This document shows, in pieces, positions 1 to 64,000 of a DNA stretch of 64,000 nt. The position numbers and the translations under genes were made by a program. This stretch comes from Hydrogenimonas urashimensis (GTDB taxonomy: Bacteria; Campylobacterota; Campylobacteria; Campylobacterales; Hydrogenimonadaceae), in the NCBI RefSeq assembly GCF_016593255.1, contig NZ_AP023212.1:918001-982000 (forward strand), written 5' to 3'. The number at the start of each line of letters is the position of its first letter. Position 1 is the stretch's first letter. Under the pieces are notes generated by a model. The model did not search any database. It was not told the DNA's origin and saw only the letters and a program-made list of their open reading frames with translations.

Positions 1-162
1 ACGGGCGGTCAATCCCCAGAAGGTCAGAAACGGCTGCAGAAGATAGACGGACACGAGAATGAGCGAACGCTCCTGCAGATCCTCTGCGAATTTCCATTTC
101 GCGAAAGCACCCAGCGCCACGAAAAGATAGATGCCCAGTATCGAGATCAGTAAATCAACCAT
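1..162 (-). CDS. AEC-family permease, N-terminal fragment (cut by window edge)
   Basis: Only the first 54 codons are present; the gene runs off the left edge. The peptide starts at the ATG at 162-160 and is strongly hydrophobic (LLISILGIYLFVALGAF, then LILVSVYLLQPFLTFWG). The LQPFLTFWG segment resembles the first helices of AEC (auxin efflux carrier/malate permease) transporters of Campylobacterota. This would be an inner-membrane secondary transporter; substrate unknown. It is divergent from the gene at 209. The family call rests on two helices, so it is moderate. Confidence 0.5.
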   Translation of the reverse strand, partial: MVDLLISILGIYLFVALGAFAKWKFAEDLQERSLILVSVYLLQPFLTFWGLTAR

Positions 163-176
163 GGGTAAAAGTATAG

Positions 177-182
177 TATAAT
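177..182 (+). promoter_or_regulatory. candidate -10 box for the gene at 209
   Basis: A consensus TATAAT lies 26 bases before the GTG start at 209, with a GAGGAG ribosome binding site between. No clear -35 box is seen, which is usual for sigma-70 promoters of Campylobacterota. Confidence 0.45.
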
Positions 183-208
183 CATTCAAAAAAATCCGAG
201 GAGACGAC

Positions 209-445
209 GTGGATATCGAAGCGATCAGAAAAGAGTTGAGAGCCTATGAGGACCGGCGGGACGAGTTTTACCGCTATCTCGACGAGAACATTCCCCACGA
301 CGGCAGCACGGGGCTTTATGATTTTCGCACCCGTCCGATGCTCGATGCGGAAAAGGTATACGAACTCTTCCACAAACTCGACTACCAGGCACGTAAGATC
401 CGTGGCATCGTGATCAACGAAATCGTTCAGAAGTCCGACGCTTGA
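209..445 (+). CDS. conserved small hypothetical protein
   Basis: A 78-residue soluble, charged, probably all-helical protein. The GTG start at 209 is supported by GAGGAG at 198-203. No known motif is recognised; the segment around YDFRTRPMLDAEKVYELF has a well-formed helix pattern and the product is rich in Asp, Glu, Arg and Tyr. It overlaps the next gene by 4 bases, so the two are probably translated together. Function unknown. Confidence 0.7.
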   Translation: MDIEAIRKELRAYEDRRDEFYRYLDENIPHDGSTGLYDFRTRPMLDAEKVYELFHKLDYQARKIRGIVINEIVQKSDA

Positions 446-810
446 CACTGCTTCTTCTTCTCGTCGCTGCCGCCGCAGGCATTGTCGTACTGCTCTATGA
501 AAAGCGGCTGCGGGAAGAGAATACCGCCAAACTCCAAAACTACATCGTCCAGGTTCTCCACGACGACAAACTTCTCGAGCGAGAGAAGATAGCGCGCATC
601 ATGGATCTCTTCAGCGAAAACCGATACAGAATCGACGATATGAAAAACGGTACGCTTATCGTCAGCCGCAGGGAATTCAGTGTCGGCGCCGCGTTGATGT
701 GGCTCTCGCTTGCCGGCATCGGCCTGATCGTCTATTTCGCCTACTATTTCCTGAAAAAACCGGAAAGACTCCATGTCGACCTTGCCACAGGAGCCGTCCA
801 TGCCGGATAA
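442..810 (+). CDS. small membrane protein of unknown function
   Basis: A 122-residue protein from a TTG start that overlaps the stop of the previous gene. One hydrophobic segment lies at residues 2-18, a helical charged middle at 20-75, and a second membrane segment at about 83-103 (ALMWLSLAGIGLIVYFAYYF). The 3' end overlaps the start of the YchJ-like gene by 11 bases, so genes 209, 442 and 800 look like one operon. No family is recognised. Confidence 0.65.
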   Translation: MTLLLLLVAAAAGIVVLLYEKRLREENTAKLQNYIVQVLHDDKLLEREKIARIMDLFSENRYRIDDMKNGTLIVSRREFSVGAALMWLSLAGIGLIVYFAYYFLKKPERLHVDLATGAVHAG

Positions 811-1198
811 TCCGAATGAAACCTGCCCCTGCGGATCGGGAAAAACCTACGAAGCGTGCTGCAGAAGATACCTGCAAAAGGGTCTGCAGGCACCGACCGC
901 CGAAGCGCTCTTGCGTTCCCGCTACACCGCCTATGTCAGGGGCGATCTCGACTATCTTGTCGATACCGATTTCCACGAAGTCGACAAAGAAGCGACAGAA
1001 GCTTGGATGCGGAGCACACGCTTTTACAAACTCGAAATTCTGAAAATCTACAAAGGCAAACCTCTGGACAGAAAAGGCCGCATCGAGTTCAAAGCCTATT
1101 TTACGGAAAACGGAGAAAAGAGAGTCCACCATGAACTCTCCGATTTCGAAAAACACAAGGGACGATGGTACTACAGCGGCGGCCTGGCGGCGGAGTGA
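800..1198 (+). CDS. YchJ-like (UPF0225) SEC-C motif protein
   Basis: A 132-residue protein with an N-terminal SEC-C zinc motif: Cys9 and Cys11 in CPCGSGK, then Cys20-Cys21. The remainder (LLRSRYTAYVRGDLDYL and the FKAYF strand) matches the NTF2-like body of YchJ proteins. The motif binds zinc in SecA and related proteins; the cellular role of YchJ is not settled. The ATG at 800 is preferred over one at 773 because AGGAG sits at 789-793, six bases ahead. It overlaps the upstream membrane-protein gene by 11 bases. Confidence 0.85.
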   Translation: MPDNPNETCPCGSGKTYEACCRRYLQKGLQAPTAEALLRSRYTAYVRGDLDYLVDTDFHEVDKEATEAWMRSTRFYKLEILKIYKGKPLDRKGRIEFKAYFTENGEKRVHHELSDFEKHKGRWYYSGGLAAE

Positions 1199-1210
1199 GC
1201 TCCGCCAACA

Positions 1211-1693
1211 TCACACCTTCGCCAGGTCATCGAACGCCCTGGCGTTTCTGGGGCGGTTGATTAGAAGCTTCGAATAGGTGTCCAGAAAGCGGAAATAGGA
1301 CTCCACGATTTTTGGCTCCACATTCTTTGCGTGGATTTCGAGCACCTCCCTCCAGGTTCCCAGCCATTCGGTCCGATGTTTTTCGTTGATACTGAAGGGT
1401 TTGTGCATTTTGACCTGGTCGACATGTCCCAACTCTTCACTGTAACGCTTTGGTCCACCCGCGATTTCGGCGAAATATTTGCCATTGTGCCTCTTGATCT
1501 TTTCGATCTCCTCATCGTCCTGCGGGAAAAAGAAGGCGATATCACTCTCGACAATCCGATCGTAAAATTCTCCGATCATTTTTTTAAAACCTTCCTCCCC
1601 GCCGACAGCCTCGTAAAATCGGGGATCGGGCAGCGAAATCTCCTCCTCTTTCGGAACGTTGTCCGGATCGTAGGAGGTAATGACAAGATTCAT
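1211..1693 (-). CDS. truncated hemoglobin-like globin
   Basis: A 160-residue protein with the truncated-hemoglobin pattern: YEAVGGEEGFKKMIGEFYDRI (A/B helices), then KMHKPFSI with likely proximal His97, then WLGTWREVLE. A 20-residue N-terminal extension and a C-terminal tail make it longer than the 120-140 residues usual in the family. It may bind heme and handle O2 or NO, as in other trHbs. The ATG at 1693 is chosen because GGAG lies just upstream; a longer in-frame start at 1735 lacks this. It converges on the YchJ-like gene. Confidence 0.8.
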   Translation of the reverse strand: MNLVITSYDPDNVPKEEEISLPDPRFYEAVGGEEGFKKMIGEFYDRIVESDIAFFFPQDDEEIEKIKRHNGKYFAEIAGGPKRYSEELGHVDQVKMHKPFSINEKHRTEWLGTWREVLEIHAKNVEPKIVESYFRFLDTYSKLLINRPRNARAFDDLAKV

Positions 1694-1782
1694 CCGCACT
1701 CCTTTTGGGATTTTGCAAACTTTACCATACTCCAAACGGAATTTCGATAAATTTATACCGAAAAATATTCAAAAAACGGAAT

Positions 1783-2685
1783 ATGATGAAATTTGTAATA
1801 CTCGATACCGAAACGACGGGAGCCGAAGAGAAAGACCGCATCTGCCAGATCGCCTACATCGTCGCGTCCCCTCAGCTTGTGGGCACCACAATCGAGGAAG
1901 TGCACGAAGATTTGTGCAAACCGCCGGTTGAAATCGGTTTCGGTGCGATGGCGGTGCACCATATCACCAATGAAACCGTCGCGAAAAAACCGCCCTGCGT
2001 ACAGACCGAGAGTTTCCGACGACTGGAAGAACTCAACACTGCCGAAAACATCCTGGTCATACAGAATGCCCCCTTCGATCTGGCAATGCTCCAAAAAGAG
2101 GGATTCAGATCCCGCATGCCCCTTATCGACACTCTTAGATGCCTGCGTCATCTCTACCCCGATCTGGAGGCTCACGCTCTTCAGTATATACGCTACGCAT
2201 TCGGTCTTTACAAAACAGAAAAGAGAGAGGCCCGATCGATCGGACTCAAAATTTCGCCCCACGATGCCCTCGGCGACGTTTTTATTCTCAAGCTGCTGCT
2301 CGACTACCTTCTGATCGACCACGCGCCCGAGGAACTGGTGGAACTGACGAAAAAACCTATCACCTACAAAACGTTCAAATTCGGCAAATACAAGGGAGAA
2401 GAGATCATCGAAGTGGCGAAAAAGGATCCTGGCTATATCGAATGGCTGCTGATGGAAAAAGAATCAGAGGAGGGGCTGGACGAAGATTGGCGCCAGACCC
2501 TGCAAAAAGCTCTGGAAATCGCGGAGGAAGAGGCCGTCTGGCTCTTTCCTTTCGGCAAATACAAAGGCCAGAGCATCGAAGAGATCGCAAGCCACGATGT
2601 CGGCTATCTCAAATGGGCGCTGGAGAATATGGACAAACTCTCCGAGGGAATGAAAAAGGCGATCAGGAAAAGAATCGAGGCGTAG
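1783..2685 (+). CDS. DnaQ-like 3'-5' exonuclease with two C-terminal GKYKG modules
   Basis: A 300-residue protein. Residues 1-178 carry a DEDDh exonuclease fold: ExoI D8-T-E10, ExoII in NAPFDLAML (about 95-103), ExoIII H160 to D165. Two copies of a short module follow: KFGKYKGEEI to GYIEWLL (about 199-223) and PFGKYKGQSI to GYLKWAL (about 256-280). Modules of this kind are seen at the C-terminus of exonuclease X-like proteins and in DUF3820. It may act in DNA repair or RNA turnover. ATGs at 1783 and 1786 are both possible. It diverges from the globin gene. Confidence 0.8.
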   Translation: MMKFVILDTETTGAEEKDRICQIAYIVASPQLVGTTIEEVHEDLCKPPVEIGFGAMAVHHITNETVAKKPPCVQTESFRRLEELNTAENILVIQNAPFDLAMLQKEGFRSRMPLIDTLRCLRHLYPDLEAHALQYIRYAFGLYKTEKREARSIGLKISPHDALGDVFILKLLLDYLLIDHAPEELVELTKKPITYKTFKFGKYKGEEIIEVAKKDPGYIEWLLMEKESEEGLDEDWRQTLQKALEIAEEEAVWLFPFGKYKGQSIEEIASHDVGYLKWALENMDKLSEGMKKAIRKRIEA

Positions 2686-2804
2686 TCGCTTTTGTGTGGT
2701 ACGTTCTCAAGCGAAGCGGATGCGACGCCAACCGCATCAGGAGAAAATGTTTCAATGCCCCGCCGCCAGCCATGTGGCTGTATTAAAAGGACACAAATAA
2801 AAAA

Positions 2805-2836
2805 AACCGGGCCGCGCAATGCGCGCCACCCGGCTT
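2805..2836 (-). terminator. intrinsic terminator of the cytochrome c gene
   Basis: Read on the minus strand after the stop of the 2862 gene, a GC-rich hairpin (CCGGG and GCGCG arms) is followed by a run of T (the A-run at 2798-2806). This is a textbook rho-independent terminator. Confidence 0.8.
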
Positions 2837-2861
2837 TGGTTAGGTCAAGAGCAAGAAAGTC

Positions 2862-3161
2862 TTACTTCAGGCCGTGAATGTATGCAGCCAGTTCTTTGAT
2901 CTGAGCTTCGTTCAAGCCTGCGACCTGACCTTTCATCAGCATACCCATGCCGTGCTTGTTGAGCGTACCGGCCTGGTAACCTTTGATATCGCTTTCGAGA
3001 GTCGCAGCATCCATTCCGCCGATTACGGCAGATTTTCCGAGAGCTTTCTTCTCACCTTTTGCACCGTGGCATCCGGCACATTTTTTAAACAGTGCAGCTC
3101 CGTCAGCCATTACGAGGCTGGCCGCTCCTGCGAGCATCAGTGCGAGTGTTACTTTTTTCAT
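2862..3161 (-). CDS. periplasmic monoheme cytochrome c (c553-like)
   Basis: A 99-residue class I cytochrome. Residues 1-19 form a Sec signal peptide, heme attachment is CAGCH at 28-32, and the Met-rich HGMGMLMKGQ segment near 70-79 supplies the distal axial ligand. A short protein of this kind carries electrons between periplasmic redox complexes in Campylobacterota. A strong site (AAAGGAG) precedes the ATG, TATAAT lies upstream and a terminator follows, so it is probably a single-gene transcription unit. Confidence 0.9.
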   Translation of the reverse strand: MKKVTLALMLAGAASLVMADGAALFKKCAGCHGAKGEKKALGKSAVIGGMDAATLESDIKGYQAGTLNKHGMGMLMKGQVAGLNEAQIKELAAYIHGLK

Positions 3162-3190
3162 CGTATCTCCTTTTGTTTTTTTGTGATGTG

Positions 3191-3196
3191 ATTATA
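3191..3196 (-). promoter_or_regulatory. candidate -10 box of the cytochrome c gene
   Basis: TATAAT on the minus strand, 30 bases before the ATG at 3161. There is no convincing -35 box at 16-18 bases. Confidence 0.5.
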
Positions 3197-3213
3197 GCGA
3201 ATTCTCATCGCTT

Positions 3214-3235
3214 CGGCTTGACGATCGTCAAGCCG
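3214..3235. repeat. perfect 22-bp palindrome between two cytochrome-like genes
   Basis: CGGCTTGACGA is followed directly by its reverse complement. It lies downstream of the stop at 3265 and upstream of the cytochrome promoter. It could be a terminator stem for the upstream gene, but there is no U-tract, or a regulator site for the cytochrome gene. Confidence 0.6.
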
Positions 3236-3264
3236 TTTCGTTAACGAATGTTGCCGATTCTGCC

Positions 3265-3585
3265 TTAGCAGGCCGGAACGTTGCCGCTGTCGTTCGCATA
3301 CTCGTATGCAAAATCGTACAGATCATCAAGATACTTCTTGATCGATTCGATATTGACTCTCGGGCAGATTTTTTTGATTTCATCGGCGAATTTGCCCTCT
3401 TCCTTGAGCTCTTCCCACTCATCCTGGGAATGTTTGGCCGCGAATTTCGCCCCGTTGAAGCCACACGCATTTTTCAGTTTTTTGCTGTAAACTTTTTGGC
3501 CTTTTGCAGCATCCGCGCTGGCAGAAGTCGCCATCAGGCTCATTGCAACGAATCCCGCTGCCACCACTGTAAGCAATTTTTTCAT
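3265..3585 (-). CDS. cytochrome-c-like periplasmic protein without a CXXCH motif
   Basis: A 106-residue protein with a clear signal peptide (about 1-24, ending ATSASA). The mature part begins AAKGQKVYSKKLKNACGFNG and has the helix layout of a small cytochrome c, ending ESIKKYLDDLYDFAYEY. Where a heme motif would stand, only NACGFNGAKF is present, so covalent heme attachment by CXXCH is not possible. Three Cys remain (ACGF, ICP and the C-terminal AC). Related heme-less proteins are annotated as cytochrome C in Campylobacterota. The ATG at 3585 has AAAGGAGG upstream. Confidence 0.75.
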   Translation of the reverse strand: MKKLLTVVAAGFVAMSLMATSASADAAKGQKVYSKKLKNACGFNGAKFAAKHSQDEWEELKEEGKFADEIKKICPRVNIESIKKYLDDLYDFAYEYANDSGNVPAC

Positions 3586-3689
3586 ATATCCTCCTTTTGA
3601 TTGGATGCCCCGTACGCCGGGCCACCCTTTTGATACCCACATTGTAGAAAACAATCGTGGAGTCATCGTGAAAAAGATTCTAACACAAA

Positions 3690-4109
3690 CTATTTTATTT
3701 TCCCAAATACTTTGTAGGTTTCCCAATAGATATCGATCGCGCTGCGTAAATCCGTATCACTCAAACCGCTTTTGGGCATCAGACCATACTGGCGAATCAG
3801 CTCTTCGGAGGCGAGCGCCTTCTTTTTGGTCGGATATCTCAGAAATCGGTAGAGCGCGCTCTTCACACGACGCTCGCTGCTGTACTTCAGCAGATAGTTG
3901 AAAAAGAATTTGTCCAGCGACACCGGCAATCTCCTGTGACACGCCACGCAGTTGCGCTGATAGACCGATCCCTTGTTTGCATGAGCGGGGATACTCCCCA
4001 AAAACGCACCCTCCAGAAGCAGGGCGATCAAAACAAGATGGCGAATTTTCCGTTTTCGGGTTTCCGCTTTACGCTTTCCGTATCCCGACTTCATCTTTGA
4101 ATCTGCCAC
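3690..4109 (-). CDS. small c-type cytochrome at the end of the two-component operon
   Basis: A 139-residue protein from the GTG at 4109, which has AAAGGTGA at good spacing. Starts at 4148 and 4139 (overlapping the kinase gene) and at 4094 are alternatives. A basic n-region and a hydrophobic segment (HLVLIALLLEGAFLGSIPAHA) form a signal peptide. One heme site CVACH follows at about residues 54-58. The rest is helical with LMPKSGL, whose Met is a possible axial ligand. It follows the histidine kinase by a few bases, so it is probably cotranscribed and may serve the sensed redox process. Confidence 0.75.
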   Translation of the reverse strand: MADSKMKSGYGKRKAETRKRKIRHLVLIALLLEGAFLGSIPAHANKGSVYQRNCVACHRRLPVSLDKFFFNYLLKYSSERRVKSALYRFLRYPTKKKALASEELIRQYGLMPKSGLSDTDLRSAIDIYWETYKVFGKIK

Positions 4110-4114
4110 CCCAA

Positions 4115-5323
4115 TCACCTTTCGCCTCTGTTTTGCCATCTCACCCACACTTTTGTCCCTTCTCCTTTTTTGGACGCGATATCGATTTTCAGGCCGTACT
4201 CGCCGGCGATCATCGCCACGATATTGAGACCGATGCCAAAGCCGCCCACGCTCGTATCGAACCGCTTGTAGCGTTTGAAAGCCTCTTTGACCGCCTTGCT
4301 CTCCATTCCCATCCCGCTGTCTTGCACCAGCAGCTCTCCGGGGCGGAGTCGGACGAAAATTTCCCCGCCCCGTCTGTTGTATTTGATGGCGTTGGAGAGC
4401 AGATTGTCGATCAGCCGCGCCGCCTTCCCTTCGTCGATAAAGAGTTTCACGCCCGGCTGGATATCGGTTTCGATGCCGATTTTTTTCGATTCCGAAAGGA
4501 TGCGGAAGTAGTCGATACGCTCTTGGACGAGCTTCGCCATGTCGACGTACCGGTTCTGGGACGCTGTTTTGTGGTGGAGCACCAGGTAGGTCAGGTCCTG
4601 GTAGATGTTGCTGATGGTCCGCGCCCCGATCTCGATGCGCTTGATCTTTTTGGCGGTCGATTCATCGAGCCTTTGCTCATCGATCATCTCGATATTTGTC
4701 AATATGGCATTGACGGGCGTGTTGAGCTCATGGGTGGTGTCTTTGATGAACCGGTCCAGAAGCCGTATGGCATTGCGCATGGGCGCGAGAAAGAGCCGGA
4801 CCAGCACCAGACCCGCCATCAGAAACACCGCCAGCATCGCCCCGCCGTAGAAGACGATGTTTTTCCATGTCTGAAGAAACCATTGCCTGTCGTCGTCGAT
4901 CTCGACCACCACATATTTGGCCCCAAGATAGTAGGAGTCGAGCACATGGATGTAGTGGATGACATGATCGGTGGTATAGATGACCCGATCCAGCGCCACC
5001 CCCCGCGGATGCTTCAGCGTCGAAAATATCCGGACCTTGTCGGCATCGTAGATGGCCGAGCGGTAGAGCGGATTGCGGGGGTAGGTACGGTAGCGGTCGA
5101 AATAGATATGCAGAAGTTTCAGCCCGTCTATCAGCTCTTTGGAGTACTCCTCCAGCTCCAGACGCTTGGTCTGCAGCATCAGGTCCTTCTGGAGTTTGTA
5201 GTAGATGGTGGAGCCAAGAATGAGAATAAGAAGGGCCAAAAAGGCATACAATCCCAGAAAACGCAGCAGCGTACGCCGCTCGTTATGGGAGATACTTGTA
5301 GCCGTAGCGTTTGATGCTGACAA
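4115..5323 (-). CDS. sensor histidine kinase (two-component)
   Basis: A 402-residue inner-membrane kinase. TM1 lies at about 21-41, a periplasmic sensor domain of about 110 residues follows, then TM2 at 155-179. The DHp box DTTHELNTPVNAI has His198. The catalytic domain has an N-box (NLLSNAIKYN, about 307-316), G1 DSGMGM (335-340) and G2 GGFGIGL (357-363). The sensor domain has no recognised fold. The TTG start at 5323 overlaps the regulator gene by 41 bases and no later standard start fits as well. Confidence 0.85.
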   Translation of the reverse strand: MSASNATATSISHNERRTLLRFLGLYAFLALLILILGSTIYYKLQKDLMLQTKRLELEEYSKELIDGLKLLHIYFDRYRTYPRNPLYRSAIYDADKVRIFSTLKHPRGVALDRVIYTTDHVIHYIHVLDSYYLGAKYVVVEIDDDRQWFLQTWKNIVFYGGAMLAVFLMAGLVLVRLFLAPMRNAIRLLDRFIKDTTHELNTPVNAILTNIEMIDEQRLDESTAKKIKRIEIGARTISNIYQDLTYLVLHHKTASQNRYVDMAKLVQERIDYFRILSESKKIGIETDIQPGVKLFIDEGKAARLIDNLLSNAIKYNRRGGEIFVRLRPGELLVQDSGMGMESKAVKEAFKRYKRFDTSVGGFGIGLNIVAMIAGEYGLKIDIASKKGEGTKVWVRWQNRGER

Positions 5324-5966
5324 TTTTCTCTTTCCCTATGGTTTTGCGCAGGTTCTTGATATAGGTCCGAAGCGCTGTCTCGCTCGGCGTCTCGTCGTAT
5401 CCCCAGAGCGTATCGTAAAAAGTCTCGTGGGCTATCACCTCCCCGGGATGGGTCAAAAAGAGTTTCAAAAGCGCAAGCTCCTTGGGCTGAAGATTGGCAG
5501 GCTTGTCGTCGATGTAGAGAGTATTGCCAACCGAGTCGTAACTGATACCCGGAGCGATTTCGATACGGGGAGCCGGTTTGTGGGAGAAGTTGCGTTTCAG
5601 AAGCGTCCCGATGCGCAGCAGCAGCTCCTTGAGGGCGAAAGGTTTACGGATGTAGTCGTCCGCGCCGCTTTCGTATCCCTCTTCCAGATTTTCGATCGCG
5701 TTCAAAGAGGTGATGAAAATCGCGGGCGTATCGACACCCCGCTCCCTTGAGGCTTTGAGGAGTTCGAATCCGTTGATACCGGGAACATTGACATCCAGAA
5801 GCAGCAGGTCATACCGTTGTTCGTAGAGCTTCTCCTCCGCCTCTTCACCGTCGTAGGCGCACTCCACCTCAAACCCCTCCTCTTCGAGGAAATCGGTCAC
5901 CGTTTCGGCGAGGTTGGTGTCATCTTCGAGAAGAAATATTCTGGTTTTTTTAGTTTTTGCCGGCAT
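5283..5966 (-). CDS. OmpR/PhoB-type response regulator
   Basis: A 227-residue regulator. The receiver domain (about 8-122) has acidic pocket D15-D16, phosphoacceptor D58 (LLLLDVN), Ser87 and Lys108 (RKPF). A winged-helix domain follows (about 135-227), ending IVSIKRYGYKYLP. It is the cognate partner of the overlapping downstream kinase. It overlaps the end of the small periplasmic-protein gene by 17 bases, so the operon is translationally coupled. Target genes cannot be read from sequence; the operon itself is the first candidate. Confidence 0.9.
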   Translation of the reverse strand: MPAKTKKTRIFLLEDDTNLAETVTDFLEEEGFEVECAYDGEEAEEKLYEQRYDLLLLDVNVPGINGFELLKASRERGVDTPAIFITSLNAIENLEEGYESGADDYIRKPFALKELLLRIGTLLKRNFSHKPAPRIEIAPGISYDSVGNTLYIDDKPANLQPKELALLKLFLTHPGEVIAHETFYDTLWGYDETPSETALRTYIKNLRKTIGKEKIVSIKRYGYKYLP

Positions 5967-6174
5967 CTTCGATCTTTTTCTTCGCCTCTTCGTATGCCCT
6001 CTTCTCCTCGGGCGTCATCGTCACTTCCCGCTTTTTGAGTTCGTGCAGGATGACCGGGATATTCCCGCTCTTTTCATATTTTAAAGCGGCGATCAGTTCC
6101 TGGGTACTTCTTTCCGACCAGTCGATGGCGAAGGCGAAAATAACCAGCGCAAGGATCAGCACAAACTTTTTCAT
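5950..6174 (-). CDS. small periplasmic protein, DUF1104-like
   Basis: A 74-residue protein with a signal peptide (MKKFVLILALVIFAFA). The mature part starts DWSERSTQELIAALKY and has a helical tail rich in Lys and Glu (MTPEEKRAYEEAKKKIEDA). The pattern of STQELI, an HELKKRE helix and MTPEEK resembles the DUF1104 family of Campylobacterota, which has no settled function. It lies 3 bases after trxC and overlaps the regulator gene. Its place suggests a periplasmic accessory of the sensor system; that is inference. Confidence 0.6.
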   Translation of the reverse strand: MKKFVLILALVIFAFAIDWSERSTQELIAALKYEKSGNIPVILHELKKREVTMTPEEKRAYEEAKKKIEDAGKN

Positions 6175-6177
6175 CCC

Positions 6178-6612
6178 CTATCCCAGATGCCGCGCCACCA
6201 GCTGGGCGATCTGCTGGGCAGGCAGCGCACCGCTGACACGCTCCATCTCCTGTCCGTTTTTGAAGACAATGATGGTCGGAATGCCGCGTATTCCGAAAGG
6301 TGCCGCGAGCTGCTGATATTGCTCGGTATTGACTTTGGCAAACTGCGCCTTGAGCGGAAACTGCGCCGCAGCCTCTTCGTAGGCGGGAGCCATCATCCGG
6401 CAGGGGCCGCACCAGGGTGCCCAGAAGTCGACGACGACGGGAATATCGCTTTTTTGGATATGGATCGCAAAGGTTTCGGGTGTCAGTTCGACCGGATGGG
6501 TGTCGAGCAGAGAGCCTTTGCAATAGCCGCAGTTGGCCTTGGTATAGTGCTCTTTGACGGGTATACGGTTGACTTTGTGACAGTGTGGGCAAACCACATG
6601 GATGGTTGACAT
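6178..6612 (-). CDS. trxC: thioredoxin 2 (TrxC-type) with N-terminal zinc site
   Basis: A 144-residue protein. The N-terminal zinc ribbon has Cys8-X2-Cys11 and Cys28-X2-Cys31. The thioredoxin fold has the active site WCGPC (67-71) and the cis-Pro loop GIRGIPT. This is the TrxC layout, a cytosolic disulfide reductase linked in other bacteria to oxidative stress. The ATG at 6612 has AAGGAG upstream; a longer frame to 6663 lacks such a site. It is the first gene of an operon that continues through the DUF1104-like, regulator, kinase and cytochrome genes. Confidence 0.9.
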   Translation of the reverse strand: MSTIHVVCPHCHKVNRIPVKEHYTKANCGYCKGSLLDTHPVELTPETFAIHIQKSDIPVVVDFWAPWCGPCRMMAPAYEEAAAQFPLKAQFAKVNTEQYQQLAAPFGIRGIPTIIVFKNGQEMERVSGALPAQQIAQLVARHLG

Positions 6613-6724
6613 GAAGAATCTCCTTCCAAAGATCGCATTCATTTCTGAAACGTTTTCTTTCAACTGATTTTACCTCATTTTTCGTGCATGTTTTGTACAA
6701 TAGGTATCAAAAAAGGCATATTTC

Positions 6725-7855
6725 TTGCGATTTGAAACCTATCCTTTCGAAAAACTGAACGTTTTGCTGGAGGAGATCACTCCCAACGGCACGTACGAGC
6801 CGATCGTTCTGACCATCGGCGAACCGCAGTTCAATACCCCGGCATTCGTCACCGAGGCACTCTGCGAACATGCCCCCCTGCTGAAAAAATATCCGAAAAC
6901 ATCGGGGGAACCGGAACTTCGGGCTGCGATGCGCGTTTTCTTCAAGCACCGTTTCCATATCGAGCTGGACGACTCCCAAATTATCCCCACTTTCGGAACC
7001 CGGGAGTTTCTTTTCAATTTTCCCCAGTTCCTGCTCGCCGATGTCGACCATCCGATGATGGCCTACACCAACCCTTTCTACCAGATCTACGAAGGGGCCG
7101 CCATCGCCAGCGGCGCGAAAGTGCTTCATCTGCATCTGACGAAGGAAAACGGTTTCCTGCCCCCTATCCGTGAACCGGAACTCGCCGGCTGCGACCTGGT
7201 GATTCTCAACTTTCCCAACAACCCCACCGCTTCGGTTATGGATGTCGACACGATGGCGGAGTGGGTCCGCCTTGCGCTGAAGCACGATTTTGTCCTGCTC
7301 AACGACGAGTGCTACAGCGAAATCTATACCCATACGCCGCCGCCCTCTTTGCTCGAAGCTTCCATCCGGGCCGACAATCCTACGTTCAAAAACGTCCTTG
7401 TCATCAACTCGGTTTCAAAGCGCTCCAGCGCCCCGGGCCTGCGAAGCGGTTTCGTCGCGGGCGACGACGGGATACTTCGTGAATACATGCGGTACCGTAC
7501 CTACGTGGGATGCGCCTCCCCCCTTCCCCTGCAGATGGCGGCCGCCGCCGCATGGCGCGACAACGAACACGTCATCGCTTTTCGGGAAAAGTACAAAGAG
7601 AACTTCGAAATCGCCCAAGAGATTCTGGGAATAAAAATCCCCGAAGCGACTTTCTATATCTGGCTGGAAGTGGGGGACGAACTCGCGTTCACCAAAAAAC
7701 TCTACGCCGACTTCAACGTCAAGGTGCTGCCCGGAAGTTTCCTCGGACGCGAAGGGATCGGTCAGGGATTCGTGCGCATCGCACTGGTCGAAAACGCCGA
7801 AAGAACCCTCGAGGCGGTCCGTCGCATCAAACGATGCATTGACGAGATGCTATAA
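6725..7855 (+). CDS. dapC: succinyldiaminopimelate aminotransferase (DapC-type, class I/II)
   Basis: A 376-residue fold-type I PLP aminotransferase. Seen: Gly-rich IGEPQF, NFPNNPT (N165), D194 in LNDECYSE, PLP Lys232 in SVSKRSSAPG and Arg240 in LRSGF. Overall it matches the enzyme of the succinylase branch of lysine/meso-diaminopimelate synthesis in Campylobacterota. Other class I aminotransferases are possible. The TTG at 6725 is taken as start, since the aligned N-terminus (FETYPFEKL) begins there. It diverges from trxC with 112 bases between. Confidence 0.8.
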   Translation: MRFETYPFEKLNVLLEEITPNGTYEPIVLTIGEPQFNTPAFVTEALCEHAPLLKKYPKTSGEPELRAAMRVFFKHRFHIELDDSQIIPTFGTREFLFNFPQFLLADVDHPMMAYTNPFYQIYEGAAIASGAKVLHLHLTKENGFLPPIREPELAGCDLVILNFPNNPTASVMDVDTMAEWVRLALKHDFVLLNDECYSEIYTHTPPPSLLEASIRADNPTFKNVLVINSVSKRSSAPGLRSGFVAGDDGILREYMRYRTYVGCASPLPLQMAAAAAWRDNEHVIAFREKYKENFEIAQEILGIKIPEATFYIWLEVGDELAFTKKLYADFNVKVLPGSFLGREGIGQGFVRIALVENAERTLEAVRRIKRCIDEML

Positions 7856-7863
7856 TGTAGTCC

Positions 7864-8313
7864 ATGAATGAAATTATTCGTAAAAATCCCCGCCTCAAAG
7901 TGATGCTCAGGCAGGTCAAGCCGCTGATCATGAACTACATCGACATGGCGCTGTACGACTTCGAACGCTACAGCCTGCCCTCGAGCGCCCTCCTGATTCA
8001 AGCCCCCCTCAAAATGCTTCTGACGCTTGAGCGAAATACCCGAAAAACCGACATGGTCATGGCTTTGGATCAGAATCTCTTTTTCGTCATCTATCCGAAC
8101 ACTCCTGTCGAAAAGGGGAAAATCGCCTTCTCCAACATCCTGAAACTCTTCACCAAAGAGGTGCACGAAGGCAATGTCAAGGCGGCCATCATGGAGATAG
8201 GCGAAGACAGAATCTCTCCCGAAGAGATCATCGAACGTCTTGTCATCGCACTCCACAACCGCCAGGAAACGGCCAAAACGCCTCTCATCGACGCTTCCAA
8301 AATCAGGTTCTAG
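7864..8313 (+). CDS. hypothetical protein, possible degenerate GGDEF-like fold
   Basis: A 149-residue cytosolic protein 8 bases after dapC. No GGDEF signature is present. However, the order of a strand FFVIYPNTP, an amphipathic helix, a strand VKAAIMEIG and a helix SPEEIIERLVIALHN resembles the second half of a GGDEF domain. Its 3' end meets the 3' end of the GGDEF-EAL gene, which is convergent. It would lack both catalytic and I-site residues. Fold resemblance is my inference; function unknown. Confidence 0.6.
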   Translation: MNEIIRKNPRLKVMLRQVKPLIMNYIDMALYDFERYSLPSSALLIQAPLKMLLTLERNTRKTDMVMALDQNLFFVIYPNTPVEKGKIAFSNILKLFTKEVHEGNVKAAIMEIGEDRISPEEIIERLVIALHNRQETAKTPLIDASKIRF

Positions 8314-10631
8314 CAGACCTCGCACCGACGCACTTTTTCCAAAAACGCCTTCTCGTCCAGCGGCGCGCTGTAGTAGTAACCCTGGCAGAATATCGTTGCG
8401 TCGATCGCTTTGAGACGGTTTTTCTGCTGGACGCTTTCGACCCCTTCCGCCACGACACTGTATTTGAACTGCCGGGCGATATCGACCATCGCCCTCACAA
8501 GTGCCACATCGTCCTCGTCGGTCAGTATGTCGCGGATGAATGACTGGTCGATCTTGATCGACTCGAATTCGAACCGCTTCAAATAGGAGAGCGAGGAGTA
8601 GCCTGTCCCGAAGTCGTCGATAAGAAATCCGATACCCACGTTGTTGAATTTTTCGATGAGTTCTCTCGTCCTTTCGCTCTCCTCCATCAGTATGCTTTCT
8701 GTAATTTCGAATTTTATCAGGCGCGGATCGATAGCGTATTTGCTTATGATTGCCATCACCTCGTCGTAAAATCCCTGATGCCTGAACTGCTTTGAGCTGA
8801 TATTGATGCTGATATAGTAGAGAGGAAACTCTCCCTCCCGCTGCCACGACCGCAGATTCGAGCAAACCGTCTCGATGACCCAGTGACCGATCTGGTGGAT
8901 GAGCTTCGACTCCTCCGCCACCGGGATGAACTCGGAGGGCATGACGACCGTACCGTCGGGCTGTTTCCAGCGAAGGAGCGCCTCCGCGCCGTAGATTCGC
9001 TCCTTGTCGATATCGATGATCGGCTGATACTGGATAAAGAGCTCCTTCCGGTCGATCGCGTGCCGCAGGTCGTGTTCCAGCTTGATCGTGCGGCGCAGCT
9101 CCCTGTCCATCTCCTCTTCGTAGAAACTGGTGACGCCCTGCCCCCTTTTTTTGGCATGATACATCGCGATGTCGGCGATCCTGAGAATCTCGTCGAGCGG
9201 TTCGTCCATCCCATAGATCATGACAGCCCCGATGCTGGTCGTGATGTAGAGCTGGTGCTGGTCAATCAGGTAGGGCTTCGCCAGCTCTTTGTGAATCTTT
9301 TTGGTCACCTGCCATGTATGCTCGACACTCTCTTTGAGCTCTTTTGAGATCATCGGCAGAAAAATGATGAACTCGTCTCCACCGAGCCTACAGACGGTAT
9401 CGCTCTGGCGCATGATCTTTTGAAGACGGTCCGCTGTCTCTTTGAGCAGTTCATCGCCGACATTGTGGCCGTAGGTGTCATTGATATGCTTGAAACGGTC
9501 GAGATCGAGGAAAAGAAGCGCCGAAAAATACTTCCCTCGGGCAGCCTGGGCAATCTGGAGCCGGTATCTGTCTTCGAGCAGTTTTCGGTTGGGCAGATGG
9601 GTCAAAGTGTCGTGATAGGCCAGAAATTCCGCCCTCTCCATCGCTTCGTGTTCCGCCGTTTTGTCCTGTACGACCGCCAATCCTCCGATCAACCGGCCAT
9701 ACTGGTCGAGCAGGGGCGAATAGACAGCGGAGACCCAGAGCTCTCTTCCCGAAAGGGCCGCCATAAAAGGGCCTTCATAATGCATCACCCTCTTCTCTTC
9801 GATCACCTTCCGGATGTTCCTGATGGGACGCTGATCCTTCAATTGCAACAGGTTGAGTTTCAGCAGCGTCTCTTTCGGAACGCCGATATGCTCGGTCAGC
9901 GCCTTGTTGCAGTCGATTATGTTGAATTTCGTGTCGAAATAGAGTATGCCAACGGGTGCCTGGTCGGCGATAAGATCGAGCCTTCGGCGCAGCTCTCCCA
10001 GTTCGCCGTGCTGTCGGATCCCCTTTTCGAGAATTTTGTTGAGCTGACGTGTGCTCACGAGAAAAACGGTCATGAAAACGAATGTCATCAAAAATAAAAT
10101 GGTATGCAGTTCGTCCCAGCAGATGATCAGTCGCAAAGCGAACGCCGAGAGAACGAGGATGATGTAGGTGTCGGCAATCTTTCTGTCGATGGCCAGCGTG
10201 ATCGCCCCGCCACCCGCCATGCCGGCCACGATGATCCCCAGCAGCAGTTCGTACTGCAAATGGCCCTCCGGATAGAAAACAAAAGCGGCTACCGCCCACA
10301 GAAACGCCATGGTCACCGCCTCCACCCTGAAGCGCTGATACCGTGCCTCGAGGGAACGGTCGCCGTACCGGCACCCTTTCAGGGCGTAATAGACCCGCTC
10401 CAGCGAAAGAACGAGGACCAGCACATACCAGGTGCCCAGAAAAAGATGGTCCGCATAGGGCCACAGAAAAAGCAGAAGGCTGCTCGCCACGATAATCGTC
10501 GCCCCCATCGTGATGGGAACTTTGGTGCAGAGCGTCACAAGTACTTGTTCGCGCAAAAACTGATGCAGTGTTTCGGATTCGGAAAACAGCGCTTCGATGC
10601 GTTTTAGAAAAGTTTTGAAAATTTTCGGCAT
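8310..10631 (-). CDS. membrane PAS-GGDEF-EAL cyclic-di-GMP enzyme
   Basis: A 773-residue inner-membrane protein. About six hydrophobic segments lie between residues 38 and 195, in a MASE-like layout. A PAS-like domain follows (about 220-330). The GGDEF domain has an intact active site (417-421) and an RxxD inhibition site at 408-411. The EAL domain has EAL at 550-552 and DDFGTGYSSL. Both catalytic signatures look intact, so it may make or degrade c-di-GMP. It diverges from the di-iron-like MBL-GGDEF gene at 10780, with 148 bases between. Confidence 0.9.
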   Translation of the reverse strand: MPKIFKTFLKRIEALFSESETLHQFLREQVLVTLCTKVPITMGATIIVASSLLLFLWPYADHLFLGTWYVLVLVLSLERVYYALKGCRYGDRSLEARYQRFRVEAVTMAFLWAVAAFVFYPEGHLQYELLLGIIVAGMAGGGAITLAIDRKIADTYIILVLSAFALRLIICWDELHTILFLMTFVFMTVFLVSTRQLNKILEKGIRQHGELGELRRRLDLIADQAPVGILYFDTKFNIIDCNKALTEHIGVPKETLLKLNLLQLKDQRPIRNIRKVIEEKRVMHYEGPFMAALSGRELWVSAVYSPLLDQYGRLIGGLAVVQDKTAEHEAMERAEFLAYHDTLTHLPNRKLLEDRYRLQIAQAARGKYFSALLFLDLDRFKHINDTYGHNVGDELLKETADRLQKIMRQSDTVCRLGGDEFIIFLPMISKELKESVEHTWQVTKKIHKELAKPYLIDQHQLYITTSIGAVMIYGMDEPLDEILRIADIAMYHAKKRGQGVTSFYEEEMDRELRRTIKLEHDLRHAIDRKELFIQYQPIIDIDKERIYGAEALLRWKQPDGTVVMPSEFIPVAEESKLIHQIGHWVIETVCSNLRSWQREGEFPLYYISINISSKQFRHQGFYDEVMAIISKYAIDPRLIKFEITESILMEESERTRELIEKFNNVGIGFLIDDFGTGYSSLSYLKRFEFESIKIDQSFIRDILTDEDDVALVRAMVDIARQFKYSVVAEGVESVQQKNRLKAIDATIFCQGYYYSAPLDEKAFLEKVRRCEVC

Positions 10632-10779
10632 CTCTTTTCCATCGTTTTGTCAAATCCCGATTCAGACGGCTCGGAGTCTGCCGGGTTGTTCCCTTGCTGT
10701 TCCAAGGCATTTAAGTTTACGACGATTATTCTTTTATGTCGCTAAGTCTGTTATCCAAAAATTTATGCTATTGTGACAC

Positions 10780-12561
10780 ATGGCAACCCTAACAAAATTG
10801 TCAAAAGAAAAAGAGTACGATTTTACAAAAGCGATCGAAATCGCTCCCGCTGTCTGGTGGGTCGGGCATGTTCTCGAAAACGATATTTTCCAGTGCCATG
10901 TCTACCTGATCGAAAACGAAGAAGAGAGTATTCTAATCGATCCGGGGTCGAAACTGACATGGCCACACACCCGACGCAAGATTCAAGAGATCATGCCGCT
11001 GGAAAACATAAAATACATCATCTGCCACCACCAGGACCCCGACATCACCTCCGGCATCGCAGATCTGCTGGCCGAGATCGGAACGCAAAACCGCTATCTT
11101 GTCACCCATTGGCGGGCGGCCGAACTTCTCGATCATTACGACTGGGGGATCGAGTACTACGAAGTGCAGGCGAAAAACTGGCGGCTCAGCACGAAAGATC
11201 GCCTATTGGAATTCGTGTTTACGCCCTATATGCATTTTCCGGGAGCCTTCTGCACCTACGACACAAAAAGCGGCATTCTCTTCTCCAGTGACATTTTCGG
11301 CGCCCTGACGGAAAGCTTTTCGCTGTTTGCCAAAGACGCCGACTCCTATTTCAGGCAGATGGAACCTTTCCATACCCACTATATGCCGGCTTCTGAAATC
11401 GTCAACCACGGCCTCGACAATATCCTCAAATGCGAACCGATCAACATGATCGCTCCCCAGCACGGCTCGATCATTACCAAAGAACAGATCGGACCCATCA
11501 TCCAAAAACTGCGAACACTGCGATGCGGCCTCTATCTGGAATTCGGCGGGACCAGAAAGATCGGACTGATGACGAAAGTCAACGCCGTTTTGCCGAAGGT
11601 TTTCGAAACGGCGGCTTTCTTCGAAAGTTTCCACTCCGATACCCAGCGCATTCTCGCCTCGATGCGACAAGTATTTCCGATCGAGAGAATCTTCTCTCTC
11701 GTTCTGATCGACGACAGCTATTTCGTCAAACTCGATTCAAACAGTCGCAAGATGCAGCCCTGCAAGCAGAAAAAAAGTGACATCCTCGAAAAATTCCACC
11801 CGACTTTCCATGCACGGACTCGCGCCTTCATCGACAGTGAAACCATCCAGTGTCTTCCGCTCGAGGCACCGAAAACTCTCTACACTTTTCCGCTTCACGA
11901 TATGCAAAATCGCATCTTCGGTATCGGGATGTTCGTACTCGATCGCTCATTTGAACGCTCCGATGAAATGATGGAAATGCTTCAAAAATTTGAAATCGCC
12001 GTCGACATCATCGCCAAACACGAAGCCGAGGCTCATCTGATCGAAAAAGAGAAAACCCTCGCCTACGCCATGGCAATTACCGACAAACTCACCGGTCTAT
12101 ACAATCGGTACTACCTCGAAGAGGCCGCGGCGAAGGAGCTCGCCAAAGGCCAGCGACACGGCCATTCCCTCTCATTCTGTTATCTCGATATCGATTTTTT
12201 CAAAAGGATCAACGATACCTACGGCCATGATGTGGGGGATGAAATACTGCAGCGCTTCGCCCACATTGTCATCGCCAATCTGCGGGAGAGCGACATGGCC
12301 TTCAGACTGGGCGGCGAAGAGTTTCTTGTCATTTTGCCCTACACGATCAAAGAGGATGCCGTCAAGATGGCCGAACGGCTGAGGTATTCGGTAAAGGAAA
12401 ACGGCTGTCTCGAAAAGGATGGCAAGAGAATCTGTTTCTCTTTCAGCGGAGGCATCACCGACACCGAAGAGAGCGGCTACGAGCTGGAGAGACTGCTCAA
12501 AAGGGCCGACGAGAAGCTCTACGAAGCGAAAAAGTCGGGAAGAGACCGAATCGTTTTTTAA
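10780..12561 (+). CDS. MBL-fold (di-iron ODP-like) diguanylate cyclase
   Basis: A 593-residue cytosolic protein. Residues 15-255 are a metallo-beta-lactamase fold like flavodiiron proteins: H83-H84-Q-D86-P-D88, H152, D171 and H228 are the likely metal ligands. The usual H-x-E-x-D is replaced by H-x-D-x-D. A GAF-like middle region (about 290-415) and a short linker lead to a GGDEF domain with GGEEF at 511-515 and an RxxD I-site at 502-505. In ODP-type proteins the MBL di-iron site binds O2, so an oxygen- or redox-gated diguanylate cyclase is inferred. Confidence 0.85.
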   Translation: MATLTKLSKEKEYDFTKAIEIAPAVWWVGHVLENDIFQCHVYLIENEEESILIDPGSKLTWPHTRRKIQEIMPLENIKYIICHHQDPDITSGIADLLAEIGTQNRYLVTHWRAAELLDHYDWGIEYYEVQAKNWRLSTKDRLLEFVFTPYMHFPGAFCTYDTKSGILFSSDIFGALTESFSLFAKDADSYFRQMEPFHTHYMPASEIVNHGLDNILKCEPINMIAPQHGSIITKEQIGPIIQKLRTLRCGLYLEFGGTRKIGLMTKVNAVLPKVFETAAFFESFHSDTQRILASMRQVFPIERIFSLVLIDDSYFVKLDSNSRKMQPCKQKKSDILEKFHPTFHARTRAFIDSETIQCLPLEAPKTLYTFPLHDMQNRIFGIGMFVLDRSFERSDEMMEMLQKFEIAVDIIAKHEAEAHLIEKEKTLAYAMAITDKLTGLYNRYYLEEAAAKELAKGQRHGHSLSFCYLDIDFFKRINDTYGHDVGDEILQRFAHIVIANLRESDMAFRLGGEEFLVILPYTIKEDAVKMAERLRYSVKENGCLEKDGKRICFSFSGGITDTEESGYELERLLKRADEKLYEAKKSGRDRIVF

Positions 12562-14765
12562 AGCTCGACGACCGTCGCGCCGAATCCCCCCATGTGCGGC
12601 GGCGCGTCGTGGAAACCTTTGACGCTGGGATGCTCTTTGAGAAAGGTGCGGACCGCGTGGGCCAGTTTCCTGGTCCCGATGCCGTGATAGACCAGCACTT
12701 CATCAAATCCCGCCAGCAGCGCGTCCGAGATGAATTTGTCCAGTTTCTCGATCGCCTCTTCCGCTCTGAGCCCGTGCAGATCCAGCTTGACGCCCGCTGT
12801 TGCTTTGGAGCGCTCCAGCGTCACGGAGACCGTTTTTTTCTTCGGCGCTTTCGGGGGGTTGCCCGAGCGTTTCAATTCGCTCAGCGGCACCCGCATTTTT
12901 ATTCCTTCCACTTCGATCGTCGCCTCTTTGGCTTTGAGCGCGATGATCGTGCCCCGGTTTTTGCGGTATTTCACCCGGTCGCCGACGGCGAAGCTCTCCA
13001 GCCTTTTCGGCGCCTCGATCTTCGCCTTCTGCACCGTTTTGTGGGCCCGGTTGAGCTGGCGATGGATCGATTTTTCGTCTTTGGCTTTCAGCGCCATTCT
13101 CACCTGCTTCGTCGCTTCGGCGTAGATCGCCTCCAACTCCCGCTTCTTGGCGTAGAGTTCGCTCTCCAGCGTATCGTTGAGCTCCTTGTAGCGTGCTTTC
13201 TCCCGCTCCAGCGCTTCGATCCTGTGCTCGAGTTGCCGCCGTTTTTCGTGAAGCTCTCTTTCAAGGGTGCTGGAGCGTTCGATGAGTTCGTTGAGCCGCT
13301 CCTTGTCTTCGCCGTACTCGACTCTCGCCTTCTGCACGATGTTCCTGGGCACGCCGTAGCGCTCCGCCGTCTCGAAAGCGTAGCTCTTGCCGATGATTCC
13401 CTGCAGAAAAGTATAGGTCGGCACCTGGTTCTTCTCGTCGTAGACAGCGGCCACCAGTTCCACCCTCTCGTTCCCCGCCATCATCGCTGCCAGCCTTTTG
13501 TGATGGGTCGTGATGACGATTTTGACATGCCGTTTCACCAGTTCCTCGATCATCACCTTAAAAAGCGAGGCCGCTTCGTCGCTGTCGGTCCCAAGCTCGA
13601 TCTCGTCGACTCCCACCAGCACGTGACTTTGGGAAAAGAGCCGCGAAAACTCCCGCATCCGTCCGGCGAAGGTGGAGATGTCGTTTCTGACATTCTGGGG
13701 ATCTTCAATGATCGCTTCGATCTTTTTGAAGCTGCCGATGTACGTCTTTTTGGCATCGCACTTCATGGGCAGCAGGTACTTCGACAGCCACGCCGCGGCC
13801 AGAATCGATTTGAGCAGCATCGTCTTGCCGCCCGCGTTGACGCCGGTGATCATCAGGACATCTTTCGTAAAATCGATCGAAACGGGTCTGGGATGGCTCA
13901 GCGCCGGATGGGCGAAGTCGGCGAGTCGTATCGCTTCGCCGCGGTCGGGCATCACGAAATTCAGGTCCTCCAGCCTCGCCATCTGCATCCGCGCCTGGTA
14001 ATGGTCGAACCGATCGAACGCGGCATCAATGAATTTCAGGAATTTCAGCCATTCGCCCAGCATCCGGCTCGTTTTCTTGGCGATGTCGTAGTAGACCTCC
14101 TCCAGGCGGCTGACAATGCCCGCCTCCTTCTCCTTGAGCTTGGCGATCGACTCGGGAATGACATAGAAAAATCCCGCCGTCGTCCGGCCGATGACCGTGG
14201 CTTTCATGACATGGTTGAACCCGCCCCGCACCAGCAGCGCCTCCTCGTCGTTGACGTAGTGGATCTGCCGGTCCACCAGATAGGGCGAAAGTTTCGCGCT
14301 GTTGAGCATTCGAGAAAGCGTCTGGCGGATCGCTTCCCGGTTTTGTCGCTTGGCCGCCTTGAGCGACGCGAGCCTCTCGTCCACATGCTCTTCGAGGTTT
14401 CCTTTCGCGTCGAACATTTTCGACAGATCGACGATCGGGGCGGGAATCTCGATCTGCGCAAGCCACTCTCCCAGCACATTCTCGATGCGCAGATTTTTGA
14501 GATACATGAAATAGCGTACGATCTTGACGACTTCGTAGATCTCCTCGAGCCCCAGCACCGCCTGCTTGCCCAGACGCATCCACATATCCTTGCAGTCGCG
14601 CACCTTCGGCGGCGCCTTGAACTCCACCTCCTCCAGCGCCCGGATAAAGCGAAAATGGAGGCTTCTGTCCCCCTCGATAAAGAGCGGTTTGGGCCGCGCC
14701 AGCAGCCCCTCGAACCGCTCGATGTACCCTGTCAGATCCAGCTGTTTGATCAGTTTATCTCTCAT
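12558..14765 (-). CDS. mutS2: MutS2 family DNA mismatch/recombination ATPase with Smr domain
   Basis: A 735-residue protein. MutS-like core and lever helices precede the ATPase domain with Walker A GVNAGGKT (308-315) and GVDEIELGTD (Walker B). A long coiled coil follows, then a KOW-like segment (FAVGDRVKYRKNRGTI), and a C-terminal Smr domain with LDLHGLRAEEA and YHGIGTRKL. MutS2 acts on branched DNA or collided ribosomes in other bacteria. The ATG at 14765 is chosen over 14789 because the conserved N-terminus begins there. Its 3' end overlaps the convergent MBL-GGDEF gene by 4 bases. Confidence 0.92.
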   Translation of the reverse strand: MRDKLIKQLDLTGYIERFEGLLARPKPLFIEGDRSLHFRFIRALEEVEFKAPPKVRDCKDMWMRLGKQAVLGLEEIYEVVKIVRYFMYLKNLRIENVLGEWLAQIEIPAPIVDLSKMFDAKGNLEEHVDERLASLKAAKRQNREAIRQTLSRMLNSAKLSPYLVDRQIHYVNDEEALLVRGGFNHVMKATVIGRTTAGFFYVIPESIAKLKEKEAGIVSRLEEVYYDIAKKTSRMLGEWLKFLKFIDAAFDRFDHYQARMQMARLEDLNFVMPDRGEAIRLADFAHPALSHPRPVSIDFTKDVLMITGVNAGGKTMLLKSILAAAWLSKYLLPMKCDAKKTYIGSFKKIEAIIEDPQNVRNDISTFAGRMREFSRLFSQSHVLVGVDEIELGTDSDEAASLFKVMIEELVKRHVKIVITTHHKRLAAMMAGNERVELVAAVYDEKNQVPTYTFLQGIIGKSYAFETAERYGVPRNIVQKARVEYGEDKERLNELIERSSTLERELHEKRRQLEHRIEALEREKARYKELNDTLESELYAKKRELEAIYAEATKQVRMALKAKDEKSIHRQLNRAHKTVQKAKIEAPKRLESFAVGDRVKYRKNRGTIIALKAKEATIEVEGIKMRVPLSELKRSGNPPKAPKKKTVSVTLERSKATAGVKLDLHGLRAEEAIEKLDKFISDALLAGFDEVLVYHGIGTRKLAHAVRTFLKEHPSVKGFHDAPPHMGGFGATVVEL

Positions 14766-14860
14766 AAAACCCCTGTTTTTCAATTGCACCGCACATCGGC
14801 GCCAAGCAGGCGAGCCAATGCCCGCACTTTTTTGCCTGCCAACCTTCGGGCTTTCTTATT

Positions 14861-17800
14861 TCAAATTCTTGAACCATATCCGCCGCCGCCGGGTGTCTCT
14901 ATGCGTATTCTATCGCCTTTTTCCACCTGCAGCTGCACCTTCGCTCCCAGGTCGTACACTCGGTTTGCTCGAATCAGAATGTTGCGCCCCCTGGCACCCG
15001 CTTCCCCGCCGGCCAGCCCGAAAGGGGCGAAAACGCGCCGTTCGCTGAGAATCGAAAACGCCATGGGCTCGAAAAAGCGGTAAATCCTCACCACACCGTC
15101 TCCGCCCCGGTGGCGCCCGGCACCACCCGAACCGCGGCGCACGGCGAACCGCTCCACCGCCACGGGGAAACGTCGCTCCAGTATCTCGATGTCGGTAATT
15201 CGCGTGTTGGTCATGTGGGTGTGCACGGCATCCGCCCCCGGGGCGTTGGGCGTCGCTCCCGCGCCGCCGGCGATCGTTTCGTAATAGCCGAAGCGCTCAT
15301 TGCCGAACGTGACGTTGTTCATGCATCCCTGGCTCGCCGCCGCCTCGCCGAAAAGCCCCAGCACCACATCGACGATGCGCTGGCTTGTGGTCACGTTGCC
15401 GCCCGCCACCGCCGCCGAAGGCGAGGGATTTAGAAGCGAGCCTTCGGGCAGAACCATCTCCACCGGCGCGATGAGCCCTTCGTTGAGGGGAAGATCCTCC
15501 CGCAGCATCGCCCGCAGGGCGTATATGAGCGAGGAGCGAACGACCGCGGGCGGCGTATTCTGATTGCCCCACATCTCCAGGCCGCTGCCCGTGAAGTCGA
15601 ACACCGCCCCGCCCTCCTTGTCGAACGTCACCGTCAGAGCGATCTCGCTGCCCCCATCCAGCCGGTCCGCGGCCTCGCGTCTTTGTCCAGCATACCTCCT
15701 GAAAAAGCGGCGCACCGCTTCCTCGCTGATTCGCTGGATATCGGCCATATACTCCAGTATGGCATCCCGCCCGCTCTGGCGCATCAGGGCGAGCACCCCC
15801 TCTATGCCTTCTCGGTTGGCCGCTGCCTGGGCCCGCAGGTCGCTCAGGTTGTCCGCGATGTTCCGCCCCCCCGCCCTTTGGAGCGTTTCGATGACCCGCG
15901 TCTCGTCGAAACGCCCCTTTTCGATGAGCGGAAAGCTTGTAAAAAGCGCCCCCTCCTCCTCAAGTGTCGCCGAAAAGGGGGGCATCGACCCCGGCACTTT
16001 GCCGCCGATGTCGGCGTGATGGCCCCGGCTGGCGACCCAGAAGAGTACCTTTCCATCTTTCACACAGGGCGTGGCGAGGGTGATATCGGGCAGGTGGGAG
16101 CCGCCCTCGAAAGGGGCGTTGGTGATGTAGGTGACCCCCGCTTCGAAGGATCCGTGTTTTTGTATCAGCGCTTTTACCACACTGCTCATGGAGCCCAGAT
16201 GCACCGGGATATGGGGGGCGTTGGCCACCAGGTTGCCCGCCGCGTCGAAAATGGCACAGGAGAAGTCGAGCCGTTCGCGAATATTGGTGGAGACGGCGCT
16301 TTTTTGCAGCATATCCCCCATCCGCGCGGCGATGAAGCCGAAACGGTTGGAAAAGAGCGATCGGCGCACCGCGGCAAGCGACGTCTTGTCGTTTCGGACC
16401 GCGGCGATGTCCATCACCACATCACCGACTGCGTTGACGGCAGCACGGCATTCGGGCTCGAGCACGATCGTGGAAGTCTCCTGTATCAGGAGGGCCGGCC
16501 CTTCGATGGTGGCACCCGCACCCAGTTGCGACAGGTCGTACACCCAAGCATCGTGCCATCCGCCGCGAAGATAGATTCGCACCCGCCCCGTGGCCCTTGG
16601 CTCACCTTTTTGCGGCGGCACGGCCGGGCGCTCCCATCCTTTCGACACGACGGTCGCCACCAGTCGTACCGACTCCACGATGAGCCTGCGCTCGGGCATC
16701 AGAAAACCAAATTCCCGTTCATGCCGCTCCTCGAACGCCTCCTTCGCCTTTTTGAAAGGCACTTCGATCGCCTGCTCCGTTCCGTCGTATTTGACCAGCG
16801 CCCTGTAGGAAAACCGCGTATCGCGCCCCCGGGTTTTGGCGGCCAATTCTCTTTTGAGCGGTTCAAACAAAGCGGCGTCACACGCCTCGAGGGGCTTTTC
16901 CACAAGCCGCATCGCATCGACGCTCTCAGAAGCCAGCGCCATGCCGTAGGCCGAGAGGATACCCCCGTAGCGATGGATCAAAACCGTCCGTATGCCCAGC
17001 TTCGCCGCCACGGCCGCGGCGTGCTGTCCGCCCGCGCCGCCGAAAGCGCAGAGGCGGTGGTCGGCCGGGTCGAATCCTTTCTTGAGGGTCACCTCTTTGA
17101 TGGCGGAGGCCATCTGCTCATTGGCCACATCCAAAAAACCCTCGGCGACCGCTTCGACACTCGTTCCCAGCGCCTCGGCGATCGGTTCGAATCCCCGGCG
17201 GCTCGCGGCGATATCCAGCGGCGCATCGCCGTTTGGGCCGAATATTTTCGGAAAACTCTGCGCATCCAGACGCCCTGTTACCAGATTGGCATCGGTAATG
17301 CTCAGATATCCCCCGCGCCCGTAACACAGAGGCCCCGGATCGGCTCCGCTGCTCTGCGGTCCCACCTTGAAAAGACCGTTTTCGAAAAAGAGGCGGCTCC
17401 CCCCGCCACTGGCTATCGTGTGCAGATCCACCTGCGGCACCCTGACCCGCACACCGGCCGTCTCGCCTTCGTAGCGTAGTACCGTCTCTCCGTCATAGCG
17501 GCACACGTCGGTGCTGGTCCCGCCCATGTCAAAGCCGATCAGCGGTGTGCCGTCGTAAACCGACGCCAGGGCCGTCACGCCTCCGGCCGGCCCGCTCAGA
17601 AGCGCCCGTGACCCCCGGAAATCTTCCAGTGAACTGAGTGCGCCGCTGCTTTGCATCATCCGTGTCTTTGCGCGGATATCGCCGCGAAAAGCCGCCTCGA
17701 AAGTTTCGAGATACTCCTGCAGTTTTGGTGTCAGGTAGGCATCGCACAGCGTTGTCTCCGCCCTGATCACGGCACCCGGCAGCGGCACGGTTTCGTGGCT

Positions 17801-18370
17801 GCAGACAACCGAAAACCCCATCGTCTCGGCGATTTGCGCTACCTTTTTCTCATGTTCCACAAAGCCGTAGCCGTGCATCAGGCAGACCGCGAGGTTCCTC
17901 TCCTGCAGTCCCCAGAGCGTTCGCCGAACCTCATCGGCATCGACCGCTTTTTCTACGACGAACTCCCCTTCTCGCAGCAAAACCCGTTCGTCGATCTCCA
18001 CGACTTTCGCATACAAAGGCGCGATCTTTTCGATCTCCAGGGCGAATATGTCCGGCCGGGCCTGGTCGCCGATCTCAAGCAGGTCCCCGAACCCACGGGT
18101 CACCACGAGCACGGTCGGCTCCCCTTTGCGCTCGAGCAGGGCATTGGTCGCGATGGTCGTCCCCATGCGTATCCACCCGATCCGTTCCGCGTCGATCGGC
18201 TTTGTCGCCCCAAAAAGTTCACGCATCACTTCGCCGATGGCGTGGCTGCACGCCTCTTTATAAAAAGGCGAACGGCTCAAAACCTTTTTGACGATAAACC
18301 GCCCTTCATAACGGGCGATCAAATCGGTAAAAGTCCCGCCCCGGTCGATAGCAAACTCGATTTTTTTCAA
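14861..18370 (-). CDS. single-chain 5-oxoprolinase / hydantoinase (HyuA-HyuB fusion)
   Basis: A 1169-residue cytosolic protein. The N-terminal half (1 to about 660) is HyuA/OplA-like, with [12 protein letters not shown] and a second nucleotide motif [11 protein letters not shown]. The C-terminal half is HyuB/OplB-like ([29 protein letters not shown], ending TPGGGGYG). In many bacteria these are two genes; one chain is the layout of eukaryotic OPLAH. It would open 5-oxoproline or a hydantoin using ATP; the true substrate is not readable. The ATG at 18370 starts at the conserved [11 protein letters not shown]. No partner genes flank it. Confidence 0.9.
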
Positions 18371-18512
18371 GGTGTTTCCTTGAAAAGGTTATCGATGCTG
18401 CATGCCTGACGGGAGGGATATAAAAAGGGAAAATTTTTGGTTTCGCATCTCAATAATTCCCGGATAAAGAAAAAAACCGGACCGATCATCTCACCTTCTC
18501 ACCCAAAAATCG

Positions 18513-19829
18513 TCACTTCAAACCCCGGATCTGGTAGGTGATGTCTCCGGCACCGAAGGCCACGATGAGATCGTGGTCAAACTCCTTGATACTGCGGCCG
18601 CTTTTGTCGAGAATTTTCACGACGCCCCCCTCTTTTGTGACACGTTCGGCCATCGTCAGCTCATAGCCCGCGAAGGCACCTTTGAGATCGATGGGAACCT
18701 CCACCTCCCCGGCGGCCCAGATCGGCAGAATGACCAGTTCGTCCACATCGGTGAAACATTCGACGAATCCCTGCAGGTTGTCCATGGTACGGCTGTATTT
18801 GTGAGGCTGCCATATCGCCCTGATTTTGCGGAAACCGCGCATGGCGGCATAATCTTTCAAGGCGTCCATCGTCGCCCTGATTTCGGTGGGGTGATGGCCG
18901 TAATCGTCGATCACGACACACTTTTCACTGTTTTCGATGATGTCGAAACGCTTCTTGATCCCTTTGTAACGCTTCAGATTGTCCCTAATGGCATCAGGGC
19001 TTTGGCCCTCATGCAGCGCCGCCAGAATAGCCAAAGAGGCATCCAGAGCGATATGCGCTCCCAGCCCGAACACATCGAAACTCCCGAAATTTTTAAGCCT
19101 GAACCGTGTATGGGGCTCCCCGTCGATGAGCACATATTCGATATCGCGGATATCACGGCTTGGATAGAGCCTGATCGACTCAAGCTTTAGGGCGGAGAGA
19201 AAAAGATCTTCCCCGTTGACCACTCGCACCGACGCCAGGCGCAAAAACTCCTCATACGCCGCATAGAAACGCTCAAGATTGTATTCGTAGTACTCCATGT
19301 GTTCCGGTTCGACATTGGTGACGATGGCCATGTAGGGGTTGCAGTTGAGAAAACTGGCATCGCTCTCGTCCGCTTCGAAAACCACTTCGTCGTTTTCCGC
19401 CGTTCGTACATTGGAGTGGAAGACTTTCGAGATAGCCCCGATCAGTGCGTTGGTTTGCGGAAGAAGCTCGGCCAGCATCGCCGACGTGGTGCTTTTGCCG
19501 TGTGCTCCGCCGACGGCATAGACTCTCTTGTCTTTGAGAATGAACTTCAACGCCTCTTTTCTCGCATAAAGCGGGATCCCAAGCGCCTTCGCGCGGATAT
19601 ATTCGGGATTGTTCTTTCGCACCGCCGCCGAATGGATCACCATATCGGCCCCCTCCACCGCGTCGCCGTGATGGGGAATCGTGATCTTCGCCCCGTATTT
19701 GAGAGCCAGCTCGTCGGTGATCTCGCTCTGGCGTATGTCCGATCCCGAAATCGCATGCCCCTCCCCCGCCATGAACTTGGCAAGTGCCGAAATGCCGATG
19801 CCTCCGATGCCTATGAAATGGATTCTCAT
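18513..19829 (-). CDS. murC: UDP-N-acetylmuramate--L-alanine ligase
   Basis: A 438-residue Mur ligase. The N-terminal Rossmann motif is FIGIGGIGISALA, the P-loop is GGAHGKSTT (about 107-115; the family usually has GTHGKT), and the catalytic segments are EADESDASF and VIDDYGHHPTE. It adds L-Ala to UDP-MurNAc in the cytosol in peptidoglycan synthesis. Its length fits the short MurC of Campylobacterota. A hypothetical gene lies 90 bases upstream on the same strand and may be cotranscribed. Confidence 0.92.
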   Translation of the reverse strand: MRIHFIGIGGIGISALAKFMAGEGHAISGSDIRQSEITDELALKYGAKITIPHHGDAVEGADMVIHSAAVRKNNPEYIRAKALGIPLYARKEALKFILKDKRVYAVGGAHGKSTTSAMLAELLPQTNALIGAISKVFHSNVRTAENDEVVFEADESDASFLNCNPYMAIVTNVEPEHMEYYEYNLERFYAAYEEFLRLASVRVVNGEDLFLSALKLESIRLYPSRDIRDIEYVLIDGEPHTRFRLKNFGSFDVFGLGAHIALDASLAILAALHEGQSPDAIRDNLKRYKGIKKRFDIIENSEKCVVIDDYGHHPTEIRATMDALKDYAAMRGFRKIRAIWQPHKYSRTMDNLQGFVECFTDVDELVILPIWAAGEVEVPIDLKGAFAGYELTMAERVTKEGGVVKILDKSGRSIKEFDHDLIVAFGAGDITYQIRGLK

Positions 19830-19919
19830 CTTTTTTTCGCTGCCGGCATAGGGGCTGTTTGGACAAGGACGAACGTTGGGGTGCGCTCTGTCAGCTTCTT
19901 GCTTCTCACTTCCTGTTTC

Positions 19920-20501
19920 TCACTTTTTCAAAGTTTCCAACTCTTTGAGCGCATTTTCGAGCACATCTTTTTTCTCTTTCAAAAATCCTTCGACGGAGGG
20001 TTTGAAGTTGGTCAGGAAAAAGCCGTAGGTTTCGCTGTCGTTTGGGTTTTTGGTATCGACCAGTTCGTCGATGAAATCGTCAAATTTCATTTGGGATGCC
20101 GCCGCCGCGATGTGGGGCATCATCGCCTCCGAGAGCGTTTCATCGTTCGCCGTGTAGTGAAGGATCAGAAATATCTCCTTGGCCCCCTTGAAATCGTTTT
20201 CGCTGTAGCGCTCGATACCGTGTTCGTAGATGCCCCGCAGGGTATAGAGATCCTCCGGCTGGCCGATATCGAAAAACTCCTCTTTCGTCAGTTTGTCGGC
20301 AAGCCGATCGAAAACGGTTTGCAGAATCTCCGTGTAGATGCGATCGAGTCGCTCGGCAGAGAGGTTCAGCATCACCGACGTATCGAGCACATCGTACATC
20401 CCGACGACATCTTTCGCTTTGACGGCGGCCTCTTCCCTGTTGGCCAGTTCCATCATAAATGCCGGATTGTTTTTCAAATCTTCAAATTCGTTCTCATTCA
20501 T
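19920..20501 (-). CDS. conserved helical hypothetical protein
   Basis: A 193-residue acidic, helical, soluble protein without Cys, signal peptide or membrane segment. The middle (about 90-125: DLYTLRGIYEHGIERYSENDFKGA and following) looks like a TPR-type helix pair. Placed just upstream of murC on the same strand. I recognise it only as a type of protein common in Campylobacterota genomes; function unknown. Confidence 0.7.
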   Translation of the reverse strand: MNENEFEDLKNNPAFMMELANREEAAVKAKDVVGMYDVLDTSVMLNLSAERLDRIYTEILQTVFDRLADKLTKEEFFDIGQPEDLYTLRGIYEHGIERYSENDFKGAKEIFLILHYTANDETLSEAMMPHIAAAASQMKFDDFIDELVDTKNPNDSETYGFFLTNFKPSVEGFLKEKKDVLENALKELETLKK

Positions 20502-20595
20502 TAAAATTTTCCCTTTTGTGTCGATATATGTGACAACTTTTTAACATAAATTCAAACAGAGCCGCAGGAGCGCACGAATGAACAATCCGATTATA

Positions 20596-20612
20596 TTTAA
20601 TTTTAAATTAAA
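20596..20612. promoter_or_regulatory. 17-bp AT palindrome ahead of the wecA -10 box
   Basis: TTTAATTT, one central T, then AAATTAAA: a perfect inverted repeat ending 5 bases before TATAAT at 20618. It may be an operator at the start of the polysaccharide locus, but such repeats also arise by chance in AT-rich DNA. Confidence 0.35.
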
Positions 20613-20617
20613 CAAGC

Positions 20618-20623
20618 TATAAT
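20618..20623 (+). promoter_or_regulatory. candidate -10 box very close to the wecA start
   Basis: TATAAT ends 6 bases before the ATG at 20630, so a transcript made from it would be leaderless or nearly so. No Shine-Dalgarno sequence is present before the ATG. Confidence 0.45.
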
Positions 20624-20629
20624 CGCGCC

Positions 20630-21670
20630 ATGATTCTTTTTTTGGTAATTTTTACTTTTATTTTTACTTTTATTCTGATTCTTCTTTTCATTAAAACCGC
20701 CCCAAAGCTGGGGTTCGTGGATATACCTAATGAACGAAGCATGCATACACAACCCATACCCAGAGGGGCAGGCATCGCCTTTGTATCGGCCGCGCTGTTT
20801 ATTTCGTTGATTTTGATATTGTTTGATTACAACCATCTTTCCCGGTATCTTCAGGTCTATATTGCGACTATCATCGTTTTTCTGGGTGGTGTTCTGGATG
20901 ACAGAAAGGGTGTAACACCCAAAATGAAATTTCTTTTTATCTTCATCGCATCGATTCTGCTTTACAGCAACGGCATCGCTATCGAAAGAGTGGGTAAATA
21001 TCTTGGATATGAGATTTTTTTACCCTCTTTGTTGGTTTTTCCTTTCACGTTCATTGCCATTGCAGGCTTTACCAACGCACTCAATCTGCTTGATGGCCTG
21101 GACGGTCTGGCAGGCACCGTCTCCATTATCATGCTGGGGGCTTTCATGTGGATAGGATACACCCATCATGACAATTTGATGGTGATGCTCTCTGTCATCT
21201 TTATTCCGGCCCTGGCCGCTTTTTTGCTGTTCAACTGGCATCCGGCCAAAATCTTCATGGGCGACAGCGGGTCGCTGACTCTGGGCTTTGTCATCTCTGT
21301 CCTGGCTGTTAGAGCCACCCATTACATTGCGCCCACGGCCGTGCTTTTCATGCTGGCCATTCCCGTTCTCGATACTTTCGTCGTCATGACACGGCGCATT
21401 CAGCGGGGAAGGTCCCCTTTCAGCGCCGACAAAAACCATATGCACCACATTCTTTTCAACCGGTACGAAGATGTAACATATACCGTCATACTGATCGTAT
21501 ACATACAGATTGCCTTTACGATGATCGGATACCAATTGAGAGATGCCGATGACTTTCTGTCACTGGTGCTTTTCGGCATACTGTTTTTCATTTTTCTCAA
21601 TCTCTTGGATCAGCGAAGAAAACGGCGAAAAAAAGAGAGAAAAAGAACATTGTTCAAATCAAAAATTTAA
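20630..21670 (+). CDS. wecA: WecA-like UDP-HexNAc:undecaprenyl-phosphate transferase
   Basis: A 346-residue multi-pass membrane protein of the MraY/WecA family. Seen: DERSMH-type cytosolic loop (DIPNERSMHTQPIPRG), NALNLLDGLDGLAG, FNWHPAKIFMGDSGS and the HMHHIL loop. About ten membrane segments are visible. It would transfer a HexNAc-1-phosphate (GlcNAc in WecA) to undecaprenyl phosphate, the first step of the repeat unit. It is the first gene of the polysaccharide locus. The tail is highly basic (RRKRRKKERKR). Confidence 0.88.
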   Translation: MILFLVIFTFIFTFILILLFIKTAPKLGFVDIPNERSMHTQPIPRGAGIAFVSAALFISLILILFDYNHLSRYLQVYIATIIVFLGGVLDDRKGVTPKMKFLFIFIASILLYSNGIAIERVGKYLGYEIFLPSLLVFPFTFIAIAGFTNALNLLDGLDGLAGTVSIIMLGAFMWIGYTHHDNLMVMLSVIFIPALAAFLLFNWHPAKIFMGDSGSLTLGFVISVLAVRATHYIAPTAVLFMLAIPVLDTFVVMTRRIQRGRSPFSADKNHMHHILFNRYEDVTYTVILIVYIQIAFTMIGYQLRDADDFLSLVLFGILFFIFLNLLDQRRKRRKKERKRTLFKSKI

Positions 21671-21733
21671 TATTTTTGTCATTCCATCGATTATTATCGA
21701 AAAAGTATCTTTAAAACCCTCAAGGAGGCTTAT

Positions 21734-22603
21734 TTGAAAGGCATCATTCTAGCAGGTGGCAGCGGTACACGCCTTTATCCGATTACCAAAGCGGTATCCA
21801 AGCAGTTACTGCCCATCTACGACAAACCGATGATCTACTATCCGCTTTCGGTCCTGATGCTGGCCGGTATCAAAGAGATACTGATCATATCCACACCTGC
21901 GGATCTGCCGCGTTTCGAAGAACTTCTTGGTGACGGCGCACATATAGGCATGCGTTTCAGCTACGCCGTGCAGGAGCGTCCCAACGGTCTGGCGGAGGCT
22001 TTCATCATCGGGGAGGAGTTCATCGGTAACGACAATGTATCGCTGATTCTTGGCGACAACATCTTCTACGGCCCCGGACTGACACCGATCCTCGAACGCG
22101 CCGCCCGGAACAAAGAGGGAGCCACCATTTTCGGCTACCAGGTCAAAGATCCGGAACGCTTCGGGGTCGTCGAATTCGACAAAAACCTCAAGGTTCTTTC
22201 GATCGAGGAGAAACCCAGGCATCCCAAAAGCAATTTCGCCGTTACCGGGCTCTATTTCTACGACAACGACGTCATCGAAATCGCTAAAAACGTCAAACCT
22301 TCCGATCGAGGGGAGCTGGAGATCACCTCCGTCAACCAGGAGTACCTCAGGCGCGGCAAACTGGAGGTCCAGCTTCTTGGACGCGGCTACGCCTGGCTCG
22401 ATACGGGCACGCACGCCAGCCTCGCCGAGGCGGGACAGTTCATCCAGACCATCGAGCATCGCCAGGGGTACAAAGTGGCCTGCATCGAAGAGATCGCCCA
22501 CTACAAAGGGTGGATAGACGACGAACAGCTTATCAAATTGGCCGAACCTTACAAAAAGACCGAGTACGGCCAGTATATGCTGGAAATGGCAGGTGCTCTA
22601 TGA
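21734..22603 (+). CDS. rfbA: glucose-1-phosphate thymidylyltransferase
   Basis: A 289-residue nucleotidyltransferase: [12 protein letters not shown] signature at the N-terminus, [17 protein letters not shown], and the sugar-binding EEKP segment. It makes dTDP-glucose from Glc-1-P and dTTP. The TTG at 21734 has AAGGAGG upstream. It overlaps rfbB by 4 bases. GC content is clearly higher than in the following genes. No rfbC or rfbD is present, so L-rhamnose is not the evident end product. Confidence 0.95.
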
Positions 22604-23646
22604 AATCGATTCTCGTGACAGGATGTGCCGGATTCATCGGCTCCAATTTCGTCCCCTACTTTCTGCAGAAGTATCCCGACTACCGTCTGATCAACCTCGA
22701 CCTGCTCACCTACGCCGGCGACCCGGACAACCTCAAAGAGGTGGAGGGCCATCCCCGTTACCATTTCGTCCACGGCAACATCGGCAACCGGGAACTGGTC
22801 GAATACATTTTCGATAGCTTCGACATCCAGGGCGTTATCCACTTTGCGGCCGAATCGCATGTGGACAACTCGATCAAGAACCCCGGGGTATTCATCGAAA
22901 CCAACGTCAACGGCACTTTCACGCTGCTGGACGTGGCCTACAAGCACTGGATGGAAGCACCCTTTTCCTACAAGGAAGCCTACAAAGAGTGCCGTTTTCA
23001 CCACATCTCCACCGACGAAGTTTACGGCACGTTGGGAGAGACGGGCCTTTTTACCGAAGAGACACCCTATGCCCCCAATTCGCCCTACTCCGCTTCCAAG
23101 GCCTCCAGCGACATGGTGGTCAGAAGCTATCATCACACCTACGGGCTTAACACCGTCATTACCAACTGCTCCAACAACTACGGCCCCAAACAGCATGACG
23201 AAAAGCTGATTCCGACCATCATCCGAAACGCTATACATGGCCATCCCATTCCGATCTACGGCGACGGAAAGAATATCCGCGACTGGCTCTACGTTCTTGA
23301 TCACTGCAAGGGAATCGATCTGGCCTTTCACAAGGGCAGGTCGGGCGAAACCTACAACATCGGCGGGCGGAACGAGCGGGACAACCTTTACATCGCCAAC
23401 AAGATCTGCGAAATTCTCGACGAGCTTTATCCCATCCTAAGCAATCCGACATTGAAATCCCGCCATTCCCGATTGCGTTCCTACAAAGAGCTCATCACCT
23501 TCGTGCAGGACCGTCCGGGCCACGACCGGCGCTACGCCATCGACGCCACGAAGATCGAGAACGAACTGGGATGGAAAGCGGACGAGAATTTCGAGACGGG
23601 CATTCTCAAGACGATCAAGTGGTATCTGGACAAATACAATGATTAA
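22600..23646 (+). CDS. rfbB: dTDP-glucose 4,6-dehydratase
   Basis: A 348-residue short-chain dehydrogenase: NAD site [10 protein letters not shown], the S-T-D-E-V-Y-G catalytic segment, YSASKASSD with Tyr and Lys, and the substrate loop NNYGPKQ. It converts dTDP-glucose to dTDP-4-keto-6-deoxyglucose. The ATG at 22600 overlaps the rfbA stop in an ATGA junction. The 3' end overlaps the first DegT gene by 8 bases, so this ketosugar is the likely substrate of that aminotransferase. Confidence 0.95.
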
Positions 23647-24727
23647 TGTAACCAGCCCTTATCTTCCCGATATCGAAAAACTATATTCGTATATTCAATC
23701 AATTTATGATTCCGGATATCTCACCAACAATGGGCCTCTCGTCCATAGGCTGGAAGAGCGGTTAAAAGCATATTTGGGCGTCAAGCATGTTATTCTCACT
23801 GCCAATGGCACCATGGCCCTTGATATAGCCTATACCGCACTGCATTTGAAAGGAGAAGTTATCACGACCCCTTTCACCTTTGTAGCAACGACAAATTCAC
23901 TGGTTCATGCTGGTCTCAAACCGATTTATGCCGACATCGATCCCGAAACATTCAATCTGGACCCTGCGAATATTGAACCTCTGATCACAGATCGCACAAC
24001 CGCCATTGTTCCCGTTCATGTTTTCGGAAATGCATGTGATGTGGAATCTATTGAAACAATAGCGAAAAAACATAATTTGAAAATCATTTACGATGCCGCC
24101 CATGCATTTGGCGTTCGGTATGGGGAAAACAGCATACTCAATTTTGGTGACATTTCGATACTGAGTTTTCATGCCACCAAAATGTTTCATACGATTGAGG
24201 GAGGAGCCATTGTCACCAATGACGACACGTTGGCAAAAGAGATACGCATTATAAAAAACTTCGGTATTGACTGCCCCGATACCATAAAAACCGTAGGTAT
24301 TAATGGAAAAATGAATGAATTTTCAGCGGCAATGGGACTCTGTGTATTGGATGATATTGATATCATTATTCAACGACGTAAAAAAATTCACGATACCTAT
24401 AAGCAAAAGCTCGAAGGTTTTGTCGAATTTCAGTCGCAAAATCCAAAGGCCACACAAAATTACAGCTATTTTCCCATTCTATTAAAAAACGAGAGGGAGA
24501 TGTTTCTTGTACAAAAATCACTTGAAGAAAAAGGAATTATATGTAGAAGATATTTCCATCCTTCGTTGGATACAATTCCTTATATGGATTCGGCCATCGA
24601 AATGAACATATCCAGAGATATTGCAAAGCGCATCCTCTGTTTGCCAATCTATCCATCTTTGGATTTGGAAGATGTGGAACGAATTATAGAGCTTACAAAA
24701 AAAGTATTGCACGCAAGAATCGATTAA
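23639..24727 (+). CDS. DegT/DnrJ/EryC1/StrS sugar aminotransferase (copy 1)
   Basis: A 362-residue PLP enzyme. The lysine segment is SFHATKMFHTIEGG, with DAAHAFG upstream (PLP-ring Asp), and the N-terminal TNNGPLV and ANGTMAL motifs are present. Families such as VioA, FdtB and QdtB aminate C4 or C3 of dTDP-ketosugars. Because rfbA-rfbB precede it directly and no 3,4-ketoisomerase is seen, C4 amination (VioA-like) is the simpler guess. Base composition drops to AT-rich exactly here. It has a close paralog next to it. Confidence 0.88.
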   Translation: MINVTSPYLPDIEKLYSYIQSIYDSGYLTNNGPLVHRLEERLKAYLGVKHVILTANGTMALDIAYTALHLKGEVITTPFTFVATTNSLVHAGLKPIYADIDPETFNLDPANIEPLITDRTTAIVPVHVFGNACDVESIETIAKKHNLKIIYDAAHAFGVRYGENSILNFGDISILSFHATKMFHTIEGGAIVTNDDTLAKEIRIIKNFGIDCPDTIKTVGINGKMNEFSAAMGLCVLDDIDIIIQRRKKIHDTYKQKLEGFVEFQSQNPKATQNYSYFPILLKNEREMFLVQKSLEEKGIICRRYFHPSLDTIPYMDSAIEMNISRDIAKRILCLPIYPSLDLEDVERIIELTKKVLHARID

Positions 24728-24746
24728 AGATTAAAAAAGGAAAAAA

Positions 24747-25841
24747 ATGGTCCGTGTTACGAAAGTGTATTATCCAGATAGAGAAAAATACAACTCCTAT
24801 GTGGACAAAATCTATGAAAGTGGTTGGTTGACCAACAATGGTCCTTTGGTAAGAATGCTGGAAGAACGGTTGGAAAATTATTTTGGAGTCAAAAATGTCA
24901 TCCTGGTGGCCAATGGCACAATGGCTTTGGAACTGTCATACAGAGTTCTGGCGTTGGAAAACGAAGTTATCACCTCTCCTTTCAGTTTTATTGCAACGAC
25001 CAATTCCATCGTTTACAGTTGCTTAAAGCCGGTTTTTGCAGACATCGATCCGGAAACATTCAATATCGATCCGGAAAATATTGAAAATCTCATAACGGAT
25101 AAAACAAGTGCAATCGTGCCGGTTCACATTTATGGCAATGCATGTGAAGTGGATAGATTGGAGCATATTGCCAAAAAACACAATCTAAAATTGATCTTTG
25201 ATGCGGCGCATGCTTTCGATGTCAATTATAAGGACAAATCCATCTTGGGACGAGGCGACATTTCCACTATAAGCTTTCATGCCACCAAAATGTTTCATAC
25301 GATCGAGGGGGGAGCTATTGTTACCAACAATGACGAAATCGCAGAAAAAGCGCGACTGTTGAGAAACTCCGGAATTACCCCGGATGAAAAAATCATTGGC
25401 GCCGGCACCAATGCAAAAATGAATGAATTCGAAGCGGCAATGGGTTTATGTATTCTTGATGATATCGATATGATTATCAATGGTCGACGAAAAGTTTTGG
25501 AATATTATAAAAAAGAGTTGGACGGTTACGTTAAGTTCCAAAAACAAAATCCCGATGCCAATCAGAGTGTCAGCTATTTTCCTATTCTGCTGAAATCTGC
25601 CGAAGAAAGAGAATATGTCCATAACAGACTCAAGGAAAATGATATCAATTCCAAACGTTACTTTTCTCCCTCACTCGACACACTCTCCTATATCGATGTT
25701 CCTGTACCCATGAAAATTTCCCGAGATATTGCCGACAGGGTTCTTTGTCTCCCTTTTTATCATGATCTTGAGTTTGAGACAATAGAAAAGATCGCATCGG
25801 TTATCAAGCAGGCATGTTCGGAAAACATTGTTCAGGAATAG
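24747..25841 (+). CDS. DegT/DnrJ/EryC1/StrS sugar aminotransferase (copy 2)
   Basis: A 364-residue paralog of the preceding gene. It shares the same PLP lysine segment SFHATKMFHTIEGG and most motifs, at roughly 60% identity by eye. The N-terminus differs (VRVTKVYYPDREKY) as do the substrate-loop positions near 225-240. RBS AAAGGA precedes the ATG. The pair probably arose by tandem duplication and may aminate two different positions or two different sugars. Which substrate each uses cannot be told from sequence. Confidence 0.87.
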   Translation: MVRVTKVYYPDREKYNSYVDKIYESGWLTNNGPLVRMLEERLENYFGVKNVILVANGTMALELSYRVLALENEVITSPFSFIATTNSIVYSCLKPVFADIDPETFNIDPENIENLITDKTSAIVPVHIYGNACEVDRLEHIAKKHNLKLIFDAAHAFDVNYKDKSILGRGDISTISFHATKMFHTIEGGAIVTNNDEIAEKARLLRNSGITPDEKIIGAGTNAKMNEFEAAMGLCILDDIDMIINGRRKVLEYYKKELDGYVKFQKQNPDANQSVSYFPILLKSAEEREYVHNRLKENDINSKRYFSPSLDTLSYIDVPVPMKISRDIADRVLCLPFYHDLEFETIEKIASVIKQACSENIVQE

Positions 25842-25849
25842 GAGATTAT

Positions 25850-26770
25850 ATGAATGAAAAAAATTTTGACATACTTAAACTGATTGGCAACACACCTCTG
25901 ATTTCATTTCGCAATGAAAACATTGTCGCCAAAGCAGAATTCCTAAATCCCGGCGGAAGCATCAAAGACAGGGTCGCTCTTGCTATGATCGAGGCGGCCG
26001 AACGGGAAGGAATATTGAAACCCGGCATGAAAATTGTAGAACCCACAAGTGGCAATACAGGCATAGGTATCACCCTGGTAGGCGTCGCCAAAGGTTACGA
26101 AGTGCATATCGTCATGCCTGAGGGCATGAGCGAGGAGAGAAAACAGATCATCCATATGTTAGGCGGGCACCTTGTCCTCACGCCGGATGAAGAGAATGTC
26201 GCAGGAGCCGTATCCAAAGCGGAAGAATTGGCGGAAAAATATCAAGCCTTCATGCCCCAACAGTTTAAAAACAGAAACAACGCATTGGCTCATTACAATC
26301 ACACGGCTCCCGAACTCTGGGAACAAGCCGGAGGAAAAATAGATGCATTCGTTTCGGGAATAGGCAGCGGGGGTACGTTGCAAGGTGTCGCATCGTTCCT
26401 TAAAGAAAAAAACCCGAATATCAAAATTGTGGCAGTGGAACCCAAAAATGTCTCCGCCCTGCTGGGACACGAACCAGGCTTACACAGCATTCAAGGCATT
26501 GGTGACGGATTTATTCCCGATATTCTCGATGTCTCTTTGATCGATGAAATTCTTGAAGTAACGGATGAAGATGCGATAGACACGACAAGAGAGATTGCAA
26601 TCAGTAACTCTTTGTTGTGCGGGATATCATCCGGAGCCAATATATGGGCTGCCAGACAAATTGCCAAAAATCATCCTGATTGGAGAATCGCCACCGTTCT
26701 TCCGGATAGAGCGGAGCGCTATTTCAGTACGACTCTTTATGATACGTTAACAGAAGGAGAAGTTTCATGA
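25850..26770 (+). CDS. cysteine-synthase-family PLP enzyme within the sugar locus
   Basis: A 306-residue fold-type II PLP enzyme. PLP Lys39 lies in GGSIKDR; substrate loop PTSGNTGIG; phosphate loop GIGSGGTLQG; C-terminal PDRAERY. All are as in CysK/CysM O-acetylserine sulfhydrylases. The ATG at 25850 has GGAG upstream. It overlaps the next gene by 4 bases and is embedded in a sugar-modification operon, where a plain cysteine synthase is unexpected. Related folds make other beta-substituted alanines, for example SbnA, so it may supply an amino acid used by the ATP-grasp ligase. Confidence 0.85.
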   Translation: MNEKNFDILKLIGNTPLISFRNENIVAKAEFLNPGGSIKDRVALAMIEAAEREGILKPGMKIVEPTSGNTGIGITLVGVAKGYEVHIVMPEGMSEERKQIIHMLGGHLVLTPDEENVAGAVSKAEELAEKYQAFMPQQFKNRNNALAHYNHTAPELWEQAGGKIDAFVSGIGSGGTLQGVASFLKEKNPNIKIVAVEPKNVSALLGHEPGLHSIQGIGDGFIPDILDVSLIDEILEVTDEDAIDTTREIAISNSLLCGISSGANIWAARQIAKNHPDWRIATVLPDRAERYFSTTLYDTLTEGEVS

Positions 26771-27456
26771 AAATAGGCATAATGCAACCATACTTCTTTC
26801 CATATATCGGTTATTATCAATTAATGGAGGCTGTTGACACCTATGTTATCGCGGATGATTTGAACTATATTAAAAATGGATATATCAATAAAAACTCCAT
26901 ATTACTCAATAATCAGCCATTCAAAATTTCTCTTCAACTTTTTGGGGCCAGCCAAAATAAGCTCATTAACCAGATAGAGGTGGGTGAAAATGGTCCGAAA
27001 TTGTTGAGTACCATTAAAAATGCCTACAAAAAAGCGCCTTTTTTCAAAGAAGTATTCCCACTTTTGGAAGACATCCTTCTTGAAAAGGAAAAAAACCTTG
27101 GCAGGTTTCTGGGAAATTCTTTGATGAAAACAGCAAAATATCTGGAAATCGAGGTCGATTTTCTCTATTCAAGCGAAATTGAAAAAGACAATTCCCTAAA
27201 ATTTGATGAAAGAATTTACGATATATGTCACCGTCTAAATGGTGATCATTACATCAACGCAATCGGAGGTCAAAAACTTTACAGTAAAGAGAAGTTTGCA
27301 AAGCACGGTATTCGATTGAACTTTATTCAAACCCATGTCATCCAATACAAACAATTCAACGACTCATTCGTTCCCAATCTTTCCATTATCGACGTTATGA
27401 TGTTCAATTCAAAAAAAGACTTGAAAATATTTTTGAATGAGTATTCGCTTGTTTAA
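26767..27456 (+). CDS. WbqC-family protein
   Basis: A 229-residue cytosolic protein with the family opening MQPYFFPYIGYYQL and the block YIKNGYINKN, both typical of WbqC-like proteins in O-antigen clusters. The biochemical role of the family is not firmly known; members occur with sugar aminotransferases and acyl or aminoacyl transfer genes. It overlaps the cysteine-synthase-like gene by 4 bases. An ATP-grasp ligase follows 36 bases later. Confidence 0.85.
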   Translation: MKIGIMQPYFFPYIGYYQLMEAVDTYVIADDLNYIKNGYINKNSILLNNQPFKISLQLFGASQNKLINQIEVGENGPKLLSTIKNAYKKAPFFKEVFPLLEDILLEKEKNLGRFLGNSLMKTAKYLEIEVDFLYSSEIEKDNSLKFDERIYDICHRLNGDHYINAIGGQKLYSKEKFAKHGIRLNFIQTHVIQYKQFNDSFVPNLSIIDVMMFNSKKDLKIFLNEYSLV

Positions 27457-27492
27457 CAAAAAATTGACAATATATATGCTGAAGGATTTTCG

Positions 27493-28689
27493 GTGGTGAA
27501 GAAAAAAATACTTTTTCTTGGCGCATCTGTTTCCCAACTTCCCGTCATAAAATATGCAAAAAAAGCGGGTCATTACATTATTACCTGCGATTACATGCCG
27601 GAAAATCCCGGAAATGCTTTGGCAAATGAATATTACAATATCAGCACCATTGACAAAGAAGCTGTTTTGCAACTGGCAACGAAGTTAAAAATCGATGCTA
27701 TCGTTTCCTTCGCTTCCGATGTCAATATTGTCACACAATCTTATGTAGCCAACAGGCTCGGACTCCCTTCCAACCCTTACGAATCGGTTATGACTTTGAC
27801 ACGAAAAGATCGTTTCCGCTCTTTTCTTAAAAAACATGGCTTCAATGTTCCTCGGTCACAAGGATTCTCAAATTACAAAGATGCGGCTGCTTTCGCAAAT
27901 ACCATAAATTATCCGCTTATCATCAAGCCCACAGATGCTGCAGGGAGCATGGGAGTAACCAAAATAGACAGTAAATCCGAACTGAAAAAGGCATTTGATT
28001 ATGCCATGCAATTTTCAAGAGAAAAAAAAGTGATTCTTGAGGAGTTCATTCAACGCAAAGGCTTTCAAGTCGGCGGCGATGGATTCATAGAAAACGGGAA
28101 ATTGGCTTTTAAAGCATGGACAAACGCACACTTCAATGATGCATGCAATCCTTTGATTCCCATTGGTACCAGTTTTCCCTCAATTCATGACAAAAGCAAA
28201 CTGGAATATGCCCATCGGGAGTTTCAAAGATTGTTTGATCTTCTCAAACTCAAAAGCGGCGCGGTGAATTTTGAATTTATTTTCGATCAAAACGACAATC
28301 TTTACATTATCGAAGTTGGACCCCGCAATGGGGGCAACCTCATTCCGGAGGTCACCCATTATGCCACGGGAGTCAATCTGATCGAATGTACAGTCAAAGC
28401 AGCGCTTGGAATACAGTGTGAATTGAAAAAGCGAGAGACAGACAAATACTTTTCATATTATGTCATTCATTCTGAAAAAAATGGGGTTTTGCAGAAGATT
28501 CAATTCGACTCGGAGATAGAAGAGAATATTGTAGAAAAACATCTTTTCAAAAAAGAAGGTGACAATGTAAATCGCTATGAAAATGCAAAACAGCAACTTG
28601 GAATTGTGATTTTGAGATTTTCATCACAGGATGAAATGATAAACAAGATGGAAAATATGCAACAATATATCAAGATCTTTATAAAATGA
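27493..28689 (+). CDS. ATP-grasp ligase
   Basis: A 398-residue ATP-grasp enzyme. The N-terminal Rossmann-like part is KILFLGASVSQLPVIKYA, the ATP loop is IIKPTDAAGSMGV, the adenine/hinge strand is VILEEFI, and the Mg site is EVGPRNGGN. Enzymes of this class join a carboxylate to an amine by an acyl phosphate. With the flanking aminotransferase genes, it is a good candidate for linking an amino acid or other acid to an amino sugar. Start is one of two adjacent GTG codons (27493 or 27496). It overlaps the next gene by 4 bases. Confidence 0.85.
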   Translation: MVKKKILFLGASVSQLPVIKYAKKAGHYIITCDYMPENPGNALANEYYNISTIDKEAVLQLATKLKIDAIVSFASDVNIVTQSYVANRLGLPSNPYESVMTLTRKDRFRSFLKKHGFNVPRSQGFSNYKDAAAFANTINYPLIIKPTDAAGSMGVTKIDSKSELKKAFDYAMQFSREKKVILEEFIQRKGFQVGGDGFIENGKLAFKAWTNAHFNDACNPLIPIGTSFPSIHDKSKLEYAHREFQRLFDLLKLKSGAVNFEFIFDQNDNLYIIEVGPRNGGNLIPEVTHYATGVNLIECTVKAALGIQCELKKRETDKYFSYYVIHSEKNGVLQKIQFDSEIEENIVEKHLFKKEGDNVNRYENAKQQLGIVILRFSSQDEMINKMENMQQYIKIFIK

Positions 28690-29363
28690 AAACTGAAAAA
28701 TTCACTATTTTGGGAGCTTGCAAAGTTTCAATAGGCTATATATTGGATTGTCTATATAGTCAATACAAAAACAACTCCAGAATCTTCGTCGACATTATTC
28801 ACAATCTACCCCTGGAAGAAAATCAGTATGCCGCGTTGGATTTCATTCATCCATCGATTTCTGTAAGAGAGTTGTGGTATGACGATTGGAAACCCAACGG
28901 AAACGAACAGTTGATTTTATCCGGCATGGCCCCTTCTACCAAACGGAAAATATTCCATTTTTTCTATAAACATTTTGGAATCGATAGATATAACTATATC
29001 TCAGTTATTCACAAAACCGCATATGTTTCTCACGGTGTAAAAATAGAAAAACCGGTACTGTTGACCGGAGGATCCATCATAGAACATTATGTAGAACTTG
29101 AAAAATTCGTATCGGTATTTACAAAAACCGTTGTGGCACATCACTCCCGCATCAAAGCTTTCAGTTCGATACTCATGGGAAGCAACATCGCAGGGTTTTG
29201 TTCCATTGGCGGCAATGTCATTATAGGTATGGGCTCGAATATTTTCAATCGCGTATCGATAGGAGACAATACTTTTATCGGTGGCGGTTCAGTCGTAACA
29301 AAATCGATTCCAGCAGATGCCATAGCATATGGCATTCCTGCCAAAATCGTAAGACATTCATAA
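28686..29363 (+). CDS. NeuD-like sugar acyltransferase (hexapeptide repeat)
   Basis: A 225-residue protein. The N-terminal part (about 1-110) resembles the nucleotide-binding part of NeuD/PglD-type enzymes, though without a clean Rossmann loop. The left-handed beta-helix follows, with hexapeptide runs (VVAHHSRIKAF, SIGGNVIIGMGSNIFN, SIGDNTFIGGGSVV). It ends AYGIPAKIVRH, usual for sugar acetyltransferases. The likely job is N- or O-acylation of a nucleotide-linked amino sugar. Confidence 0.8.
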   Translation: MKTEKFTILGACKVSIGYILDCLYSQYKNNSRIFVDIIHNLPLEENQYAALDFIHPSISVRELWYDDWKPNGNEQLILSGMAPSTKRKIFHFFYKHFGIDRYNYISVIHKTAYVSHGVKIEKPVLLTGGSIIEHYVELEKFVSVFTKTVVAHHSRIKAFSSILMGSNIAGFCSIGGNVIIGMGSNIFNRVSIGDNTFIGGGSVVTKSIPADAIAYGIPAKIVRHS

Positions 29364-29372
29364 GGCCAACAG

Positions 29373-30839
29373 ATGGATAATCTGAAATCGACCGGAATCA
29401 AAGCCTTTATATGGAACCTAACAGGAAAACTTGCAAGACACGGCACCAGTTTCATAGTCACGATTTTTTTGGCAAGGTTATTGGATCCATCGGCTTTTGG
29501 ATTGATAGCTATAGTGATGATGATTGTCATGGTCGCCATGGTATTTACAGATGTAGGGCTGGGTGGTGCTTTGATCCAACGGAGAAGAATTCTGCCTATT
29601 CATTACAGTTCAGTCTTTTATTTCAATATATTTGTAGGAGCAGTCCTTACTCTCATAACCTTTCTCTCGGCTGATTGGATCAGCAGTTTTTTTCATAATC
29701 CAAAACTGATACCTCTCATTCAGGCGGTCGCCTTTCTTTATCTTATTAATTCTTTCAGTGCTGTGCAGACAAACAAATTCAAAAAAGAGATCAATTTCAA
29801 GGCATTGACAAAATCCGATGTACTTTCTTCCGTATTCAGTGGAATAATAGGTGTTGCATTGGCATTTCTTGGGGCAGGTGTCTGGAGCCTTGTAGCCCAG
29901 GTCCTTTTAAAAAGTATTTTTTACAATATCATAATCTGGCACCTTTCCGACTGGTCCCCGACTCTAAACTTTTCATTCAAAGCATTGCGGCAATTGTGGA
30001 AATTCGGTTTTCACATGTTTTTATCTTCTCTTCTTGAAACCATTTTTTCCCGTCTTGACGTTCTTATTATCGGTAAACTTTTCTCTTCGGCTACACTGGG
30101 ATTTTTTGATCAGGCCAAACGCCTCAACAATCTTGTTACCCAATATTCATCCGGAAGTCTTATGAGCGTTCTTTTTCCCATATTGAGCAAACTGCAAAAT
30201 GATTTGCCCCGATTCCAGAACACCTCTATCAAAATACTTGAATTGATCAGCTTTGTAGTTTTTTTTCTTATCGGAGGCCTCTACCTGGTTTCGGAAGAGC
30301 TTATCGTTTTCCTCTTTTCCGACAAATGGCTTCCTTCTGTCGATTATTTCCGAATTCTCATGTTGAGTGGTTTTGGATATCCTGTCAGCGCCCTTCTTGT
30401 AAACATTTTGAAAGGCCATGGTAATTCAAAAGATTTTTTCATTCTTGAAATTTACAAAAAAATTATGACATTGGCGAATTTTTATATCGGGTTCATGTTT
30501 GGAATCAAAGGATATCTGTATGGAAAAGTCATTGTGACATTTCTGGGAGTCTCTTTAAATATATTTTACGCATCAAAAGAGATAAAACTTGCAACAAAAG
30601 CATTTTTTAAACCTATTTTGTTGCAAATGGGTATTTCTTTGTTATCTGTGTCTTTTGTTTTATTGATTATCTTTTACCTGCCAATAGATAATCTTCTTAT
30701 ATCTTTTCTGTTTAAAGGATTTACTTTTTTCTTTTTCTACATTCTTTTCAATGCCATCCTTAAAACCGATTCTTATGAAAATTTTCGACGCCAAATACTA
30801 CACTTAAAAAATCTTGGAGTACAGTATGTCAAAAAATAA
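29373..30839 (+). CDS. wzx: Wzx-type polysaccharide flippase (MOP superfamily)
   Basis: A 488-residue integral membrane protein with about 12-14 hydrophobic segments. It opens GIKAFIWNLTGKLARHGTSFIVTIFLARLLDP, then GLGGALIQRR, as in the lipopolysaccharide-export (RfbX/WzxC-like) branch of the MOP family. It would flip the undecaprenyl-linked repeat unit across the inner membrane. The 3' end overlaps the next gene by 14 bases. The symbol is by role. Confidence 0.85.
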   Translation: MDNLKSTGIKAFIWNLTGKLARHGTSFIVTIFLARLLDPSAFGLIAIVMMIVMVAMVFTDVGLGGALIQRRRILPIHYSSVFYFNIFVGAVLTLITFLSADWISSFFHNPKLIPLIQAVAFLYLINSFSAVQTNKFKKEINFKALTKSDVLSSVFSGIIGVALAFLGAGVWSLVAQVLLKSIFYNIIIWHLSDWSPTLNFSFKALRQLWKFGFHMFLSSLLETIFSRLDVLIIGKLFSSATLGFFDQAKRLNNLVTQYSSGSLMSVLFPILSKLQNDLPRFQNTSIKILELISFVVFFLIGGLYLVSEELIVFLFSDKWLPSVDYFRILMLSGFGYPVSALLVNILKGHGNSKDFFILEIYKKIMTLANFYIGFMFGIKGYLYGKVIVTFLGVSLNIFYASKEIKLATKAFFKPILLQMGISLLSVSFVLLIIFYLPIDNLLISFLFKGFTFFFFYILFNAILKTDSYENFRRQILHLKNLGVQYVKK

Positions 30840-31824
30840 TACAGATGAAATTCTTGTTAGCATTCCCATGCTAGCTTATAATCATGAAGAATATATTGCT
30901 GAAGCTATTGATTCTGTGCTAATGCAACAGGTAAATTTTAATTATGAAATTATCATCGGAGAGGACTGCTCCACGGACAATACCAGACAGATTGTGCTGG
31001 ATTATCAAAAAAAATATCCAGATAAAATCAAACTGATACTGCATGAAAAAAATGTGGGCATGGAAGCAAATGCAGACACGGTTTTTAAAGCTTGTAAAGG
31101 TAAATACATTGCCCCATTAGAGGGAGATGATTACTGGATAGACCCACATAAACTTCAAATACAAGTGGATATGATGCGACAATATCCGGAGTGTCATATA
31201 AGTTTTCATCCTGCAGAAGTCCGGTATGGTTTTGAACGTAAAGGAAAAGTCATTGCTCAGCATGCCAATGAAAACAAAATTTTCTCATTATCGGAAATTA
31301 TTCGAGGTGGGGGAGGATTTTGCCCAACAGCATCCACCATGTATTTAAAGGCAGCAAAAGAAAATTTTCCAAAATTCAAAAACAAACCACTTGGTGATTA
31401 TTATACACAAATTTTCGCCTCTCAGAACGGAGGCGCTTTATATATAAACAGGGTTATGTCTGTTTATCGAAAAGGCGCAAAAAGTTCATGGTCATCTTCT
31501 ATGAAAAATCTTGAAAAAAGAGAAAAATGGTCAAAAGAAATCATAGCATTCTTTTATGAACTAGATGAATATTTTGACAATAAGTATCAAAAAGAAATAT
31601 TTGAAAAAATTTCTAATCATTATTATAGAATGGCTCAATTTTACTTCCACCTGGGATTTTATCATAACTTTAAACAATGTATTGAATTAAGCTACAAGCA
31701 TTTCCCTTACAATTCACCAACATATTTGTTATATTATCATTTTAGATCCAATCCCAAAATAATCAATTATTTAAAAAAAATTTATAAAAAAATTTTCCAT
31801 AAAGGAGCCAATCATGAGAATTAA
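30826..31824 (+). CDS. GT2 family glycosyltransferase
   Basis: A 332-residue GT-A enzyme. VSIPMLAYNHEEYIAEAIDSV opens the nucleotide fold; IIGEDCSTDNT and the D-x-D-like EGDDYW are the family marks. The C-terminal helices lack a membrane segment. It would add one sugar to the lipid-linked repeat unit at the cytosolic face. The ATG at 30826 has GGAG upstream. It overlaps the acyltransferase gene by 11 bases. From here to 36857 the DNA is very AT-rich. Confidence 0.85.
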   Translation: MSKNNTDEILVSIPMLAYNHEEYIAEAIDSVLMQQVNFNYEIIIGEDCSTDNTRQIVLDYQKKYPDKIKLILHEKNVGMEANADTVFKACKGKYIAPLEGDDYWIDPHKLQIQVDMMRQYPECHISFHPAEVRYGFERKGKVIAQHANENKIFSLSEIIRGGGGFCPTASTMYLKAAKENFPKFKNKPLGDYYTQIFASQNGGALYINRVMSVYRKGAKSSWSSSMKNLEKREKWSKEIIAFFYELDEYFDNKYQKEIFEKISNHYYRMAQFYFHLGFYHNFKQCIELSYKHFPYNSPTYLLYYHFRSNPKIINYLKKIYKKIFHKGANHEN

Positions 31825-32335
31825 AACGATTATGAATCTAATTTATAGACATTTAATTAGTTGTAATAAACTTGCCCAAAAAGAAGGTGTTCGTTTTGGA
31901 AAAAATTGCCAATTTAACACAAAAATATTTGGCACTGAACCTTATCTTATTGAAATAGGAGACAACTTTTATTCTTCTAGAAATGTAAAGTTTGTGACAC
32001 ATGATGGAAGTGTCAATGTCATAAGAAATCTTTATCCAGAATATAAAAATATTGATCTATTTGACAAAATTATTATAGGTAATAATGTTTTCATAGGCAT
32101 AAATGCAACAATTTTACCTGGTAGTACAATTGGAGACAATGTTATTGTTGGTGCAAATAGTTTAGTAAAGGGGACTCTAAATTCCAATAGTGTCTATGCA
32201 GGAAATCCAGTAAGATATATTTGTTCAATAGAAGAATATTTACAAAAACACAAAAATAAATTTGATTTTACAAAGAATATGAGCAAGAAAGAGAAAAAAA
32301 AATATTTGATGGAAAAGTTTAAAATAGGTTCATGA
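31814..32335 (+). CDS. hexapeptide acyltransferase (sugar O-acetyltransferase type)
   Basis: A 173-residue left-handed beta-helix protein. Seen: FGKNCQFN, EIGDNFYSSRNVKFVTHDG (substrate/active-site loop), then IIGNNVFIGINATILPGSTIGDNVIVGANS and YAGNPVRYI. This is the layout of CatB/MaA-type O-acetyltransferases. It probably acetylates a sugar of the repeat unit. An A9 homopolymer lies at 32294-32302 near the 3' end. Confidence 0.82.
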   Translation: MRIKTIMNLIYRHLISCNKLAQKEGVRFGKNCQFNTKIFGTEPYLIEIGDNFYSSRNVKFVTHDGSVNVIRNLYPEYKNIDLFDKIIIGNNVFIGINATILPGSTIGDNVIVGANSLVKGTLNSNSVYAGNPVRYICSIEEYLQKHKNKFDFTKNMSKKEKKKYLMEKFKIGS

Positions 32336-32358
32336 ATAAAAACAAAAGGAAGTAAATA

Positions 32359-33450
32359 TTGAAAATAGTAATGTTTATTTATTCATTGTCTGGGGGCGGT
32401 GCAGAAAGGGTTATGGTGTCACTTGCGAATTATTGGGTTCAAAAAAACAATGAAGTATCAATTTTTACTATAAAAAAAGATAATCAAATTGCTTACAACT
32501 TACATAAAAAAATTAAAATTTGTAGTTTAGGTATTGATACAGAATCAAATAATTTTACAAAAGCTTTTCTTTTTAATATAAAAAGAATTAATATTTTTTC
32601 TAATGTCATGAAAAAGGAACAGCCTGATATAGTAATAAGTTTTAATACAACAGCGAATATATTAACAACAATTGCTGCAAAAATCACAAATACTCCCATT
32701 ATAATTTCAGAAAGAACTTACCATAAACGTGTACAGACAGGAATTTGGAAATTTTTATCACGTTTGACATACCCTCTTTCAAATGGTTTAGTAGTTCTAT
32801 CACCGGAAGATTATGAATATTACAATTTTCATCCAAATCGGATAATTATAAAAAATCCAATAGGTATTCAACCTCCAACCAACATCAAACTGGAAGAAAA
32901 AGAAAATATTATACTTGGTGTAGGTAGATTGCATAAGGTTAAAGGCTTCGATATGCTTATTGAAGCTTTTGCAAAAACACAAAACAAAAATTGGAAATTA
33001 ATAATATTGGGTGAAGGATCCGAACGCAAAAATCTAGAAACATTGATATACAAATTTAAATTAAGTTCGAAAATCAAATTAGTAGGACAGGTTAATGATG
33101 TACATACTTATTATAAAAAGGCATCCTTATTTGTATTGTCATCGAGAAATGAGGGTTTTCCAAATGCATTGGTAGAAGCTATGGCATATGGTTGCGCTCC
33201 TATTAGTTTTGATTGCAAAACAGGTCCTAATACCATTATTAAGCAAAATGACAATGGTGTACTCATTGAAGCCGCAAATATTGAAATGCTTTCAAAGGAA
33301 TTAAATTGCTTGATGAATAACAAAGAAAAAAGATTAAGTTACGGAAAAAAAGCAATGGAAATCAGTAAAGAATTAAATATTAGCAGTATCAGCAAACAAT
33401 GGGAACAGTTTATTGAAAATATTTTGGGGAAAAAGAATCTAAAAAATTAA
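32359..33450 (+). CDS. GT4 family glycosyltransferase
   Basis: A 363-residue GT-B enzyme. The N-terminal loop is SLSGGGAERVM; the donor-binding part has GVGRLHKVKGFDMLI, ILGEGSER and the EX7E region SSRNEGFPNALVEAMAYG. It would act at the cytosolic face on the lipid-linked repeat. The TTG start at 32359 has an AAGGAAG site upstream. It is the first of three GT4 enzymes in this stretch. Confidence 0.87.
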   Translation: MKIVMFIYSLSGGGAERVMVSLANYWVQKNNEVSIFTIKKDNQIAYNLHKKIKICSLGIDTESNNFTKAFLFNIKRINIFSNVMKKEQPDIVISFNTTANILTTIAAKITNTPIIISERTYHKRVQTGIWKFLSRLTYPLSNGLVVLSPEDYEYYNFHPNRIIIKNPIGIQPPTNIKLEEKENIILGVGRLHKVKGFDMLIEAFAKTQNKNWKLIILGEGSERKNLETLIYKFKLSSKIKLVGQVNDVHTYYKKASLFVLSSRNEGFPNALVEAMAYGCAPISFDCKTGPNTIIKQNDNGVLIEAANIEMLSKELNCLMNNKEKRLSYGKKAMEISKELNISSISKQWEQFIENILGKKNLKN

Positions 33451-33465
33451 CATAAAAGGCCCGTA

Positions 33466-34545
33466 ATGAAAAGAAAGAAAGTACTTTTTATCATTCCATC
33501 CATGCGAGGAGGGGGTGCTGAAAAAGTTATTTCAATTATTTTGAAAAAAATTGATAAAAAAAAATTTGAGCCAATACTTGTGTTACTGGAAAAAAAAGGC
33601 AAATTCTTAGAAGAACTTCCCCCTATTAAAATAATAGACCTGAAAACTCCGAGAGCAAGATATGCTTTGTTCCAAATAATACGAGTAATTTACTTGGAAA
33701 AACCAGAAATAGTTTTTACAACATTAGGGCATCTAAATTTAATTATCGCATTAATTCGTCCACTTTTTTCAAAAAGTATAAAATTTATTGCACGTGAATC
33801 AAATACTGTAAGTGTACAGAATCAAACAGAAAAATATCCTATAATTTTCAATTTTCTATATCGTAATATTTATAATAATTTTGACAAGATTATTTGTCAA
33901 TCTGAATATATGAAAAATGATTTAATAATAAATTATAAAATCAAAAAAAATAAAATTGTTGTGATAAACAATCCAGTCGATATAGATGATATTGAAAAAA
34001 AATCAAATGATTTTAAGCCAGAATGTTACAACAACAACATGATTAATCTTGTAGCAATAGGAAGACTTGTATATCAAAAAGGGTTCGATCTTTTAATTAA
34101 AGCATTCGCTAAACTCGATAAGAAATATACCTTAACCATCCTTGGCAATGGGCCTTTGAGAAATGAGTTAGAGAGGTTGGCTCAAAATTATTCTATCAAT
34201 GAGAGGATAAAATTAGTTGGATTTCAAAAAAACCCTTATCCTTATATGAAAAACGCTGATTTTTTAGTATTAAGTTCTAGATATGAAGGGTTTCCCAATG
34301 TTGTTCTTGAGGCTAATTGTTGTGGTATCCCCGTTATAGCATTTAACTGTCCTGGAGGCACTAATGAAATTATCAAGAACGAATTAAATGGCTTTTTATG
34401 TTCTTGTTCTGATATTGAAGATCTTACTTTTAATATTCAAAAAGCAGTCAATTACAAATTCAATGCTTCTTTAATAAAAGAATATATTAAAATTAATTAC
34501 AATACTAACTATATTGTTCAATTATACGAAAAAGAGATGGAATGA
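33466..34545 (+). CDS. GT4 family glycosyltransferase
   Basis: A 359-residue GT-B enzyme with RGGGAEKVISI near the N-terminus and AIGRLVYQKGFDLLI, LGNGPLR, SSRYEGFPNVVLEANCCG in the donor domain. It is a paralog of the gene just upstream but clearly diverged. An A9 run at 33556-33564 is a possible slippage site. The 3' end overlaps the polymerase gene by 4 bases. Confidence 0.87.
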   Translation: MKRKKVLFIIPSMRGGGAEKVISIILKKIDKKKFEPILVLLEKKGKFLEELPPIKIIDLKTPRARYALFQIIRVIYLEKPEIVFTTLGHLNLIIALIRPLFSKSIKFIARESNTVSVQNQTEKYPIIFNFLYRNIYNNFDKIICQSEYMKNDLIINYKIKKNKIVVINNPVDIDDIEKKSNDFKPECYNNNMINLVAIGRLVYQKGFDLLIKAFAKLDKKYTLTILGNGPLRNELERLAQNYSINERIKLVGFQKNPYPYMKNADFLVLSSRYEGFPNVVLEANCCGIPVIAFNCPGGTNEIIKNELNGFLCSCSDIEDLTFNIQKAVNYKFNASLIKEYIKINYNTNYIVQLYEKEME

Positions 34546-35732
34546 ATCATCAATTAAGTAAAATAATTTTATTTGTTTTTACTTTACTTATATATTCCAA
34601 TGTAATTAATTTTTATCAAACAACACATTTAATCGGAATTACGTACACACAAATTATAATTCTTTTATGTTTACTTGTTATTTTTTTTGTTTTTCAAAAT
34701 CATGATTTCTCTTTTTTTAAAATAGCATTATATAAATGGATATTTTTTTATTTGTTTCTTCTACTACTTTGGTATATATTCCCATCAAATGAATTAAATA
34801 TCCTAGAATTTAGAAAAAAATTATTAAGTATATTTTCATTATTTATTTTTGTAATATTTATCTACCAAGATAACAATAAACTATCTACTGTAAGATGGGC
34901 GATTTTTATAGTGACAATCATATCCGTGTTTAACAACGTATATGAATTTTTTAATCCAGGATCATTTTTGCCTTTGGGATCCCCTCATTATATTCCTGGA
35001 CGTTCTTCCGGTTTTTATATGAATCCAGCTACATCTGGAAAAATCATATTACTAGGTTCAATCCTTTCATACGGTTTAGTTCCTAAAAAATATAGAATAT
35101 TTTACTTTTTTTTGATTTTTATTGGGATTTTATTCACATTTTCTCGCTCAGCTTTAATTGCATTTATTTTATTTTATTTTATTCTTTCATTTTATAAAGA
35201 AATTGATTTTAAATATTCTTTTATTTTTCCGATAATAATTGTATCTGTCTTAACAATTTCAATGCCCTATTTGCAAAACTATATTCAAACAAATATTCAA
35301 GGCTCATCCAATATACTTAATAGAATTTCCTGGTTTACAAATCCAGAAAAGCATTCAGATTACAGCGCAGAAGAAAGATTGGATGTTGCTAATAAAGCTC
35401 TCTATTTGTTTGAAACACATCCTTTTTTAGGAAAAGGTTTAGGTGCAACTCGACACTGGAATGAACGTGTTTCTGCTCATAATATTTATCTTACCAATAT
35501 GGCGGAGTTCGGAATAATTGGCCTTTTTATATTCCCTTTATTATTATATTCATTAATATATAGATGTGGCAAGAATGTTCAAAAGACTATGTATACGTAT
35601 GTACTTGTTGTCTTTTTTTTAGGTTTTTTTTCTCATATGTTATTGGATGAATTCACATCGTTGTATGCGTATGCAATTTTAGCAAATTTGGGTTTTAAAA
35701 ATTTCAATATCGAACTATCAAAAAAGGAATAA
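34542..35732 (+). CDS. wzy: Wzy-type O-antigen/polysaccharide polymerase (or ligase)
   Basis: A 396-residue membrane protein with about ten helices and a large periplasmic loop around residues 255-310, where SWFTNPEKHSDYSAEERLD and HPFLGKGLGATRHWNE lie. The loop ends AHNIYLTNMAEFGIIG. This Hx6-type motif belongs to the Wzy_C/WaaL fold. Placement among GT genes with wzx favours polymerase over ligase, but sequence alone does not separate the two. Confidence 0.75.
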   Translation: MNHQLSKIILFVFTLLIYSNVINFYQTTHLIGITYTQIIILLCLLVIFFVFQNHDFSFFKIALYKWIFFYLFLLLLWYIFPSNELNILEFRKKLLSIFSLFIFVIFIYQDNNKLSTVRWAIFIVTIISVFNNVYEFFNPGSFLPLGSPHYIPGRSSGFYMNPATSGKIILLGSILSYGLVPKKYRIFYFFLIFIGILFTFSRSALIAFILFYFILSFYKEIDFKYSFIFPIIIVSVLTISMPYLQNYIQTNIQGSSNILNRISWFTNPEKHSDYSAEERLDVANKALYLFETHPFLGKGLGATRHWNERVSAHNIYLTNMAEFGIIGLFIFPLLLYSLIYRCGKNVQKTMYTYVLVVFFLGFFSHMLLDEFTSLYAYAILANLGFKNFNIELSKKE

Positions 35733-35783
35733 ATAATTCTTCAAATACGATAAATCAATTATACAAAAATAGGAATAAACAAC

Positions 35784-36857
35784 ATGATGCAAAATAAAAA
35801 AATTAATGTTTTACAAATCATAACCGGATTGGGTATAGGAGGGGCAGAAAGAGTAGTATTAGATTTGGCCACAAATTTGAACCAGAAAAAATTTAATATT
35901 TTTGTTGTTTCATTATCCAAAAAAGTTGAGATGTTAAATGCTTTTAAAACACAAAATATCAATACAATTACTTTAAATAAAAATAATGCTTTTAAAGATT
36001 TTATTGAAATAATATTTTTTTTAAATAATTATATTAAAAAAAATAATATTGATCTTATACATGCCCACATGACTCATGCAATGCTAGTTTCCAGTGTTTT
36101 AAAAATTTTAAATCCTAAATTGAAAATAATATTTACTTCTCATAATATTAATATTGGTTCCAGAAAAAGAGAGTTTTTGTTATATCTTACCAAATCGTTA
36201 AGGTCTGTAGATATACTCTTTTCAAAAGACCAATTCAAATATTTTTACAAAAAGAATTATAAAATAATTCCAAATGGCATAGATATAAAAAAATATTTAA
36301 TTTCTACTCAAAAGTTTGACAAATTCACTTTTCTTTCTGTTGGACGTTTGGAAAAACAAAAAAATCATTTATTACTATTAGAGTGTTCAAAGAAATTAAA
36401 AGAAAGAGGGAAAAGATTTCAAGTACTTATTGCAGGAAAGGGCAAGCTTCGGAAAAATTTGGAAAGAAATATAATACAAAACAACCTTGAAAATCATGTT
36501 TATTTACTTGGATCACGATCTGATATTCCAGAATTAATGGCAAAATCTCATGTTTTTGTAATGCCTTCTTTATGGGAGGGATTGCCTATTGTATTGCTTG
36601 AAGCTGGTGCAAGTAAATTACCAATTTTAACTACACCTGTAGGTTCAATACCATCATTAGTAAATGATTCGTGTGGCTACCTTTCAACTTTAAATGACTT
36701 CTGTAATTCCATGGAATTAATATTAGATAATTACAATATTGCTATAAACAAAGCAACTAAAATGCAAAAGATTATTAAAGATACCTATTCAATCAATGGC
36801 ATAACAAAAAAACATGAAAAAATATATGAAAATATTTTATTTAAAAAGAATATATAA
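35784..36857 (+). CDS. GT4 family glycosyltransferase
   Basis: A 357-residue GT-B enzyme with GLGIGGAERVVLDLA at the N-terminus and SVGRLEKQKNHLLL, IAGKGKLR, MPSLWEGLPIVLLEAGA in the donor domain. It is the last intact gene of the AT-rich plus-strand operon; IS debris begins about 110 bases after it. Confidence 0.87.
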   Translation: MMQNKKINVLQIITGLGIGGAERVVLDLATNLNQKKFNIFVVSLSKKVEMLNAFKTQNINTITLNKNNAFKDFIEIIFFLNNYIKKNNIDLIHAHMTHAMLVSSVLKILNPKLKIIFTSHNINIGSRKREFLLYLTKSLRSVDILFSKDQFKYFYKKNYKIIPNGIDIKKYLISTQKFDKFTFLSVGRLEKQKNHLLLLECSKKLKERGKRFQVLIAGKGKLRKNLERNIIQNNLENHVYLLGSRSDIPELMAKSHVFVMPSLWEGLPIVLLEAGASKLPILTTPVGSIPSLVNDSCGYLSTLNDFCNSMELILDNYNIAINKATKMQKIIKDTYSINGITKKHEKIYENILFKKNI

Positions 36858-36966
36858 TTGATTTTAAATAGTGTGTTGGCGCCGGCCCCATTAGGACACC
36901 CTGTCGGAATAGATTGATAGGATCAATAAATGTCCATAATTTACCTTCCCGATGCGTCAACGTCAA

Positions 36967-37251
36967 GGGTAATCCCCCCATTTTTCACCACTTCCAAAAG
37001 TAGAGTCTAAGCCACAATGGGAACCTTCTGCCTTGGCGAAATACCACCGAGCGCCGTATGGGGACGCTCGTTATTATACACCCATAGCCATCTGGTGGCA
37101 TATTCCTGTACCTCTTCGATCGTTTCGAACAGGTGTTGATTGAGCCCGTCGTATCGGACAGTACGATTGTAGCGTTCAATGTAAGCGTTCTGCTGAAGCT
37201 TACCGGGTTGGATATAATCGATCACGATATTTCATTTTTTGGCCCAGTTGT
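36967..37251 (-). mobile_element. IS3-family element A, 3' fragment with its terminal repeat
   Basis: On the minus strand this is the C-terminal part of an IS3 OrfB (YIQPGKLQQNAYIERYNRTV, NNERPHTALGGISP). Just before it, NWAKK is followed by an in-frame stop. The outer end at 36967-37004 has CCCCCC and CTTCCAAAAGTAGAG. A very similar end in inverse orientation lies at 41613-41650. The rest of element A is missing or replaced by element B. Confidence 0.7.
37007..37225 (-). pseudogene. IS3 OrfB C-terminal remnant (element A)
   Basis: A 72-codon open stretch encoding the end of a DDE transposase, including the third catalytic acid region (NAYIERYNR) and the typical tail NNERPHTALGG. There is no N-terminal catalytic part, so it is not functional. 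Confidence 0.75.
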
Positions 37252-37264
37252 AATGACTCCTCTC

Positions 37265-38135
37265 TTTCTGCACACCTAAGCCGCTAAATGAAACACCTCT
37301 GCGGGTGTTCTGAATTGCAGCGCCGAATGTTTTCGTTTCTTGTTGTAGAAGTCGATCCAGTCTCCGATGATTTTGTTGGCCTCCTTGAGCGATTTGAAGT
37401 TGTGATGCCAGATGCACTCCTCTTTGATGGTACGGAAGAAGCGCTCGATCATTCCGTTTTATCCTCGGCTCCGCCTGCGGGGCTGTCGTCTTCGGCTCGG
37501 ACGCTCCGGGGTATAGGGCGTGATGAACTCTTGGGTGAAATGGTAGTCTCTGACCCTCTTGGTAAAGGATTTGCCGGTAAAGACCAATCCGTTGTCGCTT
37601 CGCAAGGTGATCTCTCTTTCCACCCTTTTGAGTCTGCCGAAACGGTAGATGAGCCCCTCCTGCAGTGCCGCCTCCGCCGTCTTGGCTTTGCCGCTTTTTG
37701 AGAGCCTCCAGCCCACAATCTCCCGGGTACAGGTATCGATAACGGCGGCCAAGGTGCTCCAGCCATCCTTTTGGCTCCATACGCGGGTCATGTCGATGGC
37801 CCATCTTCGATCGGGAATCTGTGAGCGTGAGGGCATCGCCTTGGCCCTTGGCCTGTGGCCTTTTGCTCGTTTTCTCACCTGCCGCCTTTGAGCCGCAGAA
37901 TGCGCTGGACCGCCTTTTTATTCATTCCCAGCAACAGAGCCAACCGCTGGTAACCATAGGTGGGAAAGGCTTCGATCTTCTCTTGGACTCTTCGGACGCG
38001 ATCTTCATTCAGTTTCGGCGTTCTTTGGATGGGCTTGTAATAGAAACTCCTGCGAGGAATACCGAACAGACGACAAAGTTTCGTGATGCTGATCGGATGA
38101 CCTTCACTTCTCATTTCGCTCTGAACCCGCATCAC
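37265..38135 (-). pseudogene. IS3 OrfB transposase, broken (element B)
   Basis: Three pieces in different frames. The first, at 38135-37875, has the helix-turn-helix region (ISITKLCRLFGIPRRSFYY). The second, at 37878-37459, has WAIDMTRVWSQKDGW and the second acid in LRSDNGLVF. The third, at about 37455-37265, has MIERFFRTIKEECIWHH and NKKRKHSALQFRTP. A frameshift near 37876 and a disrupted stretch near 37455-37500 (PERPSRRRQPRRRSRG) break it, so it is inactive. Confidence 0.75.
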
Positions 38136-38208
38136 TTCTTCTCTTCCCCTACAGAAAAGTCGTACTTTTTTCTCGAAGAGAGTGATTCGCTACGCGAACC
38201 GCTTCGCT

Positions 38209-38487
38209 TCACAAGAAAGCGATGTTCTCCAACGTCAACTCCCCGATGACCTCTTTCATCGCTTTGATCTTCTCTTCGTACACTGCGGCGATATCTTTCG
38301 GTCTGGCCCGCAACTGGTTCTCCATCCCCGCTCGGGCCTCCTCCATCCACTCTTCAATGGTGGCGGGTGTCAGATCATACTTGCGCGACACTTCGGTCAC
38401 GGTCGTCTTGCCCTGAAATATATCCATCACGATATCCGCTTTCTTTTTGGCGCTAAAGCGTTTGATTGGTGGTTGCTGTTCTTCCAA
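38209..38487 (-). CDS. IS3 OrfA (element B)
   Basis: A 92-residue helix-turn-helix protein: KRFSAKKKADIVMDIFQGK, then SRKYDLTPATIEEW and a coiled C-terminus (MKEVIGELTLEN). OrfA binds the element ends in IS3 transposition, and OrfAB is made by frameshifting. The 3' region before OrfB carries an odd charged stretch, and OrfB itself is broken, so the element probably cannot move on its own. Confidence 0.65.
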   Translation of the reverse strand: MEEQQPPIKRFSAKKKADIVMDIFQGKTTVTEVSRKYDLTPATIEEWMEEARAGMENQLRARPKDIAAVYEEKIKAMKEVIGELTLENIAFL

Positions 38488-38563
38488 CTTTTTGCTCCTG
38501 TATTTCCTATATTATACATTGTGCAGTTGGGCTGGGGGTCAGTATACTTCTGTATAGCACCCA

Positions 38564-38731
38564 CTACTGGGGTATGCCTTCGTAGGTCAGGCTCTTTTGA
38601 ATGCAGGCATAATTTTCATCGATTCGCACGAACGCCTTTTCATCATGCTCTTGCGAAAACGCTTTGGCTCTTTTGAGACGGGATGGCACACGGGTAATAA
38701 ACGTGATGCCATGTTTTTTGATCGACTCCAT
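38564..38731 (-). pseudogene. remnant of an IS1634/IS4-like transposase
   Basis: A minus-strand open stretch of about 55 codons reads MESIKKHGITFITRVPSRL, then KRAKAFSQ and, later, IDENYACIQKSLTYEGIPQ before a TAG. FITRVPSRLKRAK followed by a TYEGI-type segment is typical of the middle of IS1634-type transposases. A TGA lies 4 codons upstream. It is a short relic between element B and the CapK-like gene. Confidence 0.5.
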
Positions 38732-38739
38732 CCCTCTAT

Positions 38740-38769
38740 CTCATTCTCCATTCATAGAATGGAGAATGA
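38740..38769. repeat. 13-bp stem hairpin
   Basis: TCATTCTCCATTC, a 4-base loop ATAG, and the exact reverse complement. It lies in IS debris beside the IS1634-like relic and 94 bases from the stop of the CapK-like gene. It may be a terminator stem or a remnant of a small palindromic element; there is no clear U-tract. The rest of 38770-38862 shows nothing I can name. Confidence 0.6.
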
Positions 38770-38862
38770 CAGAGCAAATTTTGTTCTTCTTTTCATGAAT
38801 GCCCTATTTTCGGGCTTTGAAAAATGTGGATTTTGGGTGCGCAATGGCGGATTCATGTTAGG

Positions 38863-40224
38863 TTAATTTGGAATTTTAGATATCGTATATAAAAATTTAC
38901 CTGTTTCTGTTTTAGGAATATCTTTTACAAATTCAAAATTTACTTCACATTCATCTCCCATTAGGAATTTAATTTTTTTTACTATATCATCTAATTCATT
39001 TTTTGGAATTTTGTCTTTTTTTACAATTTTTATTAAGATTTTATCTTTTGTTTTTTGTATTACCTGAAATTTTTCAATCCAATTTCTGAAATAAAAAATA
39101 TGTGTAAAATATGCACCATATATCTTTTCATCTTTTGTGTTTATAAAAAAATCTGTACTTCTGCCTAATACTTTATGTAGTTTTGGATAACTACATCCAC
39201 ACGAACAATGAGTATATTCTTGAAATATTCCTATATCTCCTATTTTATAGCGAATAAGAGGCATGGCAAAATTATGAAGAGATGTAACTACTATTTCTCC
39301 CTCTTCTCCAGGTTTACATAATTCTCCTTTTTCATTTACAACCTCAACAATGGTATGTTCCATCATAATATGCAGCCCATCATGTGCAGAGCATTCTGTT
39401 GCAATTGGCCCTACTTCTCGACTCCCATAGTGATTGAAAATTTTACATTGGAATACATCTTCTATAAGATCTCTCATATAATCATATACCGTGCCAGCAG
39501 AAGTATGAATAGCATTTTGTTTTTCTACATAAATTTTGTTTTCTTTGGCAAATTTTGCAAGTTCATAAATTGATTGAATATATGAAATTATAAGTTTGGG
39601 CGGTCTTTTATTTAAAATTTTTAAAAAATTTATCATGTCATTTTCAGATAATTTATAACTATTAAGACAAACTCGATTTAATTGAAAATCTAAAAATCTA
39701 TCCTTCAATGATCTTTTTCCAATTGCAATATCTCTATCCGCTCCCCAAATGATAATAGTTGAATCATATGGAGTACATCCTCGCAAAAACTTTACCAATT
39801 CGAAATTAGCCTTATTGCTTAATTTGTATTTATCACATTGAAGAAATTTAACAGGTTCACCCGTTGAACCGCCGGAAGTATTTACATAATGATTTCTTTT
39901 ATTTAAGTCTTTTGAATATAGATTTTCTTTTTGCTGACGAATAATCTCCTTGGTCAAAAAAGGAAAATTTTTTAATTCAGAAAGATCTTTTAATTCTACT
40001 ACTCCTCTTTGGACCAGTCCGAGATCCTTAAAAATTTTAGAATAATAAGGAACATTTTTATATGCATGATTTAGTAAAATATTCAATTGATCGATTTGTT
40101 TTTTCTCTAATATTTCTATAGGCATAGAACAATCATTTTTTAAGTTGTGGAAGTATTCAAGGATATGTTTTTGATTTATACTAATATTTGATCTTAAAAA
40201 GCAAATAAATTTTTGTATTGACAT
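38863..40224 (-). CDS. CapK/PaaK-like adenylate-forming enzyme
   Basis: A 453-residue protein of the phenylacetate-CoA ligase-like family used in capsule clusters. The AMP/P-loop is YVNTSGGSTGEPVKF, the later core motif is NHYGSREVGPIATEC, and VLGRSTDFF precedes the C-terminal domain. AAAGGAG precedes the ATG. Homologs in polysaccharide loci are thought to activate or transfer acyl or amino-acid substituents, though few are characterised. It is AT-rich and transcribed opposite to the main operon. Confidence 0.8.
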   Translation of the reverse strand: MSIQKFICFLRSNISINQKHILEYFHNLKNDCSMPIEILEKKQIDQLNILLNHAYKNVPYYSKIFKDLGLVQRGVVELKDLSELKNFPFLTKEIIRQQKENLYSKDLNKRNHYVNTSGGSTGEPVKFLQCDKYKLSNKANFELVKFLRGCTPYDSTIIIWGADRDIAIGKRSLKDRFLDFQLNRVCLNSYKLSENDMINFLKILNKRPPKLIISYIQSIYELAKFAKENKIYVEKQNAIHTSAGTVYDYMRDLIEDVFQCKIFNHYGSREVGPIATECSAHDGLHIMMEHTIVEVVNEKGELCKPGEEGEIVVTSLHNFAMPLIRYKIGDIGIFQEYTHCSCGCSYPKLHKVLGRSTDFFINTKDEKIYGAYFTHIFYFRNWIEKFQVIQKTKDKILIKIVKKDKIPKNELDDIVKKIKFLMGDECEVNFEFVKDIPKTETGKFLYTISKIPN

Positions 40225-40265
40225 TTTATTCTCCTTTTATCATTTACAAAACAAATATTACATAA

Positions 40266-41462
40266 TCATACAATTGTATTGTTGAAAATAATTGAATTAA
40301 TAATATGCACGTATCGATCAATGATCAATTTTTCATCGAATTCTTTTTCCATTTTTTTCCTCCCAGATATTCCCATCTTGAATCTTTCTTCTGCTGACAT
40401 TTCAACAATTTTAGACATAGCTTCAACCAAACAATGAACATTTTTAATTGGGCACTTAAATCCATTGATATTATCATCCACGACATCTTTACAACCGATA
40501 TTATCTGTTGTAATAATCGGTTTACCCATAGCTGCAGCTTCAAGAAGCGATCGTGGTACACCTTCTCTATAATATGATGGAAGAACAACACAATCACTCA
40601 TTTCTACTATTCCAGGCATAACGTCCGGACTGACACCACCAAGATATTTTATTGATTCACCATCACATATCTGATTAATAACATTTATATTAATATAGTC
40701 ATCATAATTATCATGTTCACCTACTATAATAAATTTTGTATTGGAATATTTCTTAATCATTTTTGATGCCGCTTTTAAATATTCTTCAATTCCTTTTTGT
40801 TTCAAAAGGCGACCAACAAACAAAAATCTTATTTCTTTTGAGGACTCTTTTGGAAACTGAGAATCCGTTATTTTAAATTTGTTCAAATCTACACCTGATC
40901 CGGGAATTCGCTCTGCTTTAACTTTAGAAATAATTTTTTTTTCTATAAAATAATTCATATCATCATTATTTTGAAAAAATACTTTCATAGCATTTTTTAA
41001 TGAAAATTTGAACAATTTTTCAATAGTCAATCTAAAAATTTTACTTTCATGAGAAAAAGCTTTACCAGCTCCAGCTACATTATTAATTACCGGTATCCCA
41101 GCCATTCTTGCAGCAATATTGCCAAAAATATTTGGTTTGATTGTATAATGCAAAGAAACATCGGGGTGATATTTTCTAAAACCTTTATAAAGTCGGATGA
41201 GAGTAGCAATTTCTTTAAAAGGATTCATCCCATATTGGGAAAAATGTACTGGAAAACATTCCACATTGTATTGTTGTAATTTTTCCACATAAGAGTCAGG
41301 TGGTGCCATAACAATAACTCGATATCCCTCTTCCTGTAGTTTTTTTATTAAATTTAATCTAAATTTATATACTGATAAAGTTTTATTATACACAATAGAG
41401 ATAGTTTTAGCTTTCAATACACAACCTTGAAAATTACGATTATTTTCTATTAACGATTTCAT
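40266..41462 (-). CDS. GT4 family glycosyltransferase
   Basis: A 398-residue GT-B enzyme. Its body begins KTISIVYNKTLSVYKFR, with PNIFGNIAARMAGIPVINNVAG, VGRLLKQKGIEEYL and PSYYREGVPRSLLEAAAMGKPII. It resembles PglA/WbnK-like transferases of Campylobacterota. The ATG at 41462 has no good ribosome site; a TTG at 41417, nearer the conserved N-terminus, is a fair alternative. It lies 41 bases upstream of the CapK-like gene and is probably cotranscribed. Confidence 0.83.
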   Translation of the reverse strand: MKSLIENNRNFQGCVLKAKTISIVYNKTLSVYKFRLNLIKKLQEEGYRVIVMAPPDSYVEKLQQYNVECFPVHFSQYGMNPFKEIATLIRLYKGFRKYHPDVSLHYTIKPNIFGNIAARMAGIPVINNVAGAGKAFSHESKIFRLTIEKLFKFSLKNAMKVFFQNNDDMNYFIEKKIISKVKAERIPGSGVDLNKFKITDSQFPKESSKEIRFLFVGRLLKQKGIEEYLKAASKMIKKYSNTKFIIVGEHDNYDDYININVINQICDGESIKYLGGVSPDVMPGIVEMSDCVVLPSYYREGVPRSLLEAAAMGKPIITTDNIGCKDVVDDNINGFKCPIKNVHCLVEAMSKIVEMSAEERFKMGISGRKKMEKEFDEKLIIDRYVHIINSIIFNNTIV

Positions 41463-41612
41463 TTTTAACTATATCGACATATTTGTTGAAAATCAAATAT
41501 GGAATCCTTTTTTACAACAATTTTCAGCATTAAAGAATAAATTATGTATTGGCTCACCACATATAGCACTCCGGATGATATTCAATAATTGGGTAGCTTT
41601 TACTTAACCAAC

Positions 41613-41650
41613 CTCTACTTTTGGAAGTATTAGAAAATGGGGGACTACCC
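41613..41650. repeat. solo IS end matching the element A terminus in inverse orientation
   Basis: The sequence CTCTACTTTTGGAAG, then AATGGGGGACTACCC, is the near-perfect reverse complement of 36967-37004 (about 33 of 39 positions by eye). No transposase is attached. The rest of 41463-41798 is AT-rich and contains no gene I can support. Confidence 0.65.
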
Positions 41651-41798
41651 AGTTATATAAATGGTGTACCACTTTGAAATTTGTATCAAGAACACAAGAA
41701 TCTGATTCTCGCTGTAGTATAATTTTTTCATTAAAATTTCTCATCCCCTCTATAAAATTACTATTTTTGAGAAGAATGCATATTCGAGGGAGTTATTT

Positions 41799-42347
41799 CT
41801 ATGAAAAATCTATTTTACGCTCTATTATTTTTAAGCAATCACATACTACATAACAATTATCTGGAATGTCTTTATATATTATTGCATTAGCCCCTATTTT
41901 AACATTATTACCTATCTTAATTTTACCAAATAATTTTGCTCCAGGTGCAATATAAACATTATTCCCAATGATAGGGCATCCTCTTTTTGAACCTTGACCT
42001 GATACCCCTATACTCACATCTTGTGATATATGGACATTATCGCCTATTACTGATGCATTATTTATAAATATTCCACCATAATGACCAATTCTAAAACCTT
42101 TTCCTATAATCGCACCTTTCTCAATAGAAATTCCCCATAAAGAATTAATAATAAAATTAAATAATAAATAAATTGGTGAAAATATTAGTTTGATAAATAT
42201 ATTATTTTTATAAATCCAATTACCAAATCTAAATATTAAAATTGCATGTAATCCCGGCTGTCTAAAACAATTAATATATCTTTTAATTTTATGTCCATGT
42301 GTTAATGTATAGTATCTTTTAAAATCATATTTAATATAAGAAAACAT
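41799..42347 (-). CDS. serine-acetyltransferase-like hexapeptide acyltransferase
   Basis: A 182-residue protein. The N-terminus is YDFKRYYTLTHG, then FRFGNWIY. The beta-helix has FRIGHYGGIFIN, NVHISQDVSIGVSG, GCPIIGNNVYIAPGAKLFGKIKIGNNVKIGANA and ends KDIPDNCYVVCD. This is the CysE-like branch used in polysaccharide loci for O-acetylation. An AGGAGG site precedes the ATG. It lies alone between two stretches of IS debris. Confidence 0.82.
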   Translation of the reverse strand: MFSYIKYDFKRYYTLTHGHKIKRYINCFRQPGLHAILIFRFGNWIYKNNIFIKLIFSPIYLLFNFIINSLWGISIEKGAIIGKGFRIGHYGGIFINNASVIGDNVHISQDVSIGVSGQGSKRGCPIIGNNVYIAPGAKLFGKIKIGNNVKIGANAIIYKDIPDNCYVVCDCLKIIERKIDFS

Positions 42348-42479
42348 TTCAACTACCTCCTGAAATTCACTATCATTAATTCCATTTGTACATATTTAAG
42401 TTGATTAAATTCCCCAATCATTGACCAAACGGGATGACTTTTTCTTATTTTTGATTATGGCTTCCCCCTACCTCAATGG

Positions 42480-42900
42480 AAGTTATTTTTTTATCAAAAG
42501 AATTATGTGAAAATTCCATATTGTAATCCAGTATCTACTCTTTGCTCATCGGTCATATCCTTGAAAGGGAATTGAAAATAAAAGCATCAATTGTTCCTTT
42601 CTCAAGCTTCCATCAAACTATTCGATGCAAGCGTTGTGCGATGATTTCCCGTGACGCTTGAATTTTAGATAAGTTTTTTGTTATTTAGACCATTCCAACA
42701 ACTTACAAAAGATAAATTCATGGCTATTATAGACACGGATGGCATGACCTGCGGTCAAATGGTTCTCTCCATTATTTAGGACCCTTCTATGGACTATGAG
42801 GCCAAAATCATTGTAATTTTGACATTAGATTTTAATCTTTTTCTAGCATCATCCTTTGATGAAAACCAATAGACATTTAGTATTCATCTTAGAACGACCG
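42480..42900 (-). pseudogene. decayed IS3-family OrfB
   Basis: On the minus strand two fragments are readable: AGHAIRVYNSHEFIFCKLLEW (second catalytic acid region of IS3 OrfB) and, downstream, HNACIE, a stop, FDGSLRKEQL (third acid region). Several stops and frame changes break the rest. The flanks (42348-42479 and 42901-43150) hold no supported gene. A 12-bp inverted repeat, TCTCCACCATTT at 43007-43018 and its complement at 43102-43113, may be a further IS scar. Confidence 0.55.
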
Positions 42901-43159
42901 ATTTAATGATTTAATTATAACATTGTCTATAAAGTTTATCGAGACGGAAAAGTCCAATGTAACACCGTGCTCATATACTCAACAGTAAGGATTTCTGGAA
43001 ATGAACTCTCCACCATTTTCAACTTAGTTCGTTTCGGAAAACCCCGCTTGTTTTAGATCGCCCATTCAACCAGAACGTGAAAATAAGGTAATGGCAGGCT
43101 CAAATGGTGGAGACTGTTACCTAATTTCTTTGTACAAAAAATGTTGACAGATTATTACA

Positions 43160-43191
43160 CTGGTTTGTTTCTTAAAGGACAAACCAGTGCG
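43160..43191 (-). terminator. hairpin after the pectate-lyase-like gene
   Basis: CACTGGTTTGT and its exact complement ACAAACCAGTG form an 11-bp stem 10 bases beyond the stop codon at 43201. There is no strong U-tract after it, so the terminator call is moderate. Confidence 0.5.
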
Positions 43192-43200
43192 AAGATATAA

Positions 43201-44688
43201 TTAGTGAGCAGAGACTTCCAGAGAAAGCTGATGAAGCTGATGTTCAATGTTTGTATATTGACTATTATATTTCTCATGAGGATTTGTTACTTCTTTAAAT
43301 GGTTTGTATATTTTTTTATAATTTAAAGAAGTAGGTGCTGAAGTGGGTATTCTTCCTGTTCTGTTTTTTACCTCATTTATGATACGGGTATCTATATAAT
43401 CTCTTTTTCCTGATCGTGCACCAGCATTTGTAAGAACTTTATTATAAGTAAGTGTTGATTCATATGGTTTATAATTTGGTACAAGTAAAGGTTCTTCAGT
43501 TTTATAAGGTATTTTAACAGGATTTTCTACATTATAACCTGCAACATGGTGGCCAAATGCAATATTATCTTTCATATAAATTTCTGCGTGATTATTAGCC
43601 ATGGAGTTTCCAATACGTACAAGTGGATGTTTTATAGCTGTTCCAGTATCGGGACCAGCAACTGCAACATTACCTCGGAAATCCAACCGTGCGGGACGAT
43701 TTCCATAATAATCATAATCTCCAGATAATTGCGCTGCTCTATAATTGAAATTATACATCACATTATTCCATGATGCACATGACGTGCCTACTTTGATATA
43801 TGGACTTCTGTGCCCATAATGTGCATAAAGATTGTCACGCAAAAGAATATTGTTTCCATTTATAAGTGTTCCAGTTGAATGGTAGAGTAAATGTTCTGAC
43901 ATTAAACAATTTGAAACTGTAACATTTGAAACTGTATTACCTCCTTTTTCTCCATTCGAAGGATATGTTGACCAAATTGCTACGGCTTCTCTTGACGACC
44001 AAGAAAAAGTACAATGATCTATTACTACATTATAAATTGGGCCATAGTATGCAATCAATGATATATTTGTGTAGGTCCCATTTCTAGAGCCATCTTTTGG
44101 CATTCCAGTTCCAGCACCACGTATTGTAATATGCTGAATCAAAATATCATGTGCACCACTAATTCTGAATTCTCCTCGTCCAAATAAAACTACAGGACCA
44201 GGAGCTGTTTGGCCCGCAATTGTCAAAAAAGAATTTTCTTTTTTGAGGTTATAATTTATGCCATCTTTTAAAGGAATAATACCTGAAATATCAAACACTA
44301 TTATTCTTGGAAATTTTCTTGTCACTGCCCACGCAAAAGAACCATGAGTGTTATCTGTATTTGTTACATCACCAGAAAGGGTATTTACATGCAATATTTT
44401 GGGCAGATCTGAAGTTTTGCCAGTTTTCGCATATAGTCCATATGCGGCCCTTGTTTGAGTTCCGTATCCATAAAGTCCCGGAATAATGCTATATTTGGAT
44501 AGATCATAGTTCACTTCTGTAGCGTTTTCCGAAGCATCACCTTTTTGTATATCTTGAATCTCATCTCCAGCACCCTCATGTTCTGTGACAGGAATCAATG
44601 TTCCATGGTTTGTTCCACCTTCTGGTGTGATTACAAATGCCATTGCCATTATCGCTGGCAAAAACAAAAGAAAAATTATTTTTTTCAT
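43201..44688 (-). CDS. secreted pectate-lyase-fold (right-handed beta-helix) protein
   Basis: A 495-residue protein with a signal peptide (about 1-18). The core resembles pectate lyase family 1: GSFAWAVTRKFPRIIVFDISGII, TIAGQTAPGPVVLFG, DILIQHITIRGAG, VVIDHCTFSWSS, and LYAHYGHRSPYIKVG. The catalytic Arg and Ca-binding Asp of PL1 enzymes cannot be assigned safely by eye. It lies 11 bases after the 454-residue lipoprotein gene, so it is in the same operon. It may cleave or bind an acidic surface polysaccharide. Confidence 0.8.
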   Translation of the reverse strand: MKKIIFLLFLPAIMAMAFVITPEGGTNHGTLIPVTEHEGAGDEIQDIQKGDASENATEVNYDLSKYSIIPGLYGYGTQTRAAYGLYAKTGKTSDLPKILHVNTLSGDVTNTDNTHGSFAWAVTRKFPRIIVFDISGIIPLKDGINYNLKKENSFLTIAGQTAPGPVVLFGRGEFRISGAHDILIQHITIRGAGTGMPKDGSRNGTYTNISLIAYYGPIYNVVIDHCTFSWSSREAVAIWSTYPSNGEKGGNTVSNVTVSNCLMSEHLLYHSTGTLINGNNILLRDNLYAHYGHRSPYIKVGTSCASWNNVMYNFNYRAAQLSGDYDYYGNRPARLDFRGNVAVAGPDTGTAIKHPLVRIGNSMANNHAEIYMKDNIAFGHHVAGYNVENPVKIPYKTEEPLLVPNYKPYESTLTYNKVLTNAGARSGKRDYIDTRIINEVKNRTGRIPTSAPTSLNYKKIYKPFKEVTNPHEKYNSQYTNIEHQLHQLSLEVSAH

Positions 44689-44699
44689 GCTAAATCCTT

Positions 44700-46064
44700 T
44701 TATCGATTGTCTTCGAAAGTTTCACCGGGTTTGATGCCCGGGATCACTTCCTTAAATACCGCCTCGAACTTCTTGACGTAATCGTACGCCCGAATCTTGA
44801 AGTCACTGTTGGGTACCACCTCGATCTCGAACCTTCCATCTTCATCCGTGGAAAGATCCGTCATGATCCAGTTCTCACCCCGTGCCTGGATGCGGATGCC
44901 ACGGGCCGGTGTCCCGTCTTCGTATACGATCCTTCCGGTATATAGGCCTGCCGCCTCTTCAATCGGCATACTCAGGCTCCATGCGCCGGCATGAGAAATC
45001 TCTCCTTTGTAGGAACCGTCACTCTGGCGGGTCGCATACCCCTCTTCGATCCACATCCCCTCTTTATAGTCATAATACCACAGGGGAATCGTTTCCGCTT
45101 TCGCTTTGGAAACTGCCGGAAAGCGGATGACAGCGCTGTCGGCAATCTTCAACGGATTGCCATCACTGTCTCTTAGATCGATGATCATCATTCCGTAAGA
45201 GGTCAGCATCCTCTCTTCTTCGTTACTGTCGATCCCCTTGTAGGCGCCGAGAAACTCGTATCGCCCTTTGCTGGTGAATATATCTTCGTAGGCTATATCG
45301 GCCTGAACCTCACCGGTGTACATATTCCCTTCGCTGTCCTCATAAACTCCGGCCGGAATCTCGATGCTCGCATCTTTTGAAGTCACTAGAGTTTTCTCTG
45401 TTTTGCTGTCATAGCTTTCATGGTCATCATACCGATCCAGCGGATAGGCAAAATAGTTCGGAGAAACGGTCGTCGTGCCGTTGACATACTGTTTCACCTG
45501 GATGATTTTGCTGTTTGTGTAATAACCCTCTGCACTGATCGTAACTACCGCTCTATCACTTTCGGCAATGTTCTCCAGTGTGTAATAACCGTTCTCATCG
45601 GTCGTTGTCACACAGCCTCCGATGCTCACTTTCGCATTGGCGACAGGATCTCCCCCGCTGTACTTGAATATCTTCCCCATTACTTTCGCCGATCCGTGCC
45701 GACAACCATCCATGGGCTCTGACGTCTGATCGCTTTCTTGAACATCCGAAGACTCTTCCATACTCTTCGACTCTTCTGTCGATGAAACAACCTCTTCTGA
45801 GGCTGCCGGGAACGCATCCGCATCTGCAATGTTGTCTTGTTTATCAGATTCTTCTATGACATTATGGGAAGTGATTTCATCCTTAAGCGACCTTTCGGCG
45901 TCGTTTTCATTGCTACTTTGATTTGCGATGTTTGCAGAAGACGCGTTCTCTTTGATTTGGCTCGTTTCGTTAAAGCTGCTGCCGCCGCCTCCACCACATG
46001 CAGTCAACAGTGTCATGGCTGTAATTGTCACTAAAATATTTCTGAGTGTTCTGATTGTTCTCAA
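44700..46064 (-). CDS. surface lipoprotein with carboxypeptidase-regulatory-like domains (short form)
   Basis: A 454-residue protein from a TTG start with AGGAG upstream. The lipoprotein signal is MTLLTACGGGGG. An acidic linker (40-110) leads to a first CarboxypepD_reg-like domain (VMGKIFKYSGGDPVANAKVSIGG), a middle beta domain (DASIEIPAGVYEDSEG, IPLWYYDYKEG) and a last domain (TGRIVYEDGTPARGIRIQARG). From residue 54 on it is the same as the 670-residue neighbour apart from one residue near the end (FEDNR against FEDKR). Probably exposed at the outer membrane. Confidence 0.8.
   Translation of the reverse strand: MRTIRTLRNILVTITAMTLLTACGGGGGSSFNETSQIKENASSANIANQSSNENDAERSLKDEITSHNVIEESDKQDNIADADAFPAASEEVVSSTEESKSMEESSDVQESDQTSEPMDGCRHGSAKVMGKIFKYSGGDPVANAKVSIGGCVTTTDENGYYTLENIAESDRAVVTISAEGYYTNSKIIQVKQYVNGTTTVSPNYFAYPLDRYDDHESYDSKTEKTLVTSKDASIEIPAGVYEDSEGNMYTGEVQADIAYEDIFTSKGRYEFLGAYKGIDSNEEERMLTSYGMMIIDLRDSDGNPLKIADSAVIRFPAVSKAKAETIPLWYYDYKEGMWIEEGYATRQSDGSYKGEISHAGAWSLSMPIEEAAGLYTGRIVYEDGTPARGIRIQARGENWIMTDLSTDEDGRFEIEVVPNSDFKIRAYDYVKKFEAVFKEVIPGIKPGETFEDNR
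44707..45911. repeat. 1.2-kb direct repeat, copy 1
   Basis: Matches 46324-47528 at a constant offset of 1617 bases; no difference was found in the stretches compared, and the encoded proteins agree throughout. Both edges fall inside coding sequence: the lower edge 7 bases after the 3' end of the gene, the upper edge at codon 53 or so. This fits recent duplication or gene conversion. Confidence 0.85.
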
Positions 46065-46316
46065 AAAAATCTCCTATATCTATTTGCTCCGACAAATAAA
46101 TCGTCTTACGCAATTGAAAGTATATATACATAGGGCTAATAGTGGATAAACAATCAGTTAATCAGTATTAATCGAAACATTGCCATTTTTATTTTGGAGC
46201 CACAATATCACTCATGGCTCCGGTTTATGTTTGACAATATGTTGTAAAAGAACGTGAAATTCCCGAAATTCCAACAAATTTGTGACAAAATTCTGGGAAT
46301 ATCATTGAGACAAAAA

Positions 46317-48329
46317 TTATCTTTTGTCTTCGAAAGTTTCACCGGGTTTGATGCCCGGGATCACTTCCTTAAATACCGCCTCGAACTTCTTGACGTAATC
46401 GTACGCCCGAATCTTGAAGTCACTGTTGGGTACCACCTCGATCTCGAACCTTCCATCTTCATCCGTGGAAAGATCCGTCATGATCCAGTTCTCACCCCGT
46501 GCCTGGATGCGGATGCCACGGGCCGGTGTCCCGTCTTCGTATACGATCCTTCCGGTATATAGGCCTGCCGCCTCTTCAATCGGCATACTCAGGCTCCATG
46601 CGCCGGCATGAGAAATCTCTCCTTTGTAGGAACCGTCACTCTGGCGGGTCGCATACCCCTCTTCGATCCACATCCCCTCTTTATAGTCATAATACCACAG
46701 GGGAATCGTTTCCGCTTTCGCTTTGGAAACTGCCGGAAAGCGGATGACAGCGCTGTCGGCAATCTTCAACGGATTGCCATCACTGTCTCTTAGATCGATG
46801 ATCATCATTCCGTAAGAGGTCAGCATCCTCTCTTCTTCGTTACTGTCGATCCCCTTGTAGGCGCCGAGAAACTCGTATCGCCCTTTGCTGGTGAATATAT
46901 CTTCGTAGGCTATATCGGCCTGAACCTCACCGGTGTACATATTCCCTTCGCTGTCCTCATAAACTCCGGCCGGAATCTCGATGCTCGCATCTTTTGAAGT
47001 CACTAGAGTTTTCTCTGTTTTGCTGTCATAGCTTTCATGGTCATCATACCGATCCAGCGGATAGGCAAAATAGTTCGGAGAAACGGTCGTCGTGCCGTTG
47101 ACATACTGTTTCACCTGGATGATTTTGCTGTTTGTGTAATAACCCTCTGCACTGATCGTAACTACCGCTCTATCACTTTCGGCAATGTTCTCCAGTGTGT
47201 AATAACCGTTCTCATCGGTCGTTGTCACACAGCCTCCGATGCTCACTTTCGCATTGGCGACAGGATCTCCCCCGCTGTACTTGAATATCTTCCCCATTAC
47301 TTTCGCCGATCCGTGCCGACAACCATCCATGGGCTCTGACGTCTGATCGCTTTCTTGAACATCCGAAGACTCTTCCATACTCTTCGACTCTTCTGTCGAT
47401 GAAACAACCTCTTCTGAGGCTGCCGGGAACGCATCCGCATCTGCAATGTTGTCTTGTTTATCAGATTCTTCTATGACATTATGGGAAGTGATTTCATCCT
47501 TAAGCGACCTTTCGGCGTCGTTTTCATTTTCGCCACTTATGTTTTTTTCATTTTCGATATTTTTTTCGCTATTTGAAGTTTTGGCAGAACTATCCAGGTT
47601 TGAAACCATACCGTCCTCATTGCCATTCTCCAAGCTATCTATATCTTGTGTCGGAATATTATCTTGTGGAAGTACCTTTTCCGTTTCGGTTTTTTGCTGA
47701 TGACTCGGTTCAGAAATTTCCTCATATTTGGATTGATCATTAACTGTTTCGTCTGATGATAGATCGAGTGAAATGTCAATGGCCGATCTTTCACGCATAT
47801 GACGGATTGCCGATTCTTCATCCACAAGTACAGATCCAATGACAGCTTCCGCCTCATGATCAAATGATGGAGAAGCGATATCAAGAGGTTGTTCAATACG
47901 TTTCACCTTTTCTCGGTCTATTACAAATGTATTGAGATCGCCGTCATCATCCAATGTTTGAAGAAGCTGAGCAACATTCACAGCAGCTTCAGGATCTTCA
48001 GGATGCAGAGTCAACGGAGTTATTTTGGAAGCCACTTTTGCTTCACCCAATATAATCTTTCCTACCTTGAACGTAACGGTATCTCCCTGTGGGCACGTAA
48101 ATTCTCCCATTTCGGCAGTGACACCCATTTTTCCCGATGAACATTCATAATCAATTCCCTCGACAGGTCCGTCGATAAACTGGCCTGTAATAAGAGTCGA
48201 AGCTGTATTCAAGGTTGTTGAATCCAGGCTGCTTTCGGCACTGTTTCCGCCACTACCGCCACAGGCTGTAAACAGCGTGGCGACTGCTGCTGAAACAAGC
48301 GCGTTTCTCATTATCTTGATTGGTCTCAA
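46317..48329 (-). CDS. riboswitch-controlled surface lipoprotein (long form)
   Basis: A 670-residue protein. The TTG at 48329 is chosen because AAAGGAG lies just upstream; an ATG six codons later is the alternative. Lipobox ATLFTACGG. Residues 48-110 (ITGQFIDGPVEGIDYECSSG, then GEFTCPQGDTVTF) are a small beta domain common in bacterial surface proteins. A low-complexity acidic linker runs to about 335, then the same C-terminal domains as the 454-residue protein. Two tandem GEMM riboswitches precede it. An adhesin-like role under c-di-GMP control is inferred. Confidence 0.85.
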   Translation of the reverse strand: MRPIKIMRNALVSAAVATLFTACGGSGGNSAESSLDSTTLNTASTLITGQFIDGPVEGIDYECSSGKMGVTAEMGEFTCPQGDTVTFKVGKIILGEAKVASKITPLTLHPEDPEAAVNVAQLLQTLDDDGDLNTFVIDREKVKRIEQPLDIASPSFDHEAEAVIGSVLVDEESAIRHMRERSAIDISLDLSSDETVNDQSKYEEISEPSHQQKTETEKVLPQDNIPTQDIDSLENGNEDGMVSNLDSSAKTSNSEKNIENEKNISGENENDAERSLKDEITSHNVIEESDKQDNIADADAFPAASEEVVSSTEESKSMEESSDVQESDQTSEPMDGCRHGSAKVMGKIFKYSGGDPVANAKVSIGGCVTTTDENGYYTLENIAESDRAVVTISAEGYYTNSKIIQVKQYVNGTTTVSPNYFAYPLDRYDDHESYDSKTEKTLVTSKDASIEIPAGVYEDSEGNMYTGEVQADIAYEDIFTSKGRYEFLGAYKGIDSNEEERMLTSYGMMIIDLRDSDGNPLKIADSAVIRFPAVSKAKAETIPLWYYDYKEGMWIEEGYATRQSDGSYKGEISHAGAWSLSMPIEEAAGLYTGRIVYEDGTPARGIRIQARGENWIMTDLSTDEDGRFEIEVVPNSDFKIRAYDYVKKFEAVFKEVIPGIKPGETFEDKR
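46324..47528. repeat. 1.2-kb direct repeat, copy 2
   Basis: Second copy of the repeat at 44707-45911, forming the 3' part of the 670-residue lipoprotein gene. Outside the repeat the two genes share only lipoprotein signals and short low-complexity stretches. Confidence 0.85.
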
Positions 48330-48494
48330 TGTGTCTCCTTTTACAAGACTAGTCGATAATGAAAGTAATTATTTTTCTCATTTAAAAAACATTACTTTCG
48401 ACTAAGCGTATGCAAGGAGCAAACCACTAAAGTAGAAGAATTGGAGACAGAAATATGCAAATTCTAAGATTTACATATCGATCAAATAGGAAAA

Positions 48495-48514
48495 CATGAT
48501 ACGGGTGTATCATG
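48495..48514 (-). terminator. terminator hairpin of the proximal riboswitch
   Basis: CATGATAC, loop ACCC, GTATCATG, then TTTTCC on the minus strand. The 5' arm overlaps the last bases of the riboswitch (GGTTGCCATGATAC), so aptamer closing and terminator formation can compete. Confidence 0.7.
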
Positions 48515-48593
48515 GCAACCCAGCCGTCTTTATAAAACATAAAGACCTGTGGCTTTCCGTCCCCATTTCACAATGGGTTTGGCATATCCTACA
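48510..48593 (-). ncRNA. cyclic-di-GMP-I (GEMM) riboswitch, gene-proximal copy
   Basis: On the minus strand: ATGCCAAACC, a 6-bp stem closed by a GTGA (GNRA) loop, GGGACGGAAAGCCACAGG, a stem GTCTTTAT/ATAAAGAC, then GCTGGGTTGCC. This is the GEMM-I consensus, with compensatory changes against the distal copy. Aligned to the Vibrio Vc2 RNA, the specificity position is G, as for c-di-GMP. It ends about 180 bases before the TTG of the 670-residue lipoprotein. Confidence 0.9.
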
Positions 48594-48632
48594 TACATTA
48601 AAAAACGTGGAAAAGGTTTCATAAAAGAAGAT

Positions 48633-48662
48633 CTTGACTCTTTCGAGGAATAAAGAATCAAG
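48633..48662 (-). terminator. terminator hairpin of the distal riboswitch
   Basis: CTTGATTCTTT pairs with AAAGAGTCAAG (11 pairs, one G-T) around a short loop, followed by ATCTTCTTTTA on the minus strand. The 5' arm begins at the end of the distal aptamer. Confidence 0.65.
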
Positions 48663-48741
48663 GCAACCCGGCTGTCTTTGACCTTTTGGTAAAGACCCGT
48701 GGCTTTCCGTCCCTGCTTCACAACAGGTTTGGCCTTTTCAC
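48658..48741 (-). ncRNA. cyclic-di-GMP-I (GEMM) riboswitch, distal copy
   Basis: On the minus strand: AAAGGCCAAACC, stem CCTGTT/AGCAGG with a GTGA loop, GGGACGGAAAGCCACGGG, stem GTCTTT/AAAGAC, then GCCGGGTTGCC. It has the same architecture as the proximal copy, at lower sequence identity in the stems, so the fold is conserved by covariation. The transcript start must lie upstream of about 48745. The remainder of 48742-48875 holds AT-rich promoter-like sequence and nothing else supported. Confidence 0.9.
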
Positions 48742-48875
48742 ATACATCATTATGATACAATTCATATTAAACAAATCTTAAATCAAACGAAAAAAGGTAG
48801 CACTACTGTTAATGAACAAAAACAAGAGAAAGTGGGAACCAAGGTTTAGTTGGCCCCATTTTTAGACATAAAACC

Positions 48876-50141
48876 TTAAAGCCGACCGTCACTCTCTTTG
48901 AGTTTGGACTTGATATCATAAACGACTGTTTTTTGACCATTCTTCACTTTGTCGATGTCAAAAGATTCGAACTCATTGTGAGCCACCGCCAGAATAATTG
49001 CGTCATATTTCTTGCCATTGAGATCCCTTTGTTCCAGTAGGTCCAGACCATATTCACGTTTTACCTCTTGGGGATCAGCCCACGGATCGTATACATCCAC
49101 ATCGATCTCGTAATCTTTAAGTTCTTGGATTACGTCGATAACTCTTGAATTGCGGATATCAGGACAGTTCTCTTTGAAAGTGATACCAAGAACAAGTGTT
49201 TTTGAACCTGCGATCTTATGCTCTTTTTTAATCATCAGTTTGACCACCTGGTTGGCCACATAGATACCCATATTATCATTAAGCCTTCGACCTGCAAGGA
49301 TAATTTCCGGATTATAGCCAATCTCCTGAGCCTTATAACTCAGGTAATAAGGATCGACGCCGATACAATGGCCGCCGACCAGTCCGGGACGAAATGGCAG
49401 AAAGTTCCATTTGGTCCCGGCAGCCTGAAGCACCGCTTCGGTGTCGATACCGAGCCGGTTGAAAATGATCGCCAGTTCGTTGACAAAGGCGATGTTGATA
49501 TCGCGCTGAGCGTTTTCGATGACTTTGGCAGCTTCCGCAACCTTGATGCTGGGAGCGAGGTGGGTGCCCGCCGTGATGATGCTGGCGTAAAGCGCATTTA
49601 CCTTTTCTCCGATTTCCGGCGTCGAACCCGATGTAACTTTGAGAATCTTCGTGACGGTGTGCTCCTTGTCGCCCGGATTGATCCGTTCGGGGGAGTAGCC
49701 ACAATAGAAGTCTTTGTTGAATTTCAGACCCGACTCTCTTTCAAGAATCGGCACGCACTCCTCTTCGGTCGCGCCCGGGTAGACAGTCGATTCGTAAATG
49801 ACGATATCCCCTTTTTTCAACACCTTTCCGACGCTTTCGCTCGCTTTGAGCAAAGGAGTCAAGTCAGGGTTTTTGTGTTCGTCGATGGGAGTAGGTACTG
49901 TCACGATGTAGATATTGCACTCCGCGATATCCTCCAATCGGTTGGTGAATTCCATCCCATTGGCGATCGCTTCCTTTACTTGCTCGTCGCTAAGTTCAAG
50001 GGTTCTGTCATGTCCCTTTCGAAGCTCGTCAATACGCCACTGGGCGATATCAAAACCGATCACTTTATATTTGTTGCTGAAGGCGTGGGCAAGGGGGAGG
50101 CCCACATAGCCCAGGCCGATGACGGCGATTTTATCGGACAT
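48876..50141 (-). CDS. nucleotide-sugar dehydrogenase (TviB/WbpO type)
   Basis: A 421-residue UDP-sugar dehydrogenase. NAD site [23 protein letters not shown]; catalytic Cys in [12 protein letters not shown]-terminal [14 protein letters not shown]. It oxidises C6 of a UDP-hexose(NAc) to a uronic acid with two NAD+. TviB/WbpO-like enzymes use UDP-GlcNAc or UDP-GalNAc; UDP-glucose is also possible. It overlaps the upstream epimerase gene by 11 bases, so the two form one pathway for an acidic sugar. Confidence 0.9.
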
Positions 50142-51189
50142 GGTAGAACTCCTTGTACCAAGTTATAAAATTGTTGATTCCCTCTTCAATGGATGTTTCG
50201 GGTTTGTAGTGCAGATCTTCGATGAGATCACTCACATCGGCGTAGGTCGCAGGGACATCGCCGGGTTGGATTGGAAGCATGTTCTTCTGCGCTTTCTTTC
50301 CCAGGGCTTTCTCGATCGCTTCAATAAAAGCCATCAACTTGACCGGGTTGTTGTTGCCGATATTGTAGATTTTGTAAGGGGCTTTGGAACTGCCGGGATC
50401 GGGGTGTTTGCCGCTCCACTCGGGATTGCCTTTGGGCGGGTTGTCAATGACGCGAAGGACTCCTTCGACAATATCGTCCACATAGGTGAAGTCTCTAAGC
50501 ATCTCGCCGTAGTTAAAGACATCGATCGGTCTGTCTTCAATGATCGCCTTGGTAAAGAGAAAGAGGGCCATGTCGGGACGACCCCAGGGGCCGTAAACGG
50601 TAAAGAAGCGAAGCCCCGTGGTGGGAAGTCCATAAAGGTGGCTGTAGGTATGGGCCATCAGTTCGTTGCTTTTCTTGCTGGCGGCATAGAGGCTGATAGG
50701 ATGGTCAACATTGTCGTGGACGGAAAAGGGCATCGTTTCGTTAAGGCCGTAGACGCTGGAGCTGCTGGCATAGGCGAGATGTTCGATATCGTTGTGGCGG
50801 CACGCTTCCAGGAGATTGACAAAGCCGACGATATTGCTATCGACATAGGCATAGGGATTGGTGAGACTGTAGCGCACTCCCGCCTGGGCGGCGAGATTGC
50901 ATACTTTGTCAAATTTCTCCTCCTTGAAGAGTTGCTGGATGGCATCACGATCTTCGAGATTCAGCTTGATAAAACGGTAATTCTCATATTTTATGCTTTG
51001 ATAGGGTTTGCCATACTCTATATCGGTACCCTTTTCGATGCCGGTCTCTTCAAGACGTCCATATTTGACACGCTGGTCGTAATAGTCGTTGATGTTATCG
51101 AGTCCTACGACTTCGTCCCCCCGTTCGAGCAGTCGTCTGGCCAGGTGAAAACCGATGAAACCTGCGGTTCCGGTTACCAAAATTTTCAT
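50131..51189 (-). CDS. UDP-glucuronate 4-epimerase-like NAD-dependent epimerase
   Basis: A 352-residue SDR enzyme. NAD site [14 protein letters not shown], the LDNINDYYD block typical of UDP-GlcA 4-epimerases (CapI/LspL), catalytic SSSVYG and [16 protein letters not shown] lies before the ATG. It interconverts the C4 configuration of a UDP-uronic acid, in line with the dehydrogenase that overlaps its 3' end. It is divergent from the cpsB-like gene, with 252 bases between that hold promoters for both. Confidence 0.88.
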
Positions 51190-51382
51190 TGTATTTCTAC
51201 TCCTTTATGTCATTCATGAAGTAATCTCATTATCGACAAATTCTGTTAACTATTAAATTTCAGATAATCATTAAAAAGATTAAATAGATTTTACTCTTTT
51301 GCTATTTTAATTAGGAGGCTGATAATAACGTGATTTATCTTAATATAATGACAAATATTCCGATATAGCTTTCAACCAATAG

Positions 51383-51410
51383 TTGTATATTTTCATAAGT
51401 AGGTTATACT
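51383..51410 (+). promoter_or_regulatory. candidate promoter of the cpsB-like gene
   Basis: TTGTAT at 51383 and TATACT at 51405 with a 16-base spacer, 32 bases before the ATG at 51442. Confidence 0.4.
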
Positions 51411-51441
51411 TTCGAAAAAATTTAAAGACAGTGGGAAAAAA

Positions 51442-52209
51442 ATGACAAGTTTTTTTAGCAAAATTTTCAATAAAAAAACAGAGTCAATAGAATCATCGAC
51501 ACAAAAACAACCTCAGCACCAACTTTATGTGGATATCCATTCCCACTTGCTGCCTGGTATTGATGATGGATCAAAAGCGATGTTTCACTCCATCAAATTT
51601 GTAAGTGCCATGCAGAAACTGGGATATAAAAAACTCATCATTACTCCCCATATTATGTCCCACCGATACAAAAACAGTTCAAAAATTATTCTGGAAAAAC
51701 TGGAAATACTAAAGGATGCTATTGCCGACCACGATATTGATGTCACGCTAGAGGCGGCATCCGAATATTATCTGGATGATCATTTTCTTTCATTGCTGGA
51801 TAAAGGAGACATTCTCACACTCCACGGGAAATATGTACTTTTTGAAATGTCATATACGCGGCCGCCCGTTGACTTGGAAGGCATAGTGTTCAACATGATT
51901 TTAGCAGGATATATTCCAGTCCTTGCCCATCCGGAAAGATACATTCACATGCACAGTGACTTTTCACAATACACTGCTTTGAAAGAGCAAGGAGTGCTTT
52001 TTCAGCTCAATCTCAACTCATTGGCAGGATACTACTCCAAAAAAGTTCAGAATGTAGCGAAAAAGCTTGTCAATAAAGGAATGGTGGATTTTCTAGGAAG
52101 TGATATTCACAAAATGCAGCAAATTGAAACTTTGGAAACAGTCCTGAAAGGGCCACTGCTTCAGAAAATTTTTGAAAAAAACAAAATTTTGAATAATTCT
52201 TTTCTGTAA
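51442..52209 (+). CDS. CpsB/CapC-type tyrosine-protein phosphatase (PHP fold)
   Basis: A 255-residue protein. After a short N-terminal tail, the PHP metal motifs are VDIHSHLLPGIDDG, ITPHIM, LAHPERY and LGSDIHKM. Enzymes of this type, named from Gram-positive capsule loci, dephosphorylate the tyrosine cluster of the Wzc/CpsD kinase. It faces the convergent wzc gene, whose Tyr-rich tail is the likely substrate. No low-molecular-weight Wzb phosphatase is seen, so this would take its place. Confidence 0.88.
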   Translation: MTSFFSKIFNKKTESIESSTQKQPQHQLYVDIHSHLLPGIDDGSKAMFHSIKFVSAMQKLGYKKLIITPHIMSHRYKNSSKIILEKLEILKDAIADHDIDVTLEAASEYYLDDHFLSLLDKGDILTLHGKYVLFEMSYTRPPVDLEGIVFNMILAGYIPVLAHPERYIHMHSDFSQYTALKEQGVLFQLNLNSLAGYYSKKVQNVAKKLVNKGMVDFLGSDIHKMQQIETLETVLKGPLLQKIFEKNKILNNSFL

Positions 52210-52287
52210 TCTTAAACCATGAGACTGAAAACGAATTTACTGGTTTTCAAATATAAGATTCGAATAGATCAACCGAAATATTTATGA

Positions 52288-52311
52288 ATTCGGCCCACAA
52301 TAGGGCCGAAT
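52288..52311. terminator. bidirectional hairpin between cpsB-like and wzc genes
   Basis: ATTCGGCCC, six bases, GGGCCGAAT: a perfect 9-bp stem in the 109-base gap between convergent genes. U-tracts are weak on both strands. Confidence 0.6.
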
Positions 52312-52318
52312 GATATTT

Positions 52319-54658
52319 TCATGAATAATAGTTGTTGTTGTATCCGTAACTGACTCCATAGCCATAGCCATAGGCACCTTTTTTCGAAGATACTTTGAGT
52401 GCATTGATAATGATACCTACCTTGATTTCATGCTCTTTGGCAAAATGGTTGATATTCTTCACAAATTCTCTCTTCGAATATTCGGCACGTACCACCACAA
52501 GATTGATATCTGACATTCTCATAGCAATCATCGCATCTGTAACAAGACCTATCGGTGGTGAATCGAGTAGTACATAATCGTATTCGCTCAGCAGCTTTTC
52601 AATCAATTTTTTGAACGCATCTGACATCAGCAGTTCGGAAGGATCCGGTGGTTTGGGGCCACTCGTAATAACATACAGATTATCTTCATTGGTTTTCTGG
52701 ATCACTTCTTTGAGCGTATTTTTTCCTGCAAGAAGTGTACTCAAGCCCTCTTTGTTCGGAAGGTTAAACATCTTGTGTACTTTGGATTGACGCATATCCA
52801 GATCGACAATGATGACCCTTTTTCCGCTTTTTGCTATGATTTTAGCAAGCTCGGTTGATATGGTCGTTTTACCCTCTTTCGGAATCGTCGAAGTTATCGT
52901 TACAAGCTTTGATTTGCCGGTATTCTGGAGAAATTCCAGATTGGTTCGGACAACCCGTAATGCCTCGTGGAAAGTACTGAGGTTTTTTCGACCGCTGAGA
53001 AAGGGAATCGCACCATAAAGAGGAAGATGCGTAAGTTTTTCCAACTCTTTGCTGCTTTTAATCGTATCGTCCATTCTGTAACGAATAAGCGCAATGGCCA
53101 TGCTCAACATAAAGCCAAGAATTCCACCTATCAAAACAATGAGTTGTACTATAGGTTTGAATGGCTTTTTCGGCACATAAGGTTCATCCACAACGCGGGC
53201 TCTCGGCAATGTGGAGGAGGCGGCGATAGCCGTTTCCGCTCTTTTCTGCAGAAGATAGGAATAAATTTTTTCGTTAACCATAAAACTTCGCGTCAAACGT
53301 GCCAGCTGCCTCTCCTGCTCCGGCAACTGTTTTAGCTTTTGTTCATTTTCATTGATAATTCCAAGCAGTCTTTGTTTCCTGTCCTGAAGGCTCCTTATGG
53401 CACTTTTGAGTGCAGCCAGCAAGGAAATTCTAAGGCTGCGCAATTTTTTGGTTACCCTGACCACATCAGGATGAAGTTCCGTATACTCTGTCAAAAGTGA
53501 AGAACGCAATTCATTCGCTTCCTGGATTTTCAGGATCAGTGCGTTTATAGTGGGACTCAACTGTTGGGCAAGATCAATATCGATGCCTTTAATATCTTCA
53601 TGCGTCTTAACAAACTGCAGAATATTCTGAAAAACACCAAGCCTCATGTCGATTTCATAAAGCTGACTCTGAAGTTCACTCAGCTTTTCTGCCGTTAAAG
53701 TGGCTTTTTCGCCGACACTGGTCACAACATGTGTCGCTTTGTATTGTTGAAGCCTGCTTGCCGATGCCTGCAAGGTTTTACTAATAGAGGCCAATTGGCT
53801 GTCAATAAATTTCAGTTTTTTCTCTTCACTTTCCGTTTTCAGCTTCAGTGTTTCATTGATATACGCATTAATAACCGCATCGAGAATATCTTTTGCGCGC
53901 ATACCTACCCTGTCTTCGAAGCTGACAGTTACCATTGTGGCTTTGGGGGAAATGGAGTTGACTTTTAGATTGTTTACGATATAGTCTTTCATTTCTTCGT
54001 TGGGACGAATCGAAAAGAAATACTTCTCGTTTTTCGGTTGGAATATTTTTTGGACAACTATGGAAAACCAGGGTGTTTCAATCTGTTCTCCGTACTTGTG
54101 GACTTTTTCATAGACAATCGGTTCTTCATTTTTTGAGCCCAATTTGAAATAGGACATGACAAAATTGATGATTTTCTCTTTTAAAGAAGGTTTGATAACA
54201 AGTTTGAAACTTTCTTCCGAAACAGGATAGAGTTGAAACGTGCTTCTCTTGGCATTTTCTGTCAGCATGTCAGCATTTACAACAAACGGAGAATTTTTGT
54301 ACAACTCTTTGGTTTTGAAATTTTTAACTGTGTAATAACGTGTTCCGATATTCAAATTTTGAAGCGCATCAAGAATTATCTTTCTTGACTGTATGATTTC
54401 TATTTCATTCTCGATACTTGATCCGCTCGCACCTGTTGCGAGGCTCAAAATATCCGGCTGTGATCGTGAACCTTCCGTATTGATTTCAATCAAAGACGAT
54501 GTCTTGTACATTTTTGGAGCAAAATAGGAATAGATAACTGCCAATACAATCGAAACCAACGTTATAGATACAATCAAGTATCTATAACGTCTAATGATGG
54601 TGAAAAACTCTTTCAGATCTGTTTCGCTAGCGCTGTTTTTCATATCAGTGGAATCCAT
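52319..54658 (-). CDS. wzc: Wzc-type polysaccharide co-polymerase and tyrosine autokinase
   Basis: A 779-residue inner-membrane protein. The N-terminal Wzz domain has TM1 at about 33-51; a periplasmic coiled region follows, with TM2 at about 502-525. The BY-kinase domain has Walker A STIPKEGKTT, Walker A' VIIVDLDMRQ and Walker B YVLLDSPP. The tail has a Tyr cluster (YGYGYGVSYGYNNNYY). It controls chain length and export with Wza; cycles of phosphorylation need a phosphatase such as the one at 51442. It overlaps wza by 14 bases. Confidence 0.92.
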   Translation of the reverse strand: MDSTDMKNSASETDLKEFFTIIRRYRYLIVSITLVSIVLAVIYSYFAPKMYKTSSLIEINTEGSRSQPDILSLATGASGSSIENEIEIIQSRKIILDALQNLNIGTRYYTVKNFKTKELYKNSPFVVNADMLTENAKRSTFQLYPVSEESFKLVIKPSLKEKIINFVMSYFKLGSKNEEPIVYEKVHKYGEQIETPWFSIVVQKIFQPKNEKYFFSIRPNEEMKDYIVNNLKVNSISPKATMVTVSFEDRVGMRAKDILDAVINAYINETLKLKTESEEKKLKFIDSQLASISKTLQASASRLQQYKATHVVTSVGEKATLTAEKLSELQSQLYEIDMRLGVFQNILQFVKTHEDIKGIDIDLAQQLSPTINALILKIQEANELRSSLLTEYTELHPDVVRVTKKLRSLRISLLAALKSAIRSLQDRKQRLLGIINENEQKLKQLPEQERQLARLTRSFMVNEKIYSYLLQKRAETAIAASSTLPRARVVDEPYVPKKPFKPIVQLIVLIGGILGFMLSMAIALIRYRMDDTIKSSKELEKLTHLPLYGAIPFLSGRKNLSTFHEALRVVRTNLEFLQNTGKSKLVTITSTIPKEGKTTISTELAKIIAKSGKRVIIVDLDMRQSKVHKMFNLPNKEGLSTLLAGKNTLKEVIQKTNEDNLYVITSGPKPPDPSELLMSDAFKKLIEKLLSEYDYVLLDSPPIGLVTDAMIAMRMSDINLVVVRAEYSKREFVKNINHFAKEHEIKVGIIINALKVSSKKGAYGYGYGVSYGYNNNYYS

Positions 54659-55460
54659 GCAGATTGTATCCGTCTTTGATATATCTGAATTTTACAAATG
54701 GATCAAGCATAGCACTCAACAGTTCCCAGAATGGCATCTGTTCTCTAAACGCAACATTGTAGGCTTTCATGTCTCTTGGAGTGACGTAGACAATATCGTT
54801 GGGTCGAAGAATCAGACTCGACATGCGAATAGCTGATACGTCGTTGATGTTGATCTTCCTGATTTTCGGATGCCTGAGATCTCCTCGGATGACCAAAATA
54901 TCTGTACGTTTCGCATCGTCTGTCAAATCACCTGAATAGGCCAACGCTTCAAAGAGGGTCATGGAGCCGTGCGGTACCTGAACGACACCCGGCTTGCGCA
55001 CTTCACCCAGGACAAAAAGTCTTTGATCGAGAATCTTGACCGAAACGAAAGGGTTCCTCAAATATTTTTTATAGGCTTCCGTCAACCTTTCGGCCGCTTC
55101 GTTCTCCGTCAAGCCCGCAACTTTCACTTCATTGATCAAGGGCAGTCGAATCTTGCCGTTTTTCGGCACTTTCAAACCTTCGTATCCGTCACGTGTCAGA
55201 TAGGTATCCCCCAATCCGCCACGGGATATCACTTCATTCAATTTTCCGCCGGCTCCACCCGATTGGTTGAAGACTGAAATCTGAATTCTATCGCCCGGGA
55301 CGATTTTATATTCGTAAGACATTTCAGCTTCATATTCGGAATCGGAGACGTTTGTCTCTACATTGTTGACATTTTTATCAAACATTTTGTATTCCTGGGT
55401 AGCACACCCGCCAAAAAACATCCCTGCTGCCAACAATAAAGGCAATAGACCTTTTTGCAT
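54645..55460 (-). CDS. wza: Wza-type outer-membrane polysaccharide export protein
   Basis: A 271-residue lipoprotein with signal MFFGGCATQ. The Poly_export domain has YKIVPGDRIQISVFNQ; SLBB-like parts have LPLINEVKVAGLTENEA, VSVKILDQRLFVLGEVRKPG and IVYVTPRDMKAYN. It forms the outer-membrane channel of Wzy-dependent export with Wzc. Of two adjacent ATG codons (55463, 55460) the second has the better spacing to AAGGAG. Confidence 0.9.
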   Translation of the reverse strand: MQKGLLPLLLAAGMFFGGCATQEYKMFDKNVNNVETNVSDSEYEAEMSYEYKIVPGDRIQISVFNQSGGAGGKLNEVISRGGLGDTYLTRDGYEGLKVPKNGKIRLPLINEVKVAGLTENEAAERLTEAYKKYLRNPFVSVKILDQRLFVLGEVRKPGVVQVPHGSMTLFEALAYSGDLTDDAKRTDILVIRGDLRHPKIRKININDVSAIRMSSLILRPNDIVYVTPRDMKAYNVAFREQMPFWELLSAMLDPFVKFRYIKDGYNLHGFH

Positions 55461-55504
55461 CATGTCTCCTTCTTGATTGATTATGGGATTAACCGATCCC
55501 CACA

Positions 55505-55723
55505 ATGCCCGTTTTTTATAGAAAAATTATACACTACCAACATTTAAAAGTAATTGACTTATTGGATGACAACGGTATAACTTTCTTTATTAAAATCGGT
55601 AGATTCGGATTTTGTTTAATACATGATCAACAAAAAGAAATGGATGTTCTTGATTTTGCAGAGAATCGGAAGTTGTGTGGGTTTTTCAGATCAATGGTGC
55701 GCAGAGCGAGACTTGAATTGTAA
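55505..55723 (+). CDS. doubtful small ORF between wza and the prophage
   Basis: A 72-codon open frame opposite to wza, without a ribosome binding site. The product has no signal, membrane segment or known motif. It overlies the likely wza promoter. It may be a chance frame or a fragment left at the prophage border. Confidence 0.25.
   Translation: MPVFYRKIIHYQHLKVIDLLDDNGITFFIKIGRFGFCLIHDQQKEMDVLDFAENRKLCGFFRSMVRRARLEL
55526..55531 (-). promoter_or_regulatory. candidate -10 box of the wza-wzc operon
   Basis: TATAAT preceded by TG on the minus strand, about 66 bases before the wza start, with TTACTT 16 bases further upstream as a weak -35. Confidence 0.45.
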
Positions 55724-55759
55724 TTGATATAACAAAATACGCTTCATTCGGCATTCTCG

Positions 55760-56194
55760 TCAAACCAGAGCGTCTTTTTTTGTATCATTTGGCACAATTT
55801 TGGCACACTCGTCCACTACCGCTACCAACTCCTCCGCCCTGCTTCCAACCTGCCGATACCACAAACTGTTCTGCATTTCCAACGCCATTTTTGCCCAGTC
55901 TCTTCTTTGGATCGCCTCCCACATATGATTGAACGTCATGAGTCGATTGATGCCGAGGTTGTAGAGCATGTCCAACAGGACAGACTGAATCTCCGACGGC
56001 AGATCGTCGAAATCCGGGTATGCGCGTCGTAATTCGTCTGCCATGTTGTCCAGCCGGTGGCGCAGCAGAAGTTCGCCCTCTTCTTCGGTTATGGGCAGTT
56101 TCGTACCGTACCCGATGGTCCAGTTGCCGTAGATGTCCTGGTACGCCATGCCTCTGAAGCCTTCATGCCGCTTGATCTGATCGATAAGCCTCAT
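55760..56194 (-). CDS. phage lysozyme (GH24 type endolysin)
   Basis: A 144-residue muramidase. The catalytic Glu is in KRHEGFRG (Glu11), followed by YQDIYGNWTIGYGT, giving the Asp and Thr of the E-D-T triad, and LLDMLYNLGINRL. It cleaves peptidoglycan at phage release. No signal peptide is seen, so a holin is needed. It overlaps the upstream gene by 4 bases and is the last gene of the prophage segment. Confidence 0.88.
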   Translation of the reverse strand: MRLIDQIKRHEGFRGMAYQDIYGNWTIGYGTKLPITEEEGELLLRHRLDNMADELRRAYPDFDDLPSEIQSVLLDMLYNLGINRLMTFNHMWEAIQRRDWAKMALEMQNSLWYRQVGSRAEELVAVVDECAKIVPNDTKKDALV

Positions 56195-57045
56195 TTCTCA
56201 TTGACCTTCACATTTGTGTAAATTACTTTGTAATCGCTGTAGCCAAAGAGCATGATGTATTTGTCAACATCTTTCGCTTTCAGATCGAACGAGACCTTGC
56301 CGCTTTTTGTCGTGCAGTAACCATGGTTGGACGATGCCGCAACACACCACTTCTTGCCCGCTGGCTCCGTACGAACATCGACTATGAACGTGTACGTCTT
56401 TCCGGCCTCGTAGCTGTGCGGCTTGCTGGCGTATGAGTATTTGCCACCCTTGTCTATCGTGATCTTTCCGTCCTCGATCTTCACGCCTGACTTGTTGGTT
56501 CCATGAGCCGTCCACTCTTTGGCGACAATGCTCGACTTCGGTTTCGCCGTGCATACCTCAAGCGTTTTCGTTCCATCGGTGCAGTAAAGCTCCGACCCAG
56601 TCACGCCCTCGGGAACAACGATGCTTTTGTTGTACTCGATGTATGTTGGATTCCACGGCGAGTAGGCCATGAATTTGAAAGGCTCGCCCCCTTTGACGGA
56701 AACGTTGAATTTCCCATCGTCGTTCGTCAAAGCGTAGCTGACCCAGTTCTCCCCGACAGTTCGAACCACGCCACGCTTGTAGGGCTTGCCGTCCTCGTAG
56801 ACGATGCTACCGGTGAAGTTGCTGTCGTATGCGGGAGCCAGATCGAGTTTCGGGCACGGTTTTGCCACCTCGACGATCTTTTCGACTTCAACAATTTTTT
56901 CCTCGCACTCAGGGCAGGCAGGGCACTCTATCGTGCCGTTCATCTCTTTTGTCAGAACGTCGTAAATGTCAGTTTTCGTGACGCCAAGGTATCCGGCTAT
57001 CAACACCAGAACGGTCACTACGCTCGCTATCGTTTTCTTGTTCAT
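56191..57045 (-). CDS. membrane-anchored phage protein with a CarboxypepD_reg-like domain
   Basis: A 284-residue protein: N-terminal membrane segment (about 6-22), a Cys-rich and coiled stretch (CPACPECEEKIVEVEKIVEV), then a domain FTGSIVYEDGKPYKRG to TNDDGKFNVSVKGG. The domain resembles the last domain of the chromosomal lipoproteins (TGRIVYEDGTPARG, STDEDGRFEIEV). The C-terminal part (about 165-284) looks like a beta-sandwich binding module. It overlaps both neighbours by 4 bases. An inner-membrane spanin or cell-surface role is possible; not known. Confidence 0.7.
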   Translation of the reverse strand: MNKKTIASVVTVLVLIAGYLGVTKTDIYDVLTKEMNGTIECPACPECEEKIVEVEKIVEVAKPCPKLDLAPAYDSNFTGSIVYEDGKPYKRGVVRTVGENWVSYALTNDDGKFNVSVKGGEPFKFMAYSPWNPTYIEYNKSIVVPEGVTGSELYCTDGTKTLEVCTAKPKSSIVAKEWTAHGTNKSGVKIEDGKITIDKGGKYSYASKPHSYEAGKTYTFIVDVRTEPAGKKWCVAASSNHGYCTTKSGKVSFDLKAKDVDKYIMLFGYSDYKVIYTNVKVNEK

Positions 57046-57587
57046 TTCATATCCTTTTTGAGTTCGTTGTAAACTTTTCGTATCTGCTTGATGCGGTTGT
57101 ACACCATGTACGTCGGTATATCGAGCCTTTCGCCGATTTCTACCTGATCGTAGCCCTGCATGAACAGGTCGAACGTCTCGGAACCAAGGCGCATCAGTCT
57201 CTCTTTGACCTTTTCGACAAGCTCTTCGTTGGACACCATGTCGAACGTGTCTTTTTCATCGACCAGGTATCTGTCCAGCGGGTGATGCCTTGCCCCCGAC
57301 TCGTCCTCATATTCCGGCCAGTCCGACCATGCCATGTGCCGTCTTTTCTCTTTCCTGTTCCTGTTCTTCTCGCACAGCAGTTTCTCGTCGATGTACTGCC
57401 ACAGCTTGTTTTTGATCGAGATCCACCGCATTCTGGTTTTCTCGATCTTTCCGACGGTTCGGTGATACTCGATCAGCCCCTCCATATAGAGATCGTCGTA
57501 AAACCGATGAAATGGTCGAAATTCACGCTGGACGATCGCTTTGACGAAATTACGATGCTCAAGCGTCTGGCTCCACGCTTCCGTCAT
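57042..57587 (-). CDS. phage protein with sigma-70 region 4-like helix-turn-helix
   Basis: A 181-residue soluble, basic protein. The start MTEAWSQTLEHRN at 57587 overlaps the stop of the upstream gene by 4 bases; a longer frame reaching 58061 is a shadow of other genes. The last 60 residues (LMRLGSETFDLFMQGYDQVE, then IGERLDIPTYMVYNRIKQIRKVY) fit the region 4 helix-turn-helix of ECF-like sigma factors or phage late-gene regulators. The position within the lysis cassette is unusual. DNA binding is inferred. Confidence 0.65.
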   Translation of the reverse strand: MTEAWSQTLEHRNFVKAIVQREFRPFHRFYDDLYMEGLIEYHRTVGKIEKTRMRWISIKNKLWQYIDEKLLCEKNRNRKEKRRHMAWSDWPEYEDESGARHHPLDRYLVDEKDTFDMVSNEELVEKVKERLMRLGSETFDLFMQGYDQVEIGERLDIPTYMVYNRIKQIRKVYNELKKDMK

Positions 57588-57907
57588 TCCCGCTCTTCCG
57601 TCTCCAGGCGAAGCCGCTTTGTGATGAACGTCTCCATTGCGAAAATCGCCTTGGTTCCCATGTGACCAGATATACCGACAAACACAGCGGTGAGCATCGT
57701 GGCGACTTCGTAGTACTCGCAAATGAAGTAGGTCAAAAGACCGATGAAGCCGCTTATGACGACATCCCCGACAAGCTCGCTGATGCTGAAGCGAACCGTT
57801 CCGTTTCTGACTTTTCTGATATTGCTGGCAATGCCGCCCCACAATGAGAGGGCCAGCACCCACAGATAGGTGACGAACGGCACGTTCTCCGGACTGTTGT
57901 GCGGCAT
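57584..57907 (-). CDS. phage holin-like membrane protein
   Basis: A 107-residue protein with about three hydrophobic segments (VTYLWVLALSLWGGIASNI, VVISGFIGLLTYFICEYY, VATMLTAVFVGISGHMG). It resembles LydA/HP1-type phage holins. The ATG at 57907 has GGGGAGA upstream. It sits between a small lipoprotein and the sigma-like gene. Confidence 0.7.
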   Translation of the reverse strand: MPHNSPENVPFVTYLWVLALSLWGGIASNIRKVRNGTVRFSISELVGDVVISGFIGLLTYFICEYYEVATMLTAVFVGISGHMGTKAIFAMETFITKRLRLETEERE

Positions 57908-58104
57908 TATCTCTCCCCTTTGCACTCAAGAAGTTTCTCCCTGAGCTTGTAGTATGTGTAATCGTTGAGTAGCACGCCGTCGAACGGAGCCACCTCGCCC
58001 TGACGCATCCAGTGTGCGTTGATGCTGGGGTCGGAAATGTCCACTCTGGCGCATCCGTCAATCATGAATAACGCTATGAAGCTCGTCAATAGTTGTCTTG
58101 TCAT
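57907..58104 (-). CDS. small phage lipoprotein (possible outer spanin)
   Basis: A 65-residue protein with an N-terminal hydrophobic segment and lipobox-like MIDGC. The later WMRQGEVAPFDGVLLNDYTY resembles a phrase common in lysis-cassette lipoproteins. Asp at the -2 position of the lipobox is not ideal. It overlaps the next upstream gene by 47 bases in another frame, as spanin genes often do. Role inferred from size and place. Confidence 0.5.
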   Translation of the reverse strand: MTRQLLTSFIALFMIDGCARVDISDPSINAHWMRQGEVAPFDGVLLNDYTYYKLREKLLECKGER

Positions 58105-58216
58105 CTCTCTTCTCTATCTCGTTGATCAGTCTCTGTTTCGCGGCTTCATAGCCCGCTTTCTTGTAGAGAGCCACCGCCATCTTGATGATGTCGATAAGCT
58201 CCAATAGCTTCGTCAT
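58058..58216 (-). CDS. small helical phage protein
   Basis: A 52-residue, helical, soluble protein from the ATG at 58216. It overlaps the preceding holin-like gene by 4 bases and the lipoprotein gene by 47. No motif is recognised. Confidence 0.5.
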   Translation of the reverse strand: MTKLLELIDIIKMAVALYKKAGYEAAKQRLINEIEKRDDKTTIDELHSVIHD

Positions 58217-58419
58217 CTCACCCGTTTCGTGGCTTTGATTCGGCCATAAATGGCGACGACGGAACCAACGGTGGCTCCAACGCTTGTCAGTGCGACGACG
58301 ATGGCCTGCTGGTCTTCCGGGCTTACCGTGTAGCCGAACACGCCGAGAACGATAGCCAAGATGGAGACGATGCCTCCCCACACTCCCTTGCTCTGATACC
58401 ATGGTTTTTCGTAAGTCAT
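58213..58419 (-). CDS. holin-like small phage membrane protein
   Basis: A 68-residue protein with the opening KPWYQSKGVWGGIVSILAIVLGVFG and a second hydrophobic segment (AIVVALTSVGATVGSVVAIYG), ending in a basic tail. The opening and two-helix topology are typical of a widespread group of phage holin or holin-like proteins. It overlaps both neighbours by 4 bases. Confidence 0.7.
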   Translation of the reverse strand: MTYEKPWYQSKGVWGGIVSILAIVLGVFGYTVSPEDQQAIVVALTSVGATVGSVVAIYGRIKATKRVR

Positions 58420-58760
58420 TCCGTTTCCTTTCTAAAAATATTACGTTTTGCCGCTTCGTTCTCGAAGCTGTTTTTGCAGTGATTCTCGCCGAACACGAAG
58501 TCGATGAACCTCAGGAACCACTGCGCCTGCCGGTTCCCTTTATAGATGGCGAGGTAGTACGTGTACGAACTGATCGTGTAGTCTTCCTGCGAATACAGGA
58601 TGGAACCACCCGCCTGATCGAACCCTATCGCCGCTGTCTTGAAGTACCTACCGAGGCTGGTTCCTCGCCATAGATGCCGCATGACGTTCAGCGGAACCAC
58701 CACGGGGGTGAGAAGAGTTGCGAGAACGAAGGCGACGATGAAGAGGACTACCCACTTCAC
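58416..58760 (-). CDS. phage membrane protein of unknown function
   Basis: A 114-residue protein from the GTG at 58760, which overlaps the stop of the upstream gene in a GTGA junction. One membrane segment (VVLFIVAFVLATLLTPVVVPL), then a region FDQAGGSILYSQEDYTISSYTYY and WFLRFIDFVFGENHC. Similar small proteins occur in phages with predicted roles in host interaction; not identified. Confidence 0.6.
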   Translation of the reverse strand: MKWVVLFIVAFVLATLLTPVVVPLNVMRHLWRGTSLGRYFKTAAIGFDQAGGSILYSQEDYTISSYTYYLAIYKGNRQAQWFLRFIDFVFGENHCKNSFENEAAKRNIFRKETE

Positions 58761-59200
58761 TCCGCTGGCTCCTCGAACTCCTCTTCGGGCGACTCCATGT
58801 GCGGCGAGACACGCTTCCACGCCTCAAGCTCTTCGAGAGTCAATATCCAGAAGGCTTTCGGGTCGTCGTTGGCGAAATTCTCTCCGCCAAGCACGTAGCC
58901 CCACGCCTGCGCTAACAGTTTTGTGCCCTTCAATTCGTTCTTGAGGTCACTCATCTCCATCGCCACATAGCCGTATTTCCCGTCAGGCGTAGTGACAATC
59001 GTTCGATTACCGAACGAATCGATGTATGTTCGTATCGTGTGGTAATCCACGACGTTTCCCTCTTCGTCGGTGATCTCGAACAATGGAAACCTTACATTGC
59101 CGGTCGGGTCAACCACTTTGATGTTCGTCGCTTCCAATGGAGCCACGAGGAACATGCTTGGGTAGACTTTCGAACCGTACTTATTTTCACTTGTGGTCAT
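58757..59200 (-). CDS. phage structural or fibre-associated protein, hypothetical
   Basis: A 147-residue acidic, soluble protein without recognised motif. It lies between the LamG-like fibre gene and the lysis cassette, 8 bases after the fibre gene. A tail-fibre assembly or accessory role is possible by position only. Confidence 0.6.
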   Translation of the reverse strand: MTTSENKYGSKVYPSMFLVAPLEATNIKVVDPTGNVRFPLFEITDEEGNVVDYHTIRTYIDSFGNRTIVTTPDGKYGYVAMEMSDLKNELKGTKLLAQAWGYVLGGENFANDDPKAFWILTLEELEAWKRVSPHMESPEEEFEEPAE

Positions 59201-59208
59201 TTTCTCTC

Positions 59209-61263
59209 CTATGGTAAATCAGGATATTTGGCTTTCGCCTCTGCGTAGAGCCGTGCGATTTCTGTATTGGATAGAGCTTTTTGATACATTCTGAAAAGCT
59301 TGACAGGATGTTCCATTGGCTTGTGCCATGCCGAATATCCAAAAATGAAATTGTATGTTTCGTCTTGCGGAGTGTATGTGGTATTTTTTTCGATTTCTCC
59401 ATTGACAAATATTTTGAGCGATGAATTACCATCCCACTTGACAACATAGTGAGCAACCCCGCTATGCGAAGAATACTCTATCGTGCTTTGATAGGAACCA
59501 ACTCGTGCCCATGCCCTATTGTCCGCATTGTTGTATCCAAATCGTAGTTTGTCTCCACCGCACAGTTCAAAGTCGTGAGGCACTCTGTCCGAGAAGTCAA
59601 GAATGAATTCTATCGAGCCAGGTTTCGATGTGTCGAAATACTGTTCAGGTGTCATCAGCAGATACTCGTCCGTTCCCACTTGAAACTCAATTCCATCAGC
59701 CACATACTCGACAGGCACTCCGACATCGTTCGTCTTGAATTTGCATAGCTGTAGACCGTGAGATTGGTTGTCGGCGTTCGTGCGGATTGATTTTGAATAA
59801 TTCATAATTCGAAGTCCACCATTCAGTTTTTTGATGGAAATTTCGGATATGCGCATTTTCCCTGTTTTTGTTCCATTGAAAAGAAAATATCCCCCTGTCC
59901 TATCATGATCTTCCATCATGGTATAGGCGTGATAGCCCTCAGCGACGTTCTGCCCTGCATTGTATGATCCCGTCAGGCTCTCAATGGCCACAATATTTTC
60001 ACCACTGATAACTTCCGATCTGTATTCAACCTTGAATGGGACATCTGCCGTTACAATCGGATTAAGATTGTCGAATCTAACCTGCGGTCTTTCAGAGTGA
60101 TCGCCGTCGCCGAATAACTCTATTTCAAAACCATTTTCAAATGTTGAGAATTCATACGTCGCATTTTGCGGATCATGCACATATGGAGTATCGTATGTGA
60201 CATTTTCTTCGGAATAGTTCTTCACGTCAACTATTACCCCATTTGTGCTTTTCCACCCTTCTGATGGAATTCCGATTGTATGCTCACCGCACGGATACCA
60301 CGACACGATATCATCCGGCGTCAGACTCAATCCCGTGCTTGTGTCCCCAAGAGCCAACCTGCCCAACAGTTCCGGCTCTTTGTTGAGCTTGTCGATGTCG
60401 GACTGCGTGAAATGTTTGCCGATTGCGAGTGTCGTGATATTGCTGATTGTTTGGTATTCGAAGCGGTATTGTGTCGAGGGTTCGAGTGAGCCATCGTCAG
60501 TTGTTTTGACAGCAAACTGTCGTGTCTCGAAATCGTAGTAGAGAATGTCGCCTGTTTCGATAATCGGTTCGAGAATCAGTTCTACCTCGAAGTCGGCGTT
60601 GTATTGCGCCGTTCCATCAAACGTTACGACGATGTGCCGGAAATCTGGATTTGACGCATAACGAAAATACCCTTCTTGTGTGGTGGTAAATGTCCCCGTG
60701 ATGTCGGTGTCATACGTATGAACGATATCGCCTCCACCATCAGGAGTCGATCCAGTCTTGATGTTGTGGAGTCTGACGGTTCCGCTTGTGACGGTCACGT
60801 TTACAGTGACCTTGTATCGTCCTGTATTGTTTCCATTGTACTGAAATGATGGCTCCCATGCATTGTCAGTAGGGTTTTCGAGATGCACTGTCCATTTCTT
60901 TTCAGTGTCGTCATATGTCGCCGTATTGTTTTCGCCTGTCATAACCTTGTACGGATTTCCCGTATACCGCTCCCCAAGCGTATGCTCAAGCGGCACATCG
61001 ACATACTGCGTGCCCGTCAATTCGATGCCACGTCCAGTGTACGCCGTTGCGTGGATATGAGGGTTGGTTCCCTCATCTTTGACGTATCTCGTACCGTCCG
61101 GTTTCGTGGCGAGTCTGCCCGTGTAGAGAATCTGTGAAGCGGCGAGAGAGCCCTGAAGCGTTTCGGTGAAATCGATGATGTTTAAGGGAGTCTGGCTGGT
61201 TCCGTCCGTGTGGTCCCGTTGCGACGGGTCGAACACGCCGCCGCCGGTATGGTCGATCAGCAT
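59209..61263 (-). CDS. phage tail fibre/adhesin with C-terminal LamG-like domain
   Basis: A 684-residue protein, rich in Thr, Asn, Gly and Tyr, with no signal peptide. Repeated beta-rich stretches are seen through the middle; the last 170 residues (FILDFSDRVPHDF, AHYVVKWDGNSSLKIFVNG, KLFRMYQKALSNTEIARLYAEAKAKYP) have the concanavalin/LamG pattern with its typical closing helix. It would bind host surface carbohydrate. The ATG at 61263 follows the upstream stop by one base. Confidence 0.72.
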   Translation of the reverse strand: MLIDHTGGGVFDPSQRDHTDGTSQTPLNIIDFTETLQGSLAASQILYTGRLATKPDGTRYVKDEGTNPHIHATAYTGRGIELTGTQYVDVPLEHTLGERYTGNPYKVMTGENNTATYDDTEKKWTVHLENPTDNAWEPSFQYNGNNTGRYKVTVNVTVTSGTVRLHNIKTGSTPDGGGDIVHTYDTDITGTFTTTQEGYFRYASNPDFRHIVVTFDGTAQYNADFEVELILEPIIETGDILYYDFETRQFAVKTTDDGSLEPSTQYRFEYQTISNITTLAIGKHFTQSDIDKLNKEPELLGRLALGDTSTGLSLTPDDIVSWYPCGEHTIGIPSEGWKSTNGVIVDVKNYSEENVTYDTPYVHDPQNATYEFSTFENGFEIELFGDGDHSERPQVRFDNLNPIVTADVPFKVEYRSEVISGENIVAIESLTGSYNAGQNVAEGYHAYTMMEDHDRTGGYFLFNGTKTGKMRISEISIKKLNGGLRIMNYSKSIRTNADNQSHGLQLCKFKTNDVGVPVEYVADGIEFQVGTDEYLLMTPEQYFDTSKPGSIEFILDFSDRVPHDFELCGGDKLRFGYNNADNRAWARVGSYQSTIEYSSHSGVAHYVVKWDGNSSLKIFVNGEIEKNTTYTPQDETYNFIFGYSAWHKPMEHPVKLFRMYQKALSNTEIARLYAEAKAKYPDLP

Positions 61264-61264
61264 G

Positions 61265-61498
61265 TTACGCCTTGTCACTCGCCAATGTGACCGTGCCGGA
61301 TGCCGAATGTTTGAAGTATACTGTCGAATCGACCCGTATCGCGCCGTAAGTGGCCGGCAGAACGAACCACTTTTTCGTGTCGTCGTTGTCGAACGAATAC
61401 ATGACGTTGACGACCTGGTCGGTGTTTTGCACGATATTGCCTGCTGTGTCGGGATCGAACTGTACTACGGTGTTAGCGGGGATTTCGATATCTGTCAT
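61265..61498 (-). CDS. small phage beta-rich protein
   Basis: A 77-residue protein, TDIEIPANTVVQFDPDTAG at the start and a strand-rich body. An AGGAGG site precedes the ATG. It lies directly upstream of the large fibre gene and is probably part of the tail or capsid decoration set. Not identified. Confidence 0.6.
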   Translation of the reverse strand: MTDIEIPANTVVQFDPDTAGNIVQNTDQVVNVMYSFDNDDTKKWFVLPATYGAIRVDSTVYFKHSASGTVTLASDKA

Positions 61499-61542
61499 AT
61501 TCGCCTCCTGTGTGTGGCTATTGTAGAAAAATGCTGATTCGT

Positions 61543-61560
61543 TTTATAGTCGACTATAAA
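61543..61560. promoter_or_regulatory. perfect 18-bp palindrome in the phage intergenic gap
   Basis: TTTATAGTCGACTATAAA lies in the 117-base gap between genes 61616 and 61265, both read leftwards. It may be an operator or promoter element for the downstream fibre and lysis genes. Confidence 0.45.
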
Positions 61561-61615
61561 TCAGTTTTCCCAATGCAAACATTTTTGCATACGAACGGCA
61601 TGGAGGCGTGTTTCA

Positions 61616-61996
61616 TTAATGTGGGATTAACGCTGTTTTTACTATTTGCAGTGCTTCATTGTATGTAATATCGAAATCGTATTTTTCATAAAGTGCCCTT
61701 GCGACCCATTTCGCGCAATCGATTGTCATGCATCCGTAATTTTTCAGTTGTTCTTTATAGGCTTCAATTTCACATTTCAGTCTGTATTTTTTACTTATAG
61801 CCCACAATAAACCATGTAAAAAATTTCGGCGATATTGTCTGCAGTGCACCAATTCGTGTTCGTGCAAACCAATGTCTCCACGATATTTTGGTCGGATCAC
61901 GATGCGACACGTGCCTATGACAGGAACTAGCGGGAAATAGCAATAACCGCCATATTCTTTTGGCAAATTATCCGAATACTCGATTTTATATTTCAT
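61616..61996 (-). CDS. phage HExxH putative metallopeptidase
   Basis: A 126-residue protein. A zinc-peptidase-like motif HEHELVHCRQ (HELVH) is followed by a downstream Glu in CEIEAYKEQ, which could be the third ligand. Upstream lies a strand CRIVIRPKYRG. The ATG at 61996 overlaps the stop of the upstream fibre gene by 3 bases. It may process a virion or fibre protein, or be a toxin-like domain; only the motif is seen. Confidence 0.6.
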   Translation of the reverse strand: MKYKIEYSDNLPKEYGGYCYFPLVPVIGTCRIVIRPKYRGDIGLHEHELVHCRQYRRNFLHGLLWAISKKYRLKCEIEAYKEQLKNYGCMTIDCAKWVARALYEKYDFDITYNEALQIVKTALIPH

Positions 61997-63654
61997 GAGC
62001 AACAGTTCTCTTTAAGTTGAGCTATTTCATCTTTCAGGGAATCCACTTCGGCTTTGAGTTCTTTGACGGCGTTAACGAGGATCGGAATGAGTGACGTTTC
62101 TTTCAACCCAAGTTTCTCTTTGTTATCCTTTTCAACTACCGGGCTATCCTCGATGCCAAGCTCTTCTTCGATCTCAAGGATGTCCTGCGAGATGAAACCC
62201 CACATGAACTTCTCGTCTTTTTTGGAGCCGTCGGGTTCTTTGGATTTATCGATTGTGCCATCTTCTTTTTCGACCCAGTATCTGCTTCTGTCATCGAATC
62301 GGAATTGTTTCGGCTGAAGGCGGGTGATGTAGTCGAGCCCATATTGAATTGGGGCTATGTCAGTTTTATCTCTTTCATCCGAAGTAACGGTCCAAGAAAC
62401 TTTAATGTATGCGTTGGTGATGTCATTGTTACCTACTACAATTTTATTTGAATCACTTGATGAAAATTGATGTGGTGATGTGTCTGTACCTGCTTTATAA
62501 CCTATTGCAGTATTGTTTGAACCTGTTTGTATATTGGCTCCAGCATTAAAACCTATGGCTGTATTGTGATCACCTGTTGTTAATGAAGTTAGTGTGTCAC
62601 CACCACAGCCAGTATTGCTAATTCCTGATGTAATATGTTGTAAAGAAAATTCACCAAGTGCAACATTATTATATCCTGTAACAGCATTTGCTCCATCACC
62701 AAAACTTGTTGATCCAATTGCTACATTTCTTGAATTGCCACTGCCAAGTTTTCGTGCACACCTATACCCAATATATACATTTTCATTGTTGGAACCAGAC
62801 CCTGGATCAATAACACAATCTTTGCCAGCAACAAAAGATTGGACACTGATTCTTTGTCCAGCATTTCCGTCATGCCATGCAGTATGTCCATCTATTGTAA
62901 TGTGTTCACCTGTGATTACTGTAGTTTTTACAGTGTAACCGCTTTGCCAGTTTGAGTGGGCAGAATCAGGTGTATTTACTGATAATCCACTTTCGGCATT
63001 CACATAGACATATTCATTAGTCTGTTCACTTACTTTTCCTTCACTCTCCCCAGCATTGAGAATTAGTTGTTGTCCAGTTCTACATGTAATTTGATCAATA
63101 TTCATACCTGCAAGAGCAGAAATGTGAGCAGGAATAGTAACAGTTTGTGTGTTGTTATATCCAATATAGAAATTGATAGGAGATGATGATGAATAATCAT
63201 AAGCACTTAATCTGTAAATTCCACTATTTACTGATATATAAAACTGTTTATTGCTATTATTTGGGTCATAAAGTATTAATTTACTTTCTGCATCACTGCC
63301 ATAAATTCCACATCTAATTGTTCCATCAGATAAACTGCTACTTGACCAATGAAACTCAGCAATATTACCATTACTGTTATTGCACCTTGTAGCAAACAGC
63401 GGCACACCACTATCTCTTCTGATCCAAATATATTGCCCATCTGTTCTATTATTAGCCCAAGTGATGCCTGCCAGTGTTTCCCATGCTGAACCATTCCACT
63501 TTTCAAATTTATGATTTGATGAGTTATATCTGATTGCGCCTGTTGGCTGATTTGAGCCATATGTCATTGTGGCTAAATCATCATCTCTTTCTTTTAGTTG
63601 ATTTAGAAAATCTGTATAGTTTGATGTTAGTGTAGGTAAATTCCAATCAGCCAT
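61993..63654 (-). CDS. phage tail fibre with C-terminal peptidase S74 chaperone
   Basis: A 553-residue protein. The N-terminal part (MADWNLPTLTSNYTDFLNQL) starts a virion-attachment region, then a repetitive beta-rich shaft with head-domain repeats (GYNNVALGEFSLQ, GDHNTAIGFNAGAN, GSNNTAIGYKAG). The C-terminus holds SDERDKTDI, the Ser-Asp site of the intramolecular chaperone, followed by a coiled coil (VNAVKELKAEVDSLKDEIAQL). Such domains trimerise the fibre and are then cut off by themselves. Confidence 0.88.
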   Translation of the reverse strand: MADWNLPTLTSNYTDFLNQLKERDDDLATMTYGSNQPTGAIRYNSSNHKFEKWNGSAWETLAGITWANNRTDGQYIWIRRDSGVPLFATRCNNSNGNIAEFHWSSSSLSDGTIRCGIYGSDAESKLILYDPNNSNKQFYISVNSGIYRLSAYDYSSSSPINFYIGYNNTQTVTIPAHISALAGMNIDQITCRTGQQLILNAGESEGKVSEQTNEYVYVNAESGLSVNTPDSAHSNWQSGYTVKTTVITGEHITIDGHTAWHDGNAGQRISVQSFVAGKDCVIDPGSGSNNENVYIGYRCARKLGSGNSRNVAIGSTSFGDGANAVTGYNNVALGEFSLQHITSGISNTGCGGDTLTSLTTGDHNTAIGFNAGANIQTGSNNTAIGYKAGTDTSPHQFSSSDSNKIVVGNNDITNAYIKVSWTVTSDERDKTDIAPIQYGLDYITRLQPKQFRFDDRSRYWVEKEDGTIDKSKEPDGSKKDEKFMWGFISQDILEIEEELGIEDSPVVEKDNKEKLGLKETSLIPILVNAVKELKAEVDSLKDEIAQLKENCCS

Positions 63655-63672
63655 AGTTTGCTCCTTTGTATA

Positions 63673-63999
63673 TTAAAATCCTCTTGCCTGCCAATTCACT
63701 TCCCCACTTTTCCTGCTTCCATTCTGGTCAAATAGGTAAATTTTGAACGATGTTGGATTTGGCGTATCCTGAAAATCGATGACAACGGTATACGGGTCGC
63801 TTCCTTTGTAAGTGCCGGTAATGCTGTCAACGTCGACAAACGAGACATTGAATTGCACTTCTGTTCCGTTTGCGTCGGATGCGTTTACAGTCGCACGCCC
63901 GCTGTCATTTTTGAGTTTGCTGTCGAGTAATGTTTCGATATTCTCTATAATGATTCCGTCGTCACCTGTTCCTCCAGACCATTCCAATCTGACTTTCAC
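63673..63999 (-). CDS. phage structural protein, beta-sandwich, possibly incomplete
   Basis: A 108-residue stretch that reaches the window edge. It may begin with the GTG at 63999 or continue beyond. It is beta-rich (VQFNVSFVDVDSITGTY, YTVVIDFQDTPNPTSFKIYLFD) without Cys. It precedes the S74 fibre gene by 18 bases. Function unknown; a neck, baseplate or fibre-base role is possible. Confidence 0.55.
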   Translation of the reverse strand: MKVRLEWSGGTGDDGIIIENIETLLDSKLKNDSGRATVNASDANGTEVQFNVSFVDVDSITGTYKGSDPYTVVIDFQDTPNPTSFKIYLFDQNGSRKSGEVNWQARGF

Positions 64000-64000
64000 A

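Follow-up and report, generated by a model that had tools for sequence, protein, structure and literature searches.

Two complete c-di-GMP-I (GEMM-I) riboswitch aptamers are located in tandem on the minus strand of the 64-kb stretch of Hydrogenimonas DNA analyzed here (the window), each followed by a terminator-like hairpin, upstream of a lipoprotein gene. We favor the interpretation that they form two serial transcriptional ON switches, AND-like and pseudo-cooperative, which probably control a lipoprotein/beta-helix operon beside exopolysaccharide genes. The tandem arrangement as such is neither new nor rare in Campylobacterota. What is newly seen is that the P1 stem of the Hydrogenimonas aptamers is without statistical support and that a hairpin starting at aptamer position 93 is conserved, which complicates the picture of two terminators.

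A cmscan of the window against all 4227 Rfam families gave only two matches above the curated threshold, both on the minus strand:

48742-48658, minus strand: c-di-GMP-I (GEMM-I) aptamer, copy 1, with G20 at 48733, C92 at 48663, and position 93 at 48662 (Rfam models, alignment)

48592-48510, minus strand: c-di-GMP-I (GEMM-I) aptamer, copy 2, with G20 at 48583, C92 at 48515, and position 93 at 48514 (Rfam models, alignment)

Copies 1 and 2 score 71.9 bits (E = 4.5e-15) and 62.3 bits (E = 2.6e-12), respectively, with the RF03167 model, and 70.2 and 65.0 bits with RF01051; all four values are above the gathering scores (59 bits for RF03167 and 35 bits for RF01051). The first-pass annotation, which had predicted two GEMM-I aptamers here and proposed an RF01051 covariance-model search of this strand as a check, is thus borne out, and the core motifs it listed (CCAAACC, a GNRA-capped stem, GGGACGGAAAGCC, and GGGTTGCC) were all found, the tetraloop being GUGA in both copies. 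Its remark that the stems differ by compensatory changes also holds. The two copies show such changes in both P2 and P3, and in the alignment of 84 Campylobacterota aptamers (covariance model built on 23 Campylobacterota aptamers) 97% of the P2/P3 cells pair, and 16 of the 21 pairs are changed in both partners, a value that none of 500 shuffles reached. Copy 2 has the lower scores and sits on a long branch of the tree, as would be expected if only one copy worked and the other were a decaying duplicate. We consider this improbable, given that the core residues are all intact in both copies, that the stems differ by compensatory changes, and that the copies of two Sulfurovum tandems appear to be inherited as pairs (see below). 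A local duplication was considered as the origin of the tandem, and a tree of 71 alignment columns gave no resolution.

All four residues that contact c-di-GMP, namely G20, A47, A48, and C92 (PMC3764141), are present in both copies, and c-di-GMP is therefore the likely ligand. Among the 98 aptamers examined, C92 is nearly invariant and G20 completely so (98/98). In cGAMP-type GEMM riboswitches, position 20 is expected to be A; this mark of the 3',3'-cGAMP riboswitch (GEMM-Ib) was found neither in the two copies nor in any of the 98 aptamers, in agreement with the specificity base G assigned previously. The best-scoring Rfam family is c-di-GMP-I-GGC (RF03167), by 2 bits for copy 1, which might point to another ligand, either 3',3'-cGAMP or the one preferred by the c-di-GMP-I-GGC variant. 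We regard this as very improbable: G20 is kept, RF01051 is passed by 30 bits, the genome encodes many GGDEF proteins (28 GGDEF domains above the Pfam cut-off), and position 47 is A in both copies (GGGACGGAAAGCC) rather than the G of the RF03167 consensus GGGACGCGAAgCc. This G47 is presumably what "GGC" in the family name denotes. Because position 47 is A here, RF03167 was rejected as a functional label, and no statement about the ligand should be drawn from it. Thus, the two copies resemble RF03167 in score, both being above its gathering threshold, and differ from it in A47 and in the long-range pair 21-46, which is C-G here and G-C in the RF03167 consensus line. Of 83 distinct Campylobacterota sequences, 81 have C-G at this pair, whereas the Vc2-type pair is G-C. 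In some Campylobacterota GEMM-I aptamers the pair 22-45 is U-A. Taken together, 21-46 and 22-45, the pairs next to the pocket, form a covaried variant that extends across the lineage.

Each aptamer runs directly into a hairpin with a U-rich tail:

48662-48623, minus strand: probable terminator 1, a hairpin flush with position 93 and a U-rich tail (folding, shuffles)

48514-48485, minus strand: probable terminator 2, a hairpin flush with position 93 and the tail UUUUCCUAUU (folding, shuffles)

Hairpin 1 (48662-48633) has 11 bp, an 8-nt loop, and the tail AUCUUCUUUU; hairpin 2 (48514-48495) has 8 bp and a 4-nt loop. The 5' arm of each starts exactly at position 93, next to the ligand-contacting C92. 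In dinucleotide shuffles, such a stem at position 93 with at least five U in the next 8 nt occurred with a probability of 5e-5 for hairpin 1 and 7e-4 for hairpin 2. Predicted energies are -10.8 to -11.9 and -8.2 to -8.8 kcal/mol, respectively, at 37 C, and -5.8 and -4.4 kcal/mol at 55 C. When three basal pairs are removed, hairpin 1 retains -5.7 of its -10.8 kcal/mol, about half, and hairpin 2 is nearly abolished, with -2.9 of its -8.2 kcal/mol left. The earlier description of a separate hairpin and T-rich stretch after each aptamer is accurate as regards terminator-like structures with U-rich tails, and it is uncertain as regards plain intrinsic termination. Likewise, the overlap between the 5' arm and the aptamer end is present, but of the known core it involves position 93 only.

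A single promoter-like site was identified, ahead of copy 1, together with a repeated box that overlaps it:

48781-48752, minus strand: promoter-like site TTAAGA-18-TATCAT, predicted start near 48745 (sequence only)

48781-48767, minus strand: TTAA-N7-TTAA box in the -35 region (motif comparison)

Between the copies, no promoter scored above the scan threshold, so both hairpins would have to be passed. At low c-di-GMP, RNA polymerase would stop at hairpin 1 or, if it escaped, at hairpin 2. With c-di-GMP bound, the aptamer would retain position 93 and the nucleotides 3' of it, so that the base of the next hairpin could not form and transcription would go on. Because both hairpins must be passed, read-through would be the product of two probabilities, with a tighter OFF state, a somewhat steeper response, and a higher threshold, and the operon is probably expressed only at clearly high c-di-GMP. 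In a model of two independent switches with a 5% leak each, the range would rise from 20- to 400-fold and L90/L10 would fall from 81 to 44. This serial, AND-like control had been proposed in the first-pass annotation; it agrees with the published reading of such doublets (PMC9481103, PMC4759541), while its ON sign is uncertain.

The serial ON interpretation is supported by the Rfam models, the covariation, the contact residues, the hairpins at position 93 and their weakening on removal of basal pairs, the single promoter-like site, the GGDEF count, and, as described below, the recurrence in Sulfurovum and the tested serial array Bc3-5. It is also supported by the unliganded minimum-free-energy fold of copy 1, in which P2, P3, and the hairpin coexist. 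Against it, C92 lies outside both hairpins, unlike in the tested ON switches pilM and Bc4, whose terminators include the C that pairs with the ligand (PMC9262584, PMC4759541); the hairpins are modest as terminators and weak at 55 C; most flush hairpins of relatives are without a U-tract, in a genus where P1 complementarity is at the shuffled level (z = -0.35); and copy 1 has a possible alternative helix, AAGGC/GCCUU, which could act as an antiterminator. Since C92 stays unpaired when the terminator is folded, aptamer and hairpin are compatible, which would fit an OFF switch, where c-di-GMP would raise termination by stabilizing the flush hairpin through stacking in the place of P1, or by freeing its 5' arm from the AAGGC/GCCUU helix of the unliganded state. 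This helix of 5 bp uses G20 and C92 and is predicted in copy 1 if the terminator is blocked, and GEMM-I OFF switches such as Cd1 exist (PMC9262584). The terminator is, however, more stable than the helix by about 10 kcal/mol, the helix is specific to copy 1, and it would be unusual for c-di-GMP to turn off genes of matrix type; we consider OFF control unlikely.

The putative ON switches precede the following genes:

48329-46317, minus strand: lipoprotein, the regulated gene (ORF, Pfam)

46064-44700, minus strand: paralogous lipoprotein, 454 aa, without a riboswitch of its own (ORF, comparison)

44688-43201, minus strand: beta-helix/pectate-lyase-like secreted protein (weak match, E = 0.09)

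The regulated lipoprotein (670 aa, TTG start, lipobox FTAC) has two CarboxypepD_reg domains, and its N-terminal domain had no match in Pfam. The C-terminal 422 residues of the paralog are 97% identical to it and the leaders of the two genes are unrelated, so that the pair looks like a recent partial duplication in which the riboswitches govern one copy only; a riboswitch ahead of the paralog was looked for in the Rfam scan of the window and none was found. Genes for a UDP-sugar dehydrogenase, an epimerase, and CpsB-like and Wzc-like proteins, all of exopolysaccharide type, are located upstream of the operon. Since the output would be a pair of surface lipoproteins and a polysaccharide-lyase-like protein near exopolysaccharide genes, the switch most likely links the sessile state to the production of proteins for matrix or attachment. 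A third GEMM-I aptamer in the same genome (C1:473348-473264, 58.2 bits with RF01051) precedes a gene for a lipoprotein with the same N-terminal domain, and orthologous lipoproteins with a single GEMM-I are present in two other Hydrogenimonas genomes (loci L098 and L099). The lipoprotein as sole query found no relatives in the named genomes, but an alignment used as query retrieved them.

Among 18 genomes of the genus Hydrogenimonas, the tandem is present only in that of the window. A survey of 397 genomes that included few Sulfurovum had yielded two tandem pairs and suggested rarity in Campylobacterota, in line with the earlier expectation of few such arrangements. This was overturned when 78 genomes of Sulfurovum, a related genus of deep-sea bacteria, were searched with a covariance model: the best 150 aptamers contain no fewer than 17 tandem pairs, distributed over 12 genomes, mostly with a spacing of 60-80 nt, compared with 65 nt in the window. 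Downstream of the tandems, the window included, 15 of 19 ORFs have a lipobox, compared with 13 of 71 in the broader survey, ORFs being crudely picked. These lipoproteins contain DUF4382 or belong to the same CarboxypepD_reg family as that of the window, the latter in at least six Sulfurovum genomes:

Tandem ahead of a CarboxypepD_reg lipoprotein: Sulfurovum sp. AR; isolates 354-166, NORP62, and 4281-140; and the genomes of loci L287 and L297

In this set, L181 and L293 are one locus, as are L187 and L298. A similar beta-helix-type gene, with the same MKK.. start, follows the lipoprotein gene in Sulfurovum as well. The relationships between individual copies suggest that two Sulfurovum tandems were inherited as pairs. 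The arrangement thus appears to be maintained, being recurrent and pair-inherited, which argues for function. Sulfurovum genomes have up to 21 GEMM-I riboswitches, many of them in tandem ahead of DUF4382 lipoproteins (L287-L302). In these Sulfurovum tandems, the distance between copy 2 and the start codon is often only about 20-60 nt, so that the pair may act first on transcription and then on translation. A different arrangement of adjacent aptamers was observed in L136 (577-784, genome G225), where two GEMM-I aptamers with an altered core (GCCACACC/GGGCCGGAAAG) are 13 nt apart and have no terminator between them.

Tandem c-di-GMP-I riboswitches have been described in other lineages. The class is reported as the most frequent one among homotypic tandems, with 347 doublets and 12 triplets (PMC9481103); the window has the same class in the same doublet arrangement, and the Sulfurovum tandems add that it is common and tied to lipoproteins in this group. 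According to a 2025 survey, tandem arrangement is found mainly in the T-box and c-di-GMP families; it gives Thermodesulfobacteriota and Deinococcota as enriched in c-di-GMP tandems, and its main text does not mention Campylobacterota (PMC12452182). The two complete switches of the window, of the same ligand class, 65 nt apart and with a terminator-like hairpin after the first, correspond to what that survey takes as a tandem (an intrinsic terminator after the first aptamer and at least 20 nt between aptamers). The closest tested counterpart is the Bc3-5 triple tandem ahead of cspABCDE in Bacillus thuringiensis, a serial ON array reported to be more stringent and digital (PMC4759541). Both systems consist of complete c-di-GMP-I switches in series, with their own terminators (probable ones in the window) and genes for cell-surface proteins. 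Bc3-5, however, belongs to another phylum and has three copies, with a terminator that incorporates the C of the pocket as well as P1 and part of P3, whereas the window has two copies and a terminator that starts only at position 93. In the pilM GEMM-I ON switch of Geobacter metallireducens the terminator likewise shares 3' aptamer nucleotides, but this switch is single, senses cGAMP, and has a terminator that sequesters the ligand-pairing C75 (PMC9262584). Within the literature collection searched, no paper pairs Hydrogenimonas with c-di-GMP; almost nothing has been published on c-di-GMP control in the vent-type Campylobacterota, and previous work on serial c-di-GMP-I switches consists of the Bacillus studies and surveys made mainly by phylum. 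Serial c-di-GMP-I riboswitches emerge here as a common gate for surface lipoproteins in this lineage.

We analyzed the flanks of the aptamers in relatives and observed that complementarity from G14-C93 outward, i.e. P1, is no better than with shuffled partners in 24 Hydrogenimonas aptamers (z = -0.35), whereas the P1 signal is kept in other Campylobacterota (z = -3.9). The stem at position 93 has a mean length of 5.67 bp in Hydrogenimonas (shuffled 3.25, sd 0.24) and 7.0 bp at the Sulfurovum lipoprotein loci (shuffled 3.52, sd 0.42). Flush stems of at least 6 bp occur in 11 of 24 and 7 of 10 loci, respectively (1.45 and 0.95 expected), and no over-representation was found outside these two groups. 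These hairpins mostly have no U-tract. In some relatives a second hairpin, as judged by eye, might recruit the 3' arm. In most Hydrogenimonas loci, TATAAT-like boxes end 12-17 nt before G20, and the GEMM transcripts therefore probably start close to the junction, at its edge, approximately where P1 would start. Either the flush hairpin replaces P1 in general, or the copies of the window are a special case turned terminator; if it does not replace P1, the expression platform may be something other than a plain terminator.

We tentatively suggest that Hydrogenimonas and the matching Sulfurovum loci may represent a structural variant of GEMM-I, in which transcripts start at the 5' edge of the junction, P1 therefore does not form, and the position-93 hairpin takes its place and links binding to the expression platform, the hairpins of the window tandem having turned into terminators. 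It is rather doubtful that the hairpin is not primarily a terminator but stands in for P1 in a P1-less aptamer, with regulation exerted further downstream by a second terminator, Rho, or a Shine-Dalgarno hairpin. The conservation of the flush stem in these two groups and not elsewhere, the rarity of U-rich tails at conserved stems, the lack of a P1 signal in Hydrogenimonas, and the position of the -10 boxes would all fit such an arrangement, as would a strong hairpin upstream of the lipoprotein start:

48420-48335, minus strand: hairpin pairing the Shine-Dalgarno AAGGAG with CUCCUU; -24.4 kcal/mol, z = -4.85 (folding)

On the other hand, the start sites are predictions, and both hairpins of the window have U-rich tails, as does the hairpin of the first Sulfurovum copy at L287. 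The pattern of a flush hairpin and no P1 leads to a testable question, namely how GEMM-I aptamers can signal without P1.

The predicted Shine-Dalgarno hairpin may provide further, translational control by sequestration; no convincing alignment of it with the L098 and L099 leaders was found. In addition, TGGTTTGCTCCTTGCA, located at the 5' border of the hairpin, is similar to a -24/-12 element of sigma-54 type. Most Hydrogenimonas GEMM leaders (L103, L119, L161, L163-L166, L170, L173-L177) contain a C/U-rich, G-poor stretch, e.g. CTTCCTTCCCTCTTC, 40-70 nt 3' of the aptamer, possibly an anti-Shine-Dalgarno or Rho-loading region. Finally, a TTAA-N6/7-TTAA box like that of the window, located 45-48 nt before G20 and overlapping the -35 region, is present in 9 of 24 GEMM promoters of the genus (10 if one at 58 nt is counted; 0.65 expected by shuffling), among them those of L119, L163, L170, L172-L175, and L177, and may be a shared activator site or promoter type.
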